DNA of 64,000 nucleotides from an uncultured bacterium (GTDB lineage Bacteria > Desulfobacterota > BSN033 > UBA1163). This document shows positions 1 through 64,000 of the stretch, piece by piece. Below the pieces are notes generated by a model, which was given only the letters and a program-made list of their open reading frames with translations, searched no databases and had not been told where the DNA came from. How positions within the stretch are numbered: position 1 is the first letter of the stretch; each line of letters starts with the position of its first letter. The stretch lies in assembly GCA_938002255.1 (NCBI GenBank), contig CALLAL010000009.1, positions 1 through 64,000 of the forward strand, given 5' to 3'. The position numbers and the translations under genes were made by a program.

Positions 1-196
1 ATGGAGAAGTAAGTCAGAACAAACTTCTTAGGAGCAATCCGTCTTTTACCAAGTTCGCTCCCAATGGACCCTTATATTCTCATCCCAATTTACAGGGAAC
101 CACCCCCATTCCTTTTAGCTCCCTCTCGATTGTCGCCCACATGAGAAGAAGGTTTCTTATTCATGGATAAGTGAAACGGGATTTTCTTTAATAAAT

Positions 197-230
197 ATTT
201 ATGAATGTTTCACGTGAAACATTCATAAAT
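197..230. promoter_or_regulatory. parS: parS centromere-like ParB binding site
   Basis: The core TGTTTCACGTGAAACA (206-221) matches the widely conserved bacterial parS consensus. It sits inside a perfect 34-base palindrome whose two 17-base arms meet at position 213/214. ParB binds parS, spreads along neighbouring DNA and loads SMC, and ParA then segregates the origin. The location, about 7 kb from the candidate oriC and next to mnmE, is where parS sites usually lie. The parA and parB genes are not in the window, so the partner proteins are inferred. Confidence 0.93.
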
Positions 231-256
231 TCGAAACACCGGTTTCTAATTTAAAT

Positions 257-297
257 CAAAAAATCTCCCCCTACCCCCTCTTTGCCAACAAGGGGTT
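257..297 (-). terminator. Possible terminator of the rpmH-mnmE operon
   Basis: Read leftward, a short ACCCCT/AGGGGT-type stem (around 273-279 and 291-296) with an 11-base loop is followed by AGGGGGAGA and a run of six T (258-263). The stem is short and the T-run lies about ten bases below it, so this is a modest call. Its place, just past the mnmE stop, fits the end of a long operon. Confidence 0.4.
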
Positions 298-327
298 AGT
301 CATTAAATTCATAAAAAAATTAAATAG

Positions 328-1749
328 TTATTTTCCGATGCAGAATTGTTCGAAGATTCTGTTTAAAACATCTTCAGTGGTTGTCTCTCCAACCATTTGA
401 CCAAGGCTATCAAGTGAAGACCTAATTTCGAAGGCAATGAACTCATATGATTCACCCTCTTTCAAGCCATTAATTGCCTTAGAAATACTCACTTTTATCT
501 CAACGAGTAATTTTTTATGACGAATATTCGCTATGACCAGATGCTCAGGAGATATCCTAATCTCTCTTTGAATCATAGTGTTATAAATAATTCTTCTCAA
601 CTCATCTATTCCTTCGTTTTTTAATGCAGAAATGGAAACAACAGGGTCATCAGGGAATTGATTCTTAAGCTCTTCAAGCAATACCTTCTGGGGAAGGTCT
701 TTTTTGTTGAGAATGATCACTTTTTTCTTATCTTTTACCTCGCTGACAATTTCGAAATCATCCTCATCAAGCAAATGACTGCCATCTAGAACAAGAAGGA
801 TAAGGTCGGCATTAGCCGCTTTCTCCTTCGCCCTCATAACCCCCTCTTTTTCAATCGAATCCCTTGTCTTTCTCAAGCCTGCGGTATCAATAAGACGGAC
901 AGGAATCCCGTGGATATTTAATACCTCTTCGATCACATCCCTTGTTGTTCCGGGAATCGGGGTAACAATTGCCCTATCCTGCTTCAACAAGACATTGAGA
1001 AGGCTTGATTTGCCTACATTTGTCTTTCCTATGATGGCACAGGAAATCCCTTCTCTAAATACCCTACCCTCATCATAATTAGAAATCCAATCAGTAATTT
1101 TTCGAAGGGCTTCGACAAGATCCTGGGTCATTTCCATCCTTGGAATCTCATCAATCTCTTCTTCCGGAAAGTCGATATGGGCCTCTATAAGGGCAAGGTG
1201 ATGAATCAGCCTTTCCTTTAGAGAGGTCAACTCTCTGTAAAGCCAACCGCTCAGCTGTTGATTGGCAATTTCAATTCCTTCCATTGTTTTTGCTTTGATC
1301 AGATCGATAACAGCCTCTGCCTGGGTAAGGTCAATCCTACCATTAAGAAAGGCTCTTTTGGTAAATTCCCCAGGTTGAGCCATTCTTGCTCCCTCAGAAA
1401 GCACCAACTCTAATATTTTCTGCAGAAGGAGGTACCCTCCATGACATTGGATTTCTACTACATCCTCCCTTGTATAAGTCTTTGGTGCTCTCATTAGTAC
1501 TGCAAGAACTTCGTCGACTGGACTGCCGGTTTTAGGATTGATGATCTGGCCATAATGGAAGCGATGTGAGTCAAAATGGGAGATTTCTTTTTTGGACTTA
1601 AACAACTTTTTCAGGATGGGCTCTGCCATGGGGCCGCTCATACGAACGACGCCAATACCACTCTCACCGAAAGGTGTTGAAATGGCGGCTATTGTCTCTT
1701 CTCTTTGCTGAGGGATTTTTCTAAGAGAGTCGAAGTTATTCTGATTCAA
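328..1749 (-). CDS. mnmE: tRNA modification GTPase MnmE (TrmE)
   Basis: MnmE works with MnmG to add the carboxymethylaminomethyl group to the wobble uridine (U34) of certain tRNAs. The 473-residue protein has the N-terminal formyl-tetrahydrofolate-binding domain, with the stretch GESGIGVVRMSGP near residues 28-40. It then has helical segments flanking a Ras-like G domain with P-loop GKTNVGKSS (about 240-248) and switch II DTAGLRK. The C-terminal CIGK matches the conserved C-x-G-K tail. The start codon overlaps the jag stop by four bases (ATGA), implying translational coupling. It is the last gene of the leftward rpmH operon. The partner mnmG is not in the window. Confidence 0.97.
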   Translation of the reverse strand: MNQNNFDSLRKIPQQREETIAAISTPFGESGIGVVRMSGPMAEPILKKLFKSKKEISHFDSHRFHYGQIINPKTGSPVDEVLAVLMRAPKTYTREDVVEIQCHGGYLLLQKILELVLSEGARMAQPGEFTKRAFLNGRIDLTQAEAVIDLIKAKTMEGIEIANQQLSGWLYRELTSLKERLIHHLALIEAHIDFPEEEIDEIPRMEMTQDLVEALRKITDWISNYDEGRVFREGISCAIIGKTNVGKSSLLNVLLKQDRAIVTPIPGTTRDVIEEVLNIHGIPVRLIDTAGLRKTRDSIEKEGVMRAKEKAANADLILLVLDGSHLLDEDDFEIVSEVKDKKKVIILNKKDLPQKVLLEELKNQFPDDPVVSISALKNEGIDELRRIIYNTMIQREIRISPEHLVIANIRHKKLLVEIKVSISKAINGLKEGESYEFIAFEIRSSLDSLGQMVGETTTEDVLNRIFEQFCIGK

Positions 1750-2210
1750 TGGGTCTTGCTCTTGGAAGTGATCCTTATTCTTTTCATCTCCCCTTCCCCA
1801 AGGCTTTCAGCCTCAAGCTCGGGATCCTCTTTTAACGCAAGATGGATAATTCTGCGATCATGGGGGTTAAAGGGACCTATGGTAAGCTGTTTTCCCTCTC
1901 TCTTAACCCTATCTCCAATACGAAGGGCCATCTGTTTTAAAGAATCGGCTCTTTTAGCCTTGTATCCATTCACATCAATATTAATTCTTATCACTTCCTT
2001 TATTTTTTTATTCACCATTCGATTAAAAAGAAATTGGAGGGAGTCAAGTGTCTTGCCATGTTTCCCTATAAGGATTCCTTTTTTATCCCCCGTGATTGCG
2101 ATATAGAAATCATTCTCTTTTTGAGAAATTTCTACGCTGGCATTTATCCCAATTTTTTTCATTAATTCCATCATCATCTTTTTGACAAGTTCGATCGTTT
2201 CGTTTTCCAA
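1746..2210 (-). CDS. jag: Jag/KhpB-type KH-R3H RNA-binding protein
   Basis: This 154-residue protein has a KH domain with GKHGKTLDSLQ (about residues 48-58) followed by an R3H domain with the R-x-x-x-H signature in DRRIIHLAL near residue 120. Both are single-strand nucleic-acid-binding modules. The family (SpoIIIJ-associated Jag, also KhpB/EloR) is encoded beside yidC across bacteria and has been linked to RNA binding and envelope growth. The N-terminal Jag-N domain found in longer homologues is not obvious here, so this is a short form. It lies 10 bases after yidC and overlaps mnmE by four bases. Confidence 0.9.
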   Translation of the reverse strand: MENETIELVKKMMMELMKKIGINASVEISQKENDFYIAITGDKKGILIGKHGKTLDSLQFLFNRMVNKKIKEVIRINIDVNGYKAKRADSLKQMALRIGDRVKREGKQLTIGPFNPHDRRIIHLALKEDPELEAESLGEGEMKRIRITSKSKTH

Positions 2211-2220
2211 TCTCTTACCC

Positions 2221-3954
2221 TCATTTCTTCTTATTCATATAATATTGATGGGCAATGGATAAGACATTTGTTACCATCCAGTAAAGAACCAGACCCGAAG
2301 GGAAATTGAGAAATAGAAATGTGAACATGATCGGCATCAACATAAAAAGTTTTGCCTGGGAGGGATCAGCGGCTGTGGGTGTCATCTTCTGCTGTATCAC
2401 CATGGTTGCACCCATAATGATCGGTGTGATATAGATCGGGTCTTTTGCTGATAGGTCCATAATCCAGAGAATAAAAGGGGCATGGCGCATTTCAATCGAA
2501 TTCTGAAGAGCATTATAAAGGGCAATAAAGACAGGTATTTGAATCAACATCGGAAGGCAACCACTCATCGGATTGATTTTTCGTCTTTTATAGAGGAGCA
2601 TCAATTCCTGTTGGAGTCTTGTCTTATCATTCTTGAACTGCTCCTTTAGACGGTTCATCTCAGGCTGAACCTTCTGCATCTCTTTCATTGACTTCATGCT
2701 AATCTGAGTAAGAGGAAGGAAGATGATCTTTATTAGAATACTCAGGATGATAATATCAATTCCAAAATTCTTCGTAACCGTATGTGTCAATTTTAAAAAC
2801 CAGAGTAGGGGCCTTGCAACGATCGTAAAGAAACCAAAGTCAATTAAATTCTCAGCCCCCACACCCAACTCCCGAAGGGGTCCTGACACCTTTGGCCCGA
2901 GATAAACTTTATAGTTCATTTGGATTGTCCCTTTAGGAGGGACTGAAACAGGGGGACCTTCTAATTGACTTTTTAAGATATTTTTCTCATTTCCTTTAAT
3001 GTTCAAAGATATATTTTGGCTTGAAGATACAGGGATGAGAAGGGCAGTGAAGTATTCCCCTTCAAAACTATACCATTTGATATTTCCCTTGTCAGAAAAT
3101 TCGAAGGGTTCGATTCTCTTTTTTGGTGATCCACACCCTGGGGTACAACCCGAACTATCACCCCCCCCTAAATCTTTCCTTTCAACCTTTTGATCTTTTA
3201 AGTATGCGTATTTTAAGCCAAAATCTTTATTACCATCGTTTGAAAATTTCTCTAATTCAACTTTACCTATCCACTCCAGTGCCAATGGTGTCGTTATTTC
3301 ATTCGAGGTTGGGTTCTGTAATTCTACTTCAATATCCATAGCATTGTTTGAAGGATAAAATTTATATTTCTTTAATATTTTCAATTCATTATCTAATGTT
3401 TTAGAAAAAATTAATTCTCCCTTATCTCCTTCCTTCGAAATCTGAAGTTTATCTTTGTCAACCTCCCAGCCCTTATGATTTAAAGAGGGTTGAAGGATAA
3501 GTCCTAAAGGAAGCTCTTTTTCTTCATAGGTATTAACAAGGTCAAGAGGCTGTGGTTTCTGAGGTTCTACGGCTTTTCCTCCAAAAAGTTCATGAAAAAA
3601 TTTTTGCAGTTGAATAGTAAGGGATGATTCTTCGACACGATCCTTATAATTCTTTAGTTTAAAGTGTTTTAGCCGAGCATCTTCATTGGTAAATACAGCA
3701 AAAAAGCGATCTGTTTCTACGGAGATCTCTTTCTTGGGGATGACTTTTGGTTTTGTAATGGGTGGCACCGATTCTTTAGGTTCTTTTTCTGGCTTTAAAC
3801 TTTTAGGTTCCGAAGGGGTTGTTTCTTCCTTCTTTACCTCCTTTTTTGCCTCCTCGGGAGGCGGCTGGGGAAAGAACTTAGATTGAATAATTCCCCAGAA
3901 GAAAATGACCAGAAAAGTTAGTATAATCGCAAGTAAAGCTCTTTTATCCATCAT
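2221..3954 (-). CDS. yidC: Membrane protein insertase YidC
   Basis: YidC inserts and folds inner-membrane proteins, alone or with SecYEG. The 577-residue protein has the Gram-negative layout. An N-terminal membrane anchor (about 6-26) is followed by a Pro/Lys/Glu-rich linker, a large periplasmic beta domain and a C-terminal core of about five membrane segments from residue 365 onward, including [19 protein letters not shown] and a hydrophilic hairpin ([17 protein letters not shown]). The tail ends in KKK. An unusual Gly/Cys-rich patch, [17 protein letters not shown], lies in the periplasmic domain near residues 262-278. Tandem ATG codons start the gene, and the first overlaps the yidD stop. 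Confidence 0.97.
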
Positions 3955-4217
3955 AAATTCTTCTGTCTTCCTTCCTGTGAATTTTTCTCTATATCTGAAA
4001 CCGGGTCAAACCCACCCGGGTGAAACGGATGGCATTTGATGACCCTCTTTGAGGAAAGCCAAATCCCTTTTCGTACTCCAAACCGTTTGATGGATTCCAT
4101 GGCATAGGAAGAGCACGAGGGGTAAAACCTACAGCAGGGGCCAAAGGTCAGGGAGAGGGTATTTTGATAGAGATGAATTAAGACCAAAAAGAAGGTCTTA
4201 AGTAATTTGTCTGCCAT
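3951..4217 (-). CDS. yidD: Membrane protein insertion efficiency factor YidD
   Basis: YidD is a small membrane-associated helper of YidC-dependent insertion. The 88-residue protein carries the family core: an N-terminal amphipathic helix, then [19 protein letters not shown] with its conserved cysteines, then the [13 protein letters not shown] signature near residues 62-74. It begins 3 bases after the rnpA stop and its own stop overlaps the yidC start by four bases (ATGA). The rnpA-yidD-yidC order is conserved in most bacteria. Confidence 0.96.
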
Positions 4218-4220
4218 TTA

Positions 4221-4562
4221 TCAACTCACAGTAAAAATTTTACTCAATTCTTCTTTCGTTTCCCAATAAGACTTGGGGAGGGGTCCTTTTTTGACGAGAA
4301 TAACAATATCGTAGGATCCGGAGATTTGGTGTTTATTCAATCGAAAAAATTCTCGAAGATATCGTTTCATTCTGTTGCGAAGGGTAGCAGAACCAATCTC
4401 CTTTTTGGCTACAATCCCTAAACGGTGGAACCCTTTTTTGTTCTCCTGAATAAACAGGAGATAATGTTTTGAAGAGAGTTTTTTCCCAGATTTCATCACG
4501 TTTTTGAAATCCTGGGGGTTGGAGATTCTTTCCTTTTTCGAAAAACTGTATAATCCCCTCAC
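4221..4562 (-). CDS. rnpA: Ribonuclease P protein component
   Basis: RnpA is the protein subunit of RNase P, which removes the 5' leader from precursor tRNAs. The 113-residue protein has the basic family signature LRNRMKRYLREFFR near residues 60-73 and an N-terminal FSKKERISNPQDFKNV segment that contacts the pre-tRNA leader. It starts with GTG, whose G is also the last base of the rpmH TAG stop, so the two genes overlap by one base. The RNA subunit gene rnpB is not in the window. Confidence 0.96.
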   Translation of the reverse strand: MRGLYSFSKKERISNPQDFKNVMKSGKKLSSKHYLLFIQENKKGFHRLGIVAKKEIGSATLRNRMKRYLREFFRLNKHQISGSYDIVILVKKGPLPKSYWETKEELSKIFTVS

Positions 4563-4696
4563 TATACCGTCAGCCTTTTCCTCCCCTTCGCTCTCCTCCG
4601 CTTAAGCACTTTGCGCCCACTCCGGGTGGACATGCGCTCTAAAAAGCCGTGGGTTCTTTTTCTTCTAATAGTGCTGGGTTGATAGGTCCTCTTCAT
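4562..4696 (-). CDS. rpmH: 50S ribosomal protein L34
   Basis: L34 is a very small basic protein of the large ribosomal subunit. From the ATG at 4696 the product is 44 residues, beginning [19 protein letters not shown] and ending in a Lys/Arg-rich tail. This is the exact size and sequence pattern of the family. The frame stays open upstream to 4759, but the ATG at 4696 is chosen because a GAGGGA ribosome binding site precedes it and homologues start with MKRT. It is the first gene of the leftward operon. Confidence 0.97.
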
Positions 4697-4749
4697 GGAA
4701 TCCCTCTTTTTTGCAAGTGTCTTATTTTTTGAAATAATTAAACTTTTTG

Positions 4750-4778
4750 AATAAACCATATTTCTTCTAAATTGTCAA
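4750..4778 (-). promoter_or_regulatory. Predicted sigma-70 promoter of the rpmH operon
   Basis: Read leftward, a perfect -35 box TTGACA (4773-4778) is followed by a 17-base spacer and TTTATT (4750-4755) as -10, four of six matches. It lies about 55 bases upstream of the rpmH ATG and faces away from gyrA. Confidence 0.65.
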
Positions 4779-4795
4779 GACCGCCCGCAATTCTG

Positions 4796-4824
4796 TTGAC
4801 AGATGAACCTCAAATATATTAAGT
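4796..4824 (+). promoter_or_regulatory. Predicted gyrA promoter
   Basis: A perfect TTGACA (4796-4801) is followed 17 bases later by TTAAGT (4819-4824), a weak -10. The overlapping TATATT and TATTAA are alternatives with shorter spacing. Its -35 lies only about 20 bases from the -35 of the divergent rpmH promoter, so supercoiling or a shared regulator could couple the two. Confidence 0.45.
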
Positions 4825-4862
4825 TTTGCAATGAATTACACTGAAGGGTATTAGGGAAATCC

Positions 4863-7289
4863 ATGAACGAATACCAGGTTTCCATTCCAGTCAATATTGA
4901 AGATGAAATGAAGAGGTCCTACATGGATTACGCCATGAGCGTAATCATCGGCAGGGCTCTTCCGGATGTGCGAGATGGCCTCAAACCGGTCCACCGACGC
5001 ATTCTCTATTCGATGAACGAATTGAATAATGACTGGGACAAGCCCTATAAAAAATCGGCCCGAATCGTCGGTGATGTGATTGGTAAATACCATCCTCATG
5101 GGGATATGGCTGTCTATGATGCGATTGTCCGAATGGCTCAGGATTTCTCTCTTCGCTATACGCTGATTGATGGACAGGGGAATTTTGGCTCCATTGACGG
5201 TGACCCCCCTGCAGCGATGCGATATACGGAGATCCGTATGGCCAAACTGGCCAGCGAGCTGTTGGCCGATATTGATAAAGAGACCGTTGACTTTGTCCCC
5301 AATTACGACGACTCACTCCTTGAGCCGTCAGTTTTGCCTGCTAAATTTCCTAACCTTCTTGTGAATGGCTCCTCGGGGATCGCCGTAGGAATGGCGACCA
5401 ACATTCCTCCTCATAATCTGGTGGAAACGATAAATGGTCTGATTGCACTCATTGACAATCCAGAGATTACTTGGGAAGAGTTAATGGCTCATATCCCAGG
5501 TCCGGACTTCCCGACAGGGGGTTTCATCTATGGACGGGAAGGAATTCGATCCGCTTATGAAACAGGGAAGGGGGTCATTCAACTTCGCGCCCGAGCGATC
5601 ATCGAACGGGATAGAAAAGGGGAGAGAGAAAGCATCGTGCTCACCGAACTTCCCTACCAGACGAATAAAGCCAAACTGATCGAAAGAATTGCAGAGTTGA
5701 TTCAAGAAAAAGTGATCGAAGGGATTGCCAGCGTACGAGATGAATCGGATCGAGAAGGCATGCGAGTGGTCATTGAACTAAAACGAAATGAAGTTCCTGA
5801 GGTCATTCTTAATCAGCTATTTAAGAACACCCAGATGCAGACCTCTTTCGGGATCATCCTTCTGGCCATTCACCAGAATCAACCCAAGCTTCTCTCCCTC
5901 AAGGAGATGCTCCATCTTTTCTTACAGCACCGGCGAGAAGTGGTGACCCGAAGATCCCTTTTTGAACTGAAGAAGGCAGAGGCGAGGGCTCATATCCTCG
6001 AGGGATTGAAAAAGGCGATTGATCAGATTGATGCCGTCATCGCTACCATCAAAGCTTCCAAAACCCCGAAAGAAGCAAAAGAGCGTCTCATGGATCGTTT
6101 TGCTCTCTCTGAAGAGCAGGCCCAAGCGATTCTCGATATGCGGCTCCAGCGTCTTACTAATCTGGAACAGCGTAAGATTGTCGAGGAGTATGAAGAAACA
6201 ATCAAGTTGATCAACCGTCTTAAAGATATTCTGGCCAGTGAGCGATTAATGCTCAATGTGATCAAAGAAGAACTGGTGGCGATCCGGGATACCTATGGAG
6301 ATGAAAGAAGGACGGAAATTGTAGACGTTGCTCCCGAGCTAAAAATTGAGGACCTCATCGCCGAAGAGGATATGGTCGTTACAATCACCCATACCGGATA
6401 TATCAAGAGAAATCCCATTAGTCTCTACCGAAGCCAACATCGCGGGGGAAAAGGGAAGGTGGGAATTCAGGTTAAGGAGGAGGATTTCGTGGAGGATCTC
6501 TTCATTGCCTCCACCCATGATTACCTCCTCTTCTTTACGGATGCTGGAAAAATCTACTGGAAGAAGGTTCATGAAATCCCTCAAGCGGGCCGGATGACTA
6601 GAGGGAAGGCAATTATCAACCTTCTCAATCTTGGCCCTGATGAGAAGGTGACCACGATTCTTTCCCTCAAAGATTTCTCACCCGGAAAATTCATCACCTT
6701 TGTGACCAAGAAAGGGACCATTAAAAAGACGGTCCTCGAAGCCTATAGCAATCCAAGGGCAGGAGGAATCATTGCGCTCAGCCTTGAGGAAGGCGATGAA
6801 TTGATCTCAACTAAATTGACAGATGGTCAACGCTATCTCTTCATTGGAACGAAGATGGGGAAAGCCATCCATTTCCCGGAAACTCAGGTCAGGGAAATGG
6901 GTCGAACGGCCCGAGGGATCCGTGGCATTCGCCTCTCAAAGGGAGATGAGGTGGTTGGGATGGAGGTGGTCGTACCTCATACCTCGCTCTTGACAGTGAC
7001 CGAAAATGGTTATGGAAAGAGGTCCCTTGCTTCTGAATATCGGATTCAGAATAGGGGGGGGTCAGGGATCTTTACCGTCAAAAGGACAAATAAAACAGGG
7101 GATGTGGTCGGGGTCAAAGCGATCACTGATGAGGACGAATTGATGATCATCTCTAATAAAGGGAAGATCATCCGTCTAAAGGCTGCCGATATCCCAATTC
7201 AGGGCCGAAGCACTCAGGGAGTAAGATTAATCAGCCTCGAAGAAGGAGAACGAGTTGTAGCGGTAGCCAAGCTGGCCGAAAAGGAATGA
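4863..7289 (+). CDS. gyrA: DNA gyrase subunit A
   Basis: GyrA carries the DNA breakage-reunion site of gyrase, which with GyrB introduces negative supercoils. In the 808-residue protein the catalytic tyrosine is Y121 in [10 protein letters not shown]. The quinolone region reads [19 protein letters not shown], so the position equal to E. coli Ser83 is Met82 while the acidic partner (Asp86) is kept. The C-terminal wrapping domain holds a GyrA box written QHRGGKG near residues 525-531, where QRRGGKG is usual. The presence of this box argues for GyrA rather than ParC. It is divergent from rpmH and faces dnaA across the candidate origin. Confidence 0.97.
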
Positions 7290-7569
7290 AGGAAGCTTAT
7301 TTCGAATTTAAAGAGGTGAAAGGCTTCCGAAAAAAATTTACTTGAAATTTTTTTTTAATAGAGTTAAAGATAGATCGGTACAGATTTTTATTATTATCCG
7401 CAGATTATTTCCCCTCAATAAAGAGTAATTTCATTTATCCACAATTGTGGAAACGTTGTGAAAAGAGATTGATAACCTATTAAAATGATTAATATTTCCT
7501 TTTTTGGTCTGGTCCGCCCATTCCATAAATCATCTTCTTTTTTCACCTGCGGTTCTTAAGGCCAAGCTC
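7290..7569. other. oriC: Candidate chromosomal origin (oriC) between gyrA and dnaA
   Basis: This 280-base gap is AT-rich. It holds a perfect DnaA box TTATCCACA at 7435-7443 and a one-mismatch box TTATCCGCA at 7394-7402. A weaker inverted box (TGTGGAAAC, 7446-7454) immediately follows the perfect one. T-rich and A-rich runs at 7330-7400 could serve as an unwinding element. A GGAAGC/GCTTCC stem (7291-7296, 7323-7328) after gyrA may be a terminator. The strand switch of genes nearby and the flanking dnaA support an origin. Which of this gap and the dnaA-dnaN gap is the active site cannot be decided by eye. Confidence 0.6.
7435..7443 (+). promoter_or_regulatory. Consensus DnaA box
   Basis: TTATCCACA, an exact match to the high-affinity DnaA box TTATNCACA, lies 127 bases upstream of the dnaA start. 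It could serve origin firing, dnaA autoregulation or both. Confidence 0.75.
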
Positions 7570-8922
7570 ATGGAAGATCTGTGGTCCAAGGTGACCGACA
7601 CTCTGAAAGAGAGAATTGGTCCTCAGAATTTCGATATCTGGATCAAACCTATTCAGCTTCTTTCCCTGGAGGGAGATAAGGTTGAAATGGAAGTCCCAAA
7701 TCGTTTCTTCAGGGAATGGATCCATGAGCATTACTCAAACCAAATCAAAGAAGCCTTCTCCAATTTGACTCATAAATCCTATCAGATCCATTTTAAGATC
7801 AAAAACGATCTCCCCTCTCGTAAGATAGAAAAAAAAGAGGATCCTTTCTCCCCTTTGGAAAATCAACTGTCTCCACCTCACCTTTCCACGATCAAACTTC
7901 CCTTCAATCCCAAATATACTTTTGACAATTTTGTGGTCGGCGCGAGTAATCAGTTTGCCCATGCAGCCTGCTTAGCGGTTGCAAACCTTCCTGCAAAAAA
8001 TTATAATCCTCTTTTTATTTATGGAGGCGTGGGATTGGGAAAGACCCATCTCCTCCACGCCATCGGCAATCACCTCTTTGAACACCGAATTTTTCCAGAT
8101 TTTAAAAAGATCTGTTACACCTCTGCTGAAGAATTTACGAACGAAATGATCAATTCCATCCGTTTTGAAAAAATGGAAGAATTTCGAAATAAATATCGAC
8201 GTATGGACATTCTACTGATCGATGACATTCAGTTCATTGCGGGTAAAGAAAGAACTCAGGCAGAATTTTTTCATACGTTCAACTCTCTTTATGAAGCAAG
8301 AAAACAGATCGTGGTGACGAGTGATAAATTTCCTAAAGATATCCCAAATTTTGAAGAAAGACTTCGTTCCCGCTTTGAGTGGGGACTCATTGCCGATATC
8401 CAGCCACCCGATATTGAAACGAAAGTGGCCATTCTTCGCAAGAAAGCAGAGAATGAAAAGATCCATCTTCCGAATGATGTGGCCTTTTTTTTGGCCTCCC
8501 AAATTGATTCGAATATCCGTATGTTGGAAGGATGTCTCATTAGGATTGGAGCCTTTGCCTCTTTATCGAAAACTCCCATTGACCTTCAAATGGCAAAGGA
8601 TGTTTTAAAAAACATCATTAAACCCAAAGAAGAATTAATCTCCATCGACGCCATTCAGAAAGTGGTTGCAAGTTATTTTAATATTAAAGTTTCAGATTTT
8701 AAGGTGAAACGCAAAAATAAAGGGCTGGTCGTCCCTCGTCAAATTGCGATCTACCTTTCTCGCAAATTCACCGATTCCTCTTTGATTGAAATTGGAGAAA
8801 AATTTGGAGGGAAAGACCACTCCACGGTTTTACATTCTGTAAAAAAAGTGGAGGAGAAGATGTCCCAGGATCCATCGTTTAAAGAGATGATCCTCCATCT
8901 TCAAGGTCGAATTAAATCATAA
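7570..8922 (+). CDS. dnaA: Chromosomal replication initiator DnaA
   Basis: DnaA binds DnaA boxes and melts oriC in its ATP form. From the ATG at 7570 the protein has 450 residues. Domain I starts MEDLWSKVTDTLKERI, the AAA+ Walker A is GGVGLGKTHLL near residue 152, and Walker B is LLIDDIQF. The C-terminal helix-turn-helix carries the signature KDHSTVLHSVKKV. The frame is open upstream to a TTG at 7504, but those extra residues do not resemble DnaA, so the inner ATG is preferred even though its ribosome binding site (AAGG, 7557-7560) is weak and distant. DnaA boxes upstream suggest autoregulation. Confidence 0.96.
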   Translation: MEDLWSKVTDTLKERIGPQNFDIWIKPIQLLSLEGDKVEMEVPNRFFREWIHEHYSNQIKEAFSNLTHKSYQIHFKIKNDLPSRKIEKKEDPFSPLENQLSPPHLSTIKLPFNPKYTFDNFVVGASNQFAHAACLAVANLPAKNYNPLFIYGGVGLGKTHLLHAIGNHLFEHRIFPDFKKICYTSAEEFTNEMINSIRFEKMEEFRNKYRRMDILLIDDIQFIAGKERTQAEFFHTFNSLYEARKQIVVTSDKFPKDIPNFEERLRSRFEWGLIADIQPPDIETKVAILRKKAENEKIHLPNDVAFFLASQIDSNIRMLEGCLIRIGAFASLSKTPIDLQMAKDVLKNIIKPKEELISIDAIQKVVASYFNIKVSDFKVKRKNKGLVVPRQIAIYLSRKFTDSSLIEIGEKFGGKDHSTVLHSVKKVEEKMSQDPSFKEMILHLQGRIKS

Positions 8923-9122
8923 ATCGCGTTGAAAGACTGTGGAAAACATGAAGGTTGCCAAAAAAGGAATTTTAGATGTTCAATTCCCCTATCTTTTCTT
9001 AGAAGGTTTAGACATCCTATCCTTCTATCTTTTTCATCAGTTTCTTTTCATTTCTACATTTCCACAGCCTTTGAAGATGATGAGGAATTAGAAAGTAAGA
9101 TACTATTTCATAGGAGGAAAAG
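8923..9122. other. dnaA-dnaN gap with DnaA-box-like sites
   Basis: This 200-base gap holds an inverted one-mismatch DnaA box (TGTGGAAAA, 8938-8946) and a two-mismatch site (ATTTCCACA, 9058-9066). It ends with the dnaN ribosome binding site AGGAGG just before 9123. It may contribute to a bipartite origin or to dnaN control. The short open frames here show no protein-like features. Confidence 0.4.
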
Positions 9123-12747
<3,625 letters not shown>

Positions 12748-12894
12748 GTGGAGTTTCTTAAAAGGCGACGGTGACGATATCCGTACCGTTATTGGGTTAC
12801 GCTCTTCGGTTCAGGCATTTGACATAGCCGTCTTACATTAAACAAAACGGGCTTCGTGGCCGTAACCGATCAATTTAAAAACAAAAGGAGAGGG

Positions 12895-13572
12895 ATGCTG
12901 ACCGTTGGAGTCACAGGGGGAGTGGGTAGTGGAAAAACAACGGTCTCCAAAATGTTCGAAGAGGAGGGAGCTTATCTCATCGATGCTGATCAAATAGGCA
13001 GGGAATTGATTCAACCCCGCTCTCCTGCTTGGAAAGAACTCCTCCGTGTCTTTGGAAGAACGATTCTGCAGAAGAATGGAACCATTGATCGAAGCCAATT
13101 GGCGAACCTTGTCTTTACAAATCGCAGGAAAAGAAGGTTGTTGAATGACATCCTCCATCCCCGGATTCGACGAGAGATGATGAAGAAAGCCAGGGAGATT
13201 GCACGGAAGGATCCCCAGGCCATTATCATTTTCGACGTGCCCCTCCTGGTCGAGACAGGTTTTCATCGAGAGATGGATCGGGTTGTGGTCGTCACCTCCA
13301 AGGAAACACAGCAGATCAGAAGGCTTAAGAAGAGGGCAGGATTGAAGGAAGAGGAGGCTCGGCGCATCCTTTCGTCCCAGTGGGATATCGAAAAAAAGGT
13401 AAAGGTTGCAGATTTCGTGATCCCCAATGAGGGTTCTCTCAAACAGACCCGAACATGCGTTCGAGAGGTCTTTCAGGAACTTAAGAATCTTCTCGTTCGA
13501 AAAAACGAGAGATCATCGGTCCTATCCAATCCGTTCAAAAAAGTCAAGCCGTTGCGTTTTTCGAAGGCTTAA
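12895..13572 (+). CDS. coaE: Dephospho-CoA kinase
   Basis: CoaE phosphorylates the ribose 3'-OH of dephospho-CoA in the last step of CoA synthesis. The 225-residue protein opens with the P-loop GVTGGVGSGKTTVSKMF, followed by the DADQIGRELI motif near residue 34 and the lid region after IIFDVPLLVETGF. The ATG at 12895 has AGGAG four bases upstream and matches the family start. The frame extends to a GTG at 12856 with no good binding site. The C-terminal 20 residues run beyond the usual domain. It lies directly before rho. Confidence 0.94.
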   Translation: MLTVGVTGGVGSGKTTVSKMFEEEGAYLIDADQIGRELIQPRSPAWKELLRVFGRTILQKNGTIDRSQLANLVFTNRRKRRLLNDILHPRIRREMMKKAREIARKDPQAIIIFDVPLLVETGFHREMDRVVVVTSKETQQIRRLKKRAGLKEEEARRILSSQWDIEKKVKVADFVIPNEGSLKQTRTCVREVFQELKNLLVRKNERSSVLSNPFKKVKPLRFSKA

Positions 13573-13622
13573 AAGGCTAAGGGTTTTTTATCAAGATTAA
13601 AAGGGAGGAGAAAGGGAAGGCC

Positions 13623-14876
13623 ATGAACATTAAAGATTTAAAAAAGAAGAAAATTAACGAACTGACGAAGATCGCAAGAGAACTCAATGTGGAAGGAGCA
13701 AGCGGAATGAGGAAACAAGACCTCATCTTCGCTATTCTCCAGGCCCAGACAGAAAAGAATGGCTTGATCTTCGGGGAAGGGGTGCTCGAAATTCTGCCCG
13801 ACGGGTTTGGGTTTTTAAGGGCCCCCGATTACAACTATCTCCCTGGGCCGGACGACATCTATATCTCACCCTCTCAGATCCGTCGATTCAACTTGCGAAC
13901 AGGTGATACCGTCTCGGGCCAGATCCGTCCTCCCAAAGACACAGAGAGATATTTTGCCATGTTGAAGGTCGAGATGGTCAATTACGAAGACCCCGAGGTG
14001 GCGCGGGATAAGATCCTCTTTGACAATCTGACCCCTCTCTATCCCCAGGAAAAGATATGCCTGGAGGTGGAAGGAGATAGTCAAAATTACTCCGCCCGTG
14101 TCATGGACCTTCTCACCCCCATCGGAAAAGGGCAGAGAGGTCTCATTGTGGCTGCTCCCCGGACAGGGAAAACCATGCTTCTCCAGACGATTGCCCACAG
14201 CATCACCAAAAATCATAAAGAGATCACCCTCATCGTTCTCCTCATCGACGAACGACCTGAGGAAGTGACCGATATGGAACGTTCGGTGGATGCCGAAGTG
14301 ATTAGCTCCACCTTTGACGAACCAGCCCAGCGACATGTACAGGTGGCAGAGATGGTCATTGAAAAGGCAAAGCGATTGGTGGAACATCAGAAGGACGTTG
14401 TGATCCTCCTAGACAGTATTACCCGTCTGGCAAGGGCTTACAATACCGTCGTTCCTCCCAGCGGTAAGGTGCTCTCAGGTGGAATCGATGCCAATGCCCT
14501 TCAAAAACCGAAGCGGTTCTTTGGAGCAGCCAGAAATGTGGAAGAAGGGGGCAGCCTTACGGTCATCGGCACAGCCTTGATCGATACGGGTAGCCGAATG
14601 GATGAGGTCATCTTTGAAGAATTTAAAGGAACGGGAAACATGGAAATTCATCTGGATCGACGACTGGTGGATCGAAGGGTCTTTCCCTCTATTGACATTC
14701 AGCGATCCGGTACCCGAAAAGAAGAGCTCCTGATCCCTCCGAATGATCTGAACCGGATCTGGCTTTTGAGAAAAGTGCTTCAACCGATGAACTCTGTTGA
14801 CAGCATGGAGTTTTTGCTTGAGAAGATGCAGGCCACAAAAAATAATAGAGAATTTCTCGATTCGATGAATCAGTAA
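13623..14876 (+). CDS. rho: Transcription termination factor Rho
   Basis: Rho is the hexameric RNA helicase that ends untranslated transcripts. The 417-residue protein has the N-terminal Rho-N helical segment ([23 protein letters not shown]). A cold-shock-like RNA-binding domain with YGF-like [26 protein letters not shown] (in two parts, about 60-85) follows. The ATPase core has Walker [12 protein letters not shown] (about 179-189) and [16 protein letters not shown]. It follows coaE with a 50-base gap and precedes rpmE, a common order in Deltaproteobacteria. Confidence 0.97.
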
Positions 14877-14949
14877 TTCCTGTCAACCCTTGGGGAAAAG
14901 GTTGAAAATCGATATCAAATCAGTTAAATAATTGCAGGAGGCATTCGAG

Positions 14950-15165
14950 ATGAAAAAGGATATTCACCCAAAGGTTTATGATGCCATCATCAAATGTGCC
15001 TGTGGAGCAATGTTCGAAACTCAGAGCGTACAGAAAGAGATCCATGTGGAGATCTGTTCCAATTGCCATCCCTTCTACACGGGGAAACAGAAATTTGTGG
15101 ACTCGGCTGGCCGGATTGAACGGTTTAGAAAGAAATACGGAGAGGCCGTTGAAAAGAAAGAATAA
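14950..15165 (+). CDS. rpmE: 50S ribosomal protein L31, zinc-binding form
   Basis: L31 is a small protein of the large ribosomal subunit. From the ATG at 14950 the product has 71 residues ([19 protein letters not shown]). The cysteines in KCACG and EICSNCHPF form the zinc-binding set of the C+ type. The ATG is chosen because GCAGGAGG lies six bases upstream. A TTG at 14932 in the same frame falls before the ribosome binding site. The gene sits between rho and the DUF1385 gene. Confidence 0.95.
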
Positions 15166-15307
15166 ACCTTTCAGTTTCGATGTTGATTGTTCCAAGACCC
15201 TCTCTGACAGGAGACAGAAGTCTCCCTCTCAGACGCTTCTATCCCTTCCTACCCAACCCTTGACCACATCAGCTCATCCACATCATTAGTGGATTCGGAG
15301 GAGAATG

Positions 15308-16273
15308 ATGTCTTTAGGGAGAAATATCCCCCCTCCGGGACCTTTCTCTTGCAGTCGTATTCTCTCCCCAAAAGAGAAAGACCCGATTCGAGTCGGAGGT
15401 CAGGCGGTCATTGAAGGTGTGATGATGAGGTCCCCTCACGCGATGGCCATTGCCGTTCGAAAACCTCACGGGGAGATCATGATCAAAAAGGAGCGATTGA
15501 CCTTCTTCTCCGAAACGTCCTGGTTAAATAAAATTCCCCTGGTCCGAGGAATCCTGATGCTTGTCTCTGCCCTTTCGCTCGGGATTCGAGCGCTCCATTT
15601 TTCAGCCAATCAAGTTCTTTCAGAAGAGGAAAGCCAGAAGGAAATTACCCCTTGGGCCATGAGCCTCACGTTGATCTTGGCCCTCGGCTTCGGCATTTTT
15701 CTCTTCTTTCTTGTGCCTCTCTTTTTAACGAAAGGATTGAAATGGTGTTTTCCTATTCTCTCTTCGAGTGGAATCCTCTTCAATGTGGTGGACGGCCTCT
15801 TCCGACTGGCCATCTTTCTCCTTTATATCCGGATCATCTCTCTGTTAAAAGAGATCGAAAGGGTCTTTCAGTATCATGGTGCAGAGCATAAGTCAATTTT
15901 TGCCTATGAGGCAGGGGAGCCGTTGAGGGTTGAACAGGTCAAAAGCTTCAGTTGCCTCCATCCCAGGTGTGGCACGAACTTTCTCCTCATCGTGATGGTG
16001 GTGAGCATCCTTCTCTTTGCACTCATTCCCCATCAGCTCCCTTTTGAATACAAAGTAGCGTCCCGAGTGGTCTTCATCCCTTTAATTGCTGGACTCTCTT
16101 ACGAGATCATTCGGTTTGCGGATCGAAAACGAAATCAAAGAGGCATGCAGTTTCTCATCCAGCCTGGCCTGTGGCTCCAGAAACTCACCGCTCGAGAGCC
16201 GACCGAACCCCAGATTGAAGTCGCTCTTGCGGCGCTGCAGGAGGTTCTGGAGATGGAGAAGAAATATTCCTAA
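15308..16273 (+). CDS. DUF1385 family membrane protein (YqhQ-like)
   Basis: This 321-residue integral membrane protein belongs to the DUF1385 family. The family signature RVGGQAVIEGVMMRSPHAMAIAVRKP is near residues 28-53 and FQYHGAEHKSIFAYEAG near 190-206. Four or five hydrophobic segments follow between about 115 and 285. The molecular function is not known. Its steady place between rpmE and prfA in many Deltaproteobacteria and Firmicutes suggests a housekeeping role. Two ATG codons lie in tandem (15305, 15308); the second has better spacing from GGAGGAG (15297-15303). Confidence 0.88.
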   Translation: MSLGRNIPPPGPFSCSRILSPKEKDPIRVGGQAVIEGVMMRSPHAMAIAVRKPHGEIMIKKERLTFFSETSWLNKIPLVRGILMLVSALSLGIRALHFSANQVLSEEESQKEITPWAMSLTLILALGFGIFLFFLVPLFLTKGLKWCFPILSSSGILFNVVDGLFRLAIFLLYIRIISLLKEIERVFQYHGAEHKSIFAYEAGEPLRVEQVKSFSCLHPRCGTNFLLIVMVVSILLFALIPHQLPFEYKVASRVVFIPLIAGLSYEIIRFADRKRNQRGMQFLIQPGLWLQKLTAREPTEPQIEVALAALQEVLEMEKKYS

Positions 16274-16404
16274 CAACCTCGTTCAGGGATCATGGCCTCT
16301 TCACCCCTCCTCCCTGAGGTCATGATGGAACAAGAGGTCTTTTCGCATGGAGAGCTCTTAAGATATAGGCACTTTGAGATGAGCTGTGAGCGTAAAAGGA
16401 AACA

Positions 16405-17469
16405 ATGATGTTTGAGAGATTAGAGGAAGTCGAACAACGCTATGAAATGCTTTCAAACCTCCTGACCCAACCCGAGGTGATCAACCAGCCGTTGGAACTT
16501 CAGAAGGTGGCCAAAGAGTATGCAGAACTTGGCAAAGTGGTGGATCTTTATCGGAAGCTGAAGAAGCTGGATGCCGAAATAAAGGAAAACCGTCAACTTC
16601 TCGAAGGAGACGAAGATGAAGAAATGAAAGAGATGATCAAAGAAGATCTTCGACGACTGACAGAAGAAAAGGAAAAAACAGAAAAGGATCTTCGTTTGGC
16701 CATCCTTCCAAAAGACCCGAATGATGAAAAGAATATCCTCCTGGAGATTCGGGCGGGAACCGGGGGGGATGAAGCAGGGCTTTTTGCTTCGGATCTATTT
16801 AGGATGTATGGAAAGTATGCAGAGAAAAACCGCTGGCACATGGAGATTATGAGCCAGAGTTATACAGGGGTAGGGGGACTGAAAGAAGTGATTGCCCTTA
16901 TCGAAGGGAAGGGGGTTTACAGCCGATTAAAATATGAAAGTGGGGTTCACCGCGTTCAGAGAGTTCCTGTGACAGAATCTCAAGGCCGAATTCATACCTC
17001 CACCGTCACAGTGGCCATCCTTCCAGAAGCCGAGGAGGTGGACGTGGAAATTGATCCGAATGACCTCCGAATTGACATTTTCCGCTCATCCGGACCAGGT
17101 GGACAGAGCGTCAACACTACAGATTCAGCGGTTCGAATCACCCATCTTCCCACCAATTTGGTAGTCACCTGTCAGGATGAGAAGTCCCAGCATAAGAACA
17201 AAGCAAAGGCTTTGAAAATTCTGAGAGCGAGACTGCTCGATCAGGCGAAACAGGAGAAGGAAAAAGAGATTTCCGAGAAGCGAAAGAACCAAGTCGGCAC
17301 CGGAGAGCGTAGCGAACGCATTCGGACTTATAACTTTCCGCAGGGAAGGGTCACCGATCACCGAATTGGATTGACCCTTTATCGATTAAATGAAGTTCTG
17401 GATGGGGAGCTCGATGAAATCATCGATGCCTTGATCACCTACTATCAGGCAGAAGCGCTCAAAGGGTAA
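16405..17469 (+). CDS. prfA: Peptide chain release factor 1
   Basis: RF1 reads UAA and UAG stop codons and releases the finished peptide. The 354-residue protein has the coiled N-terminal domain and the GGQ loop in [17 protein letters not shown] near residues 228-244. The stop-codon recognition region lies before it. The pair prfA-prmC is conserved because PrmC methylates the GGQ glutamine. The start is the first of two tandem ATG codons, with AAAGGAA upstream. Confidence 0.97.
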
Positions 17470-17474
17470 GGAAT

Positions 17475-17505
17475 AGGGTTCAAGGAGTCGAGGGTTCGGG
17501 AGGTC
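17475..17505 (+). repeat. Dispersed intergenic repeat, copy 1
   Basis: A 31-base sequence just after prfA matches, in opposite orientation, 26539-26569 upstream of pgpA at 27 of 31 positions. It is built on the short motif AGGGTTC(A/G)AGGA. Both copies lie between genes, so this looks like a small non-coding dispersed repeat family. Confidence 0.6.
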
Positions 17506-17572
17506 AAGTAAAAGTGGATGGTTTAAGGAGAAAACTGGAACCCTGGACCCCATGGACCCTTTAAGAAAGACC

Positions 17573-18433
17573 ATGACCGTTCTTGAAGCTTTGAACTGGG
17601 CGACTCATTATTTCGAAGAAAGACGGATTGAGAATCCCCGGTTAAACGCAGAACTTCTACTGGCTCACTCCATAGGCCTCAGCAAGGAACAGCTTTATAT
17701 CCACCTTCATGAACCGATGGAGAAGGAAACCGAAGAGAGATGGGAGGCGTTTGTCCAAAGGCGCGTTTCAGGGGAGCCCCTCCAATATATTTTAGGACGC
17801 CAGGAATTCTGGTCTATCGACCTGAAGGTGGACCCAAGGGTTTTGATCCCCAGACCCGAGACAGAGCATCTGGTTGAAGAGGCTCTTTCGATCCTTATAA
17901 AAATTTCTTCCCTAAAGATACCTTCTGTTTTAGAATTGGGTACGGGAAGCGGAGCCATTGCGATCGCCCTTGCCAAAGAGTTACCCGTTCTTTGTATGAC
18001 CGCAACCGATCTTTCCATGGAGGCGCTCGAAGTTGCCAGAGAGAATGCGAAGCGAGCAGAAGTATCCCATCTGATCGGGTTTGTCAGAGGAGACCTTCTG
18101 TCTCCTTTTCGTCAAGGAGAAGTGTTTGATCTCATCTTATCAAATCCTCCTTATCTTTCTGAGGAAGAGATGGAAGGTCTCCCGAGAGAGGTAAGGCAGC
18201 ATGAACCGATCATCGCTTTGCAGGGAGGCAGGAATGGTTTAGAGTTTTATAGAAGAGTTATCCCACAAATTCCATCCTATCTGAAAAGAGGAGGATGGCT
18301 TCTTCTCGAGGTGGGTCATACCCAGGCCAGAAGGGTTTCTGAATTGATGGAGAAGGTAAGTTCCTTTGGCGAGATCGGAATCGTGAGAGACCTCGCAGGA
18401 ATGGAGAGGGTGGTGAAGGCACAACGAAGGTAA
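17573..18433 (+). CDS. prmC: Release factor glutamine methyltransferase PrmC (HemK)
   Basis: PrmC methylates the GGQ glutamine of release factors using S-adenosylmethionine. The protein has an N-terminal helical domain, the SAM site VLELGTGSGAIAIALA near residues 124-139, and the catalytic NPPY motif (ILSNPPYLSEEEM, about 187-199). The ATG at 17573 (MTVLEALNWATHYF) fits the family start. An in-frame ATG at 17552 adds seven residues but lies in low-complexity repeat-like DNA without a ribosome binding site. It follows prfA, whose product is its substrate. Confidence 0.94.
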   Translation: MTVLEALNWATHYFEERRIENPRLNAELLLAHSIGLSKEQLYIHLHEPMEKETEERWEAFVQRRVSGEPLQYILGRQEFWSIDLKVDPRVLIPRPETEHLVEEALSILIKISSLKIPSVLELGTGSGAIAIALAKELPVLCMTATDLSMEALEVARENAKRAEVSHLIGFVRGDLLSPFRQGEVFDLILSNPPYLSEEEMEGLPREVRQHEPIIALQGGRNGLEFYRRVIPQIPSYLKRGGWLLLEVGHTQARRVSELMEKVSSFGEIGIVRDLAGMERVVKAQRR

Positions 18434-18597
18434 ATCCATTCGAGGCAATGGGCTGATGATTCTCAGGTGATTGAGGGATCAGAGAGCAGAGTATCGGGAG
18501 ATCAGAAAATCAGACGAAACCGTTGGTTCTTCCTCCAGATATTCCGAGACTTCTGATTTCCTTTCGTGGAGATGACCTGAGAGGTTGAGGTTAAAAG

Positions 18598-19857
18598 ATG
18601 GATAAACTTGTAATTCGAGGAGGCGAACGTCTGATCGGCGATGCAGAGGTAAGCGGTTCAAAAAATTCCTCTCTTCCCATTTTTGCGGCTTCCCTGTTAA
18701 CAGAAGGAGAAAACCGCCTCCACAATGTCCCCAAATTGCGGGATATCCTGACCATTGGAAAAGTTTTAAAGAACCTTGGCGTTAAGATTCGCGAGGAAGA
18801 TGGCGTCTATTGTATCGACGCTACAGACGTTACAAACGAAGAGGCCCCTTACGATTTAGTAAAAACGATGAGAGCCTCGATTCTTGTTTTAGGTCCGCTT
18901 GTGGCGAGGATGAGAAAAGCGCGCGTCTCTCTTCCGGGAGGATGTGCGATCGGTGCAAGGCCTATCAACCTCCATCTCTTGGGACTGGAAGCCATGGGAG
19001 CGAAAATTGATCTCCGAAGGGGATATGTGGAGGCGAAAGCGGATCGTTTAAAAGGGGCCACTATTTCTTTCGATACGGTGACTGTCACAGGAACTGAGAA
19101 CCTGATGATGGCTGCTACTCTGGCGAAGGGTAAGACCATTTTACAAAATGCAGCGATGGAGCCAGAGGTAGTGGATTTAGCCAATTTTTTAAATAAGATG
19201 GGGGCAAGGATCGAAGGGGCTGGAACAGGGGTGATCCAAATTGAAGGGGTGGAGTCCCTTCAACCCACTGAGCATACGATCATCCCTGACCGGATTGAGG
19301 CGGGAACCTTAATGGTGGCGGCTGGAGTGACCCGTGGGAACATCAGACTCCTTCATTGCCCCGTTCATCATATGGAGGCGGTGATTCATAAATTGAGAGA
19401 GGCAGGGATGGAGATTGACCCCGAAGGCAACGAAGTGACCGTCGTGGGAAATCGAAGGATTCGGAGCGTTGACGTGAAGACACAACCCTATCCCGGATTT
19501 CCCACAGATATGCAGGCTCAGTTTATGACGCTGATGTCCCTTTCCAGAGGGTTAAGCATTATCACAGAGACGATCTTTGAAAATCGTTTCATCCATGTCA
19601 ACGAGCTTCAACGAATGGGGGCAGATATAAGGATTCAGGGAAACACAGCGATTATCCAGGGGGTGGAAAGTTTAAGTGGAGCCCAGGTGATGGCCACCGA
19701 CCTGAGGGCGAGCGCTTCTCTTGTTTTGGCTGGTCTTGCTGCGGATGGCATTACAGAGATTTCAAGGGTCTATCATCTGGATCGGGGTTATGAAGGACTT
19801 GATAAAAAATTGGCTAAGCTCGGAGCCAATATCAAGAGAGTTAAAGAAGGGGAGTAG
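18598..19857 (+). CDS. murA: UDP-N-acetylglucosamine 1-carboxyvinyltransferase
   Basis: MurA transfers enolpyruvate from PEP to UDP-GlcNAc, the first committed step of peptidoglycan synthesis. The 419-residue length is typical. The N-terminus is [22 protein letters not shown]. The fosfomycin-target cysteine is kept as C116 in [16 protein letters not shown], so no built-in resistance by Cys-to-Asp change is expected. The C-terminal [17 protein letters not shown] segment is also typical. It lies between prmC and hisD. Confidence 0.97.
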
Positions 19858-19882
19858 CGTTTAAGAATTAAAGAGGCTTTTT

Positions 19883-21169
19883 ATGAGAACGTTGAGGATC
19901 GGAGAGGAGGAGTATGAACGATATCTTCTGGAAATAGAGAAGAGGAGGGGCAACGAATCTCCTCAGGTGGAAGCAAAGGTCCAGTCCATCCTTCGAGAGG
20001 TGAAAAAGAGGGGAGATGAGGCTCTTCTTGACTACACCGAACGTTTCGACAAGGTTCGGCTCCATCCCTCTCAAATCGAGGTAGAGAAGAAGGAGATAAA
20101 GGAGGCCTACCGGCAACTTCCCCTTGATTTCCTCAAGACCCTAAAGAAAGCCTGTCAGCGCATACGACGATTCCATCAACTTTCGAAGAGAAGGACGACT
20201 GTCAGATGGGTTGAAAAGGGTATTCGAATCGAGCAGGTAGTCAAGCCTCTCGAAAAGGCGGGCATCTATGTTCCAGGAGGAAAAGCCTCCTATCCCTCCA
20301 CGGTGTTGATGGCTGCCCTCCCGGCAAAAGTAGCAGGGGTAAAAGAGATCATCATCACCACGCCTCCTCACCCTGAAGGCCTGAGCCCTGCTGTGCTCGT
20401 AGCCGCCAATCTTTCAGGAGTAGACAGAATCTTTCGGATCGGGGGAGTTCAGGCGATTGGAGCCCTGGCCTATGGAACGAGAACAATTCCCAAAGTGGAT
20501 AAGATTGTCGGTCCAGGAAATCGGTATGTTTCTCTGGCCAAGCGATTGGTTTACGGTGCAGTGGATATCGATATGGTCGCTGGACCGAGTGAAATCGTCA
20601 TCATTTCGGATGGCAGGCTCCCTCCAGCCTTTGTAGCAGCCGATCTCCTTTCCCAAGCAGAGCATGATGAGAGAGCGGTTTCTATTCTGATCACGCCTTC
20701 CGAATCTTTTGGGAAAAAAGTGGCCGAAGAGGTGGCCAAACAACTCTTGACTCTGAAGCGAGAGAGCATTGCACGAAAAAGCCTGCAAGAGAGAGGAGCC
20801 ATCTTGATCGTCGAGAACCTCTCCCAAGCGATTGAACTCGCAAACCGGATTGCTCCAGAACACCTAGAGTTGTGTGTGAAAAATCCTCGCCATCTCTCCA
20901 CATTCGTTAGGCATGCAGGAGCGGTCTTTCTGGGATCCTATGCTCCCGAAGCCATCGGAGACTACCTGGCAGGACCCAACCATATTCTTCCCACGGCAGG
21001 GACTGCACGATATGCATCTGCCCTTGGCGTGGAAGATTTTCAAAAGAAATTCCACCGGATACAGTTTACCCAAAAGGCGTTGAGACGATTTGAAGGGGAT
21101 GTAAAGAGATTTACAGAATGGGAAGGCCTTGAAGGGCATTACCAATCCATGGCGTTGAGGATGAAATAA
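19883..21169 (+). CDS. hisD: Histidinol dehydrogenase
   Basis: HisD oxidises histidinol to histidine in two NAD-dependent steps. The 428-residue protein has the signature VDKIVGPGNRYVSLAKRLV near residues 208-226, then DIDMVAGPSEIVII, and the zinc and catalytic histidine region QAEHDERA (about 258-265). A second conserved block is PEHLEL near 327. It begins 25 bases after murA. It opens the histidine gene run, but hisG and hisC, often next to it, are not in the window. Confidence 0.96.
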   Translation: MRTLRIGEEEYERYLLEIEKRRGNESPQVEAKVQSILREVKKRGDEALLDYTERFDKVRLHPSQIEVEKKEIKEAYRQLPLDFLKTLKKACQRIRRFHQLSKRRTTVRWVEKGIRIEQVVKPLEKAGIYVPGGKASYPSTVLMAALPAKVAGVKEIIITTPPHPEGLSPAVLVAANLSGVDRIFRIGGVQAIGALAYGTRTIPKVDKIVGPGNRYVSLAKRLVYGAVDIDMVAGPSEIVIISDGRLPPAFVAADLLSQAEHDERAVSILITPSESFGKKVAEEVAKQLLTLKRESIARKSLQERGAILIVENLSQAIELANRIAPEHLELCVKNPRHLSTFVRHAGAVFLGSYAPEAIGDYLAGPNHILPTAGTARYASALGVEDFQKKFHRIQFTQKALRRFEGDVKRFTEWEGLEGHYQSMALRMK

Positions 21170-21225
21170 CCTGGAAGGGGAAATGATGAAGGGGCCAGCC
21201 TCAAAACCGTAGGGTCTAACATAAC

Positions 21226-21253
21226 CCCTCTCCAGGCGATCGCCTGGAGAGGG
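21226..21253. repeat. Perfect 28-base palindrome upstream of hisB
   Basis: Positions 21226-21239 (CCCTCTCCAGGCGA) are exactly reverse-complementary to 21240-21253 with no loop base. The element lies in the 120-base hisD-hisB gap, 36 bases before the hisB start. In RNA it would fold into a strong hairpin, and no T-run follows. It may act as an operator, an mRNA processing or stability element, or a repetitive extragenic palindrome. Confidence 0.85.
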
Positions 21254-21289
21254 ACAGATGAAGGGAGACCCTTAAAACTGGGAGATACC

Positions 21290-21883
21290 ATGAAGAACCA
21301 TCGGCAGGCAGAGGTGAAGCGGAAGACGAAAGAGACCGAAATCCATTTGAGAATCGATCTGGATGGCACAGGGAAACATTCGGTCCAAACGGGTATTCCT
21401 TTTTTTGATCACATGCTCAGCCTGATGGCTTATCACAGCAAAATAGACCTTTTCCTGAATGCAAAGGGAGATCTCCAGGTGGATGCCCACCACACGGTCG
21501 AGGACGTGGGAATCTGTTTAGGAGAGGGAATTCGAAAAGCATTGGGAGAAGGGAAGGGAATTTGGCGTTACGGATTGGGTTTGGTTCCGATGGATGAGAC
21601 CTTGACCTCTGTTGCTCTGGACCTCTCCATGAGACCCTGCCTGGTTTACCATATGAAGCTTAAGCGGTCCAAGATCGGGACCTTTGATCCTGAGCTGGTT
21701 GAAGAATTCATGAGAGCCTTGACCAATCACGTCAAGATGACGCTTCATATTAACCTCCTTTACGGCCGAAATAGCCATCATATGATCGAGTCTGTTTTTA
21801 AAGGACTGGGTCGGGCATTAAGAGAAGCGGTTTCAATTGATCAGCGAGCCACAGGAATTCCCTCGACGAAAGGAGTTTTGTAA
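21290..21883 (+). CDS. hisB: Imidazoleglycerol-phosphate dehydratase
   Basis: HisB dehydrates imidazoleglycerol phosphate in histidine synthesis, using manganese. At 197 residues this is the single-function form without the N-terminal phosphatase domain found in E. coli. The metal-binding motifs are DAHHTVEDVGICLGE (about 65-79) and NSHHMIESVFKGLGRALREA (about 161-180). The start has GGGAG seven bases upstream. The upstream gap carries a 28-base palindrome. Confidence 0.96.
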   Translation: MKNHRQAEVKRKTKETEIHLRIDLDGTGKHSVQTGIPFFDHMLSLMAYHSKIDLFLNAKGDLQVDAHHTVEDVGICLGEGIRKALGEGKGIWRYGLGLVPMDETLTSVALDLSMRPCLVYHMKLKRSKIGTFDPELVEEFMRALTNHVKMTLHINLLYGRNSHHMIESVFKGLGRALREAVSIDQRATGIPSTKGVL

Positions 21884-21945
21884 GGGAAGTCCAAGAGAGA
21901 TTGGTTATAAACATAGTTTTTTTGACAGGAACCCAGGAGTCCCTG

Positions 21946-21965
21946 CCAGCCTGAAGGCAGGCTGG
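21946..21965. repeat. Small hairpin before hisH (CCAGCCTG arms)
   Basis: Arms CCAGCCTG and CAGGCTGG flank an AAGG loop in the hisB-hisH gap. The GGCAGGC core is shared with the hairpin at 23560-23580 after kdsA, which points to a dispersed palindromic repeat family. No T-run follows directly, so it is not a standard terminator. Confidence 0.65.
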
Positions 21966-21992
21966 ATTTCTTTAACCTTTTCATTTTGAGCC

Positions 21993-22634
21993 ATGAAACC
22001 CAAGATTGTTATCCTCGATTACGGGATGGGAAATCTCCGAAGTGTTCAAAAGGGCTTTGAACGAGTGGGATTTGAAGCCAGTGTGACCCATAACAAACGG
22101 GAGATTGAAGATGCTTCAGCCATTGTTCTGCCCGGAGTGGGAGCTTTTGGAGACTGCATGGAGAATCTGGAGAAATATCGTCTGATTGATCCCATTCTTC
22201 GAGCCGTTGAGAAGGGGAAACCTTATCTCGGCATCTGTCTCGGTCTCCAGATTCTTTTTTCAGAGAGCGAGGAGTTTGGCCATCGAAGAGGACTGGACTT
22301 GATCAAAGGGAGGGTGGTAAGATTTCAACCTGATTCGGAGCATAAGGTCCCCCACATGGGGTGGAATGCCATTGAAAAAAAGAAAGAGGCTCCTCTCCTG
22401 CAAGGAATCAATCATGGAGATTTCTTTTACTTCGTCCACTCTTACTACGTTCTTCCCGAAGAAGATAGTTGGATCGCAACCATCACGCACTATGGTATTC
22501 CATTTGCTTCGAGCATCTGGAAGGATCATCTCTTTGCGACCCAATTCCATCCGGAGAAAAGCCAGAAGAAAGGGTTAAAGATTTTGGAAAACTTTGCAAA
22601 GCTGATTTTCAATGGTCATCCCGAGCTTGATTAG
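21993..22634 (+). CDS. hisH: Imidazole glycerol phosphate synthase, glutaminase subunit
   Basis: HisH hydrolyses glutamine and passes ammonia to HisF. The 213-residue class I amidotransferase has the nucleophile cysteine in GICLGLQILF (near residue 82) and the His-Glu pair in ATQFHPEKS (near residue 188). The N-terminus VILDYGMGNLRSVQKGFE is typical. Its partner hisF is about 3 kb downstream, separated by kdsA, an aldolase gene, an unknown exported protein gene and hisA. Confidence 0.96.
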   Translation: MKPKIVILDYGMGNLRSVQKGFERVGFEASVTHNKREIEDASAIVLPGVGAFGDCMENLEKYRLIDPILRAVEKGKPYLGICLGLQILFSESEEFGHRRGLDLIKGRVVRFQPDSEHKVPHMGWNAIEKKKEAPLLQGINHGDFFYFVHSYYVLPEEDSWIATITHYGIPFASSIWKDHLFATQFHPEKSQKKGLKILENFAKLIFNGHPELD

Positions 22635-22708
22635 AGATCTTTTGTATAAAAAGAAGAGAGAGGCCGAGATCAATTCAGCATGACGGATTCATTTTGAAGG
22701 AGCCATCC

Positions 22709-23542
22709 ATGAATGAGGTGAAAGTAGGAGAAGTTCGGATCGGGAAGGGGAACCCTTTAGTGCTCATCGCGGGTCCTTGTGTTATTGAAGGAGAAGCCAT
22801 CGTCCTTGAGATTGCCCAGGCGTTGAAAACCCTCTGTGCTAAATTGGAAATCCCTTTAATCTTCAAAGCTTCTTATGAGAAAGATAATCGAGGTTCAGAG
22901 AGGTCTTATAAAGGTCCGGGTTTGGAAGAGGGATTGAAAATCCTCAGAAAGGTAAAGGAGAGGACAGGGTTACCGGTTCTTTCCGATGTACATCGAATGG
23001 AAGATGTGGATCTGGCAAAGGAAGTTTTGGATGTGATCCAGATTCCTGCCTTCCTCTGTCAGCAGACCAGTCTTCTTCTTAAAGCGGGAGAATCAGGAAA
23101 GGTGATTAACATTAAGAAGGGGCAGTTTATCGCTCCTGAAAATATGGTCAGTGCGGTTAAGAAGATCCACAGTACGGGAAACCAGCAGGTTCTTCTGACG
23201 GAGAGGGGAACCTGCTTCGGATATAACAAATTGATCTCAGATTTCTGCGCTATTCCCATCATGCAGGGAATTGGATGTCCGGTCATCTTTGATGCGACAC
23301 ATATCGTCAGGAATTATGGTATTCCGAGCGAAGACCCACGAGGCGGAAGCCCACAATTTGTTCCCCATCTCTCCCGGGCGGCCATGGCCGTGGGTTGTAA
23401 TGGCCTTTTTCTCGAAACCCATCCCAGACCGGCAGAAGCACTCTGCGATGCTTCAAGCATGATTCCTCTCCAGGAGATGGAAGACCTTCTCCGTCAGACC
23501 AAAGCCATCCACGACCTGGTCAGAGGATGGGGAATCACATAA
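22709..23542 (+). CDS. kdsA: 3-deoxy-D-manno-octulosonate 8-phosphate synthase
   Basis: KdsA condenses PEP with arabinose 5-phosphate to make KDO-8-phosphate for LPS, so the organism very likely has an outer membrane. The 277-residue protein has IAGPCVIEGE near residues 19-28, KASYEKDNRGS near 57-67 and DATHIVRNYG near 198-207. The ATG at 22709 follows GAAGGAG by six bases. A TTG at 22694 in frame is rejected because it lies before that site. No kdsB or kdsD is adjacent. It is a guest gene inside the histidine run. Confidence 0.95.
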   Translation: MNEVKVGEVRIGKGNPLVLIAGPCVIEGEAIVLEIAQALKTLCAKLEIPLIFKASYEKDNRGSERSYKGPGLEEGLKILRKVKERTGLPVLSDVHRMEDVDLAKEVLDVIQIPAFLCQQTSLLLKAGESGKVINIKKGQFIAPENMVSAVKKIHSTGNQQVLLTERGTCFGYNKLISDFCAIPIMQGIGCPVIFDATHIVRNYGIPSEDPRGGSPQFVPHLSRAAMAVGCNGLFLETHPRPAEALCDASSMIPLQEMEDLLRQTKAIHDLVRGWGIT

Positions 23543-23559
23543 ACTACATAACGCAGAGC

Positions 23560-23580
23560 GCCTGCCTACCGAAGGCAGGC
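23560..23580. repeat. Small hairpin after kdsA (GCCTGCCT arms)
   Basis: GCCTGCCT and AGGCAGGC flank a five-base loop in the kdsA-aldolase gap, with no T-run after the stem. It shares the GGCAGGC core with the hairpin at 21946-21965. It is a likely member of a dispersed palindromic repeat rather than a terminator. Confidence 0.65.
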
Positions 23581-23666
23581 ATGGGACATCGTGATCCATG
23601 ATATTTCGCGATGGGCTTTACGCTTTGCCCTTTGCGATAATTTGATAGAGGGGAGGAGAACGGAAC

Positions 23667-24320
23667 GTGAAAATCTTTATTGATACAGCCAATCTCGATG
23701 AAATCAAAAAGGCGAAGGCCCTCGGTCTGGTCGATGGGGTGACGACCAATCCGACCCTTCTTGCAAAGGAGGGGGAACCAGCGGAATCGCTGATCCGCAA
23801 GATCTCAAAGGAGGTCAACGGACCGGTCAATGTAGAGGTCACGGGCCTCACCTGTGATGAGATCGTCAAGGAAGCCAGAATCCTTGCGACCTGGGGCGAT
23901 CAGATGGTCATCAAGATCCCTATGAATCAAGAGGGATTGAAGGCAGTGAAAATCTTATCCTCAGAAGGGATTCAAACGAATGTCACCTTGCTTTTTTCTG
24001 CAAGCCAAGCCATTCTGGCTGCGAAGGCTGGGGCAACCTACATCTGTCCTTTTCTCGGAAGGCTCGATGACATCAGCTTCAATGGACTTGAATTGATCCA
24101 GCAGATCAGGGAAATCTATGCCAATTATGACGAGATTAAGACACGCATCATCGTCGCCAGCGTGAGACATCCAATTCATGTGATCGAAGCCGCTCGTATG
24201 GGTGCAGAGATTGTGACCATCCCGCCTGCCATTCTTGATCAGATGACAAGACACCCCCTAACGGACAGAGGGATCGCGCAGTTTTTAGAAGACGCGAAAA
24301 AGATCGGAGTGAAAAAATGA
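23667..24320 (+). CDS. Fructose-6-phosphate aldolase / transaldolase-like protein
   Basis: This 217-residue protein belongs to the small (TalC/FSA) branch of the transaldolase family. These proteins are single-domain TIM barrels that form a Schiff base with a lysine, here in MVIKIPMNQEGLKAV near residue 80. It begins MKIFIDTANLDEIKKA and has DGVTTNPTLLAKEG near 23-36, both family hallmarks. Whether it acts as transaldolase or as fructose-6-phosphate aldolase cannot be told by eye. It starts with GTG, preceded by a GGGGAGGAG site. Its stop overlaps the next gene by four bases. Confidence 0.9.
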   Translation: MKIFIDTANLDEIKKAKALGLVDGVTTNPTLLAKEGEPAESLIRKISKEVNGPVNVEVTGLTCDEIVKEARILATWGDQMVIKIPMNQEGLKAVKILSSEGIQTNVTLLFSASQAILAAKAGATYICPFLGRLDDISFNGLELIQQIREIYANYDEIKTRIIVASVRHPIHVIEAARMGAEIVTIPPAILDQMTRHPLTDRGIAQFLEDAKKIGVKK

Positions 24321-24967
24321 ATTGGAGGTCGCCTCGTTGTGGATTGCTCATTCTCTTATTCAGTTTAATATTTCTGGGGGGCTCAGAAGTATCTGCTGAG
24401 GAAAAACCCCGCTTAGCCATCCTCCCCTTTTTTACCGAGAAAGAAACCTTCTGCCCGATTTGCAAGACGGTCTTTCTGAGAGGAGAGATTTTCCCAAACG
24501 CTCAGAATACGATGACGAGGCTCCTCTATCAGAAGATGGAAGCCAAAGGAGGTTTTCAGATCGTCCCCTTAGAGAGAGTGGAAGGGAGTCTCACGCAGGT
24601 GGAGAAGAAAGGCTTCGAAGAACAGCCTAAAGCCTTCTCGATCGAGTTGGGTCGGGAGCTGGGTAGTGATTTTGTTTTCATCGGGTTCATTTTCAGATTT
24701 GAAGAGAGGATCGGATCCTCTGTGGGTGTGGAACGGCCAGCCTCGGTAGGTTTCGATCTCCATCTTTTTCGCGTTAAGGATGGAAAAGAGGTTTGGAAAG
24801 GGAAGATGGATGAAACCCAGAGGCCCCTAAGCGAGAATTTATTTAAGGTGGGGTCTTTTTTTCGAAGAAAAGCACGCTGGCTCACGGCAGAGGAACTGGC
24901 AAGCGTGGGATTGGATGAGGCATTGCGCAGACTTCCAGGGTTATCCGAACTGGAGGAGAAGAAGTGA
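24317..24967 (+). CDS. Exported protein of unknown function, TolB/CsgG-like N-terminal fold
   Basis: I do not recognise a characterised family. The 216-residue product has a clear signal peptide (LLILLFSLIFLGGSEVSAEE, cleavage likely after residue 28-29). It then has PRLAILPFF, a strand pattern like the start of CsgG, FlgO and TolB N-terminal domains. A C-x-x-C pair (FCPICKT, about residue 49) may bind metal or form a disulfide. The middle reads ELGRELGSDFVFIGFIFRFEER. The gene overlaps the preceding aldolase gene (ATGA) and its stop overlaps the hisA GTG, so it is tightly coupled in the histidine operon, though no link to histidine is visible. Confidence 0.7.
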   Translation: MNWRSPRCGLLILLFSLIFLGGSEVSAEEKPRLAILPFFTEKETFCPICKTVFLRGEIFPNAQNTMTRLLYQKMEAKGGFQIVPLERVEGSLTQVEKKGFEEQPKAFSIELGRELGSDFVFIGFIFRFEERIGSSVGVERPASVGFDLHLFRVKDGKEVWKGKMDETQRPLSENLFKVGSFFRRKARWLTAEELASVGLDEALRRLPGLSELEEKK

Positions 24968-25704
24968 TCATCATTCCAGCCCTTGATATAAAAGATGGAA
25001 AATGTGTGAGGCTCTCTCAGGGAAGAATGGATCAAGAGACCATCTACTCTGAACATCCTGTTGAGATGGCGACTCATTGGATGTCAAAAGGGGCAGAGAG
25101 GCTCCATCTCGTTGATCTCAACGGAGCGGTCACCGGCAAGCCTTTTCATAAATCTTTGATCGAGGAAATCCTTCGCACTGTTCATATCCCCGTGGAGATA
25201 GGCGGCGGGATCAGAGATCTTGCAACGATAGAGCATTATATCCAATGTGGTGCTAGATGGGTGATTCTTGGCACCGCCGCCCTTCGAGATCACCATTTGC
25301 TCACGGAAGCCTGTCAAAAATTTCCAGGTCAGGTCATCCTTGGAATCGATGCCAGAGGAGGCAAAGTGATGGTTGAAGGCTGGAAAGAGGAGACCGCTGT
25401 GTCGGCGAGTGAGCTCGCAAAAGAGTTTGAAGAGATCGGCATTTCAGCCATCATCTTTACGGATATTGAGAGAGACGGAATGAGAACAGGGGTCAATGTT
25501 GAATCCACACGGAAGTTGTCTCGCTCCACATCCATTCCGGTGATTGCTTCAGGAGGCGTCTCAACGTATAACGATATCGAACATCTCTTGGAATTAGAGA
25601 ATGATGGAGTGGTTGGGGTCATTATTGGACGTGCTCTTTACACAGGGGCGATCCATTTGGAAGAAGCGATTCGCTTGGCAAAGAAGGGGAACAGAAGGCT
25701 TTAG
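24964..25704 (+). CDS. hisA: ProFAR isomerase HisA
   Basis: HisA isomerises the aminoaldose ProFAR to PRFAR in histidine synthesis. The 246-residue half-barrel-repeat protein has the first catalytic aspartate in IIPALDIKDGKCVRL (about residue 8) and the second in ILGIDARGGKVMV (about 130). Phosphate-binding GGGIRDLATIEHY and ASGGVSTYNDIEHL repeats are also seen. It starts with GTG, overlapping the stop of the previous gene. hisF follows 12 bases later. Confidence 0.96.
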   Translation: MIIIPALDIKDGKCVRLSQGRMDQETIYSEHPVEMATHWMSKGAERLHLVDLNGAVTGKPFHKSLIEEILRTVHIPVEIGGGIRDLATIEHYIQCGARWVILGTAALRDHHLLTEACQKFPGQVILGIDARGGKVMVEGWKEETAVSASELAKEFEEIGISAIIFTDIERDGMRTGVNVESTRKLSRSTSIPVIASGGVSTYNDIEHLLELENDGVVGVIIGRALYTGAIHLEEAIRLAKKGNRRL

Positions 25705-25716
25705 GAGTATGGCGGC

Positions 25717-26472
25717 ATGTTAGCGAAACGCATTATCCCTTGTCTTGATGTTAAAGACGGAAGGGTGGTGAAGGGAACCCAATTCGTAAATTTGAAGGAC
25801 GCAGGTGATCCGGTAGAAAATGCAAAAGCCTATGATGAGCAGGGGGCAGATGAGATTGCTTTTCTTGATATTACAGCATCCCATGAAAAGAGAGAGATCT
25901 TGATTGACATTGTTCACAGGACAGCCGAAGAGATCTTCATTCCCCTTACAGTGGGGGGTGGGGTGAGAACGCTTGAGGATATCCGAAAACTTCTGAAGGC
26001 AGGGGCTGATAAAGTTTCTGTCAACACGGCCGCCGTTAAAGATCCCTCCTTTGTAAAAAGAGCCTCCATGCGCTTTGGAAGCCAGTGTATTGTCGTTGCC
26101 ATTGATGCCAAGAGAAGAGGACACGGGTGGGAGGTTTATACACACGGAGGCAGAGTTCCAACGGGAATCGACGCAGTGGCGTGGGCGAGGGAGGTGACAG
26201 CATTAGGGGCTGGAGAAATCCTGCTGACCAGCATGGATCGGGATGGAACAAAGGATGGTTATGACATTGAATTGACCCGGACCATTTCAGAAAGCGTGGA
26301 TATTCCGGTCATTGCTTCAGGGGGTGTTGGTACACTGGAACATCTTTATGAAGGACTTGCATTTGGAAAGGCGAGTGCAGTTCTGGCAGCCTCTATCTTT
26401 CATTATCGAGAATATTCGATCCCTCAGGTGAAATCATATCTAAGAGAAAAAGGAATCGTTGTCAGAATGTAA
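25717..26472 (+). CDS. hisF: Imidazole glycerol phosphate synthase, cyclase subunit
   Basis: HisF uses ammonia from HisH to close the imidazole ring. The 251-residue barrel has the catalytic aspartates in [19 protein letters not shown] (about residue 11) and [13 protein letters not shown] (about 130). [14 protein letters not shown] and [15 protein letters not shown] are the phosphate-binding repeats. It is the last histidine gene in the run. hisG, hisC and hisI/E are absent here. Confidence 0.97.
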
Positions 26473-26496
26473 TGAAAGGATTACAGCAGACTTGCG

Positions 26497-26569
26497 TTCG
26501 AGGGTTCCCATGGTCTCCTATTTCATTTGTTTTCGCACGAATTCCTGAACCCTCGAATCCTTGAACCCT
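26497..26569. repeat. Inverted repeat and dispersed repeat copy 2 (hisF-pgpA gap)
   Basis: TTCGAGGGTTC (26497-26507) and its exact reverse complement GAACCCTCGAA (26547-26557) can form an 11-base stem across a 39-base loop. The right part (26539-26569) is the inverted copy of the 31-base repeat at 17475-17505, with 27 of 31 matches. The element ends two bases before the pgpA ATG. Confidence 0.6.
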
Positions 26570-26570
26570 T

Positions 26571-27074
26571 ATGAATAATCGTTTTATCCTCATCCTTGCC
26601 ACTGGCCTTGGGGTTGGTTACTTCCCCTTCGCCCCAGGGACTTTTGGAACTCTCCTCGCTATCCCCATTTATTACTTCCTTTCGGAGATTCCTTTCCTTC
26701 TTTATGAAATCACCCTCGCCGGTTTTTTCTTTTTGTCGGTCTGGGTTTCTGAAAAGGCCGGGGCTATTTTCGAAAAAAAAGATGATCCGAGAATCGTCAT
26801 CGACGAGATCATGGGTTTTTTCGTGACCATGCTCTGGATTCCCAAAACGACCCTTTCGGTTATCCTTGGATTCATCCTTTTTCGGTTTTTTGACATCCTC
26901 AAACCGCCGCCTATCCGTCTGGTGGAAAGGGTCAGAGGAGGTTATGGAGTGGTCCTGGATGATGTCATCGCAGGAGTCTATGCCAATATCGTTCTTCAAA
27001 TCATTTCATTTTATTTTACTCTCCCACCCTTGGGGAGAGGGGCAGTGTATGGGGAGAAGATAATTTTCGTATGA
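26571..27074 (+). CDS. pgpA: Phosphatidylglycerophosphatase A
   Basis: PgpA dephosphorylates phosphatidylglycerol phosphate to phosphatidylglycerol in the inner membrane. The 167-residue protein shows LATGLGVGYFPFAPGTFGTLLAIP near residues 10-33, acidic catalytic residues in RIVIDEIMGFF (about 76-86), several membrane segments, and GVVLDDVIAGVYANIVLQ near the C-terminus. All are family hallmarks. Its stop overlaps the cinA-like ATG by four bases. The upstream gap is occupied by repeat DNA and offers no clear ribosome binding site. Confidence 0.93.
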   Translation: MNNRFILILATGLGVGYFPFAPGTFGTLLAIPIYYFLSEIPFLLYEITLAGFFFLSVWVSEKAGAIFEKKDDPRIVIDEIMGFFVTMLWIPKTTLSVILGFILFRFFDILKPPPIRLVERVRGGYGVVLDDVIAGVYANIVLQIISFYFTLPPLGRGAVYGEKIIFV

Positions 27075-27607
27075 AAATGGAAAAGCTCATCGGAGATATT
27101 TTAAGGCAAAACGGCTGGACCCTCTCGATCGCTGAATCCTGTACGGGCGGATTGATCTGTGATTGCATCACCGATGTCCCAGGAAGCTCAGACTATTTTA
27201 TGGGTGGGATGGTGACTTACAGTAATGAATCGAAAGTGAAATACTTAGGAGTTCCAATCAAGGATATTAAGGGGTATGGGGCGGTAAGCCCCCAGGTTGC
27301 AAAAAAGATGGCCCAAGGGGTTCGAAAAGCCTTTGGAACAACCTTTGGTTTATCCTCTACCGGTATTGCGGGCCCCACCGGTGGGAGCAAGGAAAAACCA
27401 GTGGGCCTCATCTTTATTGGCCTAGTTAAGGGAAAAAAAACCTGGGTGATGAAATTAAATTTAAAGGGAAGTCGTAGAGAGATTAAACAAAAGGCTACCC
27501 GGAAAGCCCTTCAATTTATTTATAAGACACTGATTCACAGTGAACTCATAGCCAAAACAAGCCGATCATGGTCATTACTTGAGGAAAATACCTGTCCATT
27601 AATTTAG
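27071..27607 (+). CDS. pncC: Stand-alone CinA C-terminal domain protein (nicotinamide-nucleotide amidase)
   Basis: The 178-residue protein matches the C-terminal domain of CinA. AESCTGGLICDCITDVPGSS lies near residues 18-37, then MGGMVTYSNESKVKYLGV, and SSTGIAGPTGGSKEKPVGLIFIGL near 95-116. Such domains deamidate nicotinamide mononucleotide in NAD salvage. The N-terminal MoaB-like domain of full CinA is missing, as in E. coli PncC. The last 25 residues look unlike the family. It is coupled to pgpA. Confidence 0.9.
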   Translation: MKMEKLIGDILRQNGWTLSIAESCTGGLICDCITDVPGSSDYFMGGMVTYSNESKVKYLGVPIKDIKGYGAVSPQVAKKMAQGVRKAFGTTFGLSSTGIAGPTGGSKEKPVGLIFIGLVKGKKTWVMKLNLKGSRREIKQKATRKALQFIYKTLIHSELIAKTSRSWSLLEENTCPLI

Positions 27608-27649
27608 AAGACCATATTTTTGGTATTCCAAAGCATAGGACTTTAGACC

Positions 27650-30600
27650 ATGTCCCTTACAACTTACCTATCCCGTTATGTTGAAAGTAAAATTCGACAA
27701 CGCGGGGCGGCCTATTACCGGGATGGGGCTGTTGAGATCATCCATGGAAACAAGTATGAGATGGAGGCCACCGTCTTTGGAACCGATGCTTACGATGTCG
27801 AGCTATACCGGCAGGAAGATACTGTTCTTGTTGCCTGTAGCTGTCCCTATTTTGAGGGGGAGGAGGTTGTCTGCAAGCATATCTGGGCCTCCCTCCTCGC
27901 CGCAGAGAAGAAGGGCTATCTGAGGGGCAAGAGTAACAGTGACCCATTTCATCTGGATATCTATTTTGGAGAAAACTTATTGGATGAAGAGGATGAGGAT
28001 TGGGAGGAGGAAGATTACATCCGTCCTTACGTTAAACCCTCCGATCCGCCTCTGACCCAGGGGAAACGCTACCTTCCACTCATTTCACAAACACCTGGTT
28101 GGAAAACGACACTCCATGCACTTAAAGACACTTTTCATGCCCAGCAGGTCAAGGAGAAAGCTCCCTGGCCAGAAACCCGAGAGATTCTTTATTTTATCGA
28201 TGTCCCTAATACGCTCGAAGGGAGAGGGTTGACCATTGAAACTGCCTATCGAGAGAGGAAGAGCAACGGAGCCTGGGGACAACTGAAACCCATTCCTGAT
28301 TTTTACTGCAGACCTGAGAACCTTCGAGATCCCAAAGATCAGCGCATCATTGCCTTGTTACTCGGAAGCCGGGATCTCACGGATTGGTATGCTTACTCTG
28401 GCCCTTATTTTGGAAATAAAGTCTATCGTATTCCCCCCAGTCCTGTTCAGATAACCCTGATGGAACTGCTATGCCACACAGGACGCTGTTTCTTGAAAAA
28501 AACCTCAGCCAGTTTGTGTGAGATCCCTCTCCGATGGGATGAGGGGGAGCTGTGGGAAGTCTGCCTGCGTGTGGAAAAGGACACATCCGGTCAGAACTAT
28601 GTTCTTAGTGGAGTACTCCAGCGTGGTGCAGAACAGTTAAGGTTGGAGAAACCTGATTTATTGGTGGCAGGCGGCCTCGTTTTCATTGAAGAGACGGTTT
28701 CCCGACTTCATGACAAAGGGACCTTTGGATGGGTCTCCATCCTGCGGAGTGAGAAAAGGATGATTGTGCCCGTCAAAGAAGGAGATGCCTTCATCGAGGA
28801 ATTGATGAATGTGCCTGTTCTACCACAGCTCTCCCTTCCTGAGGAATTGAGGTACGAAGAAGTTCGTGTGGTTCCTCAACCTCGACTTACGGTCGTTGCG
28901 CCGAAAAAGAGAAATCCCTGGGAATCCAATTGGCTCCGATGGGACCTGTCGTTTGATTACAATGGGCATATTATCCAGTGCGATGATCCCCGTCGAGGGA
29001 TTCTCATAGACAATCCCCGTCGATTCCTCATTCGGGATGAGAAGGTCGAAGAGGAAGCTTTTGAGAAGCTTCGGAATTTAAAGTTCAGGAATGGAGGTTC
29101 TTATGGTTATCTACAACGGGAAGTCGCCCCCCGAAATCTTCCCAAAGCAGTGCGAACATTACTGGTTGCCGGCTGGCACATTGAAGCCGAAGGAAAAGTG
29201 TATCGACGGCCAGGGGCTTTCAATATTTCCGTGACCACCGGCATAGACTGGTTTGAGTTAAATGGCGAGATTCGGTTCGATGACAACATAGCAAAACTTC
29301 CCCAATTATTAGCAGCCCTCAAGAAGGGTGAAAACCTTATTCCCCTTGATGATGGAACCTTTGGAATGTTGCCAGAGGAGTGGTTGAAAAAGTACAGCAT
29401 CCTTGCCGGTGTAGGAACAACCCACGACGATCATATCCGATTCTCAAGATGCCAGGTCGGATTGCTGGATGCCTTATTAGCCTCTCAACCAGAATCCACT
29501 TGTGATGAACTCTTCATCCGGGCAAGAGAGGCACTGATGAATTTCAGTGGGATTCAACCCTGCGATCCACCGGAGGGATTTAAAGGCACCTTGCGAAACT
29601 ACCAGAGGGAAGGATTGGGCTGGATCCATTTCCTGGAGAAGTTCGGTTTTGGAGGATGTCTGGCCGATGATATGGGTCTGGGAAAGACCATTCAGGTGCT
29701 TGCCTTGCTGGAGGAAAGAAGACAGAAGCGATTATCTGAGATGTCAAATGTGGGTAAAAGCAAGGGCAAGAGCCACGAGATTGGAGTTCCAGGGCCATCT
29801 CTTGTCGTAGCACCAAAATCGTTGATCTTCAACTGGATTGAGGAGGCAAAACGGTTTACCCCAATGTTGAAAGTCCTCGATCATACAGGGGCCAAGCGAT
29901 TAAAACCAGGCGACCATTTTGAAAATTATGACCTCATCCTGACCACCTATGGGACGTTGAGACATGATGCCATGCAATTTAAAGATGTTCAGTTTGATTA
30001 TTGCATCCTCGATGAGGGGCAAATGATTAAAAATGCCCATACCCAGTCTGCCAAAGCCACGCGTCTTCTAAACGCTCATCATCGTCTGGTGTTAAGTGGT
30101 ACCCCTATTGAAAACCATCTTGGAGAGCTCTGGAGCCTCTTCGAGTTTCTCAACCCTGGAATGTTGGGGGTGGCCTCCGTGTTCAAACTGGCCAGCTCGA
30201 GCCAGCGTAATCCCGATGCGGAGGTTCGTGAATGGTTAGGAAGGGCGCTTCGCCCCTTCATTCTTCGTCGCACTAAAGGGCAGGTTGCCCGGGAATTACC
30301 GGAGAAGCTCGAGCAGACCCTCTATTGCGAACTCGATTCGAAGCAGAGAAGGCTCTATAATGAACTTCGCGATCACTATCGCTACTATCTCCTTCCGCGC
30401 GTTGAAAAGATTGGAATCAATAAATCTGCGATTCAGATTCTTGAAGCCCTGCTGAGACTGCGACAAGCGGCCTGCCATCCCGGGCTCATTGACCCATCAA
30501 GGATCACCCACCCCAGCGCCAAATTGGAAATGCTACTTCCTCAACTGGAGCAGGTTATGGAAGAAGGTCATAAGGCGCTCATTTTTTCTCAGTTTACAAG

Positions 30601-31021
30601 TTTTCTTGCCATCATGCGGGATCAGTTAGACAGGATGAAAACTCCCTATGTGTATCTCGATGGCCAGACACGAAACCGCAAAGAAGTGGTTGAGCGGTTC
30701 CAGACAGACGAAAACTGCAAGCTCTTCCTCATCAGTCTCAAAGCTGGAGGGTTGGGATTGAATCTCACCGCAGCCGAGTATGTTTATCTCCTCGATCCCT
30801 GGTGGAATCCTGCGGTAGAAACTCAAGCCATCGACCGTACCCATCGCATCGGGCAGACTCGAAGGGTATTTGCGTATCGTATCATCTCAAAAGATACGGT
30901 AGAGGAAAAGGTGCTGGAACTCCAACAGACGAAGCGAGATCTTGCCGATTCGATTATCAATGCTGACAACAGTCTCATCCGCAACCTGGTTAAAGAAGAC
31001 CTGGAATTGCTACTATCATAA
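27650..31021 (+). CDS. SWIM zinc finger and SNF2-family helicase
   Basis: This 1123-residue protein has an N-terminal SWIM-type zinc finger, C-x-C (ACSCPYF, about 61-67) and C-x-H (VCKHIWA, about 75-81). A long central region with no clear family follows. The SNF2 ATPase has Walker A DDMGLGKTIQVLALL near 672, a DEGQ box (CILDEGQMIKNA, about 785) where DEAQ or DEAH is usual, SGTPIENHLGELWSLFEFLNPG, and the C-terminal lobe with SLKAGGLGLNLTAAEYV and DRTHRIGQTR near 1060. Such bacterial SWI2/SNF2 proteins are thought to move along duplex DNA or act on stalled RNA polymerase. The substrate is unknown. It stands alone between cinA and a DapA-like gene. Confidence 0.9.
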   Translation: MSLTTYLSRYVESKIRQRGAAYYRDGAVEIIHGNKYEMEATVFGTDAYDVELYRQEDTVLVACSCPYFEGEEVVCKHIWASLLAAEKKGYLRGKSNSDPFHLDIYFGENLLDEEDEDWEEEDYIRPYVKPSDPPLTQGKRYLPLISQTPGWKTTLHALKDTFHAQQVKEKAPWPETREILYFIDVPNTLEGRGLTIETAYRERKSNGAWGQLKPIPDFYCRPENLRDPKDQRIIALLLGSRDLTDWYAYSGPYFGNKVYRIPPSPVQITLMELLCHTGRCFLKKTSASLCEIPLRWDEGELWEVCLRVEKDTSGQNYVLSGVLQRGAEQLRLEKPDLLVAGGLVFIEETVSRLHDKGTFGWVSILRSEKRMIVPVKEGDAFIEELMNVPVLPQLSLPEELRYEEVRVVPQPRLTVVAPKKRNPWESNWLRWDLSFDYNGHIIQCDDPRRGILIDNPRRFLIRDEKVEEEAFEKLRNLKFRNGGSYGYLQREVAPRNLPKAVRTLLVAGWHIEAEGKVYRRPGAFNISVTTGIDWFELNGEIRFDDNIAKLPQLLAALKKGENLIPLDDGTFGMLPEEWLKKYSILAGVGTTHDDHIRFSRCQVGLLDALLASQPESTCDELFIRAREALMNFSGIQPCDPPEGFKGTLRNYQREGLGWIHFLEKFGFGGCLADDMGLGKTIQVLALLEERRQKRLSEMSNVGKSKGKSHEIGVPGPSLVVAPKSLIFNWIEEAKRFTPMLKVLDHTGAKRLKPGDHFENYDLILTTYGTLRHDAMQFKDVQFDYCILDEGQMIKNAHTQSAKATRLLNAHHRLVLSGTPIENHLGELWSLFEFLNPGMLGVASVFKLASSSQRNPDAEVREWLGRALRPFILRRTKGQVARELPEKLEQTLYCELDSKQRRLYNELRDHYRYYLLPRVEKIGINKSAIQILEALLRLRQAACHPGLIDPSRITHPSAKLEMLLPQLEQVMEEGHKALIFSQFTSFLAIMRDQLDRMKTPYVYLDGQTRNRKEVVERFQTDENCKLFLISLKAGGLGLNLTAAEYVYLLDPWWNPAVETQAIDRTHRIGQTRRVFAYRIISKDTVEEKVLELQQTKRDLADSIINADNSLIRNLVKEDLELLLS

Positions 31022-31363
31022 ACCCATCATCATGGCTAAGAAATAATTTGTGAGTAACCCCTCAGCGATGGGGTGTTATCGGTTTAAAAGGGTTGGAACG
31101 TTCCTCCTCCAAAACCTTGAATAGCGGTTATAAAAGGTTACCCCCATCGGGGCCCTCATGCCTTTTGAATTGGATTTTTTTGAATTAGGTTTGGTCGTTT
31201 TACAAACAGAGATTTCGCTTTTCAAGGTTTTTCCGAAGCAACCTCCCAACCCTTTTTTATTTCTTTAACTGAGAGGTTACCTTTGTGAATCTTTTCTTCT
31301 TGAATTTTTATTCTTTTTCTTCATAATAGAAGAAACTATATTTATAGGAAGGAGGAGCTTTGG
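31022..31363. other. Gap of 342 bases after the SNF2 gene
   Basis: No gene is seen. Two GC-rich patches, CGATGGGG near 31066-31073 and CCCCATCG near 31142-31149, are complementary and could form a long-range stem. The first patch also folds locally with ACCCC. The right third is T-rich and ends with GGAAGGAGGAG, the ribosome binding site of the next gene. A promoter for that gene (TTGAAT with an 18-base spacer before TAATAG) is possible but weak. Confidence 0.45.
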
Positions 31364-32389
31364 ATGAAACTTGAGAGGTTTGAGGGGTGTTGGACGGCTA
31401 TGGTGACCCCGTTTGATCGAAAGGGTGAGGTTGATTACGAGGGTTTGGAGAAGAATGCGAGGTTCCTCATCGAAAATGGGTCAAATCTCGTCCCCACAGG
31501 AACAACCGGTGAATCTCCGACCCTTGACTGGAAAGAACATATTCGTGTGATCACAAAGGCAGTGAAGTTGGCCAAAGGAAAAGCCTTTGTTATTGCGGGG
31601 ACAGGTTCCAACGCAACGGATGAGGCTTTACGCGGCACAAAACATGCGGTTGAAGTCGGGGCACAGGGCGCATTGTTGGTCGATTGTTATTATAACGGAC
31701 CCTCCTCCCTTGAGCTAAGGACCCAGTACTATGAGGTCATTGCCAAAGCCTTTCGTAAAACTTTTATAGTTCCTTACGTGATTCCTGGAAGAACAGGAAC
31801 AAAGCTGGAGGTTGAGGATTTAGCCATCCTCCATCGAAAATATAAAAATGTCCGCGCCGTGAAAGAAGCGACCGCAGACCTTGAGCGGATGGCTAAGACG
31901 AGAACTCTTTGTGGGGAGGACTTCGATATTCTTTCAGGTGACGATGATAAGACTTTTGAGATGATGACACACGGCGACATCAGAGCTTCCGGGGTGATTT
32001 CAGTCATGTCGAACATCGTGCCAAGTCCTATTGGTGAGATGGTAAAGGCCATCCTGAAAGGGGATATGGAGAGGGCGAACTATTTAAGGGAAGTTCTCGA
32101 TCCCCTCTTTAAGGTCGTAACGGTCAATACGATCGAATCCTATGAGGGATTTGAGGTCCCGTGCAAGTTCCGAAATCCTGTAGCCATTAAGACGATGATG
32201 AAGGGACTGGGGATGCCCTCTGGGCCATGCCGCCCCCCTCTCGGAAAGATGACGCCCAAAGGGGTGGAGGTCGTCCGCAACGCCCTTAAAACCGTCTACG
32301 AAAAGGACAAAACAATCCTCCAACCCATCGAAGATTTTTATAAAGTGAAGGTGGGAGAACGAATCTACAATGACCGGTTCTGGAAATAA
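31364..32389 (+). CDS. Dihydrodipicolinate synthase/N-acetylneuraminate lyase family protein
   Basis: This is a class I aldolase of the DapA superfamily. The pyruvate-binding motif VPTGTTGESPTLDW lies near residues 42-55. The catalytic tyrosine and the arginine of the GRTG motif are in VPYVIPGRTGTKLE (about 132-145). The Schiff-base lysine is in VRAVKEATADLERM near 166. At 341 residues it is about 50 longer than typical DapA, with a C-terminal extension that includes CRPPLGKMTPKG. The isolated setting beside a fatty-acid transporter, rather than lysine genes, suggests a catabolic aldolase or hydratase-aldolase, but the substrate cannot be assigned. It has a very strong ribosome binding site and its own terminator. 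Confidence 0.82.
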   Translation: MKLERFEGCWTAMVTPFDRKGEVDYEGLEKNARFLIENGSNLVPTGTTGESPTLDWKEHIRVITKAVKLAKGKAFVIAGTGSNATDEALRGTKHAVEVGAQGALLVDCYYNGPSSLELRTQYYEVIAKAFRKTFIVPYVIPGRTGTKLEVEDLAILHRKYKNVRAVKEATADLERMAKTRTLCGEDFDILSGDDDKTFEMMTHGDIRASGVISVMSNIVPSPIGEMVKAILKGDMERANYLREVLDPLFKVVTVNTIESYEGFEVPCKFRNPVAIKTMMKGLGMPSGPCRPPLGKMTPKGVEVVRNALKTVYEKDKTILQPIEDFYKVKVGERIYNDRFWK

Positions 32390-32408
32390 AGGAAAGGATG
32401 CGAAAAGG

Positions 32409-32443
32409 AGGGCCTGTCTCCAGATGGAAGCAGGCCCTTTTTA
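32409..32443 (+). terminator. Intrinsic terminator of the DapA-family gene
   Basis: AGGGCCTG (32409-32416) and CAGGCCCT (32431-32438) form an eight-base GC-rich stem with a 14-base loop, followed by TTTTATT. It sits between two convergent genes and ends at the stop codon of the transporter gene. In the leftward direction the T-run is poor. Confidence 0.85.
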
Positions 32444-33871
32444 TTAGAAGTTTGGAATGAAGAAGAGGAATGCAAGAGAGGTGATGATGAAATAAACAAA
32501 AAAGACCATCAGCAGCCAGCCCATGATGTCTCGGAAGTTGAGTTTCGCCACGGCGAGCATAGCAATGGCCCAGAAGGGCTGGATCATATCGGTCAACATA
32601 TCGGACCAGGCATAAGTCACCACCGTTGTTCCCATCCCAACCCCCAACTGTTTTGCGGCCGGAATGATATAAGGTGAGACGACTGCCCACTCACCGCCTC
32701 CAGAAGGAATGAGGTAATTCAGAAGGCCTCCATACCAGTAGATGAAGAGAGGAAAAGTCTGAGGATTCGAAATAGCCACAAAGGCATTGGTAAATGCCTG
32801 AGAAAGCATGGTGAATTTGAAGAGTCCGAAAATCCCTGCATAGAATGGGAACTGGATGACGATTCCCCAAACAGCCTTTCCCGCATCTTCGGTCGCTTTG
32901 ATAAAGGACCAGGGTCTCCAGTGAAAGAGGATCCCCAGCATGAGCATGGTAAAATTGACAGCATCCAGGGTGAGACCTTTTCCGATGCCTTTGGTAGAAA
33001 AATGCCAGATGATCCAGATGATTCCTCCAATAAAGACGATGATATTGAACCCCGGCCACCAGTTCATCCAGTCCGAAGGACTTTCATATTTTGCAGGTCT
33101 TGGGGGAGCTTCGTAAAGTTTAAGTTTATTCATCAGCTCGGGATGGACAACAAAAGCTCTTCCGGGTCGGGGATGCATCAGGGCCATCAGAATGGTGACC
33201 ACGGCGACAACGATAATGGTCAGGATTAGGTTGAAGGGGTGAAAGATGGTGTTGGTGGTAGGAATGACTGCATCGAGCAACTTCCCTTTGATTAAGAAGT
33301 TGTCAGGAGTGGCAACGAGCAAGGTGGCCGAGCCAGAAAGCCCGGAGTGCCAGGTGCAGCCGAGACCCAAATAGGCAGCCGCCACCAGAAGACGATAATC
33401 AACCTTTGGATTTCTTCTCACAATGAAGAGAGCCAACATGGCACTTCCAATGAGGCTCAATCCCCAATTTAGCCATGCAATAATCATTGAGAAGAGAGCC
33501 ATCACCACAATGGCTTGCCAGGGCTTTTCAGGATTGGACCAGCCGGAAAGTCCATCGAGCAACTTCCGGATAGGAGGAGAACAGGCCAGGATGTAGCCTG
33601 TCATCATGATCAAGCACATCTGCATGGCAAATGAGAGGAGAGCCCAGAATCCATCTCCCCATGCCTTGATCGAGTCAAAGGCTCTTTGACCCATTCCAAC
33701 TTCAGGTTTAAATCCCCAGATAAGGGCAAGAATAAAGGTTACAATACTCAGGACAATGACAATTACAAAAGCATCCGGAATCCACCGCTCTGTCCAGCGA
33801 GTGAGGGCATCGCCCCAGTCTTTTAGAAACTCAAATGCACCTCGGGCTTCATCTTTCTTTTTTTCGTTCAT
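32444..33871 (-). CDS. AtoE-type short-chain fatty acid transporter
   Basis: This 475-residue polytopic protein matches the AtoE/short-chain fatty acid transporter family. It begins with a soluble stretch ending WTERWIPDAFVIVIVLSIVTFILALIWGF (in two parts, about 24-52) and has ten or more hydrophobic segments. Family signatures include WLNWGLSLIGSAMLALFIVRR near 144-164, LGLGCTWHSGLSGSATLLVATPDN (in two parts, about 178-201) and the C-terminal LNYLIPSGGGEWAVVSPYII. Known members carry butyrate or acetoacetate-type acids. It is convergent with the DapA-family gene. AAGAGGAGG precedes the ATG. Confidence 0.88.
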   Translation of the reverse strand: MNEKKKDEARGAFEFLKDWGDALTRWTERWIPDAFVIVIVLSIVTFILALIWGFKPEVGMGQRAFDSIKAWGDGFWALLSFAMQMCLIMMTGYILACSPPIRKLLDGLSGWSNPEKPWQAIVVMALFSMIIAWLNWGLSLIGSAMLALFIVRRNPKVDYRLLVAAAYLGLGCTWHSGLSGSATLLVATPDNFLIKGKLLDAVIPTTNTIFHPFNLILTIIVVAVVTILMALMHPRPGRAFVVHPELMNKLKLYEAPPRPAKYESPSDWMNWWPGFNIIVFIGGIIWIIWHFSTKGIGKGLTLDAVNFTMLMLGILFHWRPWSFIKATEDAGKAVWGIVIQFPFYAGIFGLFKFTMLSQAFTNAFVAISNPQTFPLFIYWYGGLLNYLIPSGGGEWAVVSPYIIPAAKQLGVGMGTTVVTYAWSDMLTDMIQPFWAIAMLAVAKLNFRDIMGWLLMVFFVYFIITSLAFLFFIPNF

Positions 33872-34185
33872 AGTTAATCCTCCTCTTCAAAGAATTGGAT
33901 GGAACAGAGAAGCCTTTTCAAAAGAGGTTTAAACCTCAAGGGAGGTTTTATGGCAGAACCACCTCCTTTCGTCAGAGGTTTAGAAAGGTTAGAGGGTTTT
34001 GTAGGAAGAAATAATCAGGACGAACCCCACTGCTTTCTTCATATCGAAATGATCACCTTTTGTCAAGAGAAATTTAAAGAGAAGAAATCTCTCCAAATCC
34101 TTTTTAACATTGACTTTTTTTCTATTTGTGTTAACATCGAAACGGTTACTTTCCAAGTCTTTTTGCTGAAAAAAAGCGAGGGGTT
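33872..34185. other. Gap of 314 bases between atoE-like and thpR
   Basis: No gene is supported here, although one frame on the plus strand stays open without family features. A perfect 14-base palindrome GAGGTTTAAACCTC lies at 33924-33937, about 53 bases upstream of the transporter ATG, and further GAGGTTT-like copies follow to about 33995. A predicted rightward promoter lies at 34112-34139. Confidence 0.5.
34112..34139 (+). promoter_or_regulatory. Predicted promoter for thpR-recA
   Basis: TTGACT (34112-34117), a 16-base spacer and TAACAT (34134-34139) resemble a sigma-70 promoter. It lies about 47 bases before the thpR start and would serve the run thpR-recA-pilT-alaS. Confidence 0.45.
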
Positions 34186-34764
34186 TTGTTGTTTCGATCC
34201 TTTCTGGCTATCGAACTTCCTTCAACCATTCTACATAGGATCGGAGATGTTCAAAGAGATCTAAAAGCCTCAAAAGCCGATGTCCGTTGGGTGAGCCCAG
34301 AAAATATCCATCTGACCCTGAAATTTTTTGGGACGATTGAAGAATGGAAGATTGAATCGATTACCAAGGCGATTGAGGCTCCTGTAAAAGCCACTCCACC
34401 CCTTTCAGTTTTGGTCAGGGGAATGGGCGCATTTCCTGGTTTAAGAAATCCCAGAGTGATCTGGGCGGGGTTAAATAACGGAAAGGAAGTTCTCATCTCA
34501 TTTCAGAAACGGTTGGATGGAGCACTTCAAAAGATTGGGTTTCCTCCTGAAGACCGTACCTTCCATCCCCATTTGACATTGGGAAGGCTACGATCGAACT
34601 ATGGAAAAGAGGATTTAATCCGGGTGATGGAAAAGTATCGAGATGAGGTCTTCGGCCATTTCCAGGTTGAAACGGTCATTCTTTTTAAGAGTGATTTAAC
34701 GCCCCAAGGACCCATCTATACCAAATTGAAGGAAGTGAGGTTGGTTGGCCAAAATCAAGGATGA
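34186..34764 (+). CDS. thpR: RNA 2',3'-cyclic phosphodiesterase (LigT/ThpR)
   Basis: ThpR belongs to the 2H phosphoesterase superfamily and opens 2',3'-cyclic phosphate ends of RNA. The 192-residue protein has the two H-x-T-x motifs, HLTLKFFG near residue 42 and HPHLTLGRLR near 128, with FLAIELP at the N-terminus. Translation probably starts at one of two tandem TTG codons (34186, 34189), preceded by GCGAGGGG. No in-frame ATG would keep the N-terminal strand. It lies just upstream of recA, as in several Deltaproteobacteria. Confidence 0.88.
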   Translation: MLFRSFLAIELPSTILHRIGDVQRDLKASKADVRWVSPENIHLTLKFFGTIEEWKIESITKAIEAPVKATPPLSVLVRGMGAFPGLRNPRVIWAGLNNGKEVLISFQKRLDGALQKIGFPPEDRTFHPHLTLGRLRSNYGKEDLIRVMEKYRDEVFGHFQVETVILFKSDLTPQGPIYTKLKEVRLVGQNQG

Positions 34765-34837
34765 GATTGGGAGATAAGGTGAAAAAAAGCATGCCCCATC
34801 ACCGAATCCAAACCGGCTTGACTGGAGGGAGGGAAGG

Positions 34838-35854
34838 ATGAAGGAAGATCCGAGCAGGAAGAAGGCAGTTGATTTGGCAGTTACCCAGATCGAAAAACAG
34901 TTCGGCAAAGGTGCAATTATGAAGTTGGGAGCAGAGACCTTGCCAGGAGAAATTCCAACGATCTCCACCGGGTCCCTTTCCCTTGACATTGCTCTCGGTG
35001 TCGGTGGGTTGCCTCGAGGCCGGGTCATTGAAATTTTCGGACCTGAAGCCTCTGGAAAGACCACCCTCGCCCTTCATGTCATTGCTGAAGCTCAAAAGAG
35101 AGGAGGCATTGCGGTCTTTATCGATGCGGAGCATGCCCTCGATATTCAATATGCGAAGAAACTCGGAGTGAAGATCGATGAACTCCTCCTCTCCCAACCC
35201 GATACGGGAGAACAGGCTCTCGAAATTGCAGAGCACCTGGTTCGAAGCGGAGGGGTTGACGTCATTGTGATCGACTCAGTCGCTGCCTTAGTTCCCAAAG
35301 CAGAGATTGAGGGAGAGATGGGCGATGCCCATATGGGACTTCAGGCAAGGCTCATGTCACAGGCTTTGAGAAAACTGACTGCCACCATCAGTAAATCCAA
35401 CACCATCCTTATTTTCGTCAACCAGATTCGGATGAAAATTGGTGTTATGTTTGGAAATCCAGAGACGACGACCGGAGGCAATGCCTTAAAGTTTTATTCT
35501 TCCGTGCGGCTCGATGTCCGGAGAACCGCCTCCATCAAGCAGGGGCAAGACGTGATCGGAAGTCGGACCAAAGTCCGCATTGTGAAGAATAAAGTGGCCC
35601 CTCCCTTTAAAGAGGTGGAGTTTGATCTTATCTATGGGGAAGGCATTTCAAGAGAAGGAGATGTTTTGGACCTGGCCGTGGAGAAGAACATTGTAGAAAA
35701 GAGCGGGACTTGGTACACCTTTGGTGGACAACGGATTGGCCAGGGGAGGGAGAATGCCAAGCAATTTTTAAAAGAGAATTCGAAGATCCTTGAGCAAATC
35801 GAAAGAGAAATCCTTGAGAGCGTGACCCTCTCGAAGGCAGGCTTAGCCAAATAA
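34838..35854 (+). CDS. recA: Recombinase RecA
   Basis: RecA forms filaments on single-stranded DNA for homologous recombination and triggers the SOS response. The 338-residue protein has Walker [19 protein letters not shown] near residues 60-77, [22 protein letters not shown] near 142-163 (Walker B and L1), and L2 around [37 protein letters not shown] site precedes the ATG. No LexA-type operator was recognised upstream. The regulator recX, often next to recA, is absent, and pilT follows instead. Confidence 0.97.
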
Positions 35855-35867
35855 GAAGGAGGTTTCG

Positions 35868-37070
35868 ATGGATATCAATCAGATTTTGGTCGAAGCGTTA
35901 GAACATGAGGCCTCGGACGTTCATATTAAAGAAGGAGCCCCCCCCATCTTTCGGGTTAATGGAACGCTGAAGCCTTATAGTAAAGTGAAGCCCTTCGATC
36001 ACAACGACCTCTCCAAGATGGCTTTTGGTTTGATGAACGACTGGCAGAAAGAGCGTTTCATTAAAAACCGGGAAGTGGACATGGGCTATGAGGTCTATGG
36101 CTTGGGTCGATTCCGGGTCAATGTCTATCAACAGAGGGGAAAACTCTCCATCGCCCTCCGAATTGTTCCCTATCAGATCAAAACCCTGGAAGAGCTTCAT
36201 CTTCCACCCGTTATCAAAGATATTGCCATGGAGAATCGCGGTCTCATTCTCGTTACCGGAACGACCGGTAGTGGCAAGTCCACCACGCTGGCTTCTATGA
36301 TCGATATCATTAATAAGAACCGGAACTGTCACATTATTACCATTGAGGATCCCATCGAGTTCATCCATGAGGACAAAAAATCGATTATCGATCAGAGGGA
36401 AGTCGGTTCAGACACCAGCACCTTTTCCAGTGCCCTCCGGGTGGCCCTTCGTCAGGACCCGGATGTCATTCTGGTTGGAGAGATGAGAGACTTCGAGACC
36501 ATTGAGACGGCTCTAACGGCTGCAGAAACAGGTCATCTCGTGATGTCCACCCTTCACACCCTGAATGCCACAGAAACCATCACCCGTATCATCTCGGTCT
36601 TTCCTCCCTACCATCAGAAGCAGGTGAGGCTTCAGCTGGCGGCCGTGCTCAAAGGCGTGATTTCCCAGAGATTGGTTCCCAGGGCAGACGGGATGGGAAG
36701 GGTTCCTGCGGTAGAGATCTTGGTCTCCACGGCAAGGGTGAGGGAGTGTATCATTGAAAAGGATAAGACCAATGAGATTAATGATGCCATTGCCAAGGGC
36801 CAGACCGCTTATGGGATGCAGACGTTTGATCAATCTCTCATGTACTTGATGAAACAGAACCTAATCACCTATGAAGAGGCACTTAAACATTGCACCAATC
36901 CCGATGACTTCGCCCTGAGAGTGAAGGGGATTCTGGCTACCAGTGATACATCTTGGGATGACTTCGAATCCCTTGAAAAGGAGAGGGAGAAAGAGAAAGA
37001 GGCTGTGAAGAAAGTCATGTCAGGGAAGCCTGGGGATCCCAAGATGGGAGGGATGGGATTAAAACGATGA
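35868..37070 (+). CDS. pilT: Type IV pilus retraction ATPase (PilT/PilU family)
   Basis: PilT-family hexameric ATPases pull back type IV pili for twitching motility. The 400-residue protein begins MDINQILVEALEHEASDVHIKEGAPPIFRVNG. Walker A is GTTGSGKSTTLASM near 130, the Asp and His boxes ITIEDPIEFIHEDKKS and VMSTLHTLNATETI are present, and Walker B is VILVGEMRDFETIE. It is longer than classic PilT (about 345), with a charged Lys/Glu C-terminal tail, which is more like PilU. No other pilus gene is nearby. The alaS start overlaps its stop by four bases. Confidence 0.92.
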   Translation: MDINQILVEALEHEASDVHIKEGAPPIFRVNGTLKPYSKVKPFDHNDLSKMAFGLMNDWQKERFIKNREVDMGYEVYGLGRFRVNVYQQRGKLSIALRIVPYQIKTLEELHLPPVIKDIAMENRGLILVTGTTGSGKSTTLASMIDIINKNRNCHIITIEDPIEFIHEDKKSIIDQREVGSDTSTFSSALRVALRQDPDVILVGEMRDFETIETALTAAETGHLVMSTLHTLNATETITRIISVFPPYHQKQVRLQLAAVLKGVISQRLVPRADGMGRVPAVEILVSTARVRECIIEKDKTNEINDAIAKGQTAYGMQTFDQSLMYLMKQNLITYEEALKHCTNPDDFALRVKGILATSDTSWDDFESLEKEREKEKEAVKKVMSGKPGDPKMGGMGLKR

Positions 37071-39691
37071 CCTCAAAAGAGATTCGTCAAGCCTTTCTTA
37101 AATATTTCGAAAAACGGAATCACCGCATTGTTCCAAGTTCTTCGCTTGTTCCCAAACAGGATCCCACGCTGCTTTTTACTAATGCAGGCATGGTACAATT
37201 CAAGGGGGTTTTCTTAAACGAGGAGACTCGTGATTATTCCCGAGCAGCCACTTCTCAAAAATGCGTTCGTGCTGGGGGTAAACATAACGATCTTGAAAAT
37301 GTGGGGAAAACGGCTCGTCACCATACCTTCTTCGAAATGCTGGGGAATTTCTCTTTTGGCGACTATTTTAAAGAAGGGGCCATTGAGATGGCCTGGGACC
37401 TGCTCATCCACCAATGGGGACTCCCTTCTGAAAAGATGTGGATCACCATCTATCTGGATGACGATGAAGCTTTCCATCTCTGGCGTAAGATTGGTATTCC
37501 CGCCGATCGAATCGTTCGTTTAGGTGAGAAGGACAATTTCTGGGCGATGGGGGAAACTGGGCCCTGTGGACCCTGTTCGGAGATGGTGATCGATCAAGGA
37601 GAAGAGATGGGATGCGGTCGTCCTGAGTGTGCTGTAGGCTGCGAGTGTGACCGCTACCTTGAACTCTGGAACCTTGTCTTCATGCAATTCAATCGAGACG
37701 CCCAGGGAACCCTGACCCCTCTGGCAAAACCCTGCATTGATACAGGCATGGGACTGGAAAGGATCTCCGCTGTCCTTCAGGGGGTCAAGAGCAATTTTGA
37801 AACGGACCTGTTCATTCCCATCATCCAAGAGATCACAGAGATCAGCCATCGCCCTTATGGAAAAGATCCCCGAACGGATATTTCTCTCCGTGTCATAGCC
37901 GATCATAGCCGTGCGGCAACCTTTCTTATCAACGATGGTGTTTTACCTTCCAACGAAGGCAGGGGATATGTGCTTCGCAGGATCATGCGGAGGGCCATGA
38001 GACACGGAAAGATGCTCGGCATTGATCATCCCTTCCTCTATCGAACCTCGCTGAAGGTTGTCGATTTGATGAAGGAGCCCTACCCTGAACTCAGGGAGAC
38101 AGAGGCCGTGATCTCGAAGGTCATTCGAAATGAAGAAGAACGTTTTTCAGAAACCCTCGATTCAGGATTAAAAATCTTGAGAGACGAGTTGGATCGATTA
38201 AGGCGGATGAACTCCAAGGTTCTTGCCGGTGAGGTGGCCTTCCGTCTTTATGACACCTATGGGTTTCCTCTGGACCTGACCACCGAGATCCTGCAAGAGG
38301 AAGGAATGAGCCTCGATGAAGAAGGGTTCAAGGCTCATATGGAAGGGCAGAGGCAAAAAAGTAAGCAGGCTTGGCAGGGGATGGGGGAAGGGAAGACCAA
38401 AGAGATCTACCGTCAACTCTCAAACGAGGGGCTCAAGACTCACTTTTTAGGGTACGAGGAGATCCAGTGTGAATCGAAAATCCTGAAACTGATCAGAGGC
38501 AATGAATCGGTCTTCTCTGCCCAAGAGGGAGAGGAGGTTGAGGTCATTGCCGAAAGAACCCCTTTTTATGGAGAAACAGGAGGTCAGGTCGGAGATCGAG
38601 GAGTGATCTTTCAGGAAGATTTTTCCCTGGAAGTGGAGGATACGATCAGGCCCTTGGAAGACCTGATCGTCCATAAAGTTCGAGTGAAACGAGGAGTGGT
38701 GAGAACCGGCATAGAGGCAACGTTCAAAGTCGATCAGGATAGGCGAAGAGCCATTGCCTTGAATCATACGGCTACGCATCTGCTTCAGGCGGTGTTACGG
38801 GAGGTGTTGGGAAGCCATGTCCATCAGGCTGGATCTTTGGTGGCTCCAGAACGATTGAGGTTTGATTTTACCCATTTCGCTCCGATTGAGGCAAAGGATC
38901 TTGAGCGGATTGAGGCCATGGTCAATCAAAAGATCCGGCAGAACATGAAGGTCGAGACAAAGATCATGAGGGTTGAAGAGGCCCTCCAAAGTGGAGCCAT
39001 GGCCCTTTTCGGTGAGAAATATGGCGAAAAGGTGAGGGTGGTCCGGGTCTCTGATTTCAGTATTGAACTTTGCGGAGGGACTCACACCGACCGGACAGGC
39101 GATATCGGCCTTTTTAAAATCTTACATGAAACGGGTGTGGCCGCAGGGGTCAGAAGAATTGAAGCGCTCACAGGAGAAGGAGCCTATCAATTTATCCTTG
39201 AAGAGGAACGTCAACTCCAGGAAATTGCTCTCACTCTCAAAGCACCCATGGAGGAGGTCGGACGGAGAGTAGAACGACTCCTTCAGAGGCAGAAGGAACT
39301 AGAGAGAGAATTAGAATCCTTTCAGGCGAAGTATGCCCATCAGGAACTCTCCACCCTTTTGTCAAGGGCAAGGGAGATCAAGGGCGTAAAGGTTTTGTCA
39401 GTCCGATTGGATGGAAAGGATCCAAAGCGGTTAAGAGAGTATGTGGATCAATTGAAGGTCAAGATGGGCTCCGGGGTTATCCTTCTGGGAAGCCAGAATG
39501 ATTCAAAAGTGAGTCTTGTCATGGGGATCACAGAGGATCTTCTCCCTCGATTCAAAGCGAATGATTTGATCAAGAAGATTGCTCTCCGGGTGGGAGGCAC
39601 AGGAGGAGGCCGCCCCGATTTTGCTCAGGCAGGCGGAACGGTTTCTGAAAAACTTGATGAGGCGCTTCAAGCGATTGACGATCTTATTTGA
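37067..39691 (+). CDS. alaS: Alanyl-tRNA synthetase
   Basis: AlaS charges tRNA-Ala and edits mischarged serine and glycine. The 874-residue protein has the class II catalytic core (TARHHTFFEMLGNFSFGDYF near 82-101), the editing domain with zinc ligands HTATHLL (about 568) and CGGTHTDRTGD (about 669), and the C-terminal GGTGGGRPDFAQAGG. A Cys cluster, CGRPECAVGCEC near residues 184-195, is found in many family members and may bind zinc. It overlaps pilT (ATGA), which suggests coupling. Confidence 0.97.
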   Translation: MTSKEIRQAFLKYFEKRNHRIVPSSSLVPKQDPTLLFTNAGMVQFKGVFLNEETRDYSRAATSQKCVRAGGKHNDLENVGKTARHHTFFEMLGNFSFGDYFKEGAIEMAWDLLIHQWGLPSEKMWITIYLDDDEAFHLWRKIGIPADRIVRLGEKDNFWAMGETGPCGPCSEMVIDQGEEMGCGRPECAVGCECDRYLELWNLVFMQFNRDAQGTLTPLAKPCIDTGMGLERISAVLQGVKSNFETDLFIPIIQEITEISHRPYGKDPRTDISLRVIADHSRAATFLINDGVLPSNEGRGYVLRRIMRRAMRHGKMLGIDHPFLYRTSLKVVDLMKEPYPELRETEAVISKVIRNEEERFSETLDSGLKILRDELDRLRRMNSKVLAGEVAFRLYDTYGFPLDLTTEILQEEGMSLDEEGFKAHMEGQRQKSKQAWQGMGEGKTKEIYRQLSNEGLKTHFLGYEEIQCESKILKLIRGNESVFSAQEGEEVEVIAERTPFYGETGGQVGDRGVIFQEDFSLEVEDTIRPLEDLIVHKVRVKRGVVRTGIEATFKVDQDRRRAIALNHTATHLLQAVLREVLGSHVHQAGSLVAPERLRFDFTHFAPIEAKDLERIEAMVNQKIRQNMKVETKIMRVEEALQSGAMALFGEKYGEKVRVVRVSDFSIELCGGTHTDRTGDIGLFKILHETGVAAGVRRIEALTGEGAYQFILEEERQLQEIALTLKAPMEEVGRRVERLLQRQKELERELESFQAKYAHQELSTLLSRAREIKGVKVLSVRLDGKDPKRLREYVDQLKVKMGSGVILLGSQNDSKVSLVMGITEDLLPRFKANDLIKKIALRVGGTGGGRPDFAQAGGTVSEKLDEALQAIDDLI

Positions 39692-39711
39692 TTTGGTCTC
39701 AGGAGGTTCCT

Positions 39712-39751
39712 ATCCCCCCATCCTCGGGCAGAAGGAAAGGGGGATTTTTTT
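39712..39751 (+). terminator. Intrinsic terminator after alaS
   Basis: ATCCCCC (39712-39718) pairs with GGGGGAT (39739-39745) across a 20-base loop, followed by a run of seven T. It closes the recA-pilT-alaS transcript before gltX. Confidence 0.8.
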
Positions 39752-39802
39752 GTTATCGACTCTTAGGGGAGGTTTTCCGTATTCCCTTTCAAGGGAGCAT
39801 TG

Positions 39803-41209
39803 ATGGCCACTGTCAGGACACGATTTGCACCTAGCCCAACAGGAGATCTTCATATCGGAGGAGCCCGAACCGCTCTTTTCAATTGGCTTTTGGCGCGCCA
39901 TTTTGGTGGGGCTTTTGTTCTCCGGATTGAAGATACGGATGTTGCACGATCGACCCAGGAATCGATCCAGGTCATCCTCGATGCCATGCGCTGGCTAGGT
40001 TTGGACTGGGATGAAGGGCCTTATTATCAGACCCAGAGGCTCTCGCTCTATCGGGAGATGGCAGAGCAACTGCTCGCTCAAGGAAAGGCTTATCGGTGTT
40101 TTTGTCCCCCCGAAGAACTGGAGGCCAAACGGGACGCAGCCCTGAAGGCCGGGCTCAAACCGAAATATGATCGAACCTGTCTCCATCGCAGGACATCTCC
40201 AGGAGACCGTCCCTTTGCCATACGGTTCTTTTCGCCCGATGAAGGAAAGACCGTGGTTGAAGATCTGATTCAAGGCCGGGTGGAGTTCGATAATCAAGAA
40301 CTGGATGATCTCATTATCCTAAGAAGTGACGGGATTCCCACTTACAATTTCTCTGTCGTCGTTGATGATGTGACCATGGCCATCACTCATGTCATTCGAG
40401 GAAATGATCACCTCAATAACACGCCGCGTCAGATTCAGATTTATCAGGCCCTGGGTGCTCCTCTGCCCAAGTTTGGTCATGTTCCCATGATCCTCGGACC
40501 AGACAAAAAGAAACTATCAAAACGGCATGGAGCCCAGTCCGTGATGGAATATCAGAAGATGGGGTATCTTCCTCAGGCGGTTATCAACTATCTCGTCCGC
40601 CTTGGATGGTCCTATGGTGATCAGGAAGAGTTTACGTTGGAGGAGTTGATCGAGAAATTCAGTCTGGAGGCCGTAGGCAAGGCGGCTGCAGCCATCAATC
40701 CCGGGAAATTGGATTGGCTCAATGCTCAGTACATCAAGAGGATGGATCCTCATGCATTGGCAAAGGAGGTTTTACCTTTCCTTGAAGCCAGGGGCTATCA
40801 GGGGATGGACCCTGTGTTGCTCAGGAAAGTGGCCCTCTCTTTAAGAGAAAGGGTTAAGACATTAGTGGAACTGGCTGATCTGGCAGCCTTCTATTTTCAG
40901 GAAGAGGTTGTTTATGAAGAGAGTACTTTGAAAAAATTCCTTATCCCCGAATCTTTACCCATTTTCAAAGAAGCGCTCGAGGAGATATCGAAGGAAAGCC
41001 AATTGGAACGAGAGGTCGGCCATCGTCTCATCCAAAAATTATCGGAGAAGCAACAGGTACCTTTGGTCAAGATTGCCCAACCTCTCCGTTTTGCCTTAAC
41101 GGGTCGGACGGCAAGTCCACCTTTGGATGAGGTGATAGAGATTTTAGGGAAGGAGAAGGTCATTCGGAGAATCCAACGGGCCATCTCCTATATTGAAAGA
41201 CAATCCTAA
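39803..41209 (+). CDS. gltX: Glutamyl-tRNA synthetase
   Basis: GltX charges tRNA-Glu. The 468-residue class I synthetase has the HIGH-type motif FAPSPTGDLHIGGARTALFNW (in two parts, about 7-27) and the KMSKS-type motif KKLSKRHGA near 237. The region around residues 98-126 (YRCFCPPEELEA, KYDRTCLHR) holds cysteines like the zinc-site relatives. Whether it also charges tRNA-Gln cannot be told from the sequence. The ATG at 39803 has AAGGGAG five bases upstream. An in-frame TTG one codon earlier is not preferred. Confidence 0.96.
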   Translation: MATVRTRFAPSPTGDLHIGGARTALFNWLLARHFGGAFVLRIEDTDVARSTQESIQVILDAMRWLGLDWDEGPYYQTQRLSLYREMAEQLLAQGKAYRCFCPPEELEAKRDAALKAGLKPKYDRTCLHRRTSPGDRPFAIRFFSPDEGKTVVEDLIQGRVEFDNQELDDLIILRSDGIPTYNFSVVVDDVTMAITHVIRGNDHLNNTPRQIQIYQALGAPLPKFGHVPMILGPDKKKLSKRHGAQSVMEYQKMGYLPQAVINYLVRLGWSYGDQEEFTLEELIEKFSLEAVGKAAAAINPGKLDWLNAQYIKRMDPHALAKEVLPFLEARGYQGMDPVLLRKVALSLRERVKTLVELADLAAFYFQEEVVYEESTLKKFLIPESLPIFKEALEEISKESQLEREVGHRLIQKLSEKQQVPLVKIAQPLRFALTGRTASPPLDEVIEILGKEKVIRRIQRAISYIERQS

Positions 41210-41260
41210 TCCGTCAAAAGAGAAAACGCTCTTGAGATAGATCTTTTCAAGGAATAGACC

Positions 41261-44200
41261 ATGAAGCTTAAATCGTTGGAGATGACGGGATTTAAATCCT
41301 TTGCAGACCGGCTCCACCTGTCATTTCCAGAGGGTATTACGACGATTGTAGGCCCGAATGGCTGTGGTAAGTCTAACATCGTAGATGCCATCCTATGGGC
41401 GATTGGTGAACGAAGTGCCAAACATTTACGAGGAAAGTTAATGGAGGATGTCATCTTCGGGGGAGCCGATGGAAGAAAGCCCCTCGGGATGGCAGAGGTC
41501 AGCCTTACCTTTTCGAATGAGGATGGTTCTGCTCCACCAGAATATCAACCATATAGTGAAATTACTATTACCCGAAGACTTTACCGATCGGGAGAGAGTG
41601 AATTCCTGATCAATCGGACTCCCTGTCGTTTGAGGGACATCATTGATCTCTTCCTCGATACCGGAATTGGGGTCAATGGATACGCCATCGTGGAACAGGG
41701 ACGGGTGGAACATCTGATTAATGCCAATCCCCAAGAACGGCGCTTTTTAATCGAAGAGGCGGGCGGTATTGCGAAATATAAGGAGCGAAAGCGGCTGGCT
41801 TTGATGAAGATGGAAGCAACCCAGCAGAACCTGCTCAGGATTCAGGACATCATCGCCGAAGTAAAACGGCAGATCACCACCCTCGAGCGGCAGGTGAAGC
41901 GTGCCGAAGAGTATAAGGCGATGCGAAAGGAGATGCGGGAAATTGAACTCCGTTTCGCTCTGCAGGAATATGGAGAGCTTTCAGAGAAAGGAGAAGCGGC
42001 CAGAGGTTACCTGAAGGCTCTCCGGGAGAGGGAGGCCGTGATCTCCACCCAGATGGCCGAACAAGAGGCATCGATCGAGGGAATGAGACTCCTCAGCATG
42101 GAAGAAGAAGAGCGGCTTCGGACGCTTCAGCAAGCCCTCTATGATCTGAATCAAAAAATCCAGAAAATCGAAAACGATGTGGCATTCATGAAGAGAGAGA
42201 GAGAGGGGCTTGATCAACAGGAGGCCCAGATGGTGGAGGAAATCGGGAACAGTCTTCACTCCTTAAGGGAAGCCCGAAGGGAACGTAGAAAAACAGAACA
42301 GTTCCGGAAGGACCTTGAACAGGAAAGTCAGGAGCTGGCCGAGATCGTCAAAGAATGGGAAGTTCTTTACAACGACTTTCGTGGAACCTATCAGGAGGTT
42401 TCCGATCAACTCGAGTCAGAGAAAGGGAAACTGATCGATGTGCTTACCCAGTTGACCTCTCTTCGAAATCGACAATCCCATCTTGAGGAACGAAAGAGAG
42501 ACTTCTATAAACGAATAGAATCGAACGCCAAAGAGTATGAAGACGTCCGAGAAGGCCTCCACCGACTTCAGGAAACCCGCTTGGAAAAAGAACAGGAAAG
42601 GGAGATGACTCTCTTTCATCAAGGAGTTCTCCAAGAAGAAAGAGAACGATGGGCAGAGGAACTTGAGCAATTCAAGGCAACGTTTCATGCCAGGCAATCC
42701 GAACGGATTGACCTTGAAGAGAAACTCAGACAGGATCGCTTTCGATATTTATCTTTAAAAGAACTTCAGGAGAATTATGAAGGATTTGAAAAAGGGGTCA
42801 AATCTCTCCTCCTCCAAAAAAGAGAGGAGAAGGAGCGATGGCATCAGATCCTTGGGGTGGTCGCCGACATCTTGGATCCTGACCCGCCCTACGAAATTCC
42901 TCTTGAGGCTGTGCTAGGGCAGAAATTGCAATACCTGATGGTCGCTGATGAAGGAGGGGCCATCGAGGCCATTCAATATCTTCAAAAAGAGTCATTAGGT
43001 CGAGGGAGTTTTATCCCCATCGCTGTAAAGCGTCTTTCAGAAGAGGGGGATCCCTCCTTATGGGAAAGAGAAAATGGCCCTCTTCCGTTGATGCGTTTTG
43101 TTAAGGTGAAAGAAGGGTTCTCCAACATCGCAGAGTGTTTGATCGGATCAGTTGGCGTCGTTGATCAAATCGAGCAAGCCCTTCTGTGGATGAAGCAAGA
43201 TTGCCCCTTTGACCTCCTTGTGACACTCCATGGAGAGGTGGTGGAACGAACAGGAGTGATCTCTGGAGGCAGCCGGGATCAAGGCCTCGGCATTCTGGAG
43301 AGAAGGCGTGCGATTCGAGACCTTGAAAAGAAGCTCGAGGGAGAAGAAGAAAAGTGCCGCCAGGCCCTGGAACAAGAGGAGCATCTTCGTCAGGAGATCT
43401 TAGAAAAAGAAACCCGGTTGGCCGATCGAAAGAGAGAAATTCAGGAGAAGGAGATTGAACTGCTTCATCAGAATCGTGATCTGGAGGCTGTAAATAAAGA
43501 GATCTCCCAATTCGGTCAAAGGTTAGAACTTCTTCGATTCGAAGAAGAGGAACTTCGGGCAGAAGAAAAAGAGATCGAAGAGGAGATGAAAATCGTTCTA
43601 TCCCAGATGGAGCAGGAGGAAATGGCCAGGAAAGCCAAGGAAGAGGAGCTCCAACGGCTCAAGAAGATCGTCGAGGAAGTGCGGGAGGGGACCGAAGAAT
43701 TAGGAGGGCGCATTACGGAAAAAAAAGTCTATTTAGCCTCTATCGAAGAGAAACAGAGAGGCATGGACACCCAACTTCATCACCTCTCTGAACATATTCG
43801 AGCCCTTCGGGAACAGATCCTTCATCGAGTGAAAGGGATCAGGATTTCCAGAGAAACAAAGGATTCGCTCAATGAAAAGATGGTTCAGAAAGAAAAGGAA
43901 CTGGATCGACTGATGGAGAGCCATCGGACGAATGAAGACACCCTGATCCATCAGAGGGAAAAGGCGAATCAACTTTCCAACCAATGGAAAGAGGCAGAGG
44001 CTTCTTCAAAATATCTCCGCCAGGAACTGGAAGAAATCCGGCAGAAGAGCCATGAAGAAGAAATGCGTGTTTCTGAGATTCAATTGAAACTCCAGCATCT
44101 CCAGGACTCCGTGAGAGAGCGTTACGGGGCGACCCTCTCTCCCTCCATGGGAATCGCCCAAGAGGAATCTTCCAGAGAGGAAATGTCAAAACGACTTGCA

Positions 44201-44818
44201 GAGCTCAAGGCGGGTCTGGAGGGATTTGGAGAGGTCAACCTTCTCGCTCTTGAAGAATATCAGGAGTTAAAACAACGGTACGACTTTCTCACCGAGCAAC
44301 AGAACGATCTTCAACAGGCGCTGGACACCCTGAAGAAGGCCATCGCGAAGATTAACCGAACGGCGACGAAGCGGTTTTTAGAGACCTTTCATCTCGTCAA
44401 TGAGAAATTCAAAGAGGTCTTTGTGCGCCTCTTTAAGGGCGGACAGGCGAGCCTCATTTTAATGGACGAGCAAGACCCAGCCACATCGGGAGTCGACATC
44501 ATTGCGCAACCACCAGGGAAAAAACTTCAGAATATCGATCTTCTTTCTGGAGGAGAGAAGGCTTTAGTGGCAACGGCTTTGCTCTTCGGGCTCTTCATGA
44601 TCAAACCCACTCCTTTCTGCTTGCTGGATGAAATTGATGCCCCTCTGGACGATGCCAACATCAACCGTTTCATTGAAATGGTGAGAGAGTTCTCAAAGAC
44701 ATCCCAATTCATTTTGATTACTCACAATAAAAAGACAATGGAGATGGCCCAGACCCTTTATGGAATTACGATGGAAACCCCCGGAGTTTCAAAAGTCGTC
44801 TCTGTTCGGTTGAATTGA
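41261..44818 (+). CDS. smc: Chromosome segregation protein SMC
   Basis: SMC is the condensin ATPase that organises and helps separate chromosomes, often loaded at parS by ParB. The 1185-residue protein has the N-terminal Walker A VGPNGCGKSNIVDAILWAIGE near 28-48, a long coiled coil (about 170-500), a hinge around 515-680 with VISGGSRDQGLGILERR at its end, a second coiled coil, and the C-terminal signature LLSGGEKALVATALLFG with Walker B PFCLLDEIDAPLDDANI near 1125. scpA and scpB are not in the window. The parS site at 197-230 is its likely loading region. Confidence 0.97.
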   Translation: MKLKSLEMTGFKSFADRLHLSFPEGITTIVGPNGCGKSNIVDAILWAIGERSAKHLRGKLMEDVIFGGADGRKPLGMAEVSLTFSNEDGSAPPEYQPYSEITITRRLYRSGESEFLINRTPCRLRDIIDLFLDTGIGVNGYAIVEQGRVEHLINANPQERRFLIEEAGGIAKYKERKRLALMKMEATQQNLLRIQDIIAEVKRQITTLERQVKRAEEYKAMRKEMREIELRFALQEYGELSEKGEAARGYLKALREREAVISTQMAEQEASIEGMRLLSMEEEERLRTLQQALYDLNQKIQKIENDVAFMKREREGLDQQEAQMVEEIGNSLHSLREARRERRKTEQFRKDLEQESQELAEIVKEWEVLYNDFRGTYQEVSDQLESEKGKLIDVLTQLTSLRNRQSHLEERKRDFYKRIESNAKEYEDVREGLHRLQETRLEKEQEREMTLFHQGVLQEERERWAEELEQFKATFHARQSERIDLEEKLRQDRFRYLSLKELQENYEGFEKGVKSLLLQKREEKERWHQILGVVADILDPDPPYEIPLEAVLGQKLQYLMVADEGGAIEAIQYLQKESLGRGSFIPIAVKRLSEEGDPSLWERENGPLPLMRFVKVKEGFSNIAECLIGSVGVVDQIEQALLWMKQDCPFDLLVTLHGEVVERTGVISGGSRDQGLGILERRRAIRDLEKKLEGEEEKCRQALEQEEHLRQEILEKETRLADRKREIQEKEIELLHQNRDLEAVNKEISQFGQRLELLRFEEEELRAEEKEIEEEMKIVLSQMEQEEMARKAKEEELQRLKKIVEEVREGTEELGGRITEKKVYLASIEEKQRGMDTQLHHLSEHIRALREQILHRVKGIRISRETKDSLNEKMVQKEKELDRLMESHRTNEDTLIHQREKANQLSNQWKEAEASSKYLRQELEEIRQKSHEEEMRVSEIQLKLQHLQDSVRERYGATLSPSMGIAQEESSREEMSKRLAELKAGLEGFGEVNLLALEEYQELKQRYDFLTEQQNDLQQALDTLKKAIAKINRTATKRFLETFHLVNEKFKEVFVRLFKGGQASLILMDEQDPATSGVDIIAQPPGKKLQNIDLLSGGEKALVATALLFGLFMIKPTPFCLLDEIDAPLDDANINRFIEMVREFSKTSQFILITHNKKTMEMAQTLYGITMETPGVSKVVSVRLN

Positions 44819-44847
44819 TGATTTTTCCATTCACCTGCCGAAACACC

Positions 44848-44876
44848 TTGACATTTATTCTGTTATTAGATAATCT
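44848..44876 (+). promoter_or_regulatory. Predicted promoter of the 44.9 kb small RNA
   Basis: A perfect TTGACA (44848-44853) lies 17 bases before TAATCT (44871-44876). Transcription would start near 44883 and reach the terminator at 44980 about 98 bases later, with no gene in between. Confidence 0.55.
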
Positions 44877-44882
44877 CTTTCT

Positions 44883-44980
44883 GGGTCCAGAGATATGGCG
44901 ATTAATTTCTGGAGGTTAAGGTCATGCGATAGCCGGGCCGCTATCTGAATAGATACACGTCAGATATCGGCTATTTTTTT
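44883..44980 (+). ncRNA. Candidate small structured RNA or riboswitch-like leader
   Basis: A short transcript is implied by a TTGACA promoter upstream and a terminator at its end, with no plausible reading frame inside. The first half can form CCAGA/TCTGG (44887-44891 with 44908-44912). The second half offers two mutually exclusive folds. GATAGC (44928-44933) can pair with GCTATC (44940-44945), or ATAGCCG (44929-44935) can pair with CGGCTAT (44968-44974) to build the terminator. That switch-like layout is typical of riboswitch platforms. I compared it by eye with common riboswitch cores (TPP, SAM, cobalamin, glycine, fluoride, ZTP, c-di-GMP, guanidine) and saw no match. The downstream gene is livK, about 290 bases away. 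Confidence 0.5.
44929..44980 (+). terminator. Intrinsic terminator with two-part stem
   Basis: Outer stem ATAGCCG (44929-44935) with CGGCTAT (44968-44974), inner stem TATCTGA (44942-44948) with TCAGATA (44960-44966), loop 44949-44959, and seven T from 44974. It could end smc transcription, the small RNA, or both. Confidence 0.85.
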
Positions 44981-45270
44981 GTTTAACCTTATTCTTTCAT
45001 CTTTTGGATCTTATTGGAAAGATAAACGATTTTTTTTCCTTTTCTTTTAATCCATAGTGTGAAATTTTTTACTTGCTTTTTATTATTGGATGTGTAAAAT
45101 GGTTTCGCTCCAATGAATAACTTTGTTTTTACTATCCGACCAAATAGAAAGGAGGTGGGGGAACAAAGGGGATAACCGCGTCAACACATCAGAGTAGGTG
45201 AAAGAAGCAAAGGGTCATAAAACTTTTGTCACAGGGAGCTAATTGAATGATTCAAAGGGAGGGGAAGATT
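44981..45270. other. Leader region upstream of livK
   Basis: About 290 T-rich bases without a gene. A weak ATCTTT/AAAGAT stem (44999-45023) followed by a T-run, a predicted promoter (45073-45100) and a purine-rich tract with GGAGGTGGGGG near 45155 are present. That last tract resembles a ribosome binding site, but no good frame follows it. Confidence 0.45.
45073..45100 (+). promoter_or_regulatory. Predicted livK promoter
   Basis: TTGCTT (45073-45078), a 16-base spacer and TAAAAT (45095-45100, five of six matches to TATAAT). It would give a leader of about 160 bases before the livK ATG. Confidence 0.4.
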
Positions 45271-46479
45271 ATGAAAAAATTGTTCGTTTTTGCCATTCTT
45301 GTTGGATTTCTTAGTATGTGCCTGACACTCACCAGTGATGCCCAACCCATCCGAGTTGGAGCAGTTATTAATCTGACCGGGCCTGCTTCTACCTGGGGAC
45401 AGTTTCATGCCAAAGGCCACACCGATTATACCAAATATGTCAATGAAGTTAAGGGAGGAGTGGCTGGCAGAAAGATAGAGTTAACCATTGTTGATCATGC
45501 TTATAAACCTCCTGAAGGCGTGAAACTGGTTAAAAAGTTCTGTGAAGAGAAGGTCGATATGATCGCCACCTGGGATGCAGGAACAGGCATTATGATTAAA
45601 CCCATTATTCAGGAACATAAAATTCCCACCATCAACTATTCCACTTTCCAGGGACTCCTGAAACCTCCGATTGATTACATCTATCTTCCTTTTGGGAGTT
45701 ATGTCTTAGACTCCTATGCGGTCTTGGAGTATATCAAGGCCATCCACAAAGGGAAGGATGCGCCCAAAGTGGGTCTGCTGACCTATAATAATGCTTATGG
45801 AAAATCAATTCATGACCCCAGCAAAGAGTACGCCTCCAAACATGGTATCAATATTGTGGGCATCGAAGAGTTTCCACCTCCAACGGTTGATATCACCACA
45901 GAGGTCATGCGTTTAAAGGAAAAGGGGGCGGAATATCTCTTTGTCCAGATTCTTCCAGAAGCCATCATCCGCGCCTTAAAATCAATGGATCGTATCGGTT
46001 TCAATGTTCCGGTCTTCGGGACCTGGACTGCAACCGATCCAGATTTCTTTAAACTTGGAAAGGATGTCATTCGGGATCGCTTGGCGATGCAGTTCTGTGG
46101 AGTGCTTCCTGGCGATAAAGTATGGGGAATGAAACTGATAGATGATCTGAAGGCTCGCTATAAAACGGTGGATAAATTTGATACGTCTTACTGGGAAGGT
46201 GTTGTGGTGGCGATGATCATGGAACGGGCCATGCACAGGGCCTCTGGCCTCTATGGCAAAATCAATGCGGAGACGATCAACAAGGCCATGGAAACCTTCA
46301 AGAACGAAGATTTTGGTGGCCTCGTTCCTCCTGTGACCTATACCAAAGATAACCATGAAGGATCCTTTGTGGGCCGGATTGTTCAGATTCATGAGGATGC
46401 CACCTATACGCCCATGACCAATTTCTTCGTACCTGGCAAGGGCGAGATTAAGGTATTGAAAACCCTCAAGGGGAAATAG
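45271..46479 (+). CDS. LivK-type ABC transporter substrate-binding protein
   Basis: This is a periplasmic binding protein of the branched-chain amino acid (HAAT) family. From the ATG at 45271 it has 402 residues, with a signal peptide KKLFVFAILVGFLSMCLTL and likely cleavage near SDA/QP (about residue 24). The mature start IRVGAVINLTGPASTWGQF is typical of Peripla_BP_6 proteins. Members bind leucine-type amino acids, but also aromatic acids, urea and short amides, so the ligand is open. Adjacent CoA ligases favour a carboxylic acid. GGGAGGGG precedes the ATG. A TTG 24 bases upstream lies before that site. Confidence 0.88.
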   Translation: MKKLFVFAILVGFLSMCLTLTSDAQPIRVGAVINLTGPASTWGQFHAKGHTDYTKYVNEVKGGVAGRKIELTIVDHAYKPPEGVKLVKKFCEEKVDMIATWDAGTGIMIKPIIQEHKIPTINYSTFQGLLKPPIDYIYLPFGSYVLDSYAVLEYIKAIHKGKDAPKVGLLTYNNAYGKSIHDPSKEYASKHGINIVGIEEFPPPTVDITTEVMRLKEKGAEYLFVQILPEAIIRALKSMDRIGFNVPVFGTWTATDPDFFKLGKDVIRDRLAMQFCGVLPGDKVWGMKLIDDLKARYKTVDKFDTSYWEGVVVAMIMERAMHRASGLYGKINAETINKAMETFKNEDFGGLVPPVTYTKDNHEGSFVGRIVQIHEDATYTPMTNFFVPGKGEIKVLKTLKGK

Positions 46480-46509
46480 AGAGCGGCTTTGATGTGAAAG
46501 GAATGGTCC

Positions 46510-47337
46510 ATGAAAGCATTTCGGGGGACACCGAGTATCTATGCCTCCGCTCAGCCCAGCGAGCGCCGGGCTGAGCTGGAGGTCAAAAAAGTTACACTGA
46601 ATTTTGGGGGCGTGATGGCTCTCCACAATGTTGATCTTACTGTCCATACGGGAGAATTTATCAGTGTCATTGGCCCGAATGGCGCAGGCAAGACAAGCCT
46701 GATGAATTCCATTACAGGATACTATCATCCTCAAAGCGGAGAGATCATCTTTAATGGCGAAAATATTATGGGCCGTCACCCCCACGAGGTCACACAAAAA
46801 GGGATCGGGAGGACCTATCAAAATATTGAACTCTTTCCAGGCATGACCGTGCTTTCTAACATGCTTCTGGCCAGACATCTTTACTGCAACTATGGGTTTA
46901 GCTTGGCTTCTGTTTTCGCCCCCTCCGTCCGGAAAGAAGAGGTTCGCCATCGACAGGTTTTGGAAGAATTGATCGATTTTTTAGAGATGCAGCCTATTCG
47001 GAAAAAACTGGTGGGCTCCCTCCCTTACGGATTACGAAAGAGAGTGGAACTGGGCCGGGCCTTAGCCTTAGAACCCAAACTTTTGGTATTAGATGAGCCT
47101 TTTGCGGGTATGACCCTGGAGGAAAAGGAGGATATGGTCCGTTTCCTCTTAGAGTTGAACTCCGCCTGGGGGCAGACGATGATTCTGGTGGAACACGACA
47201 TGTCTGTTGTGATGAGTGTGTCCCAGAGGATCATGGTTTTAAATTTTGGAGAGAAGATCGCGGAGGGCACACCCGAAGAGATCCAGGGCCACCCAGAGGT
47301 GATCAAAGCCTATTTAGGGGATACAACCAAATTTTAA
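46510..47337 (+). CDS. LivG-type ABC transporter ATP-binding protein
   Basis: This ATPase of the HAAT-type importer has 275 residues. Walker A is GPNGAGKTSLMNS near 55-67, the signature is in SLPYGLRKRVELGRALALEP near 175 (LPYG in place of LSGG, as in many LivG proteins), Walker B is LLVLDEPFAGM, and the H-loop is LVEHDMSVVM. The N-terminal 25 residues (KAFRGTPSIYASAQPSERR) extend beyond the usual start. It lies 30 bases after livK. A CoA ligase gene separates it from the permeases. Confidence 0.9.
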   Translation: MKAFRGTPSIYASAQPSERRAELEVKKVTLNFGGVMALHNVDLTVHTGEFISVIGPNGAGKTSLMNSITGYYHPQSGEIIFNGENIMGRHPHEVTQKGIGRTYQNIELFPGMTVLSNMLLARHLYCNYGFSLASVFAPSVRKEEVRHRQVLEELIDFLEMQPIRKKLVGSLPYGLRKRVELGRALALEPKLLVLDEPFAGMTLEEKEDMVRFLLELNSAWGQTMILVEHDMSVVMSVSQRIMVLNFGEKIAEGTPEEIQGHPEVIKAYLGDTTKF

Positions 47338-47460
47338 TTGGAAGATCGGATGAATGGGTTCAGGGAATAGGGATTCAGGACAGCGTTTTTGTACATTGCA
47401 TTAAGATGAAAAAACTAAGCGTCCCCTATTTTCGTATTCCATTATCCAAGATGGGGTCAT

Positions 47461-49413
47461 GTGTCTATGGATGTCAGCAGAAACAAGCGTTTTGACGAAG
47501 CCACGGTCTTATCCTTTGCCCAGTTGACTTTGCCACAGATTTTAACCAAACAAGCAGAACGATTGGGAACGAATCAGATTGCCATTCGCGAGAAGATGTT
47601 TGGAATATGGCAGGCCTATACCTGGCAGGACTATTTTCGTTTTACCAAACAGGTTGCCTTAGGCCTTTATGCTCTTGGCCTGAAACGGGGAGAACACATC
47701 GGCCTGATCGTGGACAACCATGCGGAATGGCTTTTTAGCGAATTGGGAGCACAAGCGATTGGAGCCATTACCGTCAATATGTTTACGTCTTCCATTGCTA
47801 AAGAACTTACGGTCATCCTGAATCGGATTCAAGCCGTCTTTGCTATTGTGCAGGATCAGGAACAGGTGGATAAGTTGTTGGAGATGAAGTCTGAGCTTCC
47901 CCAAATCCGGAAGGTCATCTATATCGATCCAACCGGGATGAGAACCTATGCTGGCAATCCGTGGTTGATGAGTTTTCAGGAACTCCTGAAACTTGGGGAA
48001 GAGACTGACCAGAAAGAACCCAATCTTTTTCAAGAGGAGTTGTGGAAAGGGAAACCCGAAGAGGTTGCCCTGATGATCATGACCTCCGGAACGACAGGCA
48101 TTCCGAAACTTGCAATGATTTCCCATCGGAGTTTTACAGAGATAGCGAGAAAATGGATTGAAACTGCACCGATCGGTGTTGGAGACAACTGGATCTCCAT
48201 CACGCCGACGGCATGGATTGTTGATCAAATGTGGGGAATGGGGGTGTCCCCTTTGACCGGGATGGCGATGAACTTCCCGGAAACCTTAGAAACCCAAGCG
48301 GAGGATTTTCGTGAGATTGGACCGGTCGTCATCATCACCTCCTCGAGATTCTGGGAAGACCTTGCTTCCAAGATCCGGGTGAAGATGGCTGACTCAGGTT
48401 GGGTCAAGCGTAAGCTCTTTGATTTAGGCGAAAAGGTAGGGGGAGCTGTGGTGGACCGGGAATCGAAAAAAGAGGCGGTTCCATCCTATTTGCAATTCCT
48501 TCATAAACTGTTTGCAAAGATCGTCTATCGACCCTTGCTGGATCGAGTGGGATGTGCGCAGATTCGTGCAGCGATTACCGGAGGTCATCCCATCAGTCCG
48601 GATGTCATTCGTTTTTTCAGGGCAAAGGGACTCAATCTAAAGCATGCTTATGGATTGACGGAAGGAGGAGGCGTGTTTCAGGTTCAACCTGACAAAGAGG
48701 TAAAACCGGAGTCTGTTGGAAAACCCCTGCCCAGGACTGAGATCAAGATTGCCGAGGATCAGGAGGTTTTGGTAAAAACGCCCTCCTGCTTTGTAGGTTA
48801 TTACCAGGATCCGGAGGCGACGAAGAAGGCACTCCGGGATGGATGGCTTCACACGGGTGATGCAGGTTACATCGATGACGACGGACATCTCTTAATTATT
48901 GGCCGAAAAGAAGAGATCATGCGGACCAAAGGCGGAGAGGCCATCTCCTCAGACTTTATAGAAACGAGGTTAAAGTTCAGTCCCTACATTAAAGAGGCTG
49001 TGGTCTGGGGTGAAGGCCGTGACTATATCACGGGATTCATCAATATCGACTTTGGAAATGTAGGGAGTTGGGCAGAGGATCGTATGATTCCTTACACGAC
49101 CTATACAGACCTTTCTCAACGGCCTGAAGTCGAGGAGTTAATCCTTAAAGAAATTCGCCATGTCAACACCCAATTGCCCAAACCAATGAGATTGAAAAAG
49201 ATTATTCTCCTTTATAAACTTCTCGATGCCGACGATGAAGAGTTGACCCGAACCGGAAAAGTACGAAGAAAATTTGTCTATGAGCAATATCTCAATCTGA
49301 TTGAAGCGATGTATGCTGACCAGAAGGAACTTGAGGTCACGGGCAAGGTCCGTTACCGAGATGGCCATGTGGGAACGATTACCACAAAGGTAAAAATATT
49401 GACGGTGGAATAG
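47461..49413 (+). CDS. AMP-forming acyl-CoA ligase (long-chain-type), embedded in liv cluster
   Basis: This class I adenylate-forming enzyme activates a carboxylic acid to its CoA thioester with ATP. In the 650-residue protein, the P-loop-like A3 motif is MIMTSGTTGIPKLAMISHRS near 205-224. YGLTEGGGVFQVQP is near 400, and GWLHTGDAGYIDDDGHLLIIGRKEEI near 460-485 is the hinge region. The catalytic lysine is probably in RTGKVRRKFVYEQY near 600. The size and form resemble long-chain fatty acyl-CoA synthetases (FadD15-like). It lies between livG and livH on the same strand, so uptake and activation are probably co-expressed. GTG (47461) and ATG (47467) are both possible starts. Confidence 0.87.
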   Translation: MSMDVSRNKRFDEATVLSFAQLTLPQILTKQAERLGTNQIAIREKMFGIWQAYTWQDYFRFTKQVALGLYALGLKRGEHIGLIVDNHAEWLFSELGAQAIGAITVNMFTSSIAKELTVILNRIQAVFAIVQDQEQVDKLLEMKSELPQIRKVIYIDPTGMRTYAGNPWLMSFQELLKLGEETDQKEPNLFQEELWKGKPEEVALMIMTSGTTGIPKLAMISHRSFTEIARKWIETAPIGVGDNWISITPTAWIVDQMWGMGVSPLTGMAMNFPETLETQAEDFREIGPVVIITSSRFWEDLASKIRVKMADSGWVKRKLFDLGEKVGGAVVDRESKKEAVPSYLQFLHKLFAKIVYRPLLDRVGCAQIRAAITGGHPISPDVIRFFRAKGLNLKHAYGLTEGGGVFQVQPDKEVKPESVGKPLPRTEIKIAEDQEVLVKTPSCFVGYYQDPEATKKALRDGWLHTGDAGYIDDDGHLLIIGRKEEIMRTKGGEAISSDFIETRLKFSPYIKEAVVWGEGRDYITGFINIDFGNVGSWAEDRMIPYTTYTDLSQRPEVEELILKEIRHVNTQLPKPMRLKKIILLYKLLDADDEELTRTGKVRRKFVYEQYLNLIEAMYADQKELEVTGKVRYRDGHVGTITTKVKILTVE

Positions 49414-49446
49414 GATCCCTCGGGAAGAGGGTGAGGGAGGTTGTTC

Positions 49447-50325
49447 ATGGAATTCTTTTTTCAGCTCCTAATTCAGGGACTATCCGTTGGATTTCTTTAT
49501 GCGATTGCCGCCCTGGGGTTTGTCATGATTTTTAAGTCCTCGAGTGTTCTCAATTTCGCCCATGGGGACCTCTTAGCGATTGGCGCCTTCTTTTTTCTGG
49601 TTCTTTCTTCATGGTGGAACTTACCCATTCCGATCGCCTTTTTGATCACCTTGGTTGGAAGTTTTACATTGGGTTTTATCATTGAACGCCTTTTTCTCAG
49701 ACCCCTCATCGGAGAATCCCTTATCCTGGTCATCATGTTAACCGTTGGACTTGCTTCGATGTTCAAAGGATTGATGCTCTTCATTTTTGGAGGCAATCTC
49801 TTTGCCTACCGTGAATTTTTGCCTACCACTCTCTCGATTCAGTGGGGGAATATCAATATCCCGCCGGTCTATGTGGCTTCCTTTATCATTAGCATTATTT
49901 TTCTACTTCTCTTTGGCCTTTTCTTTAAGTACTCCTCTCAGGGGATTTACATGAGATCGGTAGCGGACAATCAGACGGCTGCCCTCTCACTGGGAGTTCA
50001 CGTGAGGCGGGTCTTTGCTCTCTCGTGGGCGATCGCTGCTCTGGTTTGCGCCATGAGTGGAATCATTCTTGGGATTATCAGTGGCGTCAATGTCCACAGT
50101 ATCAGCATCATTGGACTCAAAGTCTTTCCTGTAGTCATCCTCGGAGGACTGGAAAGCATCGGAGGAGCCATCATTGGCGGCCTGATCATCGGACTTTTAG
50201 AAACGTTTACGGGAGGGTATGTCTCAACCTCTCTTAGAGAAGTTGTCCCTTACATTGCCCTTGTCTTCATCCTCCTGGTGAAACCTTACGGCCTCTTTGG
50301 CTTGGTGGAAATTGAGCGTGTGTGA
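49447..50325 (+). CDS. LivH-type ABC transporter permease
   Basis: This inner-membrane permease of the HAAT importer has 292 residues and about eight hydrophobic segments. The family N-terminus FQLLIQGLSVGFLYAIAALGFVMIFKSS (in two parts) is clear. Near the C-terminus is VILGGLESIGGAIIGGLIIGLLE, which includes the EAA-like contact region for the ATPases. The ATG at 49447 has GGGAGG six bases upstream. A TTG two codons earlier abuts the binding site and is not preferred. Confidence 0.92.
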   Translation: MEFFFQLLIQGLSVGFLYAIAALGFVMIFKSSSVLNFAHGDLLAIGAFFFLVLSSWWNLPIPIAFLITLVGSFTLGFIIERLFLRPLIGESLILVIMLTVGLASMFKGLMLFIFGGNLFAYREFLPTTLSIQWGNINIPPVYVASFIISIIFLLLFGLFFKYSSQGIYMRSVADNQTAALSLGVHVRRVFALSWAIAALVCAMSGIILGIISGVNVHSISIIGLKVFPVVILGGLESIGGAIIGGLIIGLLETFTGGYVSTSLREVVPYIALVFILLVKPYGLFGLVEIERV

Positions 50326-50330
50326 TTCAA

Positions 50331-50376
50331 AACGATGAACCTTAACCCTTCAACAATCAAAACACGGTTCATCGTT
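50331..50376. repeat. Inverted repeat in the livH-livM gap
   Basis: AACGATGAACC (50331-50341) and its exact reverse complement GGTTCATCGTT (50366-50376) flank a 24-base loop. It sits six bases after the livH stop and before the livM ribosome binding site. No T-run follows, so it may protect or process the mRNA rather than end it. Confidence 0.75.
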
Positions 50377-50392
50377 ACATGGTGGAGGCAGA

Positions 50393-51463
50393 ATGAGAAA
50401 ACTGAGATTTCATCCCTGTGGAAATTATAAAGAGAGATACGAAGAGGAATTGACGATTTTTGAAACCGATTTTGGAAGGCTCTGGATGTTGATCGGGCTT
50501 TTTTTGCTCTTTGTGGTGATTCCTTTGATCAGCAGTTCTTATATCCTCTATGTGCTCAATCATATCGGAATTTTTGCCATCGCCGCTGTGGGGCTTAACC
50601 TTCTGATTGGGTTCACCGGTCAAATCTCCCTTGGCCACGGAGCCTTCTTTGGTGTAGGAGGTTATGCCGCAGCGATCCTGACCACCAAATTGGGTTTCCC
50701 TTTTTATCTTTCTTTGATCTCAGCAGGCATCGTCACAGCCCTGGTGGGTTTGGTCTTTGGCCTTCCTTCGGCCCGACTGAAACACCTTTACTTGACCATT
50801 GCTACTTTGGCAGGCCAGTTTATTCTTCAATTTCTTTTTGTGAACTGGGAAGACCTTACAGGTGGCTCCATGGGAATCATCCTTCCGAGAGCAACACTTT
50901 TCGGCATTAGTCTGAAGAGTGATCATGCCTATTTTTACGTGATTTTTATCTGTTTCGTAGGAATGCTCTGGATTGCCAAAAACCTTCTCCGTACCCGCTA
51001 CGGGAGAGCCTTCATTGCCATTCGTGATAATGACCGTGCTGCTGAGGGCATGGGCATTCCTATTTTCCACTATAAACTTTTAGCTTTTGCCATCAGTTCT
51101 TTCTATGCTGGATTTGCAGGGGCTCTTTGGACACACTACTTAGCGAGTATCACACCTGACCCTTATACCTTATTTCTCTCCGTCGAATTTATTGCCATGA
51201 TTATCATCGGAGGGTTAGGGAGCCTTACGGGCAGTGTCTTTGGAGCTATTTTTATCACATCCCTCAATGAGATCTTAAGCCATGCCTCGGAGTTCTTCAT
51301 GAATCTTCCTGCCCTCGCGGGGATTGCCTTGACCATTGCACCCCTTCGTGAGTTCGTCTTCGGATTAGCAATCGTTCTTTTCATTATCTTCGAACCCCGA
51401 GGTTTGGCAGAGGTATGGCGGATCATACGGTCAAGCTTCAGGCTCTGGCCTTTTTCTTATTAA
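50393..51463 (+). CDS. LivM-type ABC transporter permease
   Basis: This second permease of the importer has 356 residues. After a charged cytoplasmic N-terminus (about 1-35) come eight to ten hydrophobic segments. Family signatures are GLNLLIGFTGQISLGHGAFFGVGGYAAAIL (in two parts, about 65-95), YGRAFIAIRDNDRAAEGMGIPI near 202-223 and MIIIGGLGSLTGSVFGAIFITSL. GGAGG precedes the ATG. It pairs with LivH to form the channel. Confidence 0.92.
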   Translation: MRKLRFHPCGNYKERYEEELTIFETDFGRLWMLIGLFLLFVVIPLISSSYILYVLNHIGIFAIAAVGLNLLIGFTGQISLGHGAFFGVGGYAAAILTTKLGFPFYLSLISAGIVTALVGLVFGLPSARLKHLYLTIATLAGQFILQFLFVNWEDLTGGSMGIILPRATLFGISLKSDHAYFYVIFICFVGMLWIAKNLLRTRYGRAFIAIRDNDRAAEGMGIPIFHYKLLAFAISSFYAGFAGALWTHYLASITPDPYTLFLSVEFIAMIIIGGLGSLTGSVFGAIFITSLNEILSHASEFFMNLPALAGIALTIAPLREFVFGLAIVLFIIFEPRGLAEVWRIIRSSFRLWPFSY

Positions 51464-51562
51464 GAGGGATGTCACAGATTCAAAAAATAGATTACACAGA
51501 TAACCCGCCACCAGATAGGGATGATCTCCCTGCAGCAGGGGTGAGTGGGTGACGAGGCAGAT

Positions 51563-52366
51563 ATGGATGACAATATTCTACTGCAACTTAATAATATCAG
51601 CGTGGTTTATTCTGATGTGATTCAGGTCCTTAAAGGAGTCTCCCTTCTCATCAGAAAGAAACAAATCGTCTCTTTACTGGGCAGCAATGGGGCAGGCAAA
51701 ACCACCACGCTTAAAGCCATTTCAGGACTTCTTAAACCTGAAAATGGTAAAGTCACTGAAGGGTCCATTATCTATGACGGCCATCCCATTCATAATATGT
51801 CCCCTGAGCAGATTACACGATTGGGTATCATTCAGGTCATGGAGGGACGCCAACCCTTTAAGTTACTGACGGTTGAGGAGAACCTCAGAGTAGGAACAGC
51901 CACCCGATGGGGAAAACCGTATAAAAAGGATTTGGAACTGGTCTATCATTATTTTCAACCCCTCGTCGCAAGAAAGCATAAATTGGCAGGATATTGCAGT
52001 GGTGGGGAACTTCAGATGCTCGTCATGGGTCGGGCATTGATGGCCCAGCCGAAGCTCCTGCTGTTAGATGAACCCTCTCTTGGATTGGCTCCTTTTTTGG
52101 TGAGAGAGATTTTCGAAATTGTCAAAAGGATCAATGAAGAGCAGGGAACAACGATTATGCTCGTGGAACAGAATGCCAATATGGCCCTGCAGATCGCGAC
52201 TTATGGCTATGTGATGGAGAATGGCAAGATCATGATGGAGGATGAGGCGACACGTTTGAGAGAGAATCCCGATGTTAAAGAATTTTATTTGGGAACGGCA
52301 AGTTCAGGAGCCTTGAAATCCTACAAGGATGTAAAGGCTTACAAACGGCGTAAACGATGGTTGTAA
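51563..52366 (+). CDS. LivF-type ABC transporter ATP-binding protein
   Basis: This second ATPase of the importer has 267 residues. Walker A is GSNGAGKTTTLKAISG near 39-54, the signature is CSGGELQMLVMGRALM (about 146), Walker B is LLLLDEPSLGLAP, and the H-loop region reads MLVEQNANMAL. The ATG at 51563 follows GAGG. A GTG at 51545 would add six residues. The C-terminal tail ALKSYKDVKAYKRRKRW is basic and extra to most homologues. Confidence 0.91.
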   Translation: MDDNILLQLNNISVVYSDVIQVLKGVSLLIRKKQIVSLLGSNGAGKTTTLKAISGLLKPENGKVTEGSIIYDGHPIHNMSPEQITRLGIIQVMEGRQPFKLLTVEENLRVGTATRWGKPYKKDLELVYHYFQPLVARKHKLAGYCSGGELQMLVMGRALMAQPKLLLLDEPSLGLAPFLVREIFEIVKRINEEQGTTIMLVEQNANMALQIATYGYVMENGKIMMEDEATRLRENPDVKEFYLGTASSGALKSYKDVKAYKRRKRWL

Positions 52367-52409
52367 GAAGAATGCTATAGGTAAGAGAGAAGGAGGGAGA
52401 AACTACTCC

Positions 52410-52433
52410 AACGGGCAACTCAGGTTGCCCGTT
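52410..52433. repeat. Strong hairpin between livF and the second ligase gene
   Basis: AACGGGCAAC (52410-52419) and GTTGCCCGTT (52424-52433) form a perfect ten-base stem with a TCAG loop. No T-run follows (CAAAATC), so it is an imperfect terminator at best. It may lower read-through from the transporter genes or stabilise the livF mRNA end. Confidence 0.75.
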
Positions 52434-52504
52434 CAAAATCTAAGCTTTGTGAAATATTGCACCGATCAGCCATGATCATTCCGGAATGATAGAAAGGAGA
52501 TGAT

Positions 52505-54088
52505 ATGGACCAAATCGATATCCATATAGGAGAGATTTTAGCCAGGAATGCAAGACTCTATCCAGATGACGTGGCGCTCGTGGAGAGGGTACCTGCAGAG
52601 GGAAAAAGGAGAGAAATTACCTGGAAACAATTTGATGAACAGGCGAATCGATTTGCCAACATCCTCATGCAGAAGGGAATTCAGAAAGGAGATAAGGTGA
52701 TTCACCTGATGATGAACTCCCTTGAATGGTTGATTGCCTACTTTGGCATTATCCGAACAGGAGCATGGGCTGTCCCCCTCAATTTCCGTTTTTCGGGAAG
52801 TGACATTAAATATTGTTGTGATGTGGCAGAACCCAAAGCCATGGTCTTTGGAGAGGAATTTATTGATCGGGTCACGGAAATTCATAAAGACCTTTCTACT
52901 CTCAAACACTATATTTTTGTTGGTAAAGAATCTCCTTCCTATGCTCAACCCTATGATCGTCTTATCGAAAAAGTACCTGCCACTGCCCCTCCTGTTTCGA
53001 TCCGATATGATGATCCCTGTGGACTTTACTTTACTTCAGGCACGACCGGGCAGCCCAAACCCATTCTTTTGACCCATAAGAATATGGTCTGCGCCTGCAT
53101 CACAGAGAATCATCACCACTATCAGACCAAGAGAGATACCTTTGTTCTTATTCCTCCTCTTTATCATACCGGTGCCAAAATGCACTGGTTCGGTAGTTTC
53201 ATCGTTGGCGGAAAAGGGGTCATCTTAAAAGGTATCCAGCCGGAATGGGTTCTTGAAGCGATCAGCGAAGAAAAGGCTACCCTCATCTTTCTTCTCGTCC
53301 CCTGGGCCCAGGACATTCTGTTAAAACTGGATAGTGGACAGCTCAAATTAAAAGATTACAACCTTAGCCAATGGAGGTTGATGCATATCGGAGCCCAACC
53401 GGTTCCTCCTTCGCTGGTCAAACACTGGAAGGAATATTTTCCAGCGATGCAGTATGATACCAATTATGGCCTCAGCGAATCTACAGGCCCGGGATGCGTC
53501 CATTTAGGGATCGAGAATGAACACAAGGTTGGCGCCATTGGCCTACCTGGGTTTAATTGGGAAGCCCGCATCGTGGATGAAGAAGGCAATGATGTGAAGA
53601 AAGGAGATGTAGGAGAGTTGGTCGTTCGCGGAGATGGCGTGATGCGAGAGTATTATAAAAACCCGGAGGCTACAGCAAAAGCGATCCGAAACGGCTGGCT
53701 CTATACAGGGGATATGGGAAGGGTGGACGAGGATGGGTTTATCTATCTGGTTGACCGAAAGAAAGACCTGATCATCTGCGGAGGAGAAAATGTTTTTCCC
53801 GTAGAAGTAGAGGATTTTCTCCATACCCTCCCTGGCGTGAAGGATGTGGCAGCCATTGGCCTGCCGGACGAACGATTGGGAGAGGTGGTGGGGGTCATCG
53901 TTGAGGTGGTCCCGGGAAAGACCCTTACGGAAGAAGAAGTCCTCAGATTTTGTGAGCCCCTTCCAAAATATAAACGTCCAAGAAAAGTCTTTTTCGGAGA
54001 GGTTCCAAGGAATCCCACGGGTAAGATCGAAAAGCCTAAATTGAGAAAGAAGTATATCGGGATGGAAGAAACCTTTAAAATTAAATAG
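52505..54088 (+). CDS. AMP-forming acyl-CoA ligase, second copy
   Basis: This adenylate-forming CoA ligase has 527 residues, shorter than the first copy. It has LYFTSGTTGQPKPILLTHKN near residues 177-196, NYGLSESTGPG near 320, GWLYTGDMGRVDEDGFIYLVDRKKD near 398 and the lysine motif PRNPTGKIEKPKLRKKY near 505. This length is like benzoate-, hydroxybenzoate-, short-chain or bile-acid-CoA ligases. The acid used cannot be assigned. Its position between an organic-acid-type importer and a benzoyl-CoA-reductase-type cluster makes an aromatic or cyclic acid plausible. AAAGGAGATGAT precedes the ATG. Confidence 0.87.
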   Translation: MDQIDIHIGEILARNARLYPDDVALVERVPAEGKRREITWKQFDEQANRFANILMQKGIQKGDKVIHLMMNSLEWLIAYFGIIRTGAWAVPLNFRFSGSDIKYCCDVAEPKAMVFGEEFIDRVTEIHKDLSTLKHYIFVGKESPSYAQPYDRLIEKVPATAPPVSIRYDDPCGLYFTSGTTGQPKPILLTHKNMVCACITENHHHYQTKRDTFVLIPPLYHTGAKMHWFGSFIVGGKGVILKGIQPEWVLEAISEEKATLIFLLVPWAQDILLKLDSGQLKLKDYNLSQWRLMHIGAQPVPPSLVKHWKEYFPAMQYDTNYGLSESTGPGCVHLGIENEHKVGAIGLPGFNWEARIVDEEGNDVKKGDVGELVVRGDGVMREYYKNPEATAKAIRNGWLYTGDMGRVDEDGFIYLVDRKKDLIICGGENVFPVEVEDFLHTLPGVKDVAAIGLPDERLGEVVGVIVEVVPGKTLTEEEVLRFCEPLPKYKRPRKVFFGEVPRNPTGKIEKPKLRKKYIGMEETFKIK

Positions 54089-54108
54089 ACTGAGATTTCA
54101 GTTTCTTG

Positions 54109-54149
54109 AAGAAAAGCGAACGGACCATTTTTTTCCGTTCGCTTTTCTT
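54109..54149. terminator. Bidirectional intrinsic terminator
   Basis: GAAAAGCGAACGG (54111-54123) pairs with CCGTTCGCTTTTC (54135-54147), a perfect 13-base stem. Flanking A and T runs let it act in both directions. It separates the convergent ligase and wrbA genes. Confidence 0.9.
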
Positions 54150-54166
54150 TTGAGCATTCCGTTTCT

Positions 54167-54778
54167 TTATTTTGTTAATTTGGAAGCAATCGTTGCAATA
54201 TGCTTTCCCTGAAAACGTGCTGCAGCCAGCTCGTTCTCACTGGGCATACGTTCCCCCTGTCCTCCGGCAATGGTAGAGGCTCCATAGGGAGACCCACCCG
54301 TGACCTCATCGATTCGCATCTGACCCTGAAAAGCATAAGGTAAACCCACCACGATCATTCCATGATGAAGGAGTGTCACGTGAAATGTCAAAACCGTAGA
54401 TTCCTGTCCACCATGTTGGGTCGCTGAGCTTGTAAATACACCTCCGACTTTACCGACCAAAGCACCTCTTGCCCAGAGTTGTCCGGTGGCATCAAGAAAT
54501 TGTCGCATTTGGCCACACATATTACCAAATCGTGTGGGTGTCCCAAAAATAATGGCATCGGCAGAAGCGAGTTCTTCAACCTGACAAACCGGAATATGGG
54601 CAAATGCTTTTTGGGATTCCAAAGCCCCCATCTTTTTTAGGATGTCTTCTGAGAGGGTTTCAGGGACACGGCGTAAAACTGCTTCTGCTCCTGGAACCTC
54701 TCTGACTCCTTCTGCCATAGCTTCTGCGAGACGATAGACATGTCCATACATTGAATAAAAGACAATCAGCACTTTCAT
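54167..54778 (-). CDS. wrbA: NAD(P)H:quinone oxidoreductase WrbA-type flavoprotein
   Basis: WrbA is an FMN-binding, tetrameric enzyme that reduces quinones by two electrons. The 203-residue flavodoxin-like protein begins [23 protein letters not shown], with the FMN phosphate loop. It has [27 protein letters not shown] near residues 73-99 and [24 protein letters not shown] near the C-terminus, both WrbA signatures. It is the only leftward gene between the second ligase and the reductase cluster and has its own TTGACA promoter, so it is regulated apart from them. Confidence 0.93.
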
Positions 54779-54800
54779 CGCTCATCCCTCCTTTACAAAA

Positions 54801-54829
54801 AAGATACAATGGCTTCTTAAGGATGTCAA
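54801..54829 (-). promoter_or_regulatory. Predicted wrbA promoter
   Basis: Read leftward, TTGACA (54824-54829), a 17-base spacer and TATCTT (54801-54806). It lies about 25 bases before the wrbA ATG, with AAAGGAGGG as ribosome binding site. Confidence 0.65.
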
Positions 54830-54892
54830 CCAAGATTCATCAGGAGGGGTGTTTGAGGCCTGTATTAAATTGTGTTATGCATATTTTTAAAG

Positions 54893-55672
54893 ATGATTCT
54901 TACGTTAGGCATTGATATTGGTTCAGCGCAGTCCAAGGGTATGCTCCTTGGTGAGGAGGGTCCCCTCAATTCCTTCGAATGTGCTTCTGGAGTGGATTTT
55001 AAGCGGACGGCATTAAGGATTCAGGAAGAATTACTCTCCCGTTCAGGGAAGTCACTGGATGAGATCAAACGAACAGTCGCTACGGGATATGGCTCCAAGT
55101 CGGTCGTTTTTGCAGACGACATGAGACCCGATATCGTCTGTCTTGCTAAAGGGATTTCCTCTCTTCTGCCAACGGTGAGAACCCTTATCGATGTTGGCGA
55201 CCTTTACACAAAGATACTTAGGACAGATGGAAATGGTCAAGTTCACAATTTTTTATTGAGCGGAAAGTGTGCCGGCGGCAGTGGGCGAATCCTTCAGGTC
55301 ATCGCTAAAGTGCTTCAGATCAAGGTTGAGGACATTGGCGAACTGTCGTTAAAGTCGAAAAAAAGAGTGGAGTTTAGTACAGGATGTGCCGTTTTTGCAG
55401 AATCAGAGGCAATCTCCCGGCTCTCGCAGGAGGTAACCAAAGAGGATCTTCTGGCCGGTTTGCATCGAGCCCTTGCGGCTCAGTTCAACAGTCTGGCAGA
55501 ACGAGTCGGTATTGAAATGGATGTGGCAATGACCGGCGGTGGGGCAAAAGATATTGGTTTGGTCCAATCCTTCAGCGAGATCAGAAAACATCCCATTCTT
55601 GTTCCTCCCAATCCCCAGATGACAGCCGCTCTGGGAGCGGCCATCATTGCAAGAGAAAGTTTAACGGGATAA
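54893..55672 (+). CDS. BcrA/BadF/HgdC-family ATPase (activator), divergent phosphate-2 motif
   Basis: This is an ASKHA-fold ATPase of the activator family that drives electrons at very low potential into 2-hydroxyacyl-CoA dehydratases or benzoyl-CoA reductases. The 259-residue protein has the phosphate-1 loop GIDIGSAQSKGMLL and two iron-sulfur-bridging cysteines, in GKCAGGSGRILQ (about 125) and STGCAVFAESE (about 165). That is the same spacing as in HgdC. The adenosine motif is TGGGAKDIGLV. The usual phosphate-2 motif DIGGQDSK is replaced by DVGDLYTK near residue 101, a marked change in a catalytic segment. The ATG at 54893 has only a weak binding site; a GTG at 54872 is the alternative. Confidence 0.85.
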   Translation: MILTLGIDIGSAQSKGMLLGEEGPLNSFECASGVDFKRTALRIQEELLSRSGKSLDEIKRTVATGYGSKSVVFADDMRPDIVCLAKGISSLLPTVRTLIDVGDLYTKILRTDGNGQVHNFLLSGKCAGGSGRILQVIAKVLQIKVEDIGELSLKSKKRVEFSTGCAVFAESEAISRLSQEVTKEDLLAGLHRALAAQFNSLAERVGIEMDVAMTGGGAKDIGLVQSFSEIRKHPILVPPNPQMTAALGAAIIARESLTG

Positions 55673-55785
55673 GATTGAAAGATTGTGTTGGATAAGGTAT
55701 ATGAAAAAGTGAAGGAGCAGTTTATTTCTAATAATCAAGAGAGATATCGGGTTGATGAACCAGATTAAAAAGAAGGAGACGATTT

Positions 55786-56946
55786 ATGGAGCTTACACAA
55801 GGCAAGGCTCTCTCAACCGTTGAAAGGCTTTATCAAGACTATGGATTTAGGGCAAGAGAACTGAAAGGGCAAGGGGAAAAGATTATCGGTTATGTCTGTT
55901 CCTTTGTTCCCCTTGAACTCATCAAAGCTTCAGGTGCCATCCCCTTTCGTATCAGAGGGAATATTTTTGAGCCTATTACCAAAGGCGATACCCTCCTTGA
56001 GACAATCGTCTGTCCCTATTATCGGAGTTGTTTTGATCTCTCTGTAAAAGATAAGTATGAATTTCTCTCTGGCGTGGTGATTCCCCATGGGTGTGACAGT
56101 ATGGTGCGAAGTTTTAGTACCTGGAGTTATGGACTTCCTTATTCTTATTTCCATTTTGTCAATATTCCAACCGTTTGTGAAGAGTCGTCCTTTGAATTCT
56201 TTGAAGAGGAGCTGAACACCTTTAGAAAGAGTCTTGAAAAATTTTTTGGAAAGACTATCACCGATGAAGAGCTGAGCCGAGTCATCCGAATCTATAATGA
56301 AAACAGAGAGAAGGTAAGAGCCCTCTATGAATTAAGAAAGGCCGATCCCCCTCTTATTTCCGGGACTGAATTGACCATGACCCTGACAGCAGGTTCAAGC
56401 TTGCCCATTGAAGAAGCCAATGACCTTTTTGATCAAGTCGTGGCAGAGGTAAAAGCAAGGGGGAGTTCTCCCCTCAAGAAAGGCCCACGTATTTTAATCG
56501 ATGGGGCCTGTCTCGACCATATTGAACTCATCAAGCTCGTTGAGGATTTGGGAGGTCATGTCGTGGCTGATGCGATCTGCAATGGTGCCAGGGATCATTT
56601 TCCCAAAACCGATGTGACTCTCCCTCCCATCAAAGCGCTGTCCCAGCGCTATCTGGATAAGGTCAATTGCCCAAAGACTTACCGGGCCAATAAAGCAGGT
56701 ACTTTTGAAGGAGATATTGCAAACCGATTTGGTGATATTGGAGCCTATGCAAAGGAATTCAAGGCAGAAGGAGCCATTCTTTATGTTTATAAATATTGTG
56801 ATCCTTTTGGTTTTGAGGTTCCTGCAAGAAAGGCTTATTATCAATCCCTCAATCTTCCCATGCTCCATTTGGAAGATATCTATTCCGCAGGAACGATGGG
56901 GCAATTGAGAACTCGGATTCAGGCCTTTTTGGAGATGATCGGGTAA
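55786..56946 (+). CDS. 2-hydroxyacyl-CoA dehydratase / benzoyl-CoA reductase family subunit (BcrC/BzdN-like)
   Basis: This 386-residue protein belongs to the HgdB/BcrC family whose members bind a [4Fe-4S] or double-cubane cluster. Conserved-type cysteines occur in IIGYVCSFVPLELIKASGAIP (in two parts; about residue 31), ETIVCPYYRSC (about 70), VIPHGCDSM (about 105) and the C-terminal YKYCDPFGFEVPARKAYY near 345, close to the family C-D motif. The length fits BcrC/BzdN better than the longer partner. AGAAGGAG precedes the ATG. It lies between an ATPase gene and the larger subunit gene, on the same strand. It would be one half of the catalytic dimer. Confidence 0.85.
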   Translation: MELTQGKALSTVERLYQDYGFRARELKGQGEKIIGYVCSFVPLELIKASGAIPFRIRGNIFEPITKGDTLLETIVCPYYRSCFDLSVKDKYEFLSGVVIPHGCDSMVRSFSTWSYGLPYSYFHFVNIPTVCEESSFEFFEEELNTFRKSLEKFFGKTITDEELSRVIRIYNENREKVRALYELRKADPPLISGTELTMTLTAGSSLPIEEANDLFDQVVAEVKARGSSPLKKGPRILIDGACLDHIELIKLVEDLGGHVVADAICNGARDHFPKTDVTLPPIKALSQRYLDKVNCPKTYRANKAGTFEGDIANRFGDIGAYAKEFKAEGAILYVYKYCDPFGFEVPARKAYYQSLNLPMLHLEDIYSAGTMGQLRTRIQAFLEMIG

Positions 56947-57087
56947 GTGAACATGAGAGGATAAAGCCATTGGTAGGAGCCCGTTTTAACAACGTCAACA
57001 CGTTATGGCCGATGCCTTTTCTATCTCCCCAACAGGCCTCTTTACCTTAACCTTTGCAAAAACCTTTTAAAATAGGGAGGCTGACTT

Positions 57088-58491
57088 ATGGCTGAGGAAC
57101 AGAAGGAAGCAAAACCCAAGAAGAGGATGACCGCTACCAAGGCAGCGGCTTCGATCGGTCCCATGGTGAAAGAATTTATTACCGGGACGTTACAGGCCCG
57201 AGCAGAGGGAAAACAGAAACTAGCTTATACCTTTATCGTTTGCCATCATGAAGAGATCTTTAGAGCCATGGATGTTGTTCCGATATGGACGGAAAACTTT
57301 GCTGGCATCTGCGGGGCTAAAAGAGATGCGGAGCGGTTTCTTCAAAGAGCAGAATCCTTGGGGCTTTCCCGCTCCTTATGCACCTATGCTCTCTGTGGTA
57401 TCGGATTTGATCAATGGAGAGAGGAATTGGGACAAATGCCTCCGGATGCTCCCTGGGGCGGGATGGTTAAACCTGATTTTATGATTTCCAGCGGTCAGAT
57501 CCTGTGCGATCCGAGATCAAAGTGGTACCAGGCCTCTCAACAGTTCATGCCGGATGTTCCAATCTACAATATCGATCTTCCCTATCCCCTTTTTCAGAGG
57601 GATCAAGATCACAGGGAAGTTCTGGGTTATTACCACCGGTACATCGTCAAGCAGTTGCGAGGATTGGTTGCCTTTCTTGAAGAGCAAACCAAAAAGAAGA
57701 TGGATTACGATCGGCTGAGGGAGCTGGTGGACCTGAGCGATCGAACCTGGAATCTGATCGAAGAAACGTACGATCTTCGAAAAGCCATTCCTTGTCCTAT
57801 GGGAACTGGGGATGCCATGAATACCATGGTCCCCATCAACTTTATGATGGCCACTCAAAAAGCCTATGATTTTTTCGTTGAGCTTAAGAAGGAACTGGAA
57901 GAAAAGATTGCAAGGGGTGAAGGGGAAGTTGAAAATGAGAAATACAGACTCATGTGGGGCGGGGGATTGCCTTCCTGGTTTGCGTTGACCGATTTTAATT
58001 ATTTTAATAGTAAGGGCGCCTCTTTCCCCGTAGAAACGACTTATCGAATGGTTGCCCCGCTCAAAGAGATGGATCTTCCAGAAACCAAAGATCCCATTGA
58101 GCATCTAGCCTGGAGATGGCTTGGATACTGGACCTTCTGGTATGATAAAGCGAGGAAACGCCCCGGTTCAGAGCCAGATGTAGAACGTTTAATCAATCGG
58201 ATCGAGGAGTATAAAATTGACGGAGTGGTCATGCACGAAGCCTTTTCCTGTCGGACCTGGCATGTGGGTCTCATCTGGCAATTGCACCAATTGGCCAAGA
58301 TCTATAAACCGATTCCTGTCTATGTGGTTGGGAAGGATGGAAAGAAAGAGAAAGTATATCGGGAGCTTCCTTCGCTGATTTTGGAAAGTGATATTATTGA
58401 TATCACCTCTTACTCAGAAGTTGATACGAGAAATAAGATCGACGCCTTTATTGAGACTCTGGAATCCATTCGAATGAATAGAGCCGCCTGA
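57088..58491 (+). CDS. 2-hydroxyacyl-CoA dehydratase / benzoyl-CoA reductase family subunit (BcrB/BzdO-like)
   Basis: This is the larger catalytic-type subunit, 467 residues, related to BcrB/BzdO/HgdA. Cysteines likely to hold the cluster lie in FIVCHHEEIFRAMDVVPIW (about 52), FAGICGAKRDAERFL (about 75), CTYALCGIGFDQWREEL (about 97-102) and HEAFSCRTWHVGL near 390. The WGGGLPSWFAL segment near 290 matches the mid-region of this family. The N-terminal 35 residues are Lys/Ala rich and extend beyond the core. GGGAGG precedes the ATG. With the 386-residue neighbour it should form the substrate-reducing dimer. Confidence 0.84.
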   Translation: MAEEQKEAKPKKRMTATKAAASIGPMVKEFITGTLQARAEGKQKLAYTFIVCHHEEIFRAMDVVPIWTENFAGICGAKRDAERFLQRAESLGLSRSLCTYALCGIGFDQWREELGQMPPDAPWGGMVKPDFMISSGQILCDPRSKWYQASQQFMPDVPIYNIDLPYPLFQRDQDHREVLGYYHRYIVKQLRGLVAFLEEQTKKKMDYDRLRELVDLSDRTWNLIEETYDLRKAIPCPMGTGDAMNTMVPINFMMATQKAYDFFVELKKELEEKIARGEGEVENEKYRLMWGGGLPSWFALTDFNYFNSKGASFPVETTYRMVAPLKEMDLPETKDPIEHLAWRWLGYWTFWYDKARKRPGSEPDVERLINRIEEYKIDGVVMHEAFSCRTWHVGLIWQLHQLAKIYKPIPVYVVGKDGKKEKVYRELPSLILESDIIDITSYSEVDTRNKIDAFIETLESIRMNRAA

Positions 58492-58543
58492 TCCCCCATT
58501 CCCCACCGGGAGGAGGGAGGGGGTGATCCTTTGAGAGACACCC

Positions 58544-59386
58544 TTGTCAGATTATTTTGCAGGAATTGACATCGGTTCAACCATGACCAAGGTGGTGATT
58601 CTGAAAGAAGAGATCATCGCCTCTGTCGTTGGCCCTACAGGCCCGGAACAGCGCCGCCTGGCAAACAAAGTTATGGAAGAGACGCTCCGTAAAGCCTCTC
58701 TCTCTTTTCCACAGATTACCTATATTGTCTCTACAGGCTACGGAAGGATCAATGTCCCTTTCTCAGATCGACAAGTCACGGAGGTGACCTGTCATGCCAG
58801 AGGGATTGTCCATCTCTTTTCAGGAGCCCGAACCATCATCGATATCGGTGGCCAAGATTCGAAGGGGATCAAGATCGATGCCTCCGGCAAGGTCGTCGAT
58901 TTTGTAATGAACGATAAGTGTGCGGCTGGAAGTGGTCGATTCATCGAGGTGATTGCCGATACCCTTGGGATCCCGCTCGATCAGGTGGGAGCTCTCTCTC
59001 TTCAAAGCAGCCATCCTGTTAAAATCAGTAATATCTGTACGATCTGGGCACAACAGGAGGTGGTGTCAAGTTTGGCAGAAGGAGTCCCTGTGGCGGACTT
59101 GCTGGCAGGTATTCATTACTCTCTTGCAGACAGAATTGTAAGAATGGTCAGTCGACTCAGAGTAGAAGACTTGGTCATCCTAACAGGCGGAGGGGCCAAG
59201 AATAAAGGATTGATCAAAGCCCTTTCAGAGCAGTTAAATCGTTCTGTTCTCGTGCCCCCAAATCCCCTGATCACAGGCGCCCTCGGCGCCGCTCTCATTG
59301 GAAAAGAGATGGTCGAAAAAGCGAGAAAGAATAAGACTCCGATCGAAACCCGGGAACGTGTCTTTAAAGAAGTCGAAATCTTATGA
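58544..59386 (+). CDS. BadG/BcrD/HgdC-family ATPase (activator), canonical
   Basis: This second ASKHA ATPase has 280 residues and keeps all usual motifs: GIDIGSTMTKVVIL, phosphate-2 DIGGQDSKGIKID near residue 102, cluster cysteines in DKCAAGSGRFIEV (about 126) and SNICTIWAQQE (about 165), and TGGGAKNKGLIKAL near 213. Start choice: an in-frame stop lies just upstream at 58532, and TTG at 58544 is the only codon that keeps the first strand, although the strong GGAGGGAGGGGG tract is about 30 bases away. Two unlike ATPases beside two catalytic subunits is the make-up of class I benzoyl-CoA reductase, not of a simple dehydratase, which has one. Confidence 0.87.
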   Translation: MSDYFAGIDIGSTMTKVVILKEEIIASVVGPTGPEQRRLANKVMEETLRKASLSFPQITYIVSTGYGRINVPFSDRQVTEVTCHARGIVHLFSGARTIIDIGGQDSKGIKIDASGKVVDFVMNDKCAAGSGRFIEVIADTLGIPLDQVGALSLQSSHPVKISNICTIWAQQEVVSSLAEGVPVADLLAGIHYSLADRIVRMVSRLRVEDLVILTGGGAKNKGLIKALSEQLNRSVLVPPNPLITGALGAALIGKEMVEKARKNKTPIETRERVFKEVEIL

Positions 59387-59606
59387 TTTTGAGCCTTCAA
59401 CGGAACTGGCTAAATGTCCATTGTTAGGTACCTTGGCTGGGGCACCCTCAAGAAAAACTAAAACATTTTTTCCGGTCATTTCAGGGATCACCCCAGATGC
59501 CAAATTTTGAAAAAATATCTTGACAAAACTTGAATATCTGTTAGACTTTCGACGTCTAAAGAATCGAGTCATCAAATATACTGAGAGGAAAGGGGGTGAA
59601 CCAAGG
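59387..59606. other. Gap between the reductase cluster and the cytochrome gene
   Basis: No supported gene; open frames on both strands have no family features. A clear promoter for the cytochrome lies at 59520-59547. No terminator was recognised after the ATPase gene, so read-through from the reductase cluster into the cytochrome gene is possible. Confidence 0.5.
59520..59547 (+). promoter_or_regulatory. Predicted cytochrome promoter
   Basis: TTGACA (59520-59525), a 16-base spacer and TAGACT (59542-59547), about 60 bases before the ATG at 59607. Confidence 0.6.
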
Positions 59607-59975
59607 ATGAAAAAAGGTTTAATCAGTGCAGGGATTCTCGCAGGTTTTTTGCTTTCCCTGATGATGGCCACGGGCATTTTTGCGAAGGATGTCGTTGAAT
59701 ACAACCCTCCTTATGGGAAGGTAACCTTTACCCATAAGAAGCATGCGGAAGCTCTAAAAATCGATTGCCTGAAGTGTCATCATACCTGGAAGAAAGGTGA
59801 GACTTCGGGCCAACTTTGCAAAGACTGCCATAAGGCCAAAACAGAGGGGAAAACTCTTTCGGCAAAAGATGCTTACCACAAGAGTTGTAAAGGATGTCAT
59901 GATGATCTAAAGAAGGCAAATAAACCCACTGGTCCAGCAGGATGCACCCAGTGCCATGTGAAAGCAAAGAAATAA
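59607..59975 (+). CDS. Periplasmic tetraheme cytochrome c (class III type)
   Basis: The 122-residue product has a signal peptide (KKGLISAGILAGFLLSLMMATGIFA, in two parts, to about residue 27). It has four C-x-x-C-H heme sites: CLKCH (about 54), CKDCH (about 71), CKGCH (about 94) and CTQCH (about 113). Further histidines (FTHKKHAEAL) can serve as sixth ligands. This pattern is that of small cytochromes c3/c7 that shuttle electrons in the periplasm of anaerobic Deltaproteobacteria. The ATG at 59607 is chosen because the signal peptide begins there. It has its own promoter and terminator. Confidence 0.93.
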   Translation: MKKGLISAGILAGFLLSLMMATGIFAKDVVEYNPPYGKVTFTHKKHAEALKIDCLKCHHTWKKGETSGQLCKDCHKAKTEGKTLSAKDAYHKSCKGCHDDLKKANKPTGPAGCTQCHVKAKK

Positions 59976-59998
59976 GCCAAATCGTTTTGCAGGCAAAT

Positions 59999-60032
59999 GG
60001 GGTAGTTCCGATAAGGAATTACCCCTTTTTTT
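59999..60032 (+). terminator. Intrinsic terminator after the cytochrome gene
   Basis: GGGGTAGTTCC (59999-60009) pairs with GGAATTACCCC (60015-60025), one G-T pair, loop of five, followed by seven T. Confidence 0.92.
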
Positions 60033-60044
60033 ACCCCAAATGAC

Positions 60045-60073
60045 TTGACAGTCATCAAAAATATATGTTAAAA
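60045..60073 (+). promoter_or_regulatory. Predicted resB promoter
   Basis: A perfect TTGACA (60045-60050), a 17-base spacer and TTAAAA (60068-60073, weak) lie about 115 bases before the chosen resB start. Confidence 0.45.
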
Positions 60074-60188
60074 ATTTCAAATACTTGCCGATTTTAAGCC
60101 CTTGTTTTTCCCTGAGCGAGGATATTTAGAAGAGAAAATAAACACTCGAGGGGAATTGAACATCGGAGAACAGGAGCGCAGAGCGTTC

Positions 60189-61580
60189 ATGTCAACTGAC
60201 GTTACAGTAAATCGTAAGGATAAAGGATATTGGGATATCCTCTTCGATTTTTTCCGTTCCATCAACCTGACGATATTTCTTCTCATTTTGCTTGCTATTC
60301 TCTCTATCATCGGTACAGTGATTAAACAGAATGCGTCGAGCGAGGAGTATATCCAGCGATACGGTTTGGCACTTTATAATGTACTGGATTTTTTTAATCT
60401 CTTCGATATGTATCATTCCTGGTGGTTCAGTGCCATCCTTCTGCTTTTGGTGTTAAATTTGATTGCCTGTTCTCTCCAGCGATTGCCCGGAGTCTGGAGG
60501 CAGGTTTTTCGTGAATCCGGAGGAAAAGAGCTCAATGAATCTGTTCTAAAAACCCTCCCCTATGTGGAGCGAATCAACCTCTCCTCCCCAAGAGAGAGAA
60601 AGAAGGATGAGATTCTATCCCTTTTTAGAAAAGGCTTTCGAAAGATTCAAAAGATAGAAGGAGAATCCTTTATCACGCTCTTCGCAGAAAAAGGAAGGTC
60701 TTCCAGGCTGGGAGTTTATATCACCCATTTTAGTATCCTCATCATTCTGATTGGAGGTATTCTTGGCTCACTCTTCGGTTACAGGGGGTTTGTGAATATC
60801 CTTGAAGGGGAGACGGTCGATTATGTTGTCTTAAGGGTTAAAGATAATCAGGTTACCAAACCGATTGGGTTTTCGATTCGATGTGACGATTTCAGGGTCA
60901 CGTTCTATGATCTACAGAGACCTGAGAAGATAGTCAAGGAATATATCAGTGACCTTACCATTCTTGAAAATGGAAAAGAGGTTTTGAAAAAGACCATTGA
61001 GGTGAACCATCCCCTGCATTATAGAGGGCTGGCTTTTTATCAATCGAGTTATGGAACGATTCATGATCTTACCATTCGGGTTCGGTGGAAAGATGGGAAA
61101 GGAGATACCCTGTTAAAAGTCATGGAGGGGGAGACGGTTCCCATTCCCAATTCAACGGCCCTGCTTCGGGTTTTGAGATATTCTCATGAAGTACATAATT
61201 TTGGTGAAGGCGCCCAAGTAGCCCTTTTAAAACCTAACCAGGAACCACGGGCGTTCTGGTTATTGAAGGATTTTCCAAAATTTGATGAACAGAGGAGAGA
61301 CGAATTTACCCTCTCCCTTGAAGAAGTCATCGAAAGGGAGTACACTGGCCTCCAGGTCACGAAAGACCCCGGGGTCTGGGTAGTCTGGGTAGGATGCGGT
61401 CTGATGATCATTGGACTGGTTGTCGCCTTTTTCTTCTCCCATCAGCGTGTCTGGATCAGGATTCCTTTGAAGGATAAAGGGGAGATCATTTTGGCAGGTT
61501 CTGCCAATAAGAATCGGATGGGATTTGAAGGGAAGTTAAACAGGCTCGCAAAAGAGATTCGCTCCATAGGTTTAAAGTGA
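60189..61580 (+). CDS. resB: Cytochrome c biogenesis protein ResB/Ccs1
   Basis: ResB works with CcsA/ResC in the System II pathway that attaches heme to c-type cytochromes outside the cytoplasmic membrane. From the ATG at 60189 the protein has 463 residues. Three membrane segments lie near 20-43 (SINLTIFLLILLAILSIIGTV), 75-95 and 175-200 (LGVYITHFSILIILIGGILG). A large periplasmic domain with EVNHPLHYRGLAFYQSSYG follows, and a fourth segment lies near 400-425. The frame is open upstream to 60102 but those residues are hydrophilic and unlike the family. The partner ccsA is not next to it. The neighbouring tetraheme cytochrome is a natural client. Confidence 0.9.
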   Translation: MSTDVTVNRKDKGYWDILFDFFRSINLTIFLLILLAILSIIGTVIKQNASSEEYIQRYGLALYNVLDFFNLFDMYHSWWFSAILLLLVLNLIACSLQRLPGVWRQVFRESGGKELNESVLKTLPYVERINLSSPRERKKDEILSLFRKGFRKIQKIEGESFITLFAEKGRSSRLGVYITHFSILIILIGGILGSLFGYRGFVNILEGETVDYVVLRVKDNQVTKPIGFSIRCDDFRVTFYDLQRPEKIVKEYISDLTILENGKEVLKKTIEVNHPLHYRGLAFYQSSYGTIHDLTIRVRWKDGKGDTLLKVMEGETVPIPNSTALLRVLRYSHEVHNFGEGAQVALLKPNQEPRAFWLLKDFPKFDEQRRDEFTLSLEEVIEREYTGLQVTKDPGVWVVWVGCGLMIIGLVVAFFFSHQRVWIRIPLKDKGEIILAGSANKNRMGFEGKLNRLAKEIRSIGLK

Positions 61581-61644
61581 ATACCGTTCGTTTTATGATA
61601 CTGGGCTGACGGAAGAGACCTAAAAAAGGAGAAGGGAGGAATGT

Positions 61645-61932
61645 ATGAATAAAGCCGAACTGATCAACAAAGTCTCAGAACAGACCAATGTGACCCAAAA
61701 GGTGGCGAAAGTTATTGTGGATACCCTCTTTGAGGGCATGAAAGAAAGCCTTCAGAAAGGGGAACGTATTGAGATCAGGGGCTTCGGCAGTTTTATGGTG
61801 CGTAATTATGGGGGATACAAAGGTCGGAATCCAAAAACCGGTGAGATCGTCGAGGTCCCTCCCAAAAAACTTCCTTTCTTCAAGGTCGGTAAAGAATTAA
61901 AAGAGATGGTCAATACCGTTGGAAAAGTCTAA
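61645..61932 (+). CDS. HU/IHF-family DNA-binding protein
   Basis: This 95-residue nucleoid protein bends DNA as a dimer. It begins MNKAELINKVSEQTNVTQKVA and has the beta-arm region GFGSFMVRNYGGYKGRNPKTGE near residues 46-67, with RNP(K) in the minor-groove tip, and ends in FFKVGKELKEMV. It could be HU or an IHF subunit; the sequence alone does not settle this. GGGAGGAATGT precedes the ATG. The stop codon overlaps, tail to tail, the stop of the deacetylase-like gene by four bases. Confidence 0.92.
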   Translation: MNKAELINKVSEQTNVTQKVAKVIVDTLFEGMKESLQKGERIEIRGFGSFMVRNYGGYKGRNPKTGEIVEVPPKKLPFFKVGKELKEMVNTVGKV

Positions 61933-61942
61933 AGACTTTTCC
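61921..61942. repeat. Palindrome across the overlapping stop codons of HU and deacetylase genes
   Basis: GGAAAAGTCT (61921-61930) and AGACTTTTCC (61933-61942) are perfect reverse complements around a central AA. Both genes end inside it. It could form a weak, AT-rich hairpin at both mRNA ends. No proper T-run follows in either direction. Confidence 0.7.
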
Positions 61943-62984
61943 AATAGGGCTTTTGAATCTCTTTGATTTGAAGAATAAAACCCTCTAGACGTGGGAGAAG
62001 GGTTTTTTCCTGCTCCAGTTGGTCTTTTTCGTTGAAGGTGGAGGCGTGAGCCAGTTCTTTTAAGACGGCTTTTACAGATCGACCTTGTGCGGTAACATCG
62101 TATCCACCCTCAAGTGTAATGGCCAGTCTTCCCTGTGCCGTTGATTCTGCAACATCCATTAAAATTCGGGTCATCCTGGCAAACCCTTTCTCCGTCACCT
62201 CCATCCCACCCAGAGGATCATCGGAATGCGTATCGAATCCAGCAGAGATCAGAACCAACTGGGGCCGATATTCAAGGGCAATCGGTTTGATCAGGGTCTC
62301 AAATATCATCCCATACTCAGCATCTCCCGCTCTTGTTGAAAGCGGAATGTTGACCGTAAATCCCAATCCCTTCCCTTTGCCCACTTCTTTGGCAGATCCT
62401 GTTCCAGGGTAAAAGTATCCGTAACGATGGGTAGAAATGTAGAGGACCCGTGGATCTTCATAGAAGGTATTCTGGGTTCCATTTCCGTGGTGAACATCCC
62501 AGTCCACGATTAAAACCCGATCGATGGAGAACTGCTTGATGGCATAAAGAGCCCCAATAGCGACGTTGTTAAAAAGGCAGAACCCCATAGCTCGGTCTCT
62601 TTCGGCGTGATGGCCTGGAGGCCTCACCAGCGCAAAACCATTTTGAAGTTTCTCTTCCATGACTGCTTTAATCAACTCTAATAAACCACCCGTCGCGAGA
62701 AGAGCGGTTTCATACGATTTAGCACAGGTAGAAGTGTCCATGTCGAGTCGGTAGTAAGGTTTTCCTGCTGTTTTTGCCACCTGGTCAATATATGGGGGAG
62801 CATGGACCAGTTCCAGTTCTTCTCGGGTAGCCGGTCGGGGAGGAATGAGGTTAAGAAGGTTTTTCATCTCCGGTTCCTCGAGCATCTTGTAAATCACTCT
62901 TAATCGTTCAGGGCTCTCTGGATGCCCTGGATCCATGACATGATCGAGGTATCTTTCATCTTTTACGATGCCAGTTCGATTCAT
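61929..62984 (-). CDS. Histone deacetylase / AcuC-family deacetylase
   Basis: This zinc-dependent deacetylase of the arginase-deacetylase fold has 351 residues. It has HPESPERLRVIYKML near 21-35, the active-site histidine pair in RPPGHHAERD near 121-130, and GFCLFNNVAIGA. The zinc ligands are in VDWDVHHGNGTQN (about 159) and SAGFDTHSDDPLGG (about 247), and the catalytic tyrosine is in LEGGYDV near 293. All key residues are present, so it is probably active. Bacterial relatives act on acetyl-lysine proteins (AcuC on acetyl-CoA synthetase) or acetylpolyamines. It is convergent with an HU gene. AAAGGAG precedes the ATG. Confidence 0.92.
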   Translation of the reverse strand: MNRTGIVKDERYLDHVMDPGHPESPERLRVIYKMLEEPEMKNLLNLIPPRPATREELELVHAPPYIDQVAKTAGKPYYRLDMDTSTCAKSYETALLATGGLLELIKAVMEEKLQNGFALVRPPGHHAERDRAMGFCLFNNVAIGALYAIKQFSIDRVLIVDWDVHHGNGTQNTFYEDPRVLYISTHRYGYFYPGTGSAKEVGKGKGLGFTVNIPLSTRAGDAEYGMIFETLIKPIALEYRPQLVLISAGFDTHSDDPLGGMEVTEKGFARMTRILMDVAESTAQGRLAITLEGGYDVTAQGRSVKAVLKELAHASTFNEKDQLEQEKTLLPRLEGFILQIKEIQKPYWKSL

Positions 62985-63018
62985 TCATTGGCTCCTTTCT
63001 CATAAAGTACACACTTTG

Positions 63019-63047
63019 AGCCTATCCAGTTTGCCTTCTTTTGTCAA
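63019..63047 (-). promoter_or_regulatory. Predicted promoter of the deacetylase-like gene
   Basis: Read leftward, TTGACA (63042-63047), a 17-base spacer and TAGGCT (63019-63024, weak). It is back to back with the rightward promoter at 63057-63084. Confidence 0.5.
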
Positions 63048-63056
63048 GAAAAAGTC

Positions 63057-63084
63057 TTGACATTTTCCTTTTAACGGATATAGA
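63057..63084 (+). promoter_or_regulatory. Predicted promoter of the CsgG/TPR-like gene
   Basis: TTGACA (63057-63062), a 16-base spacer and TATAGA (63079-63084), about 38 bases before the ATG at 63123. Its -35 is nine bases from the divergent -35 of the deacetylase promoter. Confidence 0.65.
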
Positions 63085-63122
63085 GTTAAAAAGAACTTAA
63101 CCCCTCACCTAGGAAGATGATG

Positions 63123-64000
63123 ATGAAAAAGTGGATGTATTCAGGATTGATGATTTTTCTTTTTTTATTACCTACGACTTCTCTCATAGCCGGCGAAGTG
63201 GTCACCCAGAATATTCGACTCTGGGCTAAGAAGGCCCTGGAGGAAGAAAAGGCGTTACAACCAGTAGCCGCACAGAATACGGTTGCGGTGCTCTATTTTG
63301 AGAATAAGACCGGGAAGTCCGAATTCGATCCACTCCAGAAGGGTCTGGCGTTAATGCTCATCACCGATCTTTTTTCTGTCAAAGGACTTCAAGTGGTGGA
63401 GCGAATTAAAGTGCAAGCCCTTGTGGAAGAGATGGGGTTTGGAGTCACCGGTCTGGTTCAACCAGGAAGTGTTCCACGAATTGGGAAACTTTTGGGTGCT
63501 CGATGGATCATTGGAGGGGAGATCACAGCCGGTTCAATCAAGATCCAATCCAATGTCCTCGATGTGGCCGAATCAAAAATACTGGGTCAACCTGTCGCCA
63601 CCGGAGAGATGACCGATCTGTTTCGCCTTGAGAAGGATCTCCTCTTCAAAATCATTGAGTTTTTAAAGATCGAGATGACCCCCCAGGAAAGAGAAGAACT
63701 GAAAAAATACTGTTCCACCAATATGCGAGCCCTTCCTCTTCTATTTAAAGGGATTGAAGCCAGCGACCGCGGTCAGTATGAAAAAGCGGCACAGTTTTAT
63801 GAATCAGCCCTCAAAGAGGATCCAAAGATCTGTATCGCCCGTGGAGCCCTTCAGGAGTTGATTGCTCTTAAACTGATCAAGCCCCAGAAGAGAAGTCAGG
63901 AACTTTTAAAATCTTTGAGGGACCAAAGCTCTTTGACCGATCAGCTCAGTCCAGAAGATGGAACGAAAAGAACAACAACGCCAGGCCGTCAACCCTCGAG
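63123..64000 (+). CDS. Exported CsgG-like protein with TPR segment, cut by the window edge
   Basis: The frame is open from a triple ATG (63117, 63120, 63123) to the end of the window, giving at least 292 residues. The third ATG is best spaced from AGGAAG. A signal peptide (KKWMYSGLMIFLFLLPTTS, about 2-20, then IAG) is followed by NTVAVLYFENKTGKSEFDPLQKG near residues 57-79. That, and LLGARWIIGGEI near 123-134, resemble CsgG/FlgO-type envelope proteins. A tetratricopeptide-like helix pair (GIEASDRGQYEKAAQFYESALKEDP, in two parts) lies near 215-240. It probably acts in the cell envelope. The exact role is unknown. Confidence 0.75.
   Translation, partial: MKKWMYSGLMIFLFLLPTTSLIAGEVVTQNIRLWAKKALEEEKALQPVAAQNTVAVLYFENKTGKSEFDPLQKGLALMLITDLFSVKGLQVVERIKVQALVEEMGFGVTGLVQPGSVPRIGKLLGARWIIGGEITAGSIKIQSNVLDVAESKILGQPVATGEMTDLFRLEKDLLFKIIEFLKIEMTPQEREELKKYCSTNMRALPLLFKGIEASDRGQYEKAAQFYESALKEDPKICIARGALQELIALKLIKPQKRSQELLKSLRDQSSLTDQLSPEDGTKRTTTPGRQPS

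Follow-up and report, generated by a model that had tools for sequence, protein, structure and literature searches.

Known ATP-Dependent Systems of the BCR/HAD Family

The ATP-driven radical enzymes of the BCR/HAD family catalyze reductions that are among the most negative in potential in all of biology. They include the (R)-2-hydroxyacyl-CoA dehydratases, HadBC-HadI (PDB 3O3M, 4EHT) and FldBC-FldI. BzdNOPQ of Aromatoleum sp. CIB (PDB 8S02) and ThnBCDE of NaphS2 and N47 each possess two catalytic-type subunits and two activases. The 3-methylbenzoyl-CoA reductase (MBR-type) of Thauera chlorobenzoica, MbdONPQ (PDB 9GAI, 9G87), also has two unequal small activases; a literature search for MBR structure papers found nothing usable. 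In the double-cubane cluster protein DCCP, which has the reductase DCCP-R (PDB 6ENO, 7YYL), the catalytic subunit is of a single kind and lacks an acyl-CoA site. NaphS2 handles benzoate with class II genes and has, for a naphthalene intermediate, a cluster of the BzdNOPQ type (PMC2988823, PMC12016498).

The Four-Gene Module and Its Operon

A module of four genes on the same strand, act1-N-O-act2, was found in the window, the whole stretch of 64,000 nucleotides that was analyzed. It closes a Liv-type ABC transporter/acyl-CoA ligase operon whose upstream genes span 45247-54088. The upstream genes (synteny) and the module are as follows.

45247..46479, + strand: LivK-type periplasmic substrate-binding protein, first gene of the transporter/ligase operon
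46510..47337, + strand: LivG-type ABC ATPase
47461..49413, + strand: 650-aa AMP-forming acyl-CoA ligase, within the transporter operon
49441..50325, + strand: LivH-type permease
50393..51463, + strand: LivM-type permease
51545..52366, + strand: LivF-type ABC ATPase
52505..54088, + strand: 527-aa AMP-forming acyl-CoA ligase
54893..55672, + strand: act1, BadF/BadG/BcrA/BcrD-type ATPase (activase 1), 259 aa from the ATG at 54893 (an alternative GTG start at 54872, + strand, would give 266 aa)
55786..56946, + strand: N, HgdB/BcrC/BzdN-type subunit, 386 aa
57088..58491, + strand: O, HgdA/BcrB/BzdO/HadB-type catalytic subunit, 467 aa
58544..59386, + strand: act2, activase 2, 280 aa

The upstream operon was absent from the earlier sequence-only reading. 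That reading had described an ATPase, a 386- and a 467-residue subunit, and a second ATPase in a row, and all four ORFs were found with these sizes (259, 386, 467, and 280 aa). Its placement of this two-ATPase, two-subunit set in the BCR/HAD radical-enzyme family is borne out. In Pfam, PF01869 was matched at 167 and 207 bits and PF06050 at 266 and 180 bits, all far above the cut-off. Two catalytic-type subunits and two different activases are encoded together, as in a BZD-type class I benzoyl-CoA reductase. A single homodimeric activator, as in the HAD enzymes, is not what the 47 complete modules encode, since each has two activases. N has the six cysteines of a DCCP subunit, but it is encoded together with O and is thus not the sole catalytic subunit. 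Judged by its sequence, the product of the module appears to be a radical acyl-CoA enzyme of the BCR/HAD family that depends on ATP.

It had also been noted that genes for a ferredoxin, ring hydratase, dehydrogenase, or ring hydrolase are not nearby, and none was seen in the 44-64 kb of the window that were read in detail. No 2-hydroxyacid enzyme or CoA-transferase lies beside the module in the window. The nearest solved relatives of LivK and the ligases are mixed and point to no single substrate. In MAGs of Chloroflexi, Syntrophorhabdus, and Syntrophus, relatives of the 527-aa ligase (52-54%) adjoin the same enzyme.

Catalytic Subunits and Activases

O carries C98, C140, C388, and E69 at the positions of BzdO Cys95, Cys128, Cys380, and Glu65. 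Across the family each cluster cysteine is present in 80/80 sequences and the glutamate in 79/80. The same three cysteines and active-site glutamate are those of a HAD catalytic subunit. BzdO Glu65, Tyr97, and Tyr298 are retained. BzdO His131, which adjoins the catalytic water (PMC11971306), is replaced by R143, and arginine is found here in 80/80; the NaphS2 Thn subunit retains the histidine equivalent, and MbdO lacks the histidine. In the O family BzdO Trp46 is changed to Cys or Asp and Gln274 to Leu. BzdO Glu381 corresponds to Arg389, and this arginine following the last cluster cysteine is shared with MbdO. The pocket residues were mapped by sequence alignment only, leaving out the unalignable BzdO position 302, because the AlphaFold model of O (pLDDT 79), although its fold is usable, has confidence below 50 at residues 72-79 and 97-101 of the cluster site. 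Its fold matches those of MbdO, BzdO, and HadB, which were tied in VIA-align (Z 33.5 to 35).

N keeps all six cysteines of a double-cubane [8Fe-9S] cluster (C38, C76, C103, C265, C295, and C338). These are kept in the window clade and in 49/72 relatives, and in one clade the loss of the three distal ones goes together with a Cys-to-Asp change in O. DCCP has the same six cysteines, while MbdN lacks the three distal ones and HadC lacks the double-cubane set. The AlphaFold model of N (pLDDT 91) has BzdN as its best fold match. Its best curated match is the double-cubane reductase model, at 209 bits (cut-off 350).

Act1 keeps both cluster cysteines (C126 and C165), and its second phosphate motif is DVGDLYTK, not DIGGQDSK. 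This motif is likewise altered in MbdP (GGQTMK). Act2 has the canonical DIGGQDSK and both cluster cysteines. By sequence, act1 and act2 are homologous activases with the cysteines for a bridging [4Fe-4S] cluster. N retains the double-cubane ligands and O the active-site [4Fe-4S] ligands and catalytic glutamate.

In the best of the trees that had been called for, O makes up a clade of its own (support 99.6), and neither the BZD-type benzoyl-CoA reductases nor the HadB group nor the naphthalene (Thn) reductase falls within it. O with HadB alone as a clade is rejected (p-AU 0.002), as is O with MbdO (p-AU 0.006). Grouping O with BzdO/Thn is not favored by the test but is not firmly rejected either (p-AU 0.078). 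Scores are far below the curated cut-offs for BzdO (84/449 bits) and HadB (93/750 bits) in O, for BzdN (149/454 bits) and HadC (135/700 bits) in N, and for BzdQ (179/380 bits). Identity to BzdNOPQ/ThnBCDE is 24% for O and 30% for N. Independent duplication of the activases was weighed against a common origin with BzdPQ or MbdPQ. In the best activase tree, act1 and act2 form neighboring clades, possibly with DCCP-R (support 93, not decisive), and the alternatives are not rejected (p-AU 0.2, 0.25, 0.1). A kinship with the Azoarcus BzdNOPQ, proposed from the sizes of the ATPases, is not supported by the Bzd scores, which are low for all subunits, and the O plus BzdO/Thn test decides neither for nor against it. 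The family lies outside every characterized clade tested. A different substrate, as had been suggested, is likely.

Distribution and Gene Neighborhoods

Relatives are spread over Desulfobacterota and Dehalococcoidia and include a single Acidobacteria MAG. There are 80 loci, 47 of them with all four genes together. The hosts are sediment anaerobes, most of which already break aromatic rings by another enzyme. Among the genomes read, which belong to this genus or to further genera of its family, identity is 90-94% for O, 76-83% for N, and mostly 69-80% for both ATPases, and the gene order and upstream transporter/ligase genes are kept where the contig extends far enough. The ATPase-first order had been noted as differing from the Azoarcus and Thauera types. 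It is present in the window, but Dehalococcoidia and Syntrophorhabdus-type relatives have N-O-act2-act1, which is the order of bzdNOPQ. In some relatives the four genes form an operon by themselves, accompanied by sensor and sigma-54 regulators. At one set of loci act2 occurs with no act1 nearby, which fits the activator of a single-ATPase dehydratase.

Neighborhoods were compared as raw gene occurrence for relatives of O with more than 54% identity, in several separate lineages. These relatives adjoin 2-hydroxyacid, 2-oxoacid, and CoA-transfer enzymes. In Dehalococcoidia, a family III CoA-transferase is followed by tightly spaced N-O-act2-act1-GlcD-GlcF, with a convergent IorBA. One locus (L122) has a ligase, IorAB, N-O, a D-2-hydroxyacid dehydrogenase, a B12 mutase, an AcrC-like acyl-CoA dehydrogenase, EtfBA, and another ligase. 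This set resembles the ldhA-hadAIBC-acdB-etfBA cluster. Known two-subunit pairs with ligases, a 2-oxoacid oxidoreductase, and a B12 mutase also resemble it, by description only. Another locus (L126) has IorAB, ligases, N-O, and an OYE-type reductase, and three more (L087, L096, and L104) have a ligase, a thiolase-like gene, and a fused GlcDF. In many loci the module has acyl-CoA ligases and a CoA-transferase as neighbors. Taken as raw occurrence, these neighbors lean toward a dehydrating rather than a dearomatising enzyme.

Benzoyl-CoA Degradation in the Same Genome

In the window genome, searched one family at a time, another contig (C16) carries the whole class II (Bam) benzoyl-CoA pathway, with Had and Oah. 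The module had been described as lacking the rest of the pathway, and this is true only locally, because the full class II pathway lies elsewhere in the genome; the suggested search for had and oah homologues found both with the Bam cluster. The ring hydrolase Oah is present in 25/30 module genomes as opposed to 79/365 Desulfobacterota genomes (Fisher p 1e-11), and the co-occurrence extends to all six module-bearing families (p 0.0005). Full-length BamB was found in 20/29 module genomes. Benzoyl-CoA itself therefore appears to be already served, and the module is probably not the benzoyl-CoA reductase. The role of an ordinary benzoyl-CoA reductase of this organism was set aside on these grounds. 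The class II pathway argues against ordinary benzoyl-CoA reduction and is compatible with both dearomatising and dehydrating reactions. An orthologue of the NaphS2 THN-CoA reductase was also rejected, since NaphS2 has a Thn-type cluster (C423, 407 bits against BzdO) and, separately, the module (C62, 64 bits), whose O is 81% identical.

Possible Functions

We tentatively favor, at somewhat less than even odds, an ATP-primed reaction of the 2-hydroxyacyl-CoA dehydratase type, whose substrate, an acid that is probably aromatic, would in this way reach the Bam pathway. It is favored because relatives have as neighbors GlcDF or D-2-hydroxyacid dehydrogenase, family III CoA-transferase, indolepyruvate oxidoreductase, acyl-CoA dehydrogenase, and ETF. 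Of these, the CoA-transferase, D-2-hydroxyacid dehydrogenase, acyl-CoA dehydrogenase, and Etf also accompany Had-type dehydratases, and the activases of the module are of the HadI/HgdC kind. The conserved Cys/Glu residues, the Bam pathway, the act2-only loci, and the tied fold of O also speak for it. The predicted acid would enter through the Liv transporter and be activated by the ligases next to it. Act1 and act2 may form an asymmetric heterodimer, with act2 as the main ATPase and act1 modified. Driven by ATP hydrolysis, low-potential electrons would travel by way of the N double cubane to the cluster of O, where the acyl-CoA would be reduced to a ketyl radical. The net reaction would most likely be 2-hydroxyacyl-CoA to 2-enoyl-CoA, or the reverse, and the cell's own beta-oxidation and class II pathway could take up the product. 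Several observations stand against a dehydratase. The window has no 2-hydroxyacid enzyme or CoA-transferase beside the module, and the neighbors of relatives are raw occurrences. Two different ATPases, found in most module loci, and a double-cubane N are known from reductases (BzdNOPQ, DCCP). HadC lacks the double-cubane set, the HadB score of O falls far short of the cut-off, and the O plus HadB clade is rejected.

The main rival is an aryl-CoA reductase of the class I type acting on a ring beyond the reach of the class II enzyme; its product would join the Bam pathway. It would dearomatise or reductively dehydroxylate a substituted benzoyl-CoA (e.g., 3-hydroxybenzoyl-CoA) at one ATP per electron; a literature search on 3-hydroxybenzoyl-CoA dehydroxylation found nothing usable. 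We consider this a serious but somewhat less likely explanation. The two non-identical ATPases and six-Cys N resemble BzdNOPQ, Glu65, Tyr97, and Tyr298 are kept in O, and the operon is suited to acid import and CoA activation. Co-occurrence with Oah and BamB is also in its favor, as is NaphS2, which combines class II genes with a BzdNOPQ-type cluster (PMC2988823, PMC12016498) and has the module as a further cluster. However, O lacks His131 (as does MbdO), Trp46, and Gln274, and the ferredoxin, Dch, Had, and Oah that accompany BzdNOPQ/ThnBCDE do not adjoin the module. One set of loci has no act1, and a reductase leaves the 2-hydroxyacid/2-oxoacid neighbors of relatives unexplained. A second rival is dehydratase chemistry in reverse, which would hydrate 2-enoyl-CoA to 2-hydroxyacyl-CoA in an oxygen-free alpha-oxidation that shortens the acyl chain by one carbon. 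Later steps would be CoA transfer, oxidation by GlcDF/D-2-hydroxyacid dehydrogenase, and decarboxylation by IorAB. In a degrader, the GlcDF, IorAB, and CoA-transferase of Dehalococcoidia would all run oxidatively, and L122 unites a ligase, acyl-CoA dehydrogenase, D-2-hydroxyacid dehydrogenase, and IorAB. These later enzymes are missing from the window operon, IorAB may act on aromatic 2-oxoacids or supply ferredoxin instead, and we know of no pathway of this kind. It is considered improbable. A DCCP-like reductase of a small non-acyl-CoA substrate, to which the best curated match of N and the stand-alone regulated operons could point, is held to be similarly improbable: O has the Glu65, Tyr97, and Tyr298 of acyl-CoA enzymes, absent from DCCP, and acyl-CoA ligases and a CoA-transferase adjoin many loci.

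Biological Significance

It is conceivable, though we regard it with some doubt, that the module represents a third functional branch of the BCR/HAD family, with a double cubane and two activases, one a degenerate ATPase subunit, working alongside a class II reductase in strict anaerobes. Its step would be one to which no enzyme has so far been assigned: it would dehydroxylate or dearomatise a substituted aryl-CoA, or interconvert 2-hydroxyacyl-CoA and enoyl-CoA in an oxygen-free alpha-oxidation. The natural variants, in which the distal double-cubane cysteines are lost with the Cys-to-Asp change in O or act1 is present or absent, would allow tests of the roles of the double cubane and the second ATPase. 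The branch is conserved and widespread. Its hosts are for the most part strict anaerobes that degrade aromatics and already possess an ATP-free enzyme, and it will be interesting to determine on what the ATP is spent. The answer would supply a missing step of aromatic-acid degradation in sediments and methanogenic consortia.

Identification of the Four-Gene Module

The four open reading frames of the sequence-only reading were confirmed to exist as described there. They lie downstream of an operon for transport and activation.

45247-54088: LivK, LivG, 650-aa AMP ligase, LivH, LivM, LivF, and 527-aa AMP ligase
54167-54778: WrbA, opposite strand
54893-55672: act1, ATPase (activase 1), 259 aa from ATG; possible GTG start at 54872
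55786-56946: N, catalytic-type subunit (HgdB/BcrC/BzdN type), 386 aa
57088-58491: O, catalytic-type subunit (HgdA/BcrB/BzdO/HadB type), 467 aa
58544-59386: act2, ATPase (activase 2), 280 aa

The Pfam domains BcrAD_BadFG (act1 and act2) and HGD-D (N and O) were all found far over cut-off. None of the four proteins belongs to a curated NCBIfam equivalog, and the general activase model, TIGR00241, is the only NCBIfam model that act1 and act2 pass. The best model for N was the double-cubane reductase (209 bits, cut-off 350), followed by BzdN (149 bits, cut-off 454). The top score of O was to HadB (93 bits, cut-off 750), and it also scored to BzdO (84 bits, cut-off 449).

Conservation and Gene Order

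Members of the same genus and of a second genus in the family share the transporter/ligase operon followed by act1-N-O-act2 (loci L054-L056, L066, and L067); WrbA is not conserved at these loci. Relatives of the 527-aa ligase (52-54%) adjoin the module in other phyla. Between genera of the family, O is 90-94% identical; in two other families the figure is 79-82%, and below that come a 66% paralogue and matches of 35% or less. These steps mark O, as judged from its sequence, as a well-conserved core protein belonging to a distinct subfamily.

Scanning named genomes gave 80 loci whose O is 54-94% identical, in Syntrophaceae-like MAGs, Desulfobacterales, strain NaphS2, Syntrophorhabdus, Dehalococcoidia, other Chloroflexi, and one Acidobacteria. 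All four genes occur together in 47 of the 80. Among these complete loci, act1-N-O-act2 is the order of the window clade, and N-O-act2-act1, which equals bzdNOPQ, was also found. In a group of Desulfobacterales-type loci, tblastn of the flanks of N-O-act2 found no act1; L092, L093, L095, L098, L099, and L105 are a one-activase form of the family. A few loci encode N-O but no activase at all. At L127, L132, and L172, an O-type gene adjoins a CoA ligase without an adjacent N. A sister lineage to the family (L065, G013 contig C162; O 31%, N 40%) has an operon with genes for a CoA ligase, two enoyl-CoA hydratases, two family III CoA-transferases, and thiolase-like, HMG-CoA-synthase-like, and 3-hydroxyacyl-CoA dehydrogenase proteins.

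Phylogeny and Key Residues

The O family is one clade (support 99.6), separate from BzdO with Thn of NaphS2 (support 100), from HadB with its relatives, and from MbdO. Tests rejected a joint clade of O and MbdO (p 0.006) and one of O and HadB alone (p 0.002), but not one of O and BzdO/Thn (p 0.078). Long branches limit these results. The predicted fold of O ties among HadB, MbdO, and BzdO; that of N best matches BzdN, then DCCP (the double-cubane protein) and HadC.

Residues of O were mapped onto BzdO (PMC11971306). The cluster cysteines C98, C140, and C388 (BzdO Cys95, Cys128, and Cys380) are each kept in 80/80, and E69 (Glu65) in 79/80. Tyr97 and Tyr298 are also retained. BzdO His131 is the proposed acid/base at the catalytic water (PMC11971306); its position is Arg143 in O (80/80), whereas it is Phe in MbdO, Val in HadB, and His in Thn. 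Where BzdO has Trp46, 53 have Cys52 and 23 have Asp, and Gln274 is replaced by Leu. O has one more invariant cysteine, Cys103. All six double-cubane cysteines are present in N of 49/72; HadC and MbdN lack the full set. The Syntrophorhabdus-type clade (L124-L148) has lost the three distal cysteines to Ser/Ser/Ile (SCCSIC pattern), and these loci also carry Asp or Asn at Cys52 of O. Both changes may be one single evolutionary event, and comparison with this clade would be a natural test of the double cubane.

Both activases retain both cluster cysteines. The act2 motif is DIGGQDxK or a close form. The act1 motif differs between groups: the window clade has DVGDLYTK, Dehalococcoidia have DIGGQFTK, and the Syntrophorhabdus-type clade has D[IV]G[AS]Q[FY]SR. 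An altered motif, GGQTMK, also occurs in MbdP of the solved MBR (MbdONPQ). From its motif, act1 may hydrolyze ATP poorly. In the tree, the clades of act1 and act2 adjoin each other, possibly together with DCCP-R (the DCCP reductase); tree tests did not reject their descent from the BzdPQ or MbdPQ pairs.

Possible Function

Genes next to the relatives hint at 2-hydroxyacids. In Dehalococcoidia, a family III CoA-transferase precedes closely spaced N-O-act2-act1-GlcD-GlcF, with IorBA convergent. L122 (O 65%) has a ligase, IorAB, N-O, D-2-hydroxyacid dehydrogenase, B12 mutase, acyl-CoA dehydrogenase, EtfBA, and a ligase, and L126 has IorAB, ligases, N-O, a TRAP transporter, and an OYE-type reductase. 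Fused GlcDF, a ligase, and a thiolase-like gene are found at L087, L096, and L104. In a Dehalococcoidia MAG (L109, 6497-15583), N-O is flanked on one side by a formate-dehydrogenase-like molybdoprotein and on the other by a 4-hydroxybenzoyl-CoA reductase-like XDH-family complex. Because these neighbours speak for a dehydratase, a dehydratase-type reaction is tentatively favoured. The two-ATPase, double-cubane architecture speaks for an aryl-CoA reductase, which is the somewhat less likely of the two. Related pairs in other sulfate reducers, with no role assigned, are induced on acetone (PMC7888143, PMC8084838).

Occurrence with the Benzoyl-CoA Pathway

Contig C16 of the same genome encodes an AFOR-type BamB (651 aa), with CCG, FAD, FlpD, and ETF proteins as in clusters of Bam, the ATP-free benzoyl-CoA reductase. 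It also encodes the ring hydrolase Oah (549 bits, cut-off 464), the dehydrogenase Had (493 bits, cut-off 339), and a glutaryl-CoA dehydrogenase (469.5 of 470 bits). Elsewhere in this genome, contig C23 (L052, 1332-3087, minus strand) has a second activase pair, which groups with the BzdP- and BzdQ-like ones of Thn and adjoins a metallo-beta-lactamase-fold and a protein of the HpaB family. Shortly beyond this locus the contig stops, so catalytic subunits may be cut off. Contig C36 (L050, 5395-9481, minus strand) encodes two HGD-D proteins, each with six double-cubane cysteines, and one 250-aa activase.

Full-length BamB relatives (62-82%) were found in 19 of the 28 other module-carrying genomes checked (20/29 counting the genome of the window), and Oah in 22 of the 28. 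The O family (at least 54% identity) is present in 30 of 395 Desulfobacterota genomes. Oah is present in 25/30 of these vs. 79/365 of the others (Fisher p 1.4e-11, kinship ignored), and in 6/6 families holding O vs. 32 of about 106 families (p 0.0005, rougher but safer). Thus, the module goes with aromatic degraders already equipped with the ATP-free reductase. It is real and conserved, is assigned to no characterised family, and is a new variant within the benzoyl-CoA reductase/2-hydroxyacyl-CoA dehydratase radical enzymes. The two ligases, LivK, and strain NaphS2 offer direct ways to test its substrate.
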